The notes beneath the pieces were generated by a model that searched no databases, was not told the origin of the DNA, and saw only the letters and a program-made list of their open reading frames with translations. A DNA stretch of 27,757 bases from a virus: positions 1-27,757 of IMG/VR virus record IMGVR_UViG_3300020411_002320. One strand, written 5' to 3'. Position numbers and translations under genes: made by a program. Below, piece by piece: positions 1 to 27,757 of the stretch. Position 1 is the stretch's first letter. Every line of letters starts with the position of its first letter.

Positions 1-974
1 TTATGATTCCTTGCCTACTTGCCGCAGCAACATGCTATATCGTTGCATTCATTGCTGCACCTCCAGTCGATATCGACGGTATTCGTGAACCAGTAGCTGG
101 TTCTTTAATGTATGGTAACAACATCATCTCAGGAGCAGTCGTTCCGAGCTCCAATGCAATCGGACTCCACTTCTACCCAATCTGGGAAGCAGCCACTCTT
201 GATGAATGGCTCTACAATGGCGGACCTTATCAGCTCGTCATCTTCCACTTCCTTATTGGTATCTCAGCTTACATGGGACGCCAATGGGAACTTAGTTACA
301 GATTAGGAATGCGTCCTTGGATCTGTGTTGCTTACTCAGCACCAGTATCTGCTGCATTTGCTGTATTCTTAGTGTATCCATTTGGTCAGGGTTCATTCTC
401 TGATGGTATGCCTTTAGGTATATCAGGTACGTTCAACTTCATGTTCGTATTCCAAGCAGAACATAATATCCTAATGCATCCATTCCATATGGCTGGTGTT
501 GCAGGTATGTTCGGTGGTGCTTTATTCAGTGCTATGCATGGTTCACTTGTTACTTCTTCTCTAATCCGTGAAACAACTGGATTAGAATCACAAAACTACG
601 GTTACAAGTTCGGTCAAGAAGAAGAGACCTATAACATTGTTGCTGCTCATGGATACTTTGGTAGATTAATCTTCCAGTATGCATCATTCAACAACAGTAG
701 AAGTCTTCACTTCTTCCTTGCTGTCTTCCCAGTTGTTTGTGTATGGTTAACCTCTATGGGTATCTGTACAATGGCATTCAACCTGAATGGATTTAACTTC
801 AACCAGTCTATTGTAGACTCAGGTGGAAAGATTGTTCCTACATGGGCAGACGTTCTTAACAGAGCAAACCTTGGTATGGAAGTAATGCACGAGCGTAATG
901 CTCACAACTTCCCACTTGACCTTGCAGCTGCAGAGTCAACAGAAGTTGCACTTGTTGCTCCATCAGTTGGATAA
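1..974 (+). CDS. psbA: Photosystem II reaction-centre protein D1, 5'-truncated
   Basis: The reading frame enters from outside the window. The first in-frame Met visible (base 3) corresponds to D1 residue 37, so about 36 residues are missing. Visible D1 landmarks are the [14 protein letters not shown] stretch (Tyr161 and Asp170 region), [12 protein letters not shown] (His190, His195, His198), AAHGYFGRL (His215 region), SLHFF (His272) and the C-terminal [13 protein letters not shown], which carries the Mn-cluster ligands His332, Glu333, His337, Asp342 and Ala344. A 15-residue tail after Ala344 would be removed by host CtpA. In infected cells the product replaces photodamaged host D1 in the thylakoid. 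The first ~300 bases favour C-ending codons much more than the rest of the gene, suggesting host-derived or recombined sequence. A 24-codon ORF and a terminator follow directly. Confidence 0.98.
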
Positions 975-1049
975 ATGGAAATTCTATTCATCCTTGCAGC
1001 CGTATCTGGTGCTGCTTTTGGTGCATATAAGATGACTCCTAAAAATTAA
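975..1049 (+). CDS. 24-residue membrane-type micro-ORF directly after psbA
   Basis: An ATG starts on the base after the psbA stop. The frame runs 24 codons to TAA and ends just before the terminator, so it would be the last cistron of the psbA transcript. The product begins MEILFILAAVSGAAFGAY and ends MTPKN: one short hydrophobic helix with a Lys-containing tail. Size and character recall the one-helix subunits of photosystem II or cytochrome b6f (PsbT, PsbM, PetG, PetN), but I cannot match it to any of them. There is no separate Shine-Dalgarno; translation would rely on coupling to psbA. Function is unknown and it may be only fortuitously open. Confidence 0.5.
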   Translation: MEILFILAAVSGAAFGAYKMTPKN

Positions 1050-1056
1050 ATATTAC

Positions 1057-1086
1057 AAAAAGACCTCTATTTAGGGGTCTTTTTTA
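1057..1086 (+). terminator. Rho-independent terminator after psbA
   Basis: The arm AAAAAGACC (1057-1065) pairs with GGTCTTTTT (1076-1084), with further T-G and C-G pairs possible at the loop. A T-rich run to about 1090 follows. It closes the psbA unit. Confidence 0.85.
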
Positions 1087-1123
1087 TTTTTATGTTAAGT
1101 AAACCGAAAGACAATATAAAGAA

Positions 1124-1152
1124 ATGACCATTTGTTAGGATTTCCATATAAT
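1124..1152 (+). promoter_or_regulatory. Sigma70-like promoter
   Basis: TATAAT at 1147-1152 is a perfect -10. ATGACC at 1124-1129 matches TTGACA at four of six positions, with a 17-bp spacer. It sits between the psbA terminator and the next small gene. Confidence 0.55.
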
Positions 1153-1172
1153 ATATACTGTATACTTCAAAA

Positions 1173-1373
1173 ATGGGGGGCATGAACCGACACCAAGAGA
1201 CATTTTCAACCTTAAAATGGTCAGATAACGGTGAACTTTCACCAGTGGATATGGCTAGAGTTCTTAAGGCTTTAGACAATAAGAAACTTGTTGAGTGTAA
1301 GGTATCATGTGACGTTACACAAATGGGTAAGTCTAATCCTAATTGGAGAAATGGTAGTGCTATGCAAGAATAG
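1173..1373 (+). CDS. Small conserved-type phage protein, unknown function
   Basis: A 66-residue frame lies alone between two terminators and behind its own sigma70-like promoter, so it appears to be a monocistronic unit. It contains a KWSDNGELSP segment, a charged middle and a CDVTQMG-NPNWRNGSAMQ tail. There is no membrane segment or recognisable domain. The start is uncertain: ATG 1173 has no ribosome-binding site, while ATG 1182 is immediately preceded by GGGGGG with no spacer. Function is not recognised. Its regulation looks early, host RNA polymerase type. Confidence 0.65.
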   Translation: MGGMNRHQETFSTLKWSDNGELSPVDMARVLKALDNKKLVECKVSCDVTQMGKSNPNWRNGSAMQE

Positions 1374-1400
1374 CTGAAACCAAATTCGCTTTTTAATTCC

Positions 1401-1434
1401 AAAATACCCCGAAAAATTATCGGGGTATTTTTTT
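1401..1434 (+). terminator. Rho-independent terminator
   Basis: The arm AAAATACCCCG (1401-1411) and the arm CGGGGTATTTT (1421-1431) form an 11-bp perfect stem with a nine-base loop, followed by a T run. It separates the preceding small gene from the next promoter. Confidence 0.9.
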
Positions 1435-1451
1435 GCGCCACAGGATTTTTA

Positions 1452-1460
1452 TGATATAAT
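1452..1460 (+). promoter_or_regulatory. Extended -10 promoter
   Basis: TGATATAAT (1452-1460) is a TGn extended -10 element with a perfect TATAAT. The -35 region is weak, as is typical of extended -10 promoters. Expected start of transcription is about 1467, leaving a leader of about 17 nt before the micro-ORF at 1484. It follows a terminator directly and would drive the small genes leading to talC. Confidence 0.55.
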
Positions 1461-1483
1461 TAGTTCAGTTATACTTTTCCTTC

Positions 1484-1588
1484 ATGCAACTTAACTGGGT
1501 AGAGTGGGCAGGTTTGTTGATTGCCGCACTTATTATCACAGGAACACAATTTAAACTTATAAATTGGCTTAGATCTTGGATTGATTGA
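1484..1588 (+). CDS. 34-residue single-helix membrane micro-ORF
   Basis: An ATG-initiated frame of 34 codons begins about 17 nt after a strong extended -10 promoter and stops two bases before the next gene's ATG. The product starts MQLNWVEWAGLLIAALIITG, a clear transmembrane helix, followed by a short amphipathic tail (FKLINWLRSWID). No Shine-Dalgarno is visible. The placement between promoter and downstream gene supports reality, but no homologue is recognised. It would insert into the host plasma or thylakoid membrane. Confidence 0.5.
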   Translation: MQLNWVEWAGLLIAALIITGTQFKLINWLRSWID

Positions 1589-1590
1589 TC

Positions 1591-1788
1591 ATGGATAAAT
1601 TTGAAGAGATTTTGGGATGGGAAAAAGAATATCCCACTATGAAAGGAGTTTCTCTCAGTAAAAGAGAGAAAGAACTCTTGGATGGTGCTGAGATTAAATC
1701 TCATGAGGGTATAGTCTTTGGTAGAATGTATGCCGATTGGAAAAGAAGAAAAGCTTTTTACGGCGCTCAAAAACCAGAGAGAGATTGA
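1591..1788 (+). CDS. Small charged protein, paralogue of the gene at 2687
   Basis: A 65-residue frame. The in-frame TTG at 1585 is less likely than ATG 1591, which follows the preceding micro-ORF by two bases. The product is highly charged and shares a spaced core with the protein encoded at 2687: a W-x-KEY-x-x-MK block, then LSK, then LL, then a late M-x-x-x-WKR-x-K. This indicates a small phage protein family present twice around talC. There are no cysteine clusters or membrane helices. Function is unknown. Confidence 0.75.
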   Translation: MDKFEEILGWEKEYPTMKGVSLSKREKELLDGAEIKSHEGIVFGRMYADWKRRKAFYGAQKPERD

Positions 1789-1826
1789 TAACAATTAGAA
1801 AACACAAATAGGAGTTAAAAAAAACA

Positions 1827-2483
1827 ATGCGAATTTTTCTTGATACTGCTGAAACTTCACTTATTGAAGAATATTTTCAAACAGGTCTTATTGACGGTGT
1901 AACTACAAATCCAACTCTTATTAAAAAGAGTGGAAAAGAACCAGAAGATGTTTATCAGAAAATTAAGGATATTGGTCTTCTTGACATCAGTATGGAAATT
2001 GTTGCTGAAGAAACACTTGATATGGTTGCAGAAGGTCGTCGTTTAAAAGAAAAGTATGGTGAATGTACTACTATTAAATTACCTTGTACAAGAAAAGGTC
2101 TAAGAGCTTGTAAAATTCTTGCAGAAGAACGTATTAGAGTTAATGTTACTCTTGTCTTTAGTGTTGCTCAAGCGATTTTAGCTGCTAAATCTGGTGCTGC
2201 TTATATTTCTCCTTTTGTTGGTAGAGTAGATGATAATGGATTTGATGGTATTGACTTAATTACCAATATTTCTGCTTTATTCAGAGAACAGATGGCAAGA
2301 ACACAAGTTCTTTCAGCATCTATTCGTGATGTAAATAGTGTATCTAAGTCTTTTAGTGTAGGTGCTGATATTGTTACCATGCCTCCTGCAATTTTTGATA
2401 AAATGTATAATCACATTTTGACTGATAAGGGGGTTGAATTATTCAATCAAGATTGGGAAAACGTAAAATCCAATGAAAGTTAA
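1827..2483 (+). CDS. talC: Transaldolase, TalC type
   Basis: At 218 residues this matches the short TalC/fructose-6-phosphate-aldolase-like transaldolase group rather than long TalB enzymes. Visible signatures are the N-terminal FLDTAE, GVTTNPTLIKKSG (residues 24-36), TIKLPCTRKGL with Lys84 as the expected Schiff-base lysine, NVTLVFS, and ISPFVGRVDD around 127-136. An AGGAGT ribosome-binding site at 1811 supports ATG 1827. The enzyme moves a dihydroxyacetone unit between sugar phosphates in the cytoplasm. In cyanophages it is thought to push carbon through the pentose phosphate pathway, giving NADPH and ribose for nucleotide synthesis. Its 3' end overlaps the next gene by 11 bases. Confidence 0.97.
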   Translation: MRIFLDTAETSLIEEYFQTGLIDGVTTNPTLIKKSGKEPEDVYQKIKDIGLLDISMEIVAEETLDMVAEGRRLKEKYGECTTIKLPCTRKGLRACKILAEERIRVNVTLVFSVAQAILAAKSGAAYISPFVGRVDDNGFDGIDLITNISALFREQMARTQVLSASIRDVNSVSKSFSVGADIVTMPPAIFDKMYNHILTDKGVELFNQDWENVKSNES

Positions 2484-2871
2484 TTTTGAGAAACAATTTG
2501 GGCCTGGAGTAGATCCTTGGTATGCCAAGGCAGAACGATGGGCAAAAAAACAAAGGTTTCCAATTAATTATCTGGCACAAGGACTTATCGCATGGTTGAA
2601 AAAAAAGTGGATTGATGTTAAAATTGAGAACACTATGCGTGATATCGATTTTCAATCAGAACAAATTATCCAACAATGGGAAGAAAATGACCGAAGAAAC
2701 AAAACCGTGGTTAGACGGGTGGAGGAAGGAGTATTTGGAGATGAAGGCTGGTCTATCCAAATTTCAAATCCAATTATTGACCGAGGGCCCGAAATCCCTA
2801 AGTCAAAGTTGGTTACTCCAAGCGATGCATCAACAATGGAAAAGGATGAAGGGGATACCACCAGACCCTGA
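2473..2871 (+). CDS. Unknown protein with out-of-frame overlap on the next gene
   Basis: The ATG lies inside the end of talC. The first ~72 residues look like a genuine basic, amphipathic protein, including a FGPGVDPWYAKAERWAKKQR segment. After base 2687 the frame runs on for about 185 bases on top of the next gene in another frame, where its composition becomes irregular. Either the tail is a dual-coded extension or a single-base indel removed the native stop. Supporting the second view, the TGA at 2688-2690 in the remaining plus-strand frame would give an ATGA junction with the next gene, the usual spacing here. Function is unknown. Confidence 0.55.
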   Translation: MKVNFEKQFGPGVDPWYAKAERWAKKQRFPINYLAQGLIAWLKKKWIDVKIENTMRDIDFQSEQIIQQWEENDRRNKTVVRRVEEGVFGDEGWSIQISNPIIDRGPEIPKSKLVTPSDASTMEKDEGDTTRP

Positions 2872-2938
2872 ACCACCCAACTGTCAAAGCAGTATGAAAG
2901 AATGGGAGGAAAGCATAAAAAAGTATGAAAATAAATAG
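2687..2938 (+). CDS. Small charged protein, paralogue of the gene at 1591
   Basis: The frame is open from 2612, but ATG 2687 is preferred: it gives an 83-residue protein whose N-terminal half aligns with the product of 1591 (W-x-KEY-x-x-MK, LSK, LL, then WKR-x-K). GGGAAG lies just upstream as a weak ribosome-binding site. A Pro-rich IPPDPEPP patch and an acidic-basic tail follow. It overlaps the preceding gene's tail out of frame. The stop is embedded in an AATAAATA box that may serve the next gene. Function is unknown. Confidence 0.7.
   Translation: MTEETKPWLDGWRKEYLEMKAGLSKFQIQLLTEGPKSLSQSWLLQAMHQQWKRMKGIPPDPEPPNCQSSMKEWEESIKKYENK
2930..2937 (+). promoter_or_regulatory. Candidate late promoter (AATAAATA)
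   Basis: Seven of eight bases match the T4 late promoter TATAAATA, 19 nt before ATG 2957. The downstream gene has no Shine-Dalgarno and encodes a probable virion protein, which fits late expression. Confidence 0.45.
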
Positions 2939-2956
2939 TTGAAAAATCTTTTTCTG

Positions 2957-3457
2957 ATGAAGACGTTTAAACAATTTATAGACGAGAGTAGTCTTAGTAG
3001 AATTAAAGGTAAAGCGGATAAGGGTGGAATTGCTATCCTATCTGGAAGTAGAGGAGACAAGTCTCCAAAGGAGAATAAAGCACGTGCTAAACAATTAGAC
3101 CGTGATATTCGTGGAAAGGGGTTGCCAGGCGCTACAAAGGTCACTGGCAGATATACAGAAAGAGATGATAAAACTGGTAAAGAAAGAAAGGTAAAAGAAA
3201 GGAGTCATGTTGTTACTTCTGGTAAAAAAGGTAAGAGAAAATTTAAGAAAGCAGTGAAAGCACTTGGTAAAAAGTATGGACAGGATTCTGTTCTTACTCA
3301 GACTAAAAAAACTGGTACATTATCATCAACTAGAAAAGGTGGACTTAAAGATAGCCAAGGTAAAGATGCAAAAAGATTTAAAGTAGGAAAAATGAGACCA
3401 GGTAGAAGTGGTGATAATGAAACATTAGTTAAGAAGAAGACTTTTACTTATGAATAA
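2957..3457 (+). CDS. Basic protein with T4-type capsid-targeting N-terminus, putative internal head protein
   Basis: ATG 2957 (not the in-frame TTG 2939) gives 166 residues starting MKTFKQFIDESS. This closely resembles the capsid-targeting sequence of T4 internal proteins (MKTYQEFIAEA). In T4 that peptide directs proteins into the prohead and is removed by the gp21 protease after an (L/I)-x-E site; here Ile8-Asp9-Glu10 fits. The rest is rich in Lys and Arg, as expected for a DNA-associated protein packaged with the genome and injected. A later pattern (ENKARAKQLDRDI, KVKERSHVV, LGKKYGQDSVL) weakly resembles DUF3293-type proteins. The targeting signal is well supported; the activity is unknown. 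Confidence 0.8.
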   Translation: MKTFKQFIDESSLSRIKGKADKGGIAILSGSRGDKSPKENKARAKQLDRDIRGKGLPGATKVTGRYTERDDKTGKERKVKERSHVVTSGKKGKRKFKKAVKALGKKYGQDSVLTQTKKTGTLSSTRKGGLKDSQGKDAKRFKVGKMRPGRSGDNETLVKKKTFTYE

Positions 3458-3463
3458 TAAAAA

Positions 3464-3700
3464 ATGAATTTCACTATATACTCCAAAGATGGTTGTTCTT
3501 ATTGTTCTAAAATAGAACAAGTTTTAGAATATTCCAAACTTTCATATCGAGTCTATAAACTGGGCCATCAATTTACAAAAGAACAATTTACAAAAGAATT
3601 TGGTGACCAAAGTGGATTTCCAAAGGTGTTAGTAGATGGTAAATTGATAGGTGGTTGTACAGACACAATAAAATACCTTCAAGAAAAGAAACTAATTTAA
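3464..3700 (+). CDS. grx: Glutaredoxin
   Basis: A 78-residue thioredoxin-fold protein of normal glutaredoxin length. The redox motif C11-S-Y-C14 follows the first strand, the cis-proline is Pro53 (GFPKV), and the GGCTD glutathione-side motif is at 63-67. It is likely a dithiol reductant for ribonucleotide reductase or other phage enzymes in the host cytoplasm, in the way T4 NrdC serves. Residues 36-45 are QFTKE twice, from a perfect 15-base tandem duplication located between the active site and cis-Pro. The next gene begins immediately after the stop. Confidence 0.95.
   Translation: MNFTIYSKDGCSYCSKIEQVLEYSKLSYRVYKLGHQFTKEQFTKEFGDQSGFPKVLVDGKLIGGCTDTIKYLQEKKLI
3569..3598 (+). repeat. Perfect 15-bp tandem duplication in the glutaredoxin gene
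   Basis: CAATTTACAAAAGAA occurs at 3569-3583 and again at 3584-3598 with no mismatch, adding five residues in frame. The identity at synonymous positions suggests a recent event. Confidence 0.95.
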
Positions 3701-4051
3701 ATGTATGACATTTATGCAATCGTAGAACAAGCTATAGATTATGCATTCATGGAACGTAAGTTTACATTAAATTTTTATGAATATTTGAAATCATCTAATA
3801 TAACTGGTTTAGAAATCAGTGAATTTAATAAAAGTAGTACTGCTTCTGAGTTAGCATTATTAATTGTTGATTTAGATGAGTATATTAAAGGTGGTAATGA
3901 CAGTGATCATAAACAATTACGTGAAGGATATGGTCATGTACCGAAACCCGAAGCGAGAAAAATTAGGAATTATTTAAATGGAATCTTACAAGATGCCTCT
4001 CGATACGCAAAAAAACGAAAACGGGGAAGGCCAAGAATCGAGAATAAATAA
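3701..4051 (+). CDS. Unknown protein with basic AT-hook-like C-terminus
   Basis: A 116-residue frame starting on the base after the glutaredoxin stop, so translation is probably coupled. The N-terminal two thirds are mixed alpha-helical and acidic, with repeated Leu/Ile positions. The C-terminus turns sharply basic and ends KKRKRGRPRIENK, whose RGRP core is that of an AT-hook minor-groove DNA-binding motif. The last codons overlap an AATAAATA box (4043-4050). No family is recognised; a DNA-binding role is inferred from the tail only. Confidence 0.8.
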   Translation: MYDIYAIVEQAIDYAFMERKFTLNFYEYLKSSNITGLEISEFNKSSTASELALLIVDLDEYIKGGNDSDHKQLREGYGHVPKPEARKIRNYLNGILQDASRYAKKRKRGRPRIENK

Positions 4052-4133
4052 AGGCGTTGAACTTATGTTACAATATAGGAGGAAGCAAACGCCAGAAAAG
4101 TTTGACAAAACAGAATCTATGAAAGGAGAGAAG

Positions 4134-4364
4134 ATGTTATCACTCACTTTAACTTTTAGCGCATTAATATCCGTGCTTTTTCTGTGTGTTGGTGGTATAA
4201 TAGGTTGGTTATATCAACAACACGTTCAAACAACAACAATTCCTCTTTTACATCCAGAAATGTTTGATGAAAATGGAAATGTTGTTCCAGATGAAATTAT
4301 TTCATTTCGTTTTGAAGGCGTAGAGAACCTCATATCTGATGAGGGAGAATTCGAAGAAGATTAA
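4134..4364 (+). CDS. Small membrane-anchored protein
   Basis: The frame is open from 3978, overlapping the previous gene by 74 bases. ATG 4134 is preferred because AAAGGAG lies 5 nt upstream and the product then begins directly with a transmembrane helix (MLSLTLTFSALISVLFLCVG and on to GWLY). ATG 4065 is an alternative. A short soluble tail carries HPEMFDENGNVVPDEIISFR, ending strongly acidic. It is probably anchored in the host membrane with one helix, with the acidic tail cytoplasmic. Function is unknown. Confidence 0.7.
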   Translation: MLSLTLTFSALISVLFLCVGGIIGWLYQQHVQTTTIPLLHPEMFDENGNVVPDEIISFRFEGVENLISDEGEFEED

Positions 4365-4369
4365 CTATT

Positions 4370-4855
4370 ATGACTATGACTGAAACACATCCTGAACTTG
4401 GTGACGCTAGATTACCCAGTAATCCACTTTTAAGTGAGGTACTTGCTAAGGTTTCCAAACAGAGATCTAAAGCAAAGAAAATTCAAGTATTAAAGGAGAA
4501 TGAGTCTTTACATTTAAAGTCCGTTCTTATTTGGCAATTTGATGATACTGTTGTGTCTGTTCTACCAGAAGGGCCTGTTCCTTTTGATAAGAATGAAGCA
4601 CCTGCAGGTACAGAACATACTTACTTAGCACATGAACATAAAGTTCTTTATAACTTTATTAAAGGTGGTAATGATTTTCTTAAACCAGTAAAGAGAGAAC
4701 AATTATTCTTACAATTATTAGAAGGTCTTCATGCAGATGAAGCAGAAGTAATATGTTTGATGAAAGATAAGAAACTAACTGATAAGTATAAGATAACCAA
4801 AGCAGTTGTATCAGAAGCATTCCCTGACATTGAATGGGGTGGAAGAGGAGGTTAA
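4370..4855 (+). CDS. DUF6433-type conserved phage protein
   Basis: A 161-residue protein with the pattern I associate with the DUF6433 family of T4-like cyanophages: LSEVLAKVSKQRSKAKKI near the N-terminus, LPEGPVPF, PAGTEHTYL, a YNFIKGGN block, then REQLFLQLLEGLHADEAEVI and a closing KDKKL. Members have no assigned function. ATG 4370 and ATG 4376 are both possible starts. It sits in a run of small co-oriented genes with short gaps, and the next gene follows one base after its stop. The family call is from memory of the motif order, not from a search. Confidence 0.75.
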   Translation: MTMTETHPELGDARLPSNPLLSEVLAKVSKQRSKAKKIQVLKENESLHLKSVLIWQFDDTVVSVLPEGPVPFDKNEAPAGTEHTYLAHEHKVLYNFIKGGNDFLKPVKREQLFLQLLEGLHADEAEVICLMKDKKLTDKYKITKAVVSEAFPDIEWGGRGG

Positions 4856-4856
4856 A

Positions 4857-5231
4857 ATGACAAAGGTTAAAACCGAAGAAAAGTCTAAACCATCAATACA
4901 ATGGAGTCCTAAAGAAAAAGAAGATTTAAAAAACAAATATGGTACAGAACTCCTTGTTGAAAATGCAAATCAAGAACAAATGTCAAATAAGTATCTTCCA
5001 ACAGATGCTTATGTCGTAACTTACAAAAATGCTGAAGGTAATATTCAAAAAGATATTACCAGATCAGAAAGTAAAGTTAATCTTTTTGACATGTATTATG
5101 ATAAGTTTGGTGCAAATTCAATAGTTGCATTTGATTTTGGGCCTGGAACAATGAGTCCAAAGTTGTGGGGTATTAATAAACCTGCAAAACCAAAAAGAAG
5201 AAGAAAAAAGGAGAGAGAAGAAAATGAGTAG
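4857..5231 (+). CDS. Unknown basic-tailed protein
   Basis: ATG 4857 is chosen over the open upstream part of the frame because AGGAGG sits a few bases before it. The product has 124 residues. It opens with a Lys/Glu-rich segment, has a central folded-looking region (YVVTYKNAEGNIQKDITRSE, then LFDMYYDKFG and GPGTMSPKLWGI) and ends in a strongly basic PKRRRKKERE tail. The GP-G-x-M-S-PK-L-WG stretch is conspicuous but not assignable to a family by eye. The stop overlaps the next gene by eight bases. Confidence 0.8.
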   Translation: MTKVKTEEKSKPSIQWSPKEKEDLKNKYGTELLVENANQEQMSNKYLPTDAYVVTYKNAEGNIQKDITRSESKVNLFDMYYDKFGANSIVAFDFGPGTMSPKLWGINKPAKPKRRRKKEREENE

Positions 5232-5442
5232 TAACATTGGATTTGGTTTTGGTGGTGGGGATAAGAAAAAAGGTGTTAAAGTTGATTGGAATGAAGTGAA
5301 TAAATTGACTAAAGAATATAAAAAATTGAAGAAATATATGAAGACTAATTTTTATGAAATTCAAAATTTGAGTGGTACTGAGAAAAGAATCTCAGAACTA
5401 CTTGACAAATATGGAGGTGATAATGAATTACCAGAAAGTTAA
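5224..5442 (+). CDS. Small Gly-rich/helical protein, unknown
   Basis: A 72-residue frame starting at ATG 5224, inside the end of the previous gene, behind GGAGAG. A flexible N-terminus (NIGFGFGGGDKKKG) precedes a Lys-rich helix with heptad-like spacing (KLTKEYKKLKKYMK). The C-terminus overlaps the next gene by 20 bases. No family is recognised. The charged helix suggests a protein-protein or nucleic-acid contact, which is inference only. Confidence 0.75.
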   Translation: MSSNIGFGFGGGDKKKGVKVDWNEVNKLTKEYKKLKKYMKTNFYEIQNLSGTEKRISELLDKYGGDNELPES

Positions 5443-5590
5443 AGAAATTGCACACAATCTTAGAGTATTAGCTGAGAGTTTAGAAGATGCAATTAAAGAA
5501 GATGCTTCTTCTTATACCAGAGATAGAACATCCGAATCATACTCTGTTTCGACAGCATCATACGATGAAATTTTTGAAGATTCTGAATAA
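5423..5590 (+). CDS. Small acidic helical protein, unknown
   Basis: The frame is open from 5372, but ATG 5423 is best supported: GGAGGTGAT just upstream is a strong ribosome-binding site. It encodes 55 residues: a helix (YQKVKEIAHNLRVLAESLED) followed by a Ser/Asp/Glu-rich tail (SYSVSTASYDEIFEDSE). Its stop shares a base with the thyX start (TAATG), so the pair is probably translationally coupled. Function is unknown. Confidence 0.75.
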   Translation: MNYQKVKEIAHNLRVLAESLEDAIKEDASSYTRDRTSESYSVSTASYDEIFEDSE

Positions 5591-6228
5591 TGAATGTAAA
5601 ACTTGTTACTGTTACTCCTAATGCGGAGCAACTCATGGCGTATGTCGCCAGAGTATCTAATCCTTCCAATCAGGACAATGAAAAATATGCAGGACTATTA
5701 AAGTACTGTATCAAACATAATCATTGGAGTGTTTTTGAACAATCTTCTATGACATTGGAGATTGAAACTACCCGTGCTATTGCTGCACAAATATTAAGAC
5801 ATCGTAGTTTTACATTTCAAGAATTTTCTCAGAGATATGCTAAGAGTACAGATTTGGGTGAAATACCTTTACCTAAACTGAGAAAACAAGATGAAAAGAA
5901 TCGTCAAAATTCTACTGATGACTTAGATGAATTTTTAGTTCAAGGTTTTGAATTAGAAATGCAAACGTTGTTTAAGAATGCAACAGATTTGTACAAAAGG
6001 ATGACTGATTGTGGTGTTGCGAAAGAATCTGCAAGGTTTGTACTACCACTTGCTACTCCTACAAGGATCTATATGACAGGTTCTTGTCGTTCTTGGATAC
6101 ATTATATTAATCTAAGATCTGCACATGGAACTCAAAAAGAACATATGCAGATTGCAGAAGCGTGTAGAGAAGTTTTTGTCGAACAATTTCCTATCGTATC
6201 AGAAGCTCTTGATTGGGTTTCTAAATAA
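5590..6228 (+). CDS. thyX: Flavin-dependent thymidylate synthase
   Basis: A 212-residue ThyX. The signature RHR-x7-S is present as R70-H71-R72 to S80 (RHRSFTFQEFSQR). HNHWSVFEQSSMTLEIE upstream and RFVLPLATPTRIYMTGSCRS downstream are typical folate, FAD and dUMP-site regions. The enzyme methylates dUMP using methylenetetrahydrofolate and FADH2, supplying dTMP for replication. It begins within the previous stop (TAATG). Its own stop lies in a CTAAATA box that may start the next transcript. Marine picocyanobacteria themselves use ThyX, so host origin is plausible. Confidence 0.97.
   Translation: MNVKLVTVTPNAEQLMAYVARVSNPSNQDNEKYAGLLKYCIKHNHWSVFEQSSMTLEIETTRAIAAQILRHRSFTFQEFSQRYAKSTDLGEIPLPKLRKQDEKNRQNSTDDLDEFLVQGFELEMQTLFKNATDLYKRMTDCGVAKESARFVLPLATPTRIYMTGSCRSWIHYINLRSAHGTQKEHMQIAEACREVFVEQFPIVSEALDWVSK
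6221..6227 (+). promoter_or_regulatory. Candidate late promoter box (CTAAATA)
   Basis: CTAAATA overlaps the thyX stop, 24 nt before the next ATG (6252), which lacks a Shine-Dalgarno. The spacing matches other TAAATA boxes in this window. Confidence 0.35.
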
Positions 6229-6251
6229 CTTTACAGATCATTAAGAATTGT

Positions 6252-6497
6252 ATGCCTACTTATCCTGTGATTAACCAGAAAACTGGTGAGACTAAAGAAA
6301 TGAATATGTCCATTAAATCTTATGATGAATGGAAGGAAGCAAATCCTGACTGGGATAAAGACTGGTCTAAAGGATGTGCTGGCGTTGGCGAAGTCGGAGA
6401 ATGGAAAGACAAACTTACAAAAAAATATCCTGGATGGAACCAAGTTCTTGACAAGGTAGGTAAGTCTCCGAAAGCTAACGTTGGACGTATTCGATAA
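6252..6497 (+). CDS. Small conserved-type phage protein before phoH
   Basis: An 81-residue frame beginning MPTYPVINQKTGETKEMNMS, then a WKEANPDWDKDWSKGCAGVG block and a basic tail (KSPKANVGRIR). The opening resembles the first strand pair of small FmdB-type zinc ribbons (M-P-x-Y), but the required cysteine pairs are absent, with only one Cys present, so a metal site is unlikely. It is coupled to phoH: the last base of its stop is the first base of the phoH start (TAATG). Function is unknown. Confidence 0.8.
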   Translation: MPTYPVINQKTGETKEMNMSIKSYDEWKEANPDWDKDWSKGCAGVGEVGEWKDKLTKKYPGWNQVLDKVGKSPKANVGRIR

Positions 6498-7249
6498 TGG
6501 CAAAGAAAAAATCAGATCTTCCTATCGGTGTAGGAATGACGGCTAAACAAATGAAACGTAAAAAACCTATTAACGCAGATCTTTTTACAAAGATCGAACC
6601 CGTAACAGATAACCAAAGAAAGTTGTTTGATGGTTATGCTGCAGGTAAACATATTTTTGCATATGGTTGTGCAGGTACTGGTAAAACATTTGTAGCTCTC
6701 TATTTGGCATTGCAAGATATACTGGATCAAACAACACCTTATAATTCAGTTTATATTGTAAGATCTCTCGTCTCAACAAGAGAGATTGGATTCTTGCCTG
6801 GAGATCATGAGGATAAATCCTCATTGTATCAGATACCATATAAGAATATGGTTAAGTATATGTTTGAGATGCCTACAGATGCAGACTTTGAGATGTTGTA
6901 TGGTAATCTAAAACAACAAGAGACAATTAAATTCTGGAGTACATCATTTATTCGTGGTACAACTCTTGATAAAGCAATAGTTCTTGTAGATGAATCACAA
7001 AACTTGAATTTTCACGAATTAGATAGTATAATTACTCGTGTGGGTGAAGATGCCAAAATTATTTTCTGTGGAGATGCAAGTCAAACAGATCTTCTCAAAC
7101 TTAATGAGAAGAATGGCATTCTTGACTTTATGAAGATCATTGAACAAATGCCTGATCAATTTCAAATGGTTGAATTTGGTATTAATGATATTGTTCGATC
7201 TGGTCTTGTAAGGGAATACCTCATTCGAAAAATGGCCTTAGGTATGTAA
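6497..7249 (+). CDS. phoH: PhoH-like P-loop ATPase
   Basis: A 250-residue PhoH-family protein. The Walker A motif GCAGTGKT is at 57-64 and Walker B AIVLVDESQN at 160-169. The PhoH-typical VRSLVSTREIGFLPGD (88-103) and IIFCGDASQTDL follow. An N-terminal Lys-rich extension precedes the ATPase core. PhoH is widespread in marine phages. It was first linked to phosphate starvation and is related to the ATPase half of helicases; its role in infection is unsettled. Start and stop overlap both neighbours, pointing to a coupled operon. No pho box is visible upstream. Confidence 0.96.
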   Translation: MAKKKSDLPIGVGMTAKQMKRKKPINADLFTKIEPVTDNQRKLFDGYAAGKHIFAYGCAGTGKTFVALYLALQDILDQTTPYNSVYIVRSLVSTREIGFLPGDHEDKSSLYQIPYKNMVKYMFEMPTDADFEMLYGNLKQQETIKFWSTSFIRGTTLDKAIVLVDESQNLNFHELDSIITRVGEDAKIIFCGDASQTDLLKLNEKNGILDFMKIIEQMPDQFQMVEFGINDIVRSGLVREYLIRKMALGM

Positions 7250-7914
7250 TGTCCAAAACCATACATTATGCTGATGTTTACTCTTTGAATTCTACATTAA
7301 TCAGACAATCAGATATTGTAGGTAATGGATATGTATATCAACAGTGTCCTGCTTTTAAACATAGAAATGAAAGAATTTTTATAGGAACTTCTCCTATTGA
7401 TCTTTGTTTTTCTATTCAAAAGACTTCCGAAGGCCCTATTATTGAGGTAGAGGATGATGATATGATTGAGTACATCGATATCGATCATCAACATATCAAT
7501 TCACCAAAACCTGTATTTCAGTTATATGTTCCTAAATTTTTATTTTGGACACATGATAGTGATGTATGGATTGAACAGAATGATCATCCTATGACATCTT
7601 TGAATAATAATGTTATTGCTGTTCCTGCTTGGTTTAATTTATCAAATTGGTCAAGAACAATAAGTGTTGCATTTACTCTTGTTAATGAGACAAAATCTGT
7701 TATAATAAGAAAGAACGATCCTCTTTTTAGAATCTCTTTTTATTCAGACAATTTAAATGATGATATTTTTCTTAAACAGGAAGAATATCGTGATGAATAT
7801 GAAGAGACAGTAGAAAACGATCTATATGCAAGAAGAGATGTCGATGGTTATAGTAAAAATTTATTTTCTAAAACCAATAAAGTTGGTAAATGTCCTTTTA
7901 GTTCTTTGTTTTAA
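7249..7914 (+). CDS. Conserved-type cyanophage protein, unknown
   Basis: A 221-residue protein between phoH and the exonuclease, with one-base overlaps at both ends. It is rich in beta-strand-like segments, with a central block FWTHDSDVWIEQNDHP and then WFNLSNWSRTISVAFTLVNE, followed by an acidic stretch and a tail with a lone CPF. There is no signal peptide, membrane helix or nucleotide motif. The phoH - this - exonuclease order suggests an early/middle metabolic role, but I do not recognise the fold. Confidence 0.8.
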   Translation: MSKTIHYADVYSLNSTLIRQSDIVGNGYVYQQCPAFKHRNERIFIGTSPIDLCFSIQKTSEGPIIEVEDDDMIEYIDIDHQHINSPKPVFQLYVPKFLFWTHDSDVWIEQNDHPMTSLNNNVIAVPAWFNLSNWSRTISVAFTLVNETKSVIIRKNDPLFRISFYSDNLNDDIFLKQEEYRDEYEETVENDLYARRDVDGYSKNLFSKTNKVGKCPFSSLF

Positions 7915-8588
7915 TGTTTATTGTTGAAAATCATCTTGGTGATCTCGAATTAGAGAAGAAAGAACTTGATGGGCTTCGCCTATATAAGTTACCTAATGGA
8001 GATTGGGTTCCTTCTATTACTTCAGTTACTAGTTTCTATAATAGAGACGTTTTTAAGAAGTGGAGACAACGAGTAGGTGAAGCAGAAGCAAATAGAATTT
8101 CTAAAGAATCTACACAAAGGGGTACAGATTACCACGAAGCTGCACAAGCATATCTTGAGAATAAAGAGTTGGATTGGGATAATTTCCTACCACTTACTAA
8201 ACTCATGTTTGGGAGTTCAAAACCATATTTGGATAAGATAGGAACTATTCATGCAATAGAACGTACTCTTTATTCTGAATATCTTGGTTTAGCTGGTCGA
8301 GTAGATTGTATCGCTGAGTATGAAGGTGAACTCGCTATTATCGACTTTAAAACATCAAAAAAGATTAAACCAGAAAAGTGGATTGAACAATACTTTGTTC
8401 AAGAAACTGCATACGCTTGTATGTACTATGAGTTGACTGGTATTGCAGTTGAAAAACTTATCACAATTATGGTCACACCTGAAGGTGATGTTCATGTTTA
8501 TGATAAGAGAAATAAAAGTGACTACATTAAATTATTAGTACATTATGTTAAAGAATTTGTTGGAAACCGAATGGTGGTTAATGGATGA
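7914..8588 (+). CDS. PD-(D/E)XK exonuclease
   Basis: A 224-residue protein with the RecB/MGME1-like nuclease motif order: RGTDYHEA (69-76), GLAGRVDCIAE with Asp131, AIIDFKTSKK with Asp144 and Lys146, and a Gln-containing helix VQETAYACMYYE (162-173). These would coordinate metal and cleave DNA ends. In T4-like cyanophages such an enzyme next to replication genes is thought to act in recombination or in degrading host DNA. The start overlaps the previous stop by one base (TAATG); the stop lies within the gp33 start. Confidence 0.88.
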   Translation: MFIVENHLGDLELEKKELDGLRLYKLPNGDWVPSITSVTSFYNRDVFKKWRQRVGEAEANRISKESTQRGTDYHEAAQAYLENKELDWDNFLPLTKLMFGSSKPYLDKIGTIHAIERTLYSEYLGLAGRVDCIAEYEGELAIIDFKTSKKIKPEKWIEQYFVQETAYACMYYELTGIAVEKLITIMVTPEGDVHVYDKRNKSDYIKLLVHYVKEFVGNRMVVNG

Positions 8589-8832
8589 CATAAACAAAGC
8601 ACTAAAAGATAAGTTCCTGTGCTCAGCACGATTTGCACAGGATATTGAAAGTGTTGTCTCTAAAGACAATATGAGTTACATTGATGCAATTATTTTTTAC
8701 TGTGAAAAAAACGCTATTGAACTTGAATCAGTTCCTAAACTTCTTTCAAAACCTCTTAAGGAGAAGTTGAAATGGGAAGCTACGGAATTGAACTTCTTGA
8801 AAAAAACTTCAAGAGCAAAACTACCTCTATGA
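8581..8832 (+). CDS. 33: Late-transcription co-activator gp33
   Basis: ATG 8581 (83 residues) is preferred over the open extension to 8545. The core NMSYIDAIIFYCEKNAIELE, followed by PKLLSKPLKEKLKWEATELN, parallels T4 gp33 (MSYLEATTAFLEENSI and after). In T4, gp33 binds the RNA polymerase beta flap and links it to the sliding clamp gp45 for late transcription. The order gp33-gp59-gp32 is as in T4. It overlaps the exonuclease stop by eight bases and gp59 by ATGA. It fits the TAAATA late boxes seen elsewhere in the window. Confidence 0.85.
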   Translation: MDDINKALKDKFLCSARFAQDIESVVSKDNMSYIDAIIFYCEKNAIELESVPKLLSKPLKEKLKWEATELNFLKKTSRAKLPL

Positions 8833-9428
8833 CAGGATTTGATTGCTATACAACGTATTTGGCATTCAAAAATCATTTTACAAAGAATAAATTCGATTAT
8901 TTTAAGTATGGAGGCAAAACAAATGCTTCTACTGCTGCTTTTAATAAAAGAAAAGATCGATATTTCTTTGAAAAAATGTCTCGTCAAAAAAAGGACGGTG
9001 AGATAGTTGATTATTTTACTGCAATCTTTTCCCAGTGTGATGATCCCCAGAGAATGTGGATCGGAGAAATTATTCAGACTGGTGAAGAGAAATATTCTTC
9101 ATGGCAGAAAAAAGTTCAAAGTTTAAGTTATTTGTTTCAAGAAGAAATGAAACAGTTATGTGACGATAGAGATTTTAATTCTATATTTGAGTGTGAGAAT
9201 GGTGTTCATCCTATTCTTCTGAAAGAACATTTTAAAAAGAATATATCAATAGAGACTTTGATTATTCTTGATCTTATAGTAGGATATAAGAAAGATTTAG
9301 ATTCAAAGTTAAATGATTTTGTATGGGAAACCGTCAGTTTAAGGTTTGACAAATATAAACCATTTTTGTTAAATAATATCGACTTTAAAAAGTACAAAAA
9401 ACTACTTAAGAGGATTGTAATAAAATGA
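8829..9428 (+). CDS. 59: Helicase loader gp59
   Basis: ATG 8829 overlaps the gp33 stop (ATGA). The 199-residue product resembles T4 gp59: an N-terminal YTTYLAFKNHF helix, then AFNKRKDRYFFEKMS (compare T4 YQKRRDKYFFQKLS), then MWIGEI and a C-terminal all-helical half with ISIETLIILDLIVG. gp59 binds forked DNA and gp32 and loads the gp41 helicase onto the lagging strand. The in-frame ATG at 8772 would overlap gp33 too far. Lys-rich composition fits DNA binding. Confidence 0.9.
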   Translation: MTGFDCYTTYLAFKNHFTKNKFDYFKYGGKTNASTAAFNKRKDRYFFEKMSRQKKDGEIVDYFTAIFSQCDDPQRMWIGEIIQTGEEKYSSWQKKVQSLSYLFQEEMKQLCDDRDFNSIFECENGVHPILLKEHFKKNISIETLIILDLIVGYKKDLDSKLNDFVWETVSLRFDKYKPFLLNNIDFKKYKKLLKRIVIK

Positions 9429-9763
9429 GTAATTTCTTTTCTTCAGAACAGGTTCAAGAAGGTCTTGATGAGATCGCTGAACTTCAGTATGAGATTCAGA
9501 AAGATTTAGCAGAGACAGGGCTTATAGAAGCTTGGCAGAAAGAAGAACAAATTGAAAGAATGCAAAAACTTTTTGAGAAACAACAACTCATGTATGTAAG
9601 AATGAAGTTGTCTGATGATCCAAAGGCAAAGTCTATTGTTAAAGAAATGAAAAAGTCATTAACTACTTTAGGTATGCCTCCAAGTATGACAGTAGAACAG
9701 ATGTTTTCGCAGATGAAGATAACTTTAGATAATCTTCTTAGAGCGCTTGACAATCGGAAATAA
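9425..9763 (+). CDS. DUF1825-type protein
   Basis: A 112-residue helical protein with MSNFFSSEQVQEGLDEIAEL at the start, a middle block FEKQQLMYVRMKLSDDPKAK and a terminal GMPPSMTVEQMFSQM. This matches the DUF1825 family, which is otherwise found in cyanobacteria, so a host-derived origin is plausible. Function is unknown. It lies between gp59 and gp32, where T4 has no gene, suggesting a link to replication. Its last codons contain the -35 element of the gp32 promoter. Confidence 0.85.
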   Translation: MSNFFSSEQVQEGLDEIAELQYEIQKDLAETGLIEAWQKEEQIERMQKLFEKQQLMYVRMKLSDDPKAKSIVKEMKKSLTTLGMPPSMTVEQMFSQMKITLDNLLRALDNRK

Positions 9764-9775
9764 GACCTATATAAT
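9747..9775 (+). promoter_or_regulatory. Perfect-consensus sigma70 promoter for gp32
   Basis: TTGACA (9747-9752) and TATAAT (9770-9775) are both exact, with a 17-bp spacer. The -35 lies inside the end of the DUF1825-type gene. Transcription should begin near 9782, giving gp32 host-polymerase-driven expression independent of the upstream operon. Confidence 0.88.
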
Positions 9776-9781
9776 ATTAGT

Positions 9782-10008
9782 GTTGAATCGACGGGTTTGA
9801 CACGGGAGTGACTGAATAATCTTTCTGGCATATAGCTGGATAAGGTGATGAGACACAGGTGGTGCTGCTTCCCCCAAGGAAGAATCGACTTACCAGTCGG
9901 GTCTCAGGCAGAGGCGAAAACTTACTTACTGTAGTAATGCCCTCCTCTTGTTGGTAATACAGGAATCCAACCTCCCACCCTTAATCCAAATAAATCCGAA
10001 AAAATCTA
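9782..10008 (+). ncRNA. Long structured 5' leader of gp32 mRNA
   Basis: This is the only intergenic stretch above 200 bases in the window and it holds no credible ORF. Pairings seen by eye: TGAGAC (9849-9854) with GTCTCA (9901-9906); nested TGGT (9860-9863) with ACCA (9892-9895); hairpin CTTCC (9868-9872) with GGAAG (9878-9882); then GGCA (9907-9910) with TGCC (9938-9941), stacked on TTACT (9922-9926) with AGTAA (9933-9937). GAGG (9911-9914) could also reach CCTC (9944-9947) as a pseudoknot. The last ~30 bases are A-rich, unpaired and lack a Shine-Dalgarno. T4 gp32 represses its own mRNA through a leader pseudoknot and adjacent unstructured region; a similar role is inferred here. Confidence 0.6.
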
Positions 10009-10899
10009 ATGTCTTTTTCTAGTTTAAAGAAACAGTCGTCACTTGGTTCATTGACTGCAAAACTTGTCAGTCAAGTGGAAAAAATGAATAAAGGTTCTAA
10101 TGGTGCAGATGATCGCCTTTGGAAACCAGAAGTAGATAAAGCAGGTAACGGTTATGCCGTTATTCGTTTTTTACCTGCACCAGATGGAGAAGATCTACCT
10201 TGGGCAAAACTTTACAGTCATGCATTTCAAGGGCCTGGTGGTTGGTATATTGAGAATAGTCTCACAACTTTAGGACAGAAAGATCCTGTGTCCGAACACA
10301 ATTCCCAGTTATGGAATTCTGGAATTGATGCTGATAAGGAAGTTGCTCGTAAACAAAAGAGAAAACTATCTTATTACAGTAACATTTATGTTGTAAAAGA
10401 TCCTACTAATCCTCAGAATGAAGGAAAAGTATTTCTTTATAAGTTTGGTAAGAAAATATTTGATAAACTTACTGCTGCAATGCAACCTGAGTTTGAAGAT
10501 GAGGAAGCAATTAATCCTTTTGATTTCTGGCAGGGTGCAAACTTTAAGTTGAAGATTAAAAAAGTTGCAGGATTCTGGAACTATGATAGTTCTGAGTTTG
10601 CTTCTCCGACTGCACTTTTAGATGATGATGAGGCTCTTGAAGCTTTATGGAAAAAGGAATATTCTCTTGCAGAACTTGTTGCTGCTGATCAGTTTAAATC
10701 TTATGAAGATTTGAAAAAACGTCTTGATTATGTTATTGGCAATAAGAAACGTTCTGTTGTTGATGAATCTTTTGAAGATGAAAGTGAGGGACGTGGGCCT
10801 GCACCAGTACCAGTTGCAGTTCCACAAGCTACTGCTCCTCAAACAGACCAAGATGAAGAAGATGCTCTCTCTTATTTTTCTAAACTTGCTGAGGGTTGA
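10009..10899 (+). CDS. 32: Single-stranded DNA-binding protein gp32
   Basis: A 296-residue T4 gp32 homologue. The N-terminus is basic and cooperative-type (FSSLKKQSSLGSLTAKL). The OB-fold core includes YAVIRFLPAPDGEDLPW, HAFQGPGGWYIENSLTTLG and INPFDFWQGANFKLKI. The C-terminus is acidic (DQDEEDALSYFSKL), the partner-binding tail. The T4 zinc cysteines are not conserved: the expected C-x-x-C position reads DPVSEHN, so the metal site is lost. It coats ssDNA and coordinates polymerase, gp59 and recombination proteins. It is expressed from its own perfect promoter through a structured leader and ends at a strong terminator. Confidence 0.96.
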   Translation: MSFSSLKKQSSLGSLTAKLVSQVEKMNKGSNGADDRLWKPEVDKAGNGYAVIRFLPAPDGEDLPWAKLYSHAFQGPGGWYIENSLTTLGQKDPVSEHNSQLWNSGIDADKEVARKQKRKLSYYSNIYVVKDPTNPQNEGKVFLYKFGKKIFDKLTAAMQPEFEDEEAINPFDFWQGANFKLKIKKVAGFWNYDSSEFASPTALLDDDEALEALWKKEYSLAELVAADQFKSYEDLKKRLDYVIGNKKRSVVDESFEDESEGRGPAPVPVAVPQATAPQTDQDEEDALSYFSKLAEG

Positions 10900-10916
10900 T
10901 TTATAAACTGTCACAT

Positions 10917-10940
10917 GGGGGGTTGCAACCCCCCTTTTTT
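10917..10940 (+). terminator. Strong rho-independent terminator after gp32
   Basis: GGGGGGTTGCAACCCCCC (10917-10934) is a perfect palindrome followed by six T. It closes the gp32 unit. Confidence 0.95.
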
Positions 10941-10972
10941 ATGTTATTATATAATATATAAAGAAAAGAATT

Positions 10973-11374
10973 ATGAAATTAGCACTTGCTGCAGCTCTTT
11001 TATTAACTTCTGTACCTGTTACAGCAAGTGAATATCAGCCAGGTTATTCTTCTTCTAAGACTTGTTATAGGTCTGAATATAGAGAAGAATATGTACCAGG
11101 TACAGAGGATAATCCTGGATATGTAAGGTCTTGGAAGGAAACTGTTGAGTTTCCATGTGAAAGAAATAGAGCAACGATCACAAGACCAACAAGAACAGTA
11201 GTTGAAAGACACTATGAGGTTGATGACAACGATTGTACTGATGGTAAGATTGCTGGTGGTATCTTAGGTGGTGCTGCTGGTGCTGCAATGTCAAGAGGTG
11301 ATGGTCGTTGGTGGGCAATTCCATTAGGAGTTGTTGGTGGATCAATGATTGGTTGTGATATTGATGGAGGTTAA
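10973..11374 (+). CDS. Exported glycine-zipper protein, unknown
   Basis: A 133-residue protein with a clear Sec signal peptide (MKLALAAALLLTSVPVTA, probable cleavage before SEY). The mature part has a tyrosine-rich segment with two cysteines (CYRSEYREEYVPG, FPC), a basic stretch, then a glycine zipper (GKIAGGILGGAAGAAMSRGD and GVVGGSMIGC). Such zippers occur in 17-kDa-antigen/YMGG-type envelope proteins and insert in or line membranes. An envelope-directed role during infection is inferred. It lies between the gp32 terminator and petE, behind an AT-rich region with TATAAT (10950-10955) but no -35 match. Confidence 0.8.
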   Translation: MKLALAAALLLTSVPVTASEYQPGYSSSKTCYRSEYREEYVPGTEDNPGYVRSWKETVEFPCERNRATITRPTRTVVERHYEVDDNDCTDGKIAGGILGGAAGAAMSRGDGRWWAIPLGVVGGSMIGCDIDGG

Positions 11375-11413
11375 GGTTTACTGATAAAAATAGTTAATAT
11401 TACCTATAACTAA

Positions 11414-11421
11414 AATAAATA
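11414..11421 (+). promoter_or_regulatory. Candidate late promoter (AATAAATA)
   Basis: Seven of eight bases match TATAAATA, 35 nt before the GTG start at 11457. It would serve the small gene and petE. Confidence 0.35.
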
Positions 11422-11456
11422 TTTGTACAATTTATGCGAGCCCACGGCTTTAAATC

Positions 11457-11642
11457 GTGTCTCATTATACTGTGTCCTATATGGACCATACAAGGCATCA
11501 TCAGAGCATTTGTGAATATGCTGATGATGCCTTTTCTGCTAGAAATCAAGCAGTAGAAGATGTACCCTATTTAAATTCACATCCAAATAGTATAGACTGC
11601 ATATTAGAAGAGGGATCACTCTTCAGTTCTATTATGAGATAA
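11457..11642 (+). CDS. Small conserved-type protein before petE, GTG start
   Basis: A 61-residue frame starting at GTG 11457; no ATG with a comparable frame exists. The product reads SHYTVSYMDHTRHHQS, then a YADDAFSARNQAVEDVPYL helix and HPNSIDCILEEG. The pattern resembles small cyanophage proteins I recall with an A-x-x-Q-A-x-E-D-VPYL core, which argues that it is translated. Its coding sequence contains a terminator-like hairpin (11494-11531 plus TTTT). It ends four bases before petE. No function is known. Confidence 0.65.
   Translation: MSHYTVSYMDHTRHHQSICEYADDAFSARNQAVEDVPYLNSHPNSIDCILEEGSLFSSIMR
11494..11535 (+). terminator. Terminator-like hairpin inside the 11457 gene
   Basis: GGCATCATCAG-AG-CA (11494-11508) pairs with TGCTGATGATGCC (11519-11531): a 13-bp stem with a two-base bulge, a ten-base loop and TTTT directly after. 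It could attenuate transcription toward petE, or reflect coding constraint. Confidence 0.5.
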
Positions 11643-11646
11643 TATT

Positions 11647-12021
11647 ATGACTACATTAAAAAAGAAAAATCTTAACCTGTGGATGAATCGATTCGTTGCA
11701 TGGGTAATTATATTTTTATCTTTCTTTGCTCTTAGTTTTAAAGCATATGCAGCAGAGATTCAAATGGGTTCAGGAGGCATGTTAGTCTTTGAACCTTGTG
11801 AACTAACGGTTGCTGTTGGTGAAAGTGTCACCTTTGTTAACAACGAGTTACCACCACATAATGTGATGTTTGATGAACCCTATCAAGAAATGTCTCATAG
11901 TGATCTAGCATTTATTTCTGGTGAAACTTTTGATGTTGTTTTTGATAAGGCAGGTGATTATTATTTCCAGTGTGATCCTCATGCTGGTGCTGGTATGAAG
12001 GGTGTAATACATGTCCAATAA
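11647..12021 (+). CDS. petE: Plastocyanin
   Basis: A 124-residue copper protein. The N-terminus has a basic region and a long hydrophobic segment (WVIIFLSFFALSFKAYA) ending at a likely signal-peptidase site before AEIQ, directing it to the thylakoid lumen. The type-1 copper ligands are all present: His71 (PPHNV), Cys109, His112 and Met117 in FQCDPHAGAGM. It carries electrons from cytochrome b6f to photosystem I or cytochrome oxidase. Phage copies may sustain electron flow during infection, alongside psbA and petF in this window. It overlaps the next gene by 11 bases. Confidence 0.96.
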   Translation: MTTLKKKNLNLWMNRFVAWVIIFLSFFALSFKAYAAEIQMGSGGMLVFEPCELTVAVGESVTFVNNELPPHNVMFDEPYQEMSHSDLAFISGETFDVVFDKAGDYYFQCDPHAGAGMKGVIHVQ

Positions 12022-12214
12022 AATAAATGATGTAAATATTGGATTTGCTGGTGCAAAGACAATTATTGATGAACATGGATGGGCAAAACGAGCACCCATC
12101 TCTGATAGACAATGTATTAGACAAGCATTGCATAATTCTATAAATCTTGCTGGACTTGACAAAGAACAAGTAAAAAGGTTATATTTAAAGTATGGTGGAA
12201 AAAAAGTATTATGA
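12011..12214 (+). CDS. Small unknown protein between petE and purM
   Basis: A 67-residue frame starting inside the petE end and overlapping purM by ATGA, so it is coupled on both sides. The N-terminus is mixed (NDVNIGFAGAKTIIDEHGWA), followed by a helix with RQCIRQALHNSINLAGLDKE and a basic tail. There is no membrane segment and only one Cys. The family is not recognised. Its position suggests co-expression with plastocyanin and the purine enzyme, not a shared activity. Confidence 0.75.
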   Translation: MSNKINDVNIGFAGAKTIIDEHGWAKRAPISDRQCIRQALHNSINLAGLDKEQVKRLYLKYGGKKVL

Positions 12215-13137
12215 ATTATAAGGATGCAGGTGTTGATATTGAGTCTGGAAACAAATTTGTAGAAAGACTCAGAGAAAAAGCACCTGGCATTGGTGGATTT
12301 GGTGGTTTGTTTAAAGTACCTGATGGGTATGAGAAACCTGTTTTAGTATCTGGTGCTGATGGTGTCGGAACTAAAATGAATATTTGTCAGATTGCTGGAG
12401 ATTATACTACTATTGGTATAGATCTTGTTGCCATGTGTGTTAACGATGTGATTACATCTGGTGCTAAACCATTATACTTTTTGGATTATGTCTCTACTAA
12501 AAAGATAGATGAGAATGTTGCTGACATTATGGTTGGTATTCTTAAAGGGTGTGAGATAGCAGGTTTAGAACTTATAGGTGGAGAGACTGCTGAACATTTT
12601 AGACAGAATGATTATGATCTTGCAGGTTTTTGTACGGGTATTGTAGAAGAAAGTGAAATAATAGATGGTAAATTAATTCAATCAGGTGATAAAATTATTG
12701 GTATAGAAAGTAGTGGGTTGCATAGTAATGGTTATACTTTGATTAATGATATGTTATGGAGACATAAGATTTTCTATAAAGAGACACCAGAATTAATTAC
12801 ACCAACAACCATCTATGCACCATTGGTTATGGATTTATTAGAAGAGTTTCCTATTCTTGGTATGTCACATATCACTGGTGGCGGTATACCAGGAAATATT
12901 TCAAGATGTATTCCTGATGGATTGAATGCACATATTGATTATGATTCTTGGCCATTATCAAAACTCTTTAGTAAGATTCAACTTGCTGGTGAGATTCCTC
13001 CAGAAGAAATGAAGAGAGTGTTTAATCTTGGTATTGGATATTGTTTAGTAGTTCCTGAAGATGCAGTAGTTGATGTTGAATTAAGAATAAATGGTCATGG
13101 ATTTAACTCTTGGGTAATAGGTGAAGTCACTAAATAA
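12211..13137 (+). CDS. purM: Phosphoribosylformylglycinamidine cyclo-ligase (AIR synthetase)
   Basis: A 308-residue PurM, shorter than the usual ~345. Visible motifs are SGADGVGTK (47-55), DLVAMCVNDVITSGAKPLYF (71-90), LIGGETAEH (121-129), ESSGLHSNGYTL and the C-terminal-domain MSHITGGGIPGN. It closes the imidazole ring of AIR using ATP in purine synthesis and would raise purine supply for phage DNA. The shortfall lies mostly at the ends, so the catalytic core appears complete. Start overlaps the previous stop. Its stop sits in a CTAAATA box leading to petF. Confidence 0.96.
   Translation: MNYKDAGVDIESGNKFVERLREKAPGIGGFGGLFKVPDGYEKPVLVSGADGVGTKMNICQIAGDYTTIGIDLVAMCVNDVITSGAKPLYFLDYVSTKKIDENVADIMVGILKGCEIAGLELIGGETAEHFRQNDYDLAGFCTGIVEESEIIDGKLIQSGDKIIGIESSGLHSNGYTLINDMLWRHKIFYKETPELITPTTIYAPLVMDLLEEFPILGMSHITGGGIPGNISRCIPDGLNAHIDYDSWPLSKLFSKIQLAGEIPPEEMKRVFNLGIGYCLVVPEDAVVDVELRINGHGFNSWVIGEVTK
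13130..13136 (+). promoter_or_regulatory. Candidate late promoter box (CTAAATA) before petF
   Basis: CTAAATA overlaps the purM stop, 22 nt before ATG 13159. It has the same box and spacing as other genes here. Confidence 0.4.
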
Positions 13138-13158
13138 CACAGGTTTGTATCATTTCTA

Positions 13159-13449
13159 ATGGCAACAATTACTTTACAGACACCAGATGGGTCAACTGAG
13201 ACTTTTGAATGTAATGATGATCAATACATTTTAGAAGCATTAGAGGAAGCAGATTTAGATCATCCATCTTCATGTCGTGCAGGTGCATGTTCTTCATGTG
13301 CTATGAAAATTGTAAAAGGCACAGTAGATCAAGAAGAACAGTCATTTTTGGATGAGGATCAATTAGAAGATGGATTTGTTCTTACTTGTGTTGCCTATCC
13401 TACTTCAGATGTTACACTATTAACAGAACAGGAAGAAAATTTATATTAA
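13159..13449 (+). CDS. petF: Plant-type [2Fe-2S] ferredoxin
   Basis: A 96-residue ferredoxin of normal length. Cluster ligands Cys39, Cys44, Cys47 and Cys77 lie in [11 protein letters not shown] and VLTCVAY. It accepts electrons from photosystem I and could feed phage or host reductases (ribonucleotide, bilin or NADP reduction). The usual residues around the cluster are conserved, including acidic patches (DEDQLEDG) for partner docking. The stop shares a base with the next, Cys-rich ORF (TAATG), which suggests a functional pair. A TAAATA box precedes it. Confidence 0.96.
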
Positions 13450-13649
13450 TGTACAAGGTATGTTCGCTTTGTCAATCACATTGGCTTGACGGTCAATTGT
13501 ATTGGTCATCAGGAAAAATAGGATGCCCACATGATTTAGCAGGACTACTTTGTAATACTATGGAAAGTCCAAAATGTATTAATCCATGCAAAGGTTCCAC
13601 AAGTGGTCAAACTTGGGAACATCGTAGGAATTTTACTATGGACTTATAA
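13449..13649 (+). CDS. Cys-rich small protein coupled to ferredoxin, putative metal binder
   Basis: The frame is open further upstream, but ATG 13449 overlaps the petF stop (TAATG) and is preferred. The 66-residue product has seven cysteines: C5-x2-C8 near the N-terminus, C26-P-H28, C35 and C43-x3-C47. The CSLCQSHW and KCINPCKG contexts suggest zinc ribbon or iron-sulfur binding. The C-terminal 14 bases overlap the convergent gp53 gene. No family is recognised; an electron-transfer or zinc role is inferred from cysteine spacing and coupling to petF. Confidence 0.75.
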   Translation: MYKVCSLCQSHWLDGQLYWSSGKIGCPHDLAGLLCNTMESPKCINPCKGSTSGQTWEHRRNFTMDL

Positions 13650-14310
13650 ATCTTGGATTTTCTGTTTTCTTTAATTTGTCGTTAATATATTGTTGAGATT
13701 CTTTATATTCCATTATTTCACTATTATCACTTATAAACATTTGTAGATAGTCTTCTTTTAGGAGATCTATTTGTCTTTTCTTTTCATTTAAATTAATTTC
13801 ATGTTGTATATAAGATACTGACTTAAGATTACTGATTGTTTTTAATGTACCTTTATCAACAAAGGATACTGTGTAATCAGAGTCAACCCAATAACCAGCT
13901 GGTTGAATTAATTTATCTTCACTATCAACAACTAATTGAGTTTCATAATGATGTATATAACTCATTTGTTGATCTGTATATTTTTCTTCCAAATATGTGT
14001 AGAGATCATTTTGTGACATAGGCCATTGTTCTCTAACACTAATAATATTATTTGTAATTAATATTATCCAATCTAAATTTGGATCATTATAGAATTTTTG
14101 AGCAACGTTGTCAGGTCTTTCATCACCTTCAATTGAATATTTTTCAAAGGCTACGTAAGAATCAAAAACATCATCACGCATTACTGCTCTTTTGAAGATA
14201 TTTTTGACTTTTATATAATCATATGAAGATGTACGATCATTTGACAGAGATGGATAATCCAAATCTGGTAGTTGTCTGAAATAGGAATTAGAGTTTCTTT
14301 TGTATACCAT
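13636..14310 (-). CDS. 53: Baseplate wedge protein gp53
   Basis: A 224-residue T4 gp53 homologue and last gene of the minus-strand baseplate block. The key match is RPDNVAQKFYNDPNLDWIIL, corresponding to T4 RPEELANAIYGNPQLYWVLL, the LysM-like N-terminal region of gp53. A YIHHYETQLV segment and a C-terminal helix (INLNEKKRQIDLLKEDYLQM) follow as in T4. gp53 helps join wedges around the hub. The start is one base from the gp48 stop, so translation is probably coupled. It converges on and overlaps the Cys-rich ORF by 14 bases, with no terminator between them. Confidence 0.9.
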   Translation of the reverse strand: MVYKRNSNSYFRQLPDLDYPSLSNDRTSSYDYIKVKNIFKRAVMRDDVFDSYVAFEKYSIEGDERPDNVAQKFYNDPNLDWIILITNNIISVREQWPMSQNDLYTYLEEKYTDQQMSYIHHYETQLVVDSEDKLIQPAGYWVDSDYTVSFVDKGTLKTISNLKSVSYIQHEINLNEKKRQIDLLKEDYLQMFISDNSEIMEYKESQQYINDKLKKTENPRFISP

Positions 14311-14311
14311 T

Positions 14312-15544
14312 TTAGTAACCTACACTATCTGATGCAAATGATGTATTTTCTTGATCTTCTCTATATATTGGTCTTAATTCCGTAAATGATAGTTGCATGT
14401 CTACTGCTATGGGTTGAGAATCTTCATAAGAATTCCAAAAACCACCTGGAGAATAATTAACGTTTATAGATGATAAAGCCATATCAGTCATTCTATTGAC
14501 TGTTTCTAATTCTTTATTTCCTCTCATATATCTTAACCAGAATATATCTGGAGTTGTAAGTAAGGAGGAATTATTACGTGCTGGAGCTGCAGCTATTTTT
14601 AATTGTCTAATAATTTTTCTAATTTCTTCACCTTCTCTTGCACTTCTTGCTACCATACTAAAGGAAAATCCAAAGTCTCTGATAGTTGGACCTTTAAATA
14701 ATAGTTCTGCATTTGGATTTTCTATTTGTCCTCGAGCTCTGGCCATAAATTCACTAACATTCATACCACCTAATTTTGTTGCCATATTCAATATTTGATC
14801 TCTTTTAACAGCACCCCAGCCCCAACCAGAACCACCATCACCACCACCTAAATCTCTATCTGATACTTCACCACCAGCACCACCACCCAAACCAAGGAAT
14901 CCTTTCGCTCCCAAACTAGCAGTTCTTCTCATCAATCCTATTGAAGTTGCACTAATTGTACTTTCTCCCCATTGAGCTGCATTTGAATCTTTTACCACTG
15001 GCATTGGTAAACAGATTTCATTTTTAAATGCACCTTTTGGATCTACTGCTTTTTCCGAAGATGAATAACTTTGATCAACCTCTCTTCTTTTATATTCATG
15101 TATTTTAATTGACATATAATCTTGATCTTTATCCATATCAACTGGATATGTCAACTGTTGTGGAGGGAATGTTGCATATTGAGGTCTTTTTGCTGCTTGA
15201 AGAAATCTTGGATTAGATTCTCTTCCTGCATTTGGTGCTACTGGTTGGTTTGAAGCTCCTATTGCAGCTGCAGCTGCTTCTGCATTTGCTTTTTTCTTAG
15301 ATGCTTTTGTGTAATTATCATTAAGGACTTCTATATTTGCTGTGTCAACTGAATCGACAACATTTGGTTTTCCGTAGACACCAATATTAAATGCTTCTAA
15401 TGATTCATCAGAATCTTTAAATGATGCAAAATCATCACTGTTTGGATCTACAGGAGAACCATTTTTTACTATACCAACTAAGTTCCCCCCGTCAAATTCA
15501 AAGGAGACTTCATCACTTCCTATAGAGTATTTTTTACTTTTCAT
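14312..15544 (-). CDS. 48: Baseplate tail-tube cap gp48
   Basis: A 410-residue protein. An Ala-rich, Gly-rich N-terminal half (including a glycine-dense GFLGLGGGAGG loop) leads into a tube-fold C-terminal half with LLFKGPTIRDFGFSFSMVAR, EIRKIIRQLKIAAAP, TPDIFWLRYMRGN and a final SFTELRPIY. That C-terminal pattern is typical of T4 gp48 and tail-tube-like proteins. gp48 sits on the baseplate and, with gp54, starts tube polymerisation. It overlaps the preceding gene by one base. Assignment rests on the C-terminal pattern and on lying beside gp53 and gp4. Confidence 0.8.
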   Translation of the reverse strand: MKSKKYSIGSDEVSFEFDGGNLVGIVKNGSPVDPNSDDFASFKDSDESLEAFNIGVYGKPNVVDSVDTANIEVLNDNYTKASKKKANAEAAAAAIGASNQPVAPNAGRESNPRFLQAAKRPQYATFPPQQLTYPVDMDKDQDYMSIKIHEYKRREVDQSYSSSEKAVDPKGAFKNEICLPMPVVKDSNAAQWGESTISATSIGLMRRTASLGAKGFLGLGGGAGGEVSDRDLGGGDGGSGWGWGAVKRDQILNMATKLGGMNVSEFMARARGQIENPNAELLFKGPTIRDFGFSFSMVARSAREGEEIRKIIRQLKIAAAPARNNSSLLTTPDIFWLRYMRGNKELETVNRMTDMALSSINVNYSPGGFWNSYEDSQPIAVDMQLSFTELRPIYREDQENTSFASDSVGY

Positions 15545-16035
15545 TAATTTGTGTTATAAACCCTATTGTTTGATACTTTAATACCACGCATATCAACAAA
15601 TTTCTCAGTGGGTAACTGAGCAACATCACTCCATTCAGCATCTGGGATTTTGTGAGGTAAACCCGTTACACCCGAATAAAGATATTTATGCAGGGTTCTA
15701 CGAGGAACTGCTACGGCTCCTTGTGCTGAATTATTTAGAAGACTTTTTGCAATTTCATCTCTATATTGAAATGTAACATAGTGAAGATTGCATCCTAAGA
15801 ACCCATCTTTATACATTTCAATGACATATGAAAGGGGATACATGTCATAAAAGGGTAATTTTTTTGTAGTTGCTTTGTATGCAAAGAAGTAAAGTGAACC
15901 TGGTGTAAAACCACCAGTATCCATAAAATCATCGTCTATAGATTGAGTACCAAGTTCTTCCAGTAATTCAGTACGAAACCAATCACCACTCCTATCTACA
16001 CTACCCATTTTTTCAACAATGTTTTCAAGAATCAT
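15544..16035 (-). CDS. Conserved-type virion-associated protein, unknown
   Basis: A 163-residue protein between gp4 and gp48 on the minus strand, overlapping both by a few bases. It contains GSLYFFAYKATTKKLPFYDM, then PLSYVIEMYKDGFLGCNLHY, a pattern (LP-[FY]-YD-x-x-PL followed by GFLG-x-NLHY) I recall in equivalent genes of many large phages. A basic helix and a Pro-rich tail follow. Synteny within a late head/baseplate block suggests a structural or assembly function. The T4 equivalent is not certain and I give no name. Confidence 0.75.
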   Translation of the reverse strand: MILENIVEKMGSVDRSGDWFRTELLEELGTQSIDDDFMDTGGFTPGSLYFFAYKATTKKLPFYDMYPLSYVIEMYKDGFLGCNLHYVTFQYRDEIAKSLLNNSAQGAVAVPRRTLHKYLYSGVTGLPHKIPDAEWSDVAQLPTEKFVDMRGIKVSNNRVYNTN

Positions 16036-16469
16036 ATTCCCAATTCCTTCTCTGTCATAATTTTAAACTCTAATTTTCTATCATTACAGAATTCTCTTGC
16101 TGCTTTCCACTTTGCTTGATTTCTATAATAATTCACAGTTTCTGTTAGAATAGTTTTTCTTGATTTGTTTTTTGTAATTTTAGGTTCTTTTGTTTCTCTC
16201 ATTGGTTTAATTTCAATGACAGATCTACGAACTTTACCAGTATTATCTTTATATTTAATAAAGAAATCAGGGAAATATCTTCTCACAGACCTTGTTGTTG
16301 GATCTTTATATGGTATAAAAAACTCTTCTGAAGACCATTCTATGATATTTTTACTTAAATCACAGTAATTCATGAACTTTTTTTCCCATAAAGAGCGATA
16401 AATAATATTATATCGATCACCTTTATACTTTTTGGGGTTGACGGGCTTATATGTTCCCTTATAGCTCAT
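16032..16469 (-). CDS. 4: Head completion protein gp4
   Basis: A 145-residue homologue of T4 gp4: YKGTYKPVNPKKYKGD, then YRSLWEKKFMNYCD, WSSEEFFIPY and RRYFPDFFIKYKDNTG, all close to the T4 sequence. The YFPDF-(x)n-IEIKP arrangement is nuclease-like (PD-(D/E)XK type). gp4 is needed to complete filled heads for tail joining. It is the first gene of the minus-strand unit; a TAAATA-type box on the minus strand (16492-16499) lies 22 nt before its ATG. No Shine-Dalgarno is visible. Confidence 0.92.
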   Translation of the reverse strand: MSYKGTYKPVNPKKYKGDRYNIIYRSLWEKKFMNYCDLSKNIIEWSSEEFFIPYKDPTTRSVRRYFPDFFIKYKDNTGKVRRSVIEIKPMRETKEPKITKNKSRKTILTETVNYYRNQAKWKAAREFCNDRKLEFKIMTEKELGI

Positions 16470-16499
16470 ATATAGTATAACAGTCTAAGTTTATTTATT
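16470..16499. promoter_or_regulatory. Divergent promoter region between gp4 and gp54
   Basis: Only 30 bases separate the divergent starts. On the minus strand AATAAATA (complement of 16492-16499) matches seven of eight bases of TATAAATA, 22 nt before gp4. On the plus strand TATAGTATAA (16471-16480) is a weaker candidate for gp54. Confidence 0.5.
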
Positions 16500-17351
16500 G
16501 TGGGATTTCCGACAAGAGGACAAATATTTCAAGAACCTGTAGATAGGGTAAAGTCTAGTATAGCTAAACCTTCTATTGATACCTTTTACCAAGTAAGTTT
16601 TTCTTTTGGTAATTATGATAAATGGTTGGGTAATACAATACCATCTGGTTCTGCGAGAGTTAACGGATTAGATTGGCAAAGAAAGTTAAGTCTTTTATGT
16701 GCTGAAGCTGAAATACCAGGTACATCTTATGAAACTACAACGGTTACAAGTAATCGTCAGGGTATAGAAGAAAGTTTTCCAATACAGAGAAATTTTCCAG
16801 ATCTTAATTTAGGTTTTTATGTTGATGCAGATCATGTAGTTATTCAAGTACTTGAGAGTTGGATGTTATATATTAATCCTATGACAACTGCTAATAGAAA
16901 TAAAAATGCATATGGTAGATTTAGATACCCAGATACTTATAAAGAGATTCTTCATATAACCAAGTATGAAAGAGATACGTTTAATAAGGGATCGGAGTCT
17001 AAAGATTATAAAGGTATGATGGCTTATGAGTTTGTAAATGTTTGGCCTACAAATTTACAATCAATGAAAGTTGCCTATGGTGAATCTAATGTGTTAAGAT
17101 GTAATTTAACACTTGCATATGATAGGTATTTTGCAGATTACAATGCTGTTGGAAGACATTATGCGGTAGAATCAACTCCAGATGATTTTTCTAATAGGAT
17201 TTTAAAAGGACAAGGAAATAAAAATGTCCTTACTAATCCAAATAGAAGAGGAGGAAGACGTGGTGGACGTAGTAAAGAACTTGCTAAAGTCGCTGCTACT
17301 GCTTATGCTGGTCCTTTAGGTGGTCTTGCAGTTGATACATTCTGGGGTTGA
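16500..17351 (+). CDS. 54: Baseplate tail-tube initiator gp54
   Basis: A 283-residue protein starting at GTG 16500; no in-frame ATG precedes the conserved start GFPTRGQIFQEPV. The tube-fold pattern is clear: TFYQVSFSFGNYDKWL, LLCAEAEIPGTSYETTTVTS, then RQGIEESFPIQRNF, and VLESWMLYINP. These are typical of gp54/gp19-like tube proteins. gp54 binds the gp48-capped baseplate and nucleates the tail tube. The C-terminal tail is basic and Gly-rich (RRGGRRGGRSKE), then hydrophobic. It heads the long plus-strand tail and hub module. Confidence 0.82.
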   Translation: MGFPTRGQIFQEPVDRVKSSIAKPSIDTFYQVSFSFGNYDKWLGNTIPSGSARVNGLDWQRKLSLLCAEAEIPGTSYETTTVTSNRQGIEESFPIQRNFPDLNLGFYVDADHVVIQVLESWMLYINPMTTANRNKNAYGRFRYPDTYKEILHITKYERDTFNKGSESKDYKGMMAYEFVNVWPTNLQSMKVAYGESNVLRCNLTLAYDRYFADYNAVGRHYAVESTPDDFSNRILKGQGNKNVLTNPNRRGGRRGGRSKELAKVAATAYAGPLGGLAVDTFWG

Positions 17352-17363
17352 TACTGTTCTATT

Positions 17364-17370
17364 CTAAATA
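17364..17370 (+). promoter_or_regulatory. Candidate late promoter box (CTAAATA) before gp26
   Basis: TCTAAATA (17363-17370) matches seven of eight bases of TATAAATA, 19 nt before ATG 17390. The gene has no Shine-Dalgarno. Confidence 0.5.
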
Positions 17371-17389
17371 AATTACTGATTAAATTATT

Positions 17390-18115
17390 ATGCCATTACC
17401 AACAATTACGACTCCTACTTATGAGTTGAAACTTCATTCAAATGGGAAGACAATAAAATATAGACCTTTCCTTGTAAAAGAAGAAAAAATATTAATTCTT
17501 GCATTAGAATCTCAAAGTCAAAAAGAAATTACAACCGCAGTTAAAGATGTACTTAAAAAATGCATTTTAACAAGAGGTGTTAAAGTTGATGAATTACCAA
17601 CTTTTGATATTGAACATTTGTTTTTGAATATTCGTGCTAAGTCAATTGGAGAAGCTATTGATCTTACAGTAACTTGTCCTGATGATGGTGAAACTCAAGT
17701 TCCTGTCAGAATTTATGTGGATGAAATTAAAGTACAAACTCCAGAAGGTCATACAAAGGATATTGTTTTAGATGATAAAATGACTTTGAGAATGAAGTAT
17801 CCATCTTTAGAACAGTTTATTGAAAATAATTTTAATGTTAATGAAAAACCAGAAAAGATTGTGGATAAAACATTTAAAGTGATTGCAGATTGTATGGATA
17901 CTATTTTTACTGAGGAAGAATCTTGGGATTCTAAAGATTATTCTCCAAAAGAAAGACTTGAATTTGTAGAACAATTGAGTTCAAAACAGTATAAAAAGGT
18001 TGAACAGTTCTTTGGTACAATGCCAAAACTTTCTCATACTTTCACAGTGAAAAATCCTGAGACTGATGTTGAAAATGAGATCGTTTTGGAGGGTCTTGCT
18101 GATTTTTTCGCCTAA
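17390..18115 (+). CDS. 26: Baseplate hub assembly protein gp26 (T4_baseplate family)
   Basis: A 241-residue protein of the T4 gp26 family (T4_baseplate). Signature segments are YRPFLVKEEKILILALESQS near residues 25-44, KDVLKKCILTRGV, FDIEHLFLNIRAKSIGE and the VTCPDDGETQVPV strand. T4 gp26 is required for hub assembly. Upstream is a CTAAATA box. The last codons read GAT-TTT-TTC-GCC-TAA, placing a T-TTT-TTC slippery heptamer in frame, preceded by GGAGGG. A -1 slip there would replace the last residue with a 66-residue gp51-like domain, giving a 306-residue fusion. Both the short form and the fusion are expected, as for gpG/gpGT. Confidence 0.9.
   Translation: MPLPTITTPTYELKLHSNGKTIKYRPFLVKEEKILILALESQSQKEITTAVKDVLKKCILTRGVKVDELPTFDIEHLFLNIRAKSIGEAIDLTVTCPDDGETQVPVRIYVDEIKVQTPEGHTKDIVLDDKMTLRMKYPSLEQFIENNFNVNEKPEKIVDKTFKVIADCMDTIFTEEESWDSKDYSPKERLEFVEQLSSKQYKKVEQFFGTMPKLSHTFTVKNPETDVENEIVLEGLADFFA
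18088..18109 (+). promoter_or_regulatory. Candidate programmed -1 frameshift signal
   Basis: The slippery heptamer T-TTT-TTC (18103-18109) is in the zero frame of gp26. GGAGGG (18088-18093) lies nine bases upstream, close to the Shine-Dalgarno stimulator spacing known from E. coli dnaX. The gp26 stop follows one codon later. The -1 frame has TGA at 18100-18102, so it opens only at the heptamer. No convincing downstream stem was found by eye. Confidence 0.65.
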
Positions 18116-18309
18116 GTATTGCAAGGGAGGATTTGGAGTCTTATTATAAGATTAATTTCGCTCTCATGCAATACCATAAATATAGCTTGACAGAGATTGA
18201 AAATATGATTCCTTGGGAAAGAGAAATCTATCTTGCCCTTCTTAGGGATTACATTGAACATGAGAATCTGAAACAACAACAAAGAGAAGGCGTACAGAAG
18301 TATGGGTGA
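18103..18309 (+). CDS. 51: gp51/tail-assembly-chaperone-like frame reached by -1 frameshift
   Basis: This frame opens after TGA 18100-18102 and runs to TGA 18307-18309, overlapping the next gene by eight bases. Read after the slip it encodes 66 residues: RLSIAREDLESYYKINFALM, then YHKYSLTEIENMIPWE, then REIYLALLRDYIEHEN and a Gln/Lys tail. This helical pattern fits the second-frame domain of phage tail-assembly chaperones and, by position after gp26, T4 gp51. As a free gene it would need TTG 18133, whose GGAGG is only two bases away, or ATG 18166, which cuts off the first 19 residues. Frameshift expression is therefore favoured. The direct neighbour is the tape-measure candidate, as expected for this chaperone. 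Confidence 0.7.
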   Translation, partial: FFRLSIAREDLESYYKINFALMQYHKYSLTEIENMIPWEREIYLALLRDYIEHENLKQQQREGVQKYG

Positions 18310-20470
18310 AGAAACTCCCAATAAGATAAATTTAGAATCCTTTTTTGGTGGAGGAGGACAGGAATCTTTTACTGATCCTCTATCTCAAGAAGCATTGGGT
18401 TTGGCGAATCAGGGTGTTTCTGTTGCGAATGAGAATAGACTTAATTTAAATAATTTAATTAGTACATTATCAATAGATTTTGGTAAGACGAGTATTAATA
18501 TTAAAAATGAATATGTACAGAATACTATTTTCCAGTTAGAAAGTGGACTCAAAGCTTTAGAGAATTCAGTAGATATATTGCATGGTGATGTAGATTCAGT
18601 ATCTACCACATTAATTGGTTTACGAGAACAAAAGAAAAGGGAAGTAGAAGCTGCAGAACAATCTGTATTTGCACAACAAGATGCTTTACAAAAAGCAAGA
18701 AAAGAAGGTGGTGGTGTTAATCCAGAGGATAAGTTGATTCCTGGTTCTACAACTACAAAAGGAAAATCACCTGAAGACAAAGGTAATTTTATAGGTAATT
18801 TGATGGGTGCTATTGGAACTGCAATAACAGCCCCACTTGCATTACTTGGTGGTGGATTGCTGATAGCTCCTCAAATGACACAAAAGATAATAGGTCAAGT
18901 AGGAAAGACTCTTAATAAAGTACCTGGTGTTAAACAGGTAAAAAATTTAGGAGCAAAGATTAGTGGTGGTTTTAAGAGTTCTGTTCAAACTATAACGGGT
19001 AAAGGTGCAGGTAAAAAAATAGCGACAGAAGGTTTAGAAACTGGTGTTAAGACTGGTGCTAAGGGATTGTTTGGTGGAGGAGGTAAAGAAATAGTAAAAG
19101 AAGGTGGTGAACAATTATTAGAAACTGGTGCTAAGAAAGGTTTGTTTAAAGGATTATTTGGTGGAGGAGGTAAAAAAATAGCGACAGAAGGTGGTGAACA
19201 GTTACTGAAAAAGGGGTTAAGTACTGGTGCTAAAGTAGGTGTAGGTAAAGGATTGGGTAAAGGTTTACTTAAAAAAATTCCTGGTATTGGATTATTGATG
19301 GGTACTGGTTTTGCTGCTCATAGATTGATGCAAGGTGATGTAACAGGTGCAGGTCTTGAATTCGCATCTGGGGCAGCATCTACTGTTCCAGGATGGGGAA
19401 CTGGTCTCTCTTTTGGTATAGACGCTGGACTAATTGCTAGAGATGTGACGAGAGATGGGAGTGGAAAAGTAGATGATAAAGGAAAACCATCTGGTATAGA
19501 AAGTAAAAGTATTAGTACCAGTGAGAGTGCTACTTTGCAAAAAGGTCAAGTGGTATCTGGTAATATGAGTCAAGAAGATGCGGATAAATTATCAAAGAGA
19601 ATAGAGTTAGAGAAAGCAGCAAATAATGCAATGGATATCTATGGTTATGGTTCACCAGAACATAATGAAGTAAAGAAACAGATAATGATATTGAAAGGAA
19701 CTCCAGAAGAAGCCATCTATACAGATAAAAAAGGTAATCTTAGAACGAAAGGGTATTCAACATTTGAAGGTAAAACTACTATTTCTGGTGACAAAAAGAA
19801 AAAAGGTTGGTTTTCCAATTTGTTTAGTGGTAAAGATAAACCAAGGAAAGATAAACCAGAAGGTTCTAGTTCTGGTATCTTGGGAACAATAAGCAGTGAT
19901 CCTAAAGATATGGTTAATATGCCTGAAGGTAAAACCATAGGTGAAGGGGCTAAGATTGACACTGGTAAATTCTTGAATATGTCTACTCCACGAGAAGAAA
20001 GTAACTTTGGTGGAATGGGTAAATCAGATAAATCTCAAACAACTACCTCTACAAATAAAGAACAGTCTTTGGAGGAGAAAGCAAGGCTAAGAGGAATATT
20101 ATATCCAGATGCAACAATTGTCATTGGAGGAAAAACTGTTAAGGCAGGTACTATAGAATATGAACAAGCGATGGAAACTACAGGACAAGCTTTAAAGGGA
20201 TCACAAGCAGATGCATCAAAACCATTTGTTCCAACTGTGGGAAATAAAGATTTTGTGGATCAGATTAGTCAACCTCCTTCGAAAAATAAAAATGTTGTAG
20301 AGTTGCCTCCTATAAATTTGCCACCAGAGGGTGATATAACTGATGATGATAATCTAAATGATGCACCAAATGCTAATAATGGAGAAATATCTTCTGAAGA
20401 TGGTGGTATTCCTTTTATTAATCTTGTAGAAGGAAATGCTAATACAAATATGAATTTATTTGACTTCTAA
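18302..20470 (+). CDS. Putative tape measure / tail-length protein (gp29 position)
   Basis: A 722-residue protein and the second-longest frame in the window. Residues ~60-135 form a charged, heptad-like helix (LESGLKALENSVDILHGDVD, then EAAEQSVFAQQDALQKARKE). Then comes a hydrophobic Gly/Ala segment (NLMGAIGTAITAPLALLGGG), a Gly/Lys repeat region (~235-320) with GLFGGGGK and EGGEQLL copies, a second hydrophobic stretch, and a long low-complexity acidic tail. Such organisation and its place after the chaperone pair and before gp27 fit a tape measure or the T4 gp29 role. Direct similarity to T4 gp29 is not visible by eye. Confidence 0.65.
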   Translation: MGEETPNKINLESFFGGGGQESFTDPLSQEALGLANQGVSVANENRLNLNNLISTLSIDFGKTSINIKNEYVQNTIFQLESGLKALENSVDILHGDVDSVSTTLIGLREQKKREVEAAEQSVFAQQDALQKARKEGGGVNPEDKLIPGSTTTKGKSPEDKGNFIGNLMGAIGTAITAPLALLGGGLLIAPQMTQKIIGQVGKTLNKVPGVKQVKNLGAKISGGFKSSVQTITGKGAGKKIATEGLETGVKTGAKGLFGGGGKEIVKEGGEQLLETGAKKGLFKGLFGGGGKKIATEGGEQLLKKGLSTGAKVGVGKGLGKGLLKKIPGIGLLMGTGFAAHRLMQGDVTGAGLEFASGAASTVPGWGTGLSFGIDAGLIARDVTRDGSGKVDDKGKPSGIESKSISTSESATLQKGQVVSGNMSQEDADKLSKRIELEKAANNAMDIYGYGSPEHNEVKKQIMILKGTPEEAIYTDKKGNLRTKGYSTFEGKTTISGDKKKKGWFSNLFSGKDKPRKDKPEGSSSGILGTISSDPKDMVNMPEGKTIGEGAKIDTGKFLNMSTPREESNFGGMGKSDKSQTTTSTNKEQSLEEKARLRGILYPDATIVIGGKTVKAGTIEYEQAMETTGQALKGSQADASKPFVPTVGNKDFVDQISQPPSKNKNVVELPPINLPPEGDITDDDNLNDAPNANNGEISSEDGGIPFINLVEGNANTNMNLFDF
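19010..19192 (+). repeat. Internal repeat in the tape-measure candidate
   Basis: A 24-base block (19010-19033) beginning GGTAAAAAAATAGCG recurs exactly at 19169-19192, 159 bases (53 codons) away. GLFGGGGK, EGGEQLL and TGAK units repeat between and after. Unit number could vary with tail length. Confidence 0.8.
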
Positions 20471-21375
20471 TGACTATAACATCACAACAGTTACTAACGA
20501 ATATTAATAAACTGTATGACAGTGTTAAACATTCTTCTCAGAGAAATATGAATCTGAATCAAGGTTTTTTATCCAGTATGAAGAAGCTTAGTGACAAACA
20601 AATAGAATTAGAATCAAAAAAGACTAATATAATGAATGAGTTATCTTCTTTGACAGCAAGAGAAACTGGTGGACCAGTAACAAAAAATAAACCATATCTT
20701 GTAGGAGAAAGCGGGCCTGAGGTTTTTGTTCCTCAAGAAAAAGGTAATATTGTTTCTAATAGTTCTTTAAAAATGAGCGAACAGTTAGGACATACTAGAG
20801 GTGTCGTAACTGATCCAAAAGAGAAAGCACAACAAGAAGCATATATGCTCAAGTATGTTAATGAAGAAAGAAAGTTGCAGGGTTTAAAACCTTTAAAGAA
20901 ATTGAGTTATGCACAGGGGGTAGAACTTACAAAGATGATGGGTGCAGGTCCAAAAACAACAGAAACATCAGATACTCATTTTGATTTTGATAACATGATT
21001 AAGACTACATCAGAATCAAAAACAATGGGTGATAAATCCATAATGCGTGGTTCAATAGGTATGTTAACAGAAAAAGATAAGGAGGAGTATTTTGCAGCAA
21101 ATCCTGAAGCAAAACAACATTCAGACATGATGGAGGAGTTTAAATTAGATGCTTTAAGTGCTGATATAAATCAAAATGTTTCAGCACAAAAAAATAATAA
21201 TAATAATATCGGACAGTTAAATACTAATATGGGAGGTGAACAACAAATATTACTTCAAAGAGTAATAAAAACTAATACTATTACTCGGAAGGTAGGTTCT
21301 AATCAGAACACGACTGTTCCTATACCTGTACCTGTTGCTAATCAAATTAAATCAATTGCTTCTAAGTTAAGTTAA
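20470..21375 (+). CDS. Structural protein with tape-measure signature motif
   Basis: A 301-residue protein starting inside the previous stop (TAATG). Residues 1-60 are helical. Residues ~67-97 carry GGPVTKNKPYLVGESGPEVF followed by VPQEKGNI, the motif commonly found near the C-terminus of tape-measure proteins in siphoviruses (GG-x-V..YLVGE-x-GPE-x-F-x-P). A later block (MLKYVNEERKLQGLKPLKKL) weakly recalls the start of a CAP domain. A poly-Asn run and a Pro/Val tail (TVPIPVPVANQ) follow. It may be a second part of a split tape measure, or a hub protein. It overlaps gp27 by one base. Confidence 0.7.
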   Translation: MTITSQQLLTNINKLYDSVKHSSQRNMNLNQGFLSSMKKLSDKQIELESKKTNIMNELSSLTARETGGPVTKNKPYLVGESGPEVFVPQEKGNIVSNSSLKMSEQLGHTRGVVTDPKEKAQQEAYMLKYVNEERKLQGLKPLKKLSYAQGVELTKMMGAGPKTTETSDTHFDFDNMIKTTSESKTMGDKSIMRGSIGMLTEKDKEEYFAANPEAKQHSDMMEEFKLDALSADINQNVSAQKNNNNNIGQLNTNMGGEQQILLQRVIKTNTITRKVGSNQNTTVPIPVPVANQIKSIASKLS

Positions 21376-22595
21376 TGTCAGAAAATTCTATAGCCGCTAA
21401 AATTGTTGAATGTGACCTTCTTCCCACTGGTGGAAGTTTGAAGGAGAAGACTTCTTTATTAAATGGAATAGTAGAACTTACTTATTTTGAAAGTATTAGA
21501 AGTCCTTCAATATCTTTAAAGATACATCTTATAGATGTGGATGGTTTTATTAGTACTCAAGGTATTACTGGTGGAGAATATATTAGTTTAGTGATTGATA
21601 CACCTGATTTGGGAAAGTTTAAGATAACTAAAAAACATGGTTTAATGCTTAATGGAGTTAGAAATGTAATTACAAATAAAAATGGTGAAAGATCTGATTT
21701 AGAATTTGTAACAGTAGAAAATATTATTAATGAGACTGCAAGAGTAACTAAAAGATTTGATGGATCGGTTGATCAAATTGTTGAAGAACTTTTAGTAAGT
21801 GATACTAAAGGTATTCAAACTAAAAAGAAGTTGGATAAGGATAGTGCTGGTAATAAGTATACTTTTTGTGGTAATTTGAGAAGACCTATTGATACAATAC
21901 AGTGGTTATGTCCTAAAACACAAAGAGATGCTAAGAGTTTTGGTTTTCTTTTCTGGGAAACATTGGATGGGTATGAGTTTAAATCGATTGATGGATTATT
22001 AGAACAATCACCATTCAAAACTTTTGAAAAAACAGAAAGTTCTCAACCTGGTGATTTTCGTATTTTTAATACTCAATTTAATCAAACTAATGATATTGGT
22101 ATGAATTTAAGACATGGTATGTATGCAACTAAAACAATCTATGTTGATATTGAGAAAGGAACGAAGGAAATAATTGATTTTAATATTAAAGATGTTTTAA
22201 AAAAACCACCAGTATTACCCAATAATCTACAGGATAAACCAACAAGGTTGATGTATAGGTTATTGGATCAAGGTGCTATGCAAAAAGGATCTAAACCAGA
22301 AGAAGTACAGAAACCAGAAGAACTTGCCAAAACGCAGAATAAGTCTTATGCTAAGTCTAATTTATTATTTGCTCAATCATTTACAATTGTAATTCCATTT
22401 GATCCAAATTTAAGAGCTGGCCAAATTGTTAAAATTAAGATGCCTGTATCAGATGAAAGTGGTAATAGAACTTTTAGTACAAAAAAAGAAGAGGATTTTA
22501 ATGGAGAATATTTAGTTTCTAAACTAAGACATACTATTAATACTAAAGGATCATCATCACAATTGTCATTGATTCGTAATGTATTTACTACTTAA
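21375..22595 (+). CDS. 27: Baseplate hub protein, gp27-like
   Basis: A 406-residue protein, close to T4 gp27 (391). It starts within the previous stop and precedes a gp5-type protein, matching T4 hub composition (gp27 trimer holding gp5). Features include an N-terminal beta-rich region (GIVELTYFESIRSPSISLKI), a FLFWETLDGYEFKSIDGLL middle (phage hub/VgrG-like) and a C-terminal FNGEYLVSKLRHTIN, typical of gp44/gp27-type hub folds. The assignment rests on these plus order. It would line the tail channel at its base. Confidence 0.75.
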   Translation: MSENSIAAKIVECDLLPTGGSLKEKTSLLNGIVELTYFESIRSPSISLKIHLIDVDGFISTQGITGGEYISLVIDTPDLGKFKITKKHGLMLNGVRNVITNKNGERSDLEFVTVENIINETARVTKRFDGSVDQIVEELLVSDTKGIQTKKKLDKDSAGNKYTFCGNLRRPIDTIQWLCPKTQRDAKSFGFLFWETLDGYEFKSIDGLLEQSPFKTFEKTESSQPGDFRIFNTQFNQTNDIGMNLRHGMYATKTIYVDIEKGTKEIIDFNIKDVLKKPPVLPNNLQDKPTRLMYRLLDQGAMQKGSKPEEVQKPEELAKTQNKSYAKSNLLFAQSFTIVIPFDPNLRAGQIVKIKMPVSDESGNRTFSTKKEEDFNGEYLVSKLRHTINTKGSSSQLSLIRNVFTT

Positions 22596-22601
22596 AACTG
22601 C

Positions 22602-22608
22602 TTAAATA
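22602..22608 (+). promoter_or_regulatory. Candidate late promoter box (TTAAATA)
   Basis: TTAAATA lies 22 nt before ATG 22631, in the 35-base gap after gp27. AGAGGTAAGG follows it as a weak ribosome-binding site. Confidence 0.4.
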
Positions 22609-22630
22609 CTATTAGAGGTAAGGTTCAATT

Positions 22631-22897
22631 ATGTCTCAAATCAAACACGATTTAGATCATGAAGTATACTTAGATCCAAAGGATCATAAGGAACATGTTA
22701 ATCATGGTATGTTGGAATATACTGAAGAAGATCTGAAAACTGCTCATGCAAATTATGAAGGATATCATAAGGATGATGTTGTTGATAAAAATGATGCTTC
22801 TATTAATGATTGGCACACACGACATGAGGATAAACATTTAGAAGTGTATTGTGACAATCATCCAGATGCTTTTGAGTGTAGAGTATACGACGAATGA
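22631..22897 (+). CDS. Small His/Asp-rich protein between hub genes
   Basis: An 88-residue protein with an unusual load of His, Asp and Glu (KHDLDHEVYLDPKDHKEHVN, then WHTRHEDKHLEVYCDNH). Two cysteines lie near the C-terminus. The composition could allow metal binding, but no spaced motif is recognised. It starts behind a TTAAATA box and overlaps the gp5-type gene by ATGA, so it is probably co-expressed with hub proteins. Function is unknown. Confidence 0.75.
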   Translation: MSQIKHDLDHEVYLDPKDHKEHVNHGMLEYTEEDLKTAHANYEGYHKDDVVDKNDASINDWHTRHEDKHLEVYCDNHPDAFECRVYDE

Positions 22898-25509
22898 CTT
22901 CGATTAATTTCCTTGGTAAAGAACCTATGCAATGGTGGATCGGTCAAGTTACCGATCCTAAAAAAGGTGAATGGGATAATTCATTAGAAACATATAAATC
23001 AGAGAATAGTTCATCTGGCGAAGAAGCGTCAATATATTCTCATAGATGTAGAGTACGTATTGTTGGTTATCATGATAATGCAGAGGATTTACCAGATAAG
23101 GATCTTCCTCTAGCTCATGTCTTGATGCCTGCTAATATGAGTTCAACTGGTGGTCTTGGTGGAACGATGAGACTACAGGGTGGAGAAGTTGTTGTTGGAT
23201 TTTTTGCTGATGGTACAGATGCTCAACAACCTATTATCTTTGGAACTTTATTTAAACAACAAACTCAAGGAGATCAAGTAAGTACTGGAATGTTTAATTC
23301 CAAGAATCAAGTTGATTTTGTACCTTGGACTCCACCCAAAGTTGTTCAAAAAATGGGTAAACAGGTTATTAATAAAAGAAGTATACCTCAGAGTCCTGCT
23401 TACAGAGTTTTATCTGCAGATAATACTACACAATCAAAAACAGTCGCAAGTCAACAGGCAAGTGTTGATACAGACTTAATGACATTGGATAGAAGTCCTT
23501 GTGATGGTAATGAACAGGCAAGAATATCTCATGCTATTAAAGATTTTACAGATAGAATGAGAGCATTTCAATCAATTACTGAATTGAATGAAACTGTAGA
23601 TCCGCAGTTTGGTGGTATTGTCAATATGCAAGAAGAGATGAAATTGACACAAGCCAAAATACATGATGCAACAGCGTCTATAATACGTCGTACCAGAGCC
23701 TATACAGTTAAAGATACTTTAGATAAATTAAAAGAGACTCTTGCACAAGTAACACCAAAACCATTAGCAGCACCGACTGGACAAGCAACAAAACAAATTG
23801 TTGATGCTATTTTTTGTCATTTTGAAAATGTTCAAGAGGCTTTATTAGATTACTTAATGGGTAGTCTGGAAAATATGGTAGACACAATGTTAGATGTTCC
23901 TCATTGTGCTATTGAAAATTTCTTAGGAGATATGTTTGGTCAGGTTGGAAATATGCTTGATAGTGGTTTAGGTAATTTGTTTGGATCACTTGGTAATATT
24001 ACTAATGGTGCAATAGGTGGTGAAGGTGGTATGCCAAGTGACTTATTTAAAAAAGGATTGGAGATTGCAGATGTTATAGTTCAAACTTTAGAATGTGATG
24101 AGATGAAGTGTCCTGAACCAACTGTTTTTTCTGCAAGACATGGTACATCAAAAGGTAATGTTATTGATATGGGTGGTATAATTGACAAAATAAATTCTAT
24201 TGGTCCTCCATTTGCTAATCCTCGAGCACCAGATTGTTCAACAGATGTACTTGAATGTGGTCCACCAAAAATTGATTTTATGGGTGGTAATGGAACTGGT
24301 GCAAGTGCTAAGGCTGTAGTTAATGCACTTGGACAAGTTGTTGGTGCTACAATACTTAATGGTGGTTTTGGATTTACACATCCACCATTAATGACATTTG
24401 TTGATAGTTGTGATAATGGTTTTGGTGCTGGTGGTTATCCTGTTATGGGGCCTGTAAGTCCTGTTGCTAATGGAAATGAAGTATATGCAGGAGGGTCAGG
24501 TGGAACTCCTTTAACAATACCTACTGCTGAAGGAACTAATATTCCAATAGTTGCAGGTGGAATAGGTGGAACTCCAGTTGTATCTTCTAATGGAGATCCA
24601 ATTGTTACTAGTGATGGTGATGTTGTAAATGTGGGTGCTATTGATGGTGTACCAGTATTTGCTGGTGGATCAGGTGGAACTCCTGTTTTAGGTAATATTC
24701 CAAATATACTTCCTGGTCTTGATCCTACTACTGGTAATCCTGCTTCTATTATTACCGATCCTGATACTGGTAAATTAGTTATGGTTGATTCCAATGGTAA
24801 TCCAATAGGAATTGTTGATACTGGTGATTTAATAGGAGTTCAAGTAGTTGTTGGTGGTGAAGGGGGATTACCATTAATGGTTAATGGTGTACCAGTTAAT
24901 CTTGCTGGGTATAGTATAACTGTTGGTGGTGATAGTGATGCAGATAAGATTTATAAATCAGATCCGAATGGATTAGAGATGGGTATTGTTGATATTGTTA
25001 TAGTTGATCCTGGACATAATTATATGTCAACCAGTACACAGGATATTCTTTTACCTATTCTTGATGATGATGGTAATCCTACTGTTGATTCCAATGGTAA
25101 TACATTAAATGAAATAGTTACAAAAGAAATGAAACCAGATCCGAATGGATCATATGATGGAGAAACTTCTTATGTTACATCTCTTGGTGATGTAGTTGTA
25201 CAAAATACTGGATTCGGTTATAGTGATGGTGATACTGCTACTGTTTCTGGAACAACTGCTCAGGGTAAAGATCAAACTGGAGGAGCAGAAGTAGATCTTA
25301 CAATTGTTGATGGTATGATTGTAAAAGTTTCTGTTTCTAATGGTGGTTCTGGATTTACTGGATTACCAGAAATTGAAATAAATAGTGATACTGGACTTGG
25401 GGCAAGTTTATTGCCTGTTCTTAACTTCGAGAGAGTTGAGGATGCTAAGAAGTTTGCTGAAACAACTCAAACTGCTGTAATTACCGTAATTGACTGTGTA
25501 CAATCATGA
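22894..25509 (+). CDS. 5: Baseplate hub OB-fold protein, gp5-like, without lysozyme
   Basis: An 871-residue protein. Residues ~12-130 match the T4 gp5 N-terminal OB domain: WWIGQVTDP, CRVRIVGYHDNAEDLPDKDL, LMPANMSSTGGLGGT, then GGEVVVGFFADGTDAQQPII. A long helical middle follows. The C-terminal half is beta/Gly-rich with GG-x-GGTP repeats and G-x-GF/GY-x-x-(P/D) units seen in cyanophage virion proteins. No gp5 lysozyme domain or triple-stranded beta-helix is visible; the next gene seems to provide the latter. It would close the tube and form the centre of the baseplate. Confidence 0.82.
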   Translation: MTSINFLGKEPMQWWIGQVTDPKKGEWDNSLETYKSENSSSGEEASIYSHRCRVRIVGYHDNAEDLPDKDLPLAHVLMPANMSSTGGLGGTMRLQGGEVVVGFFADGTDAQQPIIFGTLFKQQTQGDQVSTGMFNSKNQVDFVPWTPPKVVQKMGKQVINKRSIPQSPAYRVLSADNTTQSKTVASQQASVDTDLMTLDRSPCDGNEQARISHAIKDFTDRMRAFQSITELNETVDPQFGGIVNMQEEMKLTQAKIHDATASIIRRTRAYTVKDTLDKLKETLAQVTPKPLAAPTGQATKQIVDAIFCHFENVQEALLDYLMGSLENMVDTMLDVPHCAIENFLGDMFGQVGNMLDSGLGNLFGSLGNITNGAIGGEGGMPSDLFKKGLEIADVIVQTLECDEMKCPEPTVFSARHGTSKGNVIDMGGIIDKINSIGPPFANPRAPDCSTDVLECGPPKIDFMGGNGTGASAKAVVNALGQVVGATILNGGFGFTHPPLMTFVDSCDNGFGAGGYPVMGPVSPVANGNEVYAGGSGGTPLTIPTAEGTNIPIVAGGIGGTPVVSSNGDPIVTSDGDVVNVGAIDGVPVFAGGSGGTPVLGNIPNILPGLDPTTGNPASIITDPDTGKLVMVDSNGNPIGIVDTGDLIGVQVVVGGEGGLPLMVNGVPVNLAGYSITVGGDSDADKIYKSDPNGLEMGIVDIVIVDPGHNYMSTSTQDILLPILDDDGNPTVDSNGNTLNEIVTKEMKPDPNGSYDGETSYVTSLGDVVVQNTGFGYSDGDTATVSGTTAQGKDQTGGAEVDLTIVDGMIVKVSVSNGGSGFTGLPEIEINSDTGLGASLLPVLNFERVEDAKKFAETTQTAVITVIDCVQS
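24487..24684 (+). repeat. GG-x-GGTP repeats in the gp5-like gene
   Basis: Three units containing GGTGGAACTCC (around 24487-24510, 24554-24576 and 24661-24684) encode AGGSGGTP or AGGIGGTP, and a fourth degenerate unit (GGEGGLP) follows near 24855. Spacing is irregular (about 65 and 107 bases). Confidence 0.75.
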
Positions 25510-26180
25510 ATAGAACACCACCTGCTGACGATGGAGGAAAACCAAAGGACGGGAAACCGTTTATGAGAGATGCATGTTATAGACATGCTACTCAAAGTGG
25601 TCAAGCTACCATTCATGGTATGACCAATTATGAAGTTAATACACAAGAAGGACAAAGATTTGGATTCTATTCTGGTACTGGTAAGGATGGAGATAAAGGT
25701 GGGCCAGGAACTGGTAAATGTGTTTTAAATACACCAGGACAATCTTTAGAAGTTCTTGGAACTGGTTTAAAGGTTAGAGGTAATAGTTCTGATGATCCAC
25801 CAATAAAAGGAAAGTACGTTCTTGCAAAACGAGGTGATATTGTATTAGAATGTGAAGATGGTGATATTATTTTAAAAGCAAAGAATATAAGAATGTATGC
25901 TGAAGGAGGTGGTAAAGAAGGAAACCTTACTCTTGAAGCCAATAAACTTATTAATATGAAAGCACCTGATGTTAGAGCTCAAGCTGAAAAACTTGCTTTA
26001 AATGCCAGTCAAAATATGAATATTATCTCAGATGGTTTTATGGAAATAACATATGGATTTGCGATAGCTTCTTCCTATTCTGATTATCTATATGGTGTTA
26101 TGTCAAAAATTAAAGCCGCAATTAAACTTGCTGAAATTGTTAATCCAAATTCTACATCTGAGGAAGAACCAGAATCATGA
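25506..26180 (+). CDS. Beta-helix spike protein
   Basis: A 224-residue protein overlapping the gp5-like gene by ATGA. The N-terminus is Gly/Pro-rich. Residues ~115-180 show short alternating strands (GDIVLECEDGDIILKAKNI, GNLTLEANKLINMKAP, LALNASQNMNIISDG), the pattern of triple-stranded beta-helices at the end of T4 gp5 and VgrG spikes. A hydrophobic/helical tail and an acidic end follow. It is probably the membrane-piercing needle, carried on a separate polypeptide here. A PAAR tip protein was not identified. Confidence 0.75.
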   Translation: MNRTPPADDGGKPKDGKPFMRDACYRHATQSGQATIHGMTNYEVNTQEGQRFGFYSGTGKDGDKGGPGTGKCVLNTPGQSLEVLGTGLKVRGNSSDDPPIKGKYVLAKRGDIVLECEDGDIILKAKNIRMYAEGGGKEGNLTLEANKLINMKAPDVRAQAEKLALNASQNMNIISDGFMEITYGFAIASSYSDYLYGVMSKIKAAIKLAEIVNPNSTSEEEPES

Positions 26181-27031
26181 ATATTTCAAGAACTCAAACA
26201 GATAAATTACTTGTTGGAACAAATGATGTTTCTTATGTTCCACCTGATACTTCTCCAACTGGCACGGCAGTAATGAATGGCCCTGTCTATATTGGTAAGA
26301 CAAGTGCTTCTCCAGGATATGAAGCATTTTTAAATGTAACTTCTAATCCATCTTCTCAACTTCCTCTTGATACACAGCCAAAAGCTAAAGCTGATTTATC
26401 AATCAAATCCGATGGTAATGTAACCATTGAAGGTGATGGTAAAACATCTCATGGATTAGATGTATCAGGTGGTGCATCTATTGATGTACTGAGAGTTCGT
26501 GGTGATGCTTATTTTGATGGTAAAGTAGATTGTGGTAATAAAGGAAGACTTGCATCCAGATTTTCTGCTGCTGATGGAAAACCAAAACCATTTGATATAC
26601 AACACCCTACAAAGGGTGAAGGACATAGACTTCGTTATGCTTGTATTGAGGGCCCTGAAGTTGCAGTATATTATAGAGGAAGATTAAAGGGTTCTAATAC
26701 AATTGAATTACCATATTATTGGAAAGATTTAGTACATGAGGATAGTATTACAGTACAATTACAACCTATTGGTATGAGACATTTTCATCTCAATATAGTT
26801 CAATTTGATAATGAGAAAATAATTGTAGCAGATCCAGATGATAAACCTATAGATTGTTTTTATCATGTCTACGGGGAACGAAAAGATATTAATCCATTGA
26901 TCACAGAATATGAGGGTAATAGTTGGGAGGATTATCCAGATCCTAACTTTAATCCAAATAAAGTTGATGATGATAAAAAAACTTACAATGATCCTCGTTT
27001 TTCTGGACCACCTAATACCTACACTGTTTGA
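26177..27031 (+). CDS. Virion structural protein, likely fibre or baseplate associated
   Basis: A 284-residue protein overlapping the spike gene by ATGA. The N-terminal half is beta-rich with fibre-like short strands (ADLSIKSDGNVTIEGDGKTS, then GASIDVLRVRGDAYFDGKVD). The C-terminal half carries HPTKGEGHRLRYACIEGPE, then VAVYYRGRL, ELPYYWKDLV and SITVQLQPIG, a domain I recall in cyanophage T4-like virion proteins. It ends with a Pro/Asp-rich tail. It is probably exposed on the baseplate; host contact is inference. Confidence 0.7.
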   Translation: MNISRTQTDKLLVGTNDVSYVPPDTSPTGTAVMNGPVYIGKTSASPGYEAFLNVTSNPSSQLPLDTQPKAKADLSIKSDGNVTIEGDGKTSHGLDVSGGASIDVLRVRGDAYFDGKVDCGNKGRLASRFSAADGKPKPFDIQHPTKGEGHRLRYACIEGPEVAVYYRGRLKGSNTIELPYYWKDLVHEDSITVQLQPIGMRHFHLNIVQFDNEKIIVADPDDKPIDCFYHVYGERKDINPLITEYEGNSWEDYPDPNFNPNKVDDDKKTYNDPRFSGPPNTYTV

Positions 27032-27522
27032 AAAAATTAATTTATACAGAGGAGAATTTTATTTCTCCAGAAGAATGTCAAGAACTTATTGAATTATCTA
27101 AGTCAAATTCAAATGAAATGCCTTATGGTGATGAGAGTCGAGGTGGTAATACATATCTAACAACTCTTGATGGTATATACTTTGAATCTCAAAAGAATAA
27201 TGCTGTTGATAAAGTAACAAATGTTTGTAAGACATTTGATCAGAGAGTACTTATAGATTATGCAGGTGTGGTGAGGTGGCCTTCTGGTACTTTTATGAAA
27301 CCTCATATTGATCCACATAGACCCAATCAAGAACCTGATTTATTTGCAGCAGTTCTTTATTTGAATGATGATTTTGATGGTGGATATACTTGCTTTGATG
27401 AGTATGAGATAAAACCAGAGACAGGTAAGTTACTTATCTTCTCAAATTCCGTATATAAACATTCAGTCAGTAAGATTGAGGGTGGTGAGAGATTTGCTCT
27501 TAGTATATGGTATAACCAATGA
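27028..27522 (+). CDS. 2OG-Fe(II) oxygenase, prolyl-hydroxylase-like
   Basis: A 164-residue enzyme starting at TTG 27028, overlapping the previous stop (TTGA). The start is supported by the paralogue downstream, which also opens MKK-x-x-Y-x-EE-x-F-x-SP. Iron ligands are His93 and Asp95 (KPHIDPH) and His145 (YKHSV); Arg155 (RFALSIWY) would hold 2-oxoglutarate. GGYTCF and GKLLIFSN are usual for the P4H-like branch. It would hydroxylate a protein or other substrate using oxygen, Fe(II) and 2-oxoglutarate. Such genes are common near cyanophage structural genes; the substrate is unknown. Confidence 0.9.
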   Translation: MKKLIYTEENFISPEECQELIELSKSNSNEMPYGDESRGGNTYLTTLDGIYFESQKNNAVDKVTNVCKTFDQRVLIDYAGVVRWPSGTFMKPHIDPHRPNQEPDLFAAVLYLNDDFDGGYTCFDEYEIKPETGKLLIFSNSVYKHSVSKIEGGERFALSIWYNQ

Positions 27523-27757
27523 AGAAAGTAATGTATGTTGAGGAGGATTTTTTAAGTCCATCTTTATGTCAACCATTCATTGATCTTCACGAGAAGGAAA
27601 ATGATTCTTTTTTAGAAACGGTAACTCATTCAAATTCTGGTGAGAGTTTGAGTTATGCTCCTGAGATACCAGAACCAGATGGTGATTATGGTGCAATATA
27701 TTTGGGTGGAGATGTACGTCCTGTTGATATTAAATTGACAAAGGATGAACTCTTTAA
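27519..27757 (+). CDS. Second 2OG-Fe(II) oxygenase-type gene, 3'-truncated
   Basis: ATG 27519 overlaps the preceding stop (ATGA). The visible 79 residues start MKKVMYVEEDFLSPSLCQPF, parallel to MKKLIYTEENFISPEECQEL of the upstream enzyme, so the two are tandem paralogues. After about residue 30 they diverge (VTHSNSGESLSYAPEIPEPD). The catalytic HxD and distal His would lie beyond the window, so activity cannot be judged. Confidence 0.75.
   Translation, partial: MKKVMYVEEDFLSPSLCQPFIDLHEKENDSFLETVTHSNSGESLSYAPEIPEPDGDYGAIYLGGDVRPVDIKLTKDELF

Follow-up and report, generated by a model that had tools for sequence, protein, structure and literature searches.

The gp26 locus and its neighbouring genes

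The stretch of DNA analysed here (the window) is a 27,757-base virus fragment from IMG/VR, which its gene content and closest named relatives place among the T4-like cyanophages. Inspection of its translations revealed psbA (D1), transaldolase-like, thyX, phoH-like and purM genes (3-974, 1827-2483, 5590-6228, 6497-7249 and 12211-13137, respectively), all of them typical cyanophage genes. The features at and around gp26 are the following, all on the + strand.

16500..17351, +: tail-tube-like gene (gp19/gp54 family context) upstream of gp26; phrog_45, E 2.5e-30, and Pfam Phage_TTP_2
17390..18115, +: gp26 homologue, putative short form of a tail-assembly chaperone (TAC-N), 241 aa plus TAA; PF12322, phrog_150 and AlphaFold (AF2) model
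18088..18093, +: GGAGGG, candidate internal Shine-Dalgarno-like stimulator; anti-SD duplex energy and GAG bias
18103..18109, +: slippery heptamer T_TTT_TTC, with TTT TTC as P- and A-site codons; 127/128 relatives and 18/22 isolate junctions
18103..18309, +: -1 frame encoding a putative TAC-C domain (gp51-like); 68 codons counted from the heptamer, then the stop; phrog matches and pN/pS
18113..18115, +: TAA of the 0 frame, terminating the short form; read from the sequence
18116..18174, +: predicted RNA stem-loop; z -7.1, mean z of relatives -3.1, covariation in the sister clade
18116-18123 / 18167-18174, +: outer stem of the stem-loop, 8 bp, GTATTGCA with TGCAATAC
18125-18131 / 18158-18165, +: inner stem, with one unpaired base on the 3' side
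18137-18153, +: apical hairpin of the stem-loop
18302..20470, +: tape-measure candidate, first part, 722 aa; position and annotated equivalents
20470..21375, +: tape-measure candidate, second part, 301 aa, with the PYLVGESGPEVFVPQ motif; phrog matches

The gp26 product matched Pfam family PF12322 (T4_baseplate) with an E value of 1.8e-73 and a score of 247 bits, against a curated cut-off of 24.5, and it matched phrog_150 (baseplate hub) with an E value of 2e-77. Its gene ends in the codons GAT TTT TTC GCC TAA. The initial annotation had read a slippery T TTT TTC in this ending, and the heptamer proved exact to the base, in the right phase for a -1 shift; it follows the X_XXY_YYZ pattern of -1 frameshift sites and lies within the overlap of both frames. 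The -1 frame was likewise as first described, with a TGA at 18100-18102, an opening at 18103 and a stop at 18307-18309, and it encodes 66 residues past the two Phe. This 66-residue part matched phrog_634 ("baseplate hub assembly catalyst") with an E value of 3e-26. A second match, with an E value of 1e-7, was to the C-terminal portion of phrog_150 and implies that some phrog_150 members hold both domains in one chain.

The start of the next ORF (18302..20470) overlaps the end of the -1 ORF by 8 nt. Its designation as a tape-measure candidate is upheld by position and by the annotation of its equivalents, which in HTVC008M (a Pelagibacter phage) and Cr30 (a Caulobacter phage) are labelled tape measure. 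The 722-aa first part itself matched no tape-measure profile; the motif sits in the second ORF rather than in the immediate neighbour of gp26, and that ORF matched phrog_5062, phrog_10574 and phrog_1538 ("tail length tape measure") with E values of 5e-6 to 5e-5. As in other TAC-N/TAC-NC systems, the putative chaperone gene of the window adjoins the tape-measure candidate. The window's candidate is split into two ORFs (722 + 301 aa) with a TAATG overlap between them. S-PM2 and P-SSM4 have a single tape-measure ORF of >1000 aa, and in many IMG/VR relatives the first tape-measure ORF is ~400-800 aa long and stops close to a new ATG. Several cyanophage records label the gene after the -1 ORF as endolysin, peptidase or late control D.

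The slippery heptamer and its flanking elements

Comparisons were made across 159 IMG/VR loci and the gp26 junctions of public phage genomes. In all 158 sequences in which both parts were found, the position of the second part was the same and its frame was -1, and TTTTTTC occurred within the last 16 nt of gp26 in 127 of 128 distinct coding sequences from the IMG/VR relatives. The sole exception (L122) has an apparent deletion at the gp26 end, with its second part still in the -1 frame. The + strand of the 27.8-kb window holds five occurrences of TTTTTTC, so that one in the right phase and no more than about 12 nt from a particular stop has a chance expectation of roughly 1e-3; the presence of the heptamer in 127 of 128 distinct relatives excludes chance. 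Moreover, the Phe pair was invariably TTT-TTC, though in these genes TTC accounts for just 21% of Phe codons. The codon before this pair always ended in T (AGT 47, GAT 36, GCT 17, TCT 16 and AAT 11), with the amino acid varying between Ser, Asp, Ala and Asn; in the background, just 35% of Ala codons are GCT and 58% of Ser codons are AGT or TCT.

Among isolates with many different hosts, 18 of 22 gp26 junctions carried an in-phase T-run heptamer (TTTTTTC, TTTTTTT or TTTTTTG). These included cyanophages, pelagiphage HTVC008M and Methylophilales phage Melnitz-1; Vibrio phage V09, Aeromonas phages 65 and Aeh1, Cronobacter phage S13 and Citrobacter phage Ci1; and phages phiM7, ORM_20, Milchi, Cr30, X1 and RHph_Y68. 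The run comprises seven Ts in HTVC008M, Melnitz-1 and Cr30 and six in the window. The junction comparison proposed in the initial annotation confirmed conservation of the heptamer. A search of IMG/VR with ORM_20 gp26 returned no relatives. In a scan of synonymous conservation by pairwise codon identity, the heptamer codons scored high, as did codons near the gp26 start; since this signal is not unique to the heptamer, the case rests on the invariant heptamer and on the covariation described below.

Some lineages deviate. Vibrio phages D510 (L169) and K474 (L187) and Pseudomonas phage Cygsa01 (L189) encode the domain in the -1 frame but lack a slippery heptamer, and their stop shares bases with an ATG (TAATG); this pattern suggests a switch of the lineage to translational coupling. 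An ATG combined with loss of the slippery run had been named at the outset as the pattern that would count against a frameshift; it occurs in these three phages and is absent from 127 of 128 relatives. In Stenotrophomonas phage IME-SM1 (L168, 1980-3015), the C-terminal domain follows GAGGATTTTTCGG in a frame +1 (or -2) to that of gp26, and the junction holds no in-phase heptamer; this genus possibly uses a different kind of frameshift. Because of these phages, the -1 frameshift is not universal.

The GGAGGG reported nine bases before the heptamer is indeed present, at 18088-18093. Among the relatives, anti-SD pairing was strongest, at a mean of about -8.8 kcal/mol, in 8-mers that begin 15-17 nt before the heptamer. 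The Glu codon at this site was GAG in 114 of 127 sequences and GAA in 12, compared to a GAG background of 29% in the same genes; for Glu before Gly elsewhere in gp26, the counts were 18 GAA and 3 GAG. This codon bias argues that the anti-SD-binding site is under selection, and it supports the presence of an upstream SD-like stimulator at about 10 nt, the arrangement of bacterial-type -1 frameshift sites.

Downstream of the heptamer, the 60 nt from 18115 folded with -21.9 kcal/mol (z = -7.1 relative to dinucleotide shuffles), and the mean folding z over 60 relatives was -3.1. The window clade (36 sequences) has the GTATTGCA/TGCAATAC stem together with the inner stem, and 76 other relatives have instead a 10-bp hairpin, GTATGGCTCA with TGAGTCATAC. 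In both stem types the spacer from heptamer to stem is 6 nt, within the 5-9 nt at which a structure is expected for -1 frameshifting. For the 10-bp hairpin of the sister clade, 92.7% of cells were paired in 66 distinct sequences, compared to 25-41% when the partner was slid by 1-3 columns, and changes on both sides were seen in 22 cells versus 5.1 +/- 1.7 after shuffling, with 0 of 500 shuffles as high. Shuffle controls leave relatedness in, and the counts of pair changes on the tree therefore matter. One hairpin pair, seen as U-A, G-C and A-U, underwent at least 15 state changes on the gp26 tree, and several single-lineage changes at this pair led straight to a different Watson-Crick pair; here, an Ala/Ser codon has a wobble base that tracks the middle base of the codon 14 nt downstream (GCT/GAG, GCG/GCG and GCA/GTG). 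The pair is broken in some lineages, e.g., in A-A and A-C cells.

Strong structure after the heptamer was also found in S-PM2, S-RSM4, MA01, Melnitz-1, ORM_20, Milchi and Cr30, and structure was weak or absent in Aeromonas 65, Aeh1, S13, Ci1, HTVC008M and RHph_Y68. In S-PM2 (L184), a 13-bp perfect hairpin (z -6.3) lies after the gp26 stop, near position 4238, and is unlike either stem type of the window and its relatives. No Rfam family matched at the frameshift site. Judged from sequence, the heptamer, the SD-like site and the stem constitute a predicted dnaX-like three-part -1 frameshift signal, and most T4-like phages that lie outside the group of T4 itself carry the same putative signal.

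Probable translation of the -1 frame

The first ATG of the window's -1 frame is at 18166, residue 20. The initial annotation had taken the first 19 residues of this frame to be free of ATG; this held for the window's clade and a few others, with the first ATG at codon 21 or later in 42 of 123 relatives (the window among them), but not in general, as ~65% of relatives have an early ATG (five codons past the heptamer in 78 of 123). In the 42 relatives that lack it, pN/pS upstream of the first ATG was 0.24 in the -1 frame and 1.31 and 1.10 in the other two. Selection ahead of any ATG indicates that the stretch is translated in the -1 frame, for which only a fusion offers a simple explanation.

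The second ORF could instead represent a separate small protein, gp51, translated either from a dedicated start codon or by ribosomes that terminate at the gp26 stop and reinitiate. The ATG five codons past the heptamer in 78 of 123 relatives is what such a gene would have, and most public annotations so read it, with records that annotate distinct gp51 ORFs from such ATGs; the TAATG coupling in D510, K474 and Cygsa01, without a heptamer, points the same way. However, an SD-like core of at least 5 nt at usable spacing preceded the first ATG in none of the 123 relatives (a 4-mer core in one), and in the sister clade the in-frame ATG falls within the downstream stem. A separate gene would also fail to account for the strong selection on upstream residues in the 42 relatives with a late ATG, for the invariant heptamer and for the SD-like site nine bases before it, and T4 gp51 is itself a fused protein, as described below. 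We therefore consider a separate gp51 improbable as the explanation of this locus. In the ~65% of relatives with an early in-frame ATG, reinitiation could add a separate product to the fusion. An independent start at TTG 18133 after AGGGAGG was rejected, given its 2-nt spacing, its position inside the stem and its lack of conservation.

Public records treat this region unevenly. ORF annotation is inconsistent among the records L160, L162, L185, L178 and L170, with a separate gp51 annotated from differing starts or absent, and the -1 ORF is unannotated altogether in Aeh1, S13 and ORM_20. None of the public records viewed carries a joined two-frame annotation.

Slippage of RNA polymerase on the T run, with a base lost or gained in the mRNA, would likewise produce a fusion, and six Ts are available to it (seven in HTVC008M, Melnitz-1 and Cr30). 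Productive polymerase slippage usually needs runs longer than six Ts, however, and this mechanism would leave the conserved C, the SD-like site and the covarying stem unexplained, making it very improbable. Least probable of all, to the point of being negligible, is decay or mis-assembly of an in-frame fusion gene, with nothing programmed: although T4 gp51 and homologues do carry the two domains in one frame, conservation refutes this reading, with the same -1 relation and heptamer in >100 independent contigs and many isolate genomes and purifying selection on both frames.

Proposed short and long forms of one chaperone

T4 gp26 (208 aa) and T4 gp51 (249 aa) both belong to PF12322 (E 9e-64 and 4e-52, respectively), and gp51 spans phrog_150 to its end and also matches phrog_634. 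In the alignment, the T4 gp26 end (...GLKEFFELL) falls at about the column of the cyanophage short-form end (...GLADFFA), and T4 gp51 runs on beyond it into the C-terminal domain. The T4 proteins thus resemble the window's predicted pair, being of the same family, gp51 with and gp26 without the C-terminal domain; in T4 they come from two separate, divergently transcribed genes with no frameshift, whereas the window phage would use one gene and a -1 frameshift. These alignments indicate that one chaperone has its in-frame long form in T4 gp51 and its short form in T4 gp26, and that T4-like phages make a short and a long chaperone either by two genes or by frameshifting. In both arrangements the two forms share a common N-terminal domain, as TAC-N and TAC-NC do. 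The short form and a gp51-type long form were modelled with AlphaFold (mean pLDDT of 86.5 and 84.2, respectively); the two models have the same order of elements, with C-terminal helices added in the long form. When the short-form model was compared to the PDB with Foldseek, the HK97 tail assembly chaperone 2OB9 ranked second without reaching significance (E 0.75, probability 0.23); the long-form model had no significant match in the PDB, and the gp26 alignment, in a profile search, had none among solved structures. T4 gp26 and T4 gp51 are both classed as hub assembly chaperones; gp51 is needed for assembly and missing from the final particle (PMC3004832).

Altogether, comparative evidence strongly supports the programmed -1 frameshift that the initial annotation had proposed, namely, a conserved heptamer, an SD-like site, a stem and selection on the -1 frame. 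The gene at 17390-18309 very probably encodes a short and a frameshifted long tail-assembly chaperone with a shared N-terminal domain. Most ribosomes would translate gp26 to the TAA at 18113 and yield the 241-aa short form, TAC-N. On the heptamer T_TTT_TTC (18103-18109), some would shift backwards by one base as their two Phe-tRNAs re-pair with TTT TTT, and would then read the -1 frame to 18309, giving a long form, TAC-NC, of about 306 residues that carries the 66-residue helical C-terminal domain; the predicted tryptic junction peptide of this fusion is NPETDVENEIVLEGLADFFR. The slip would probably be stimulated from behind by pairing of GGAGGG with 16S rRNA and from ahead by the RNA stem 6 nt on. 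By analogy to lambda gpG/gpGT, both forms would form a coat on the tape-measure protein, whose gene comes next, would bring in tail-tube subunits and would be missing from the finished virion. We infer slippage in infected cells, the slippage efficiency and the chaperone function.

The comparison to lambda, drawn when the locus was first annotated, fits: gpG and gpGT are a short and a -1-frameshifted long chaperone encoded just before the tape measure, as in the window, and gp26 and T4 gp51 are the short and long form of one family. The slippery site of lambda is GGGAAAG, whereas the window has TTTTTTC with an upstream SD-like site and a downstream stem, and the two are likened by arrangement. 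In lambda the long:short ratio is near 1:30 (PMC5009743). Because the window has both an upstream SD-like site and a downstream stem, its ratio may exceed that of lambda. We tentatively suggest, as a possibility somewhat short of even, a complete dnaX-type cassette whose stem was rebuilt in at least two architectures (the 10-bp hairpin and the 8+7-bp long stem), with an efficiency far above lambda's few per cent and hence a TAC-N:TAC-NC ratio suited to long contractile tails.

Two further systems bear comparison. In the Vandenendeviridae, another phage family, the available part of the report on Pseudomonas phage Adele (PMC12846349) describes for the TAC a slippery region, in which a conserved GTTTTT close to the end of TAC-N is the site of the -1 shift, and an open -1 frame; as in the window, the TAC precedes the tape measure. 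E. coli dnaX resembles the window in its upstream SD, homopolymeric heptamer and stem-loop at short spacing. The dnaX heptamer is A_AAA_AAG and that of the window T_TTT_TTC, and the shifted product is the shorter one in dnaX but the longer one in the window.

The TAC-N and TAC-NC of T4-like phages were reportedly the subject of a 2022 study in Virology (566:9-15) by Vladimirov, Gautam and Davidson, which is known to us via citing papers. As far as the available parts of these papers relate, the study is cited in connection with TAC-N genes of T4-like phages that carry polyT frameshift signals (PMC12846349) and for some T4-like phages with separate short and long genes (PMC10274946). By these partial accounts, it concerned the same gene family and the same idea, a poly-T -1 shift in some groups and two genes elsewhere. 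Extension of the lambda rule to T4-type tails, offered as new in the initial annotation, was, on this showing, already published in 2022, which removes the surprise of the finding. We found no description of the downstream stem or its covariation in the literature consulted, and the primary 2022 study may contain one; the RNA hairpin at the cyanophage frameshift site may be a new detail.

Thus, the main conceptual step was in print by 2022, and the detail of the RNA stimulator is possibly new. The cyanophage gp51 ORF would be the frameshifted end of gp26, with no gene of its own, which explains why it is inconsistently annotated or missed. The two hub chaperones of T4 would be tied to one short/long pair, for which two genes or frameshifting are alternative solutions, and a very abundant group of marine phages would carry a compact, testable frameshift cassette.
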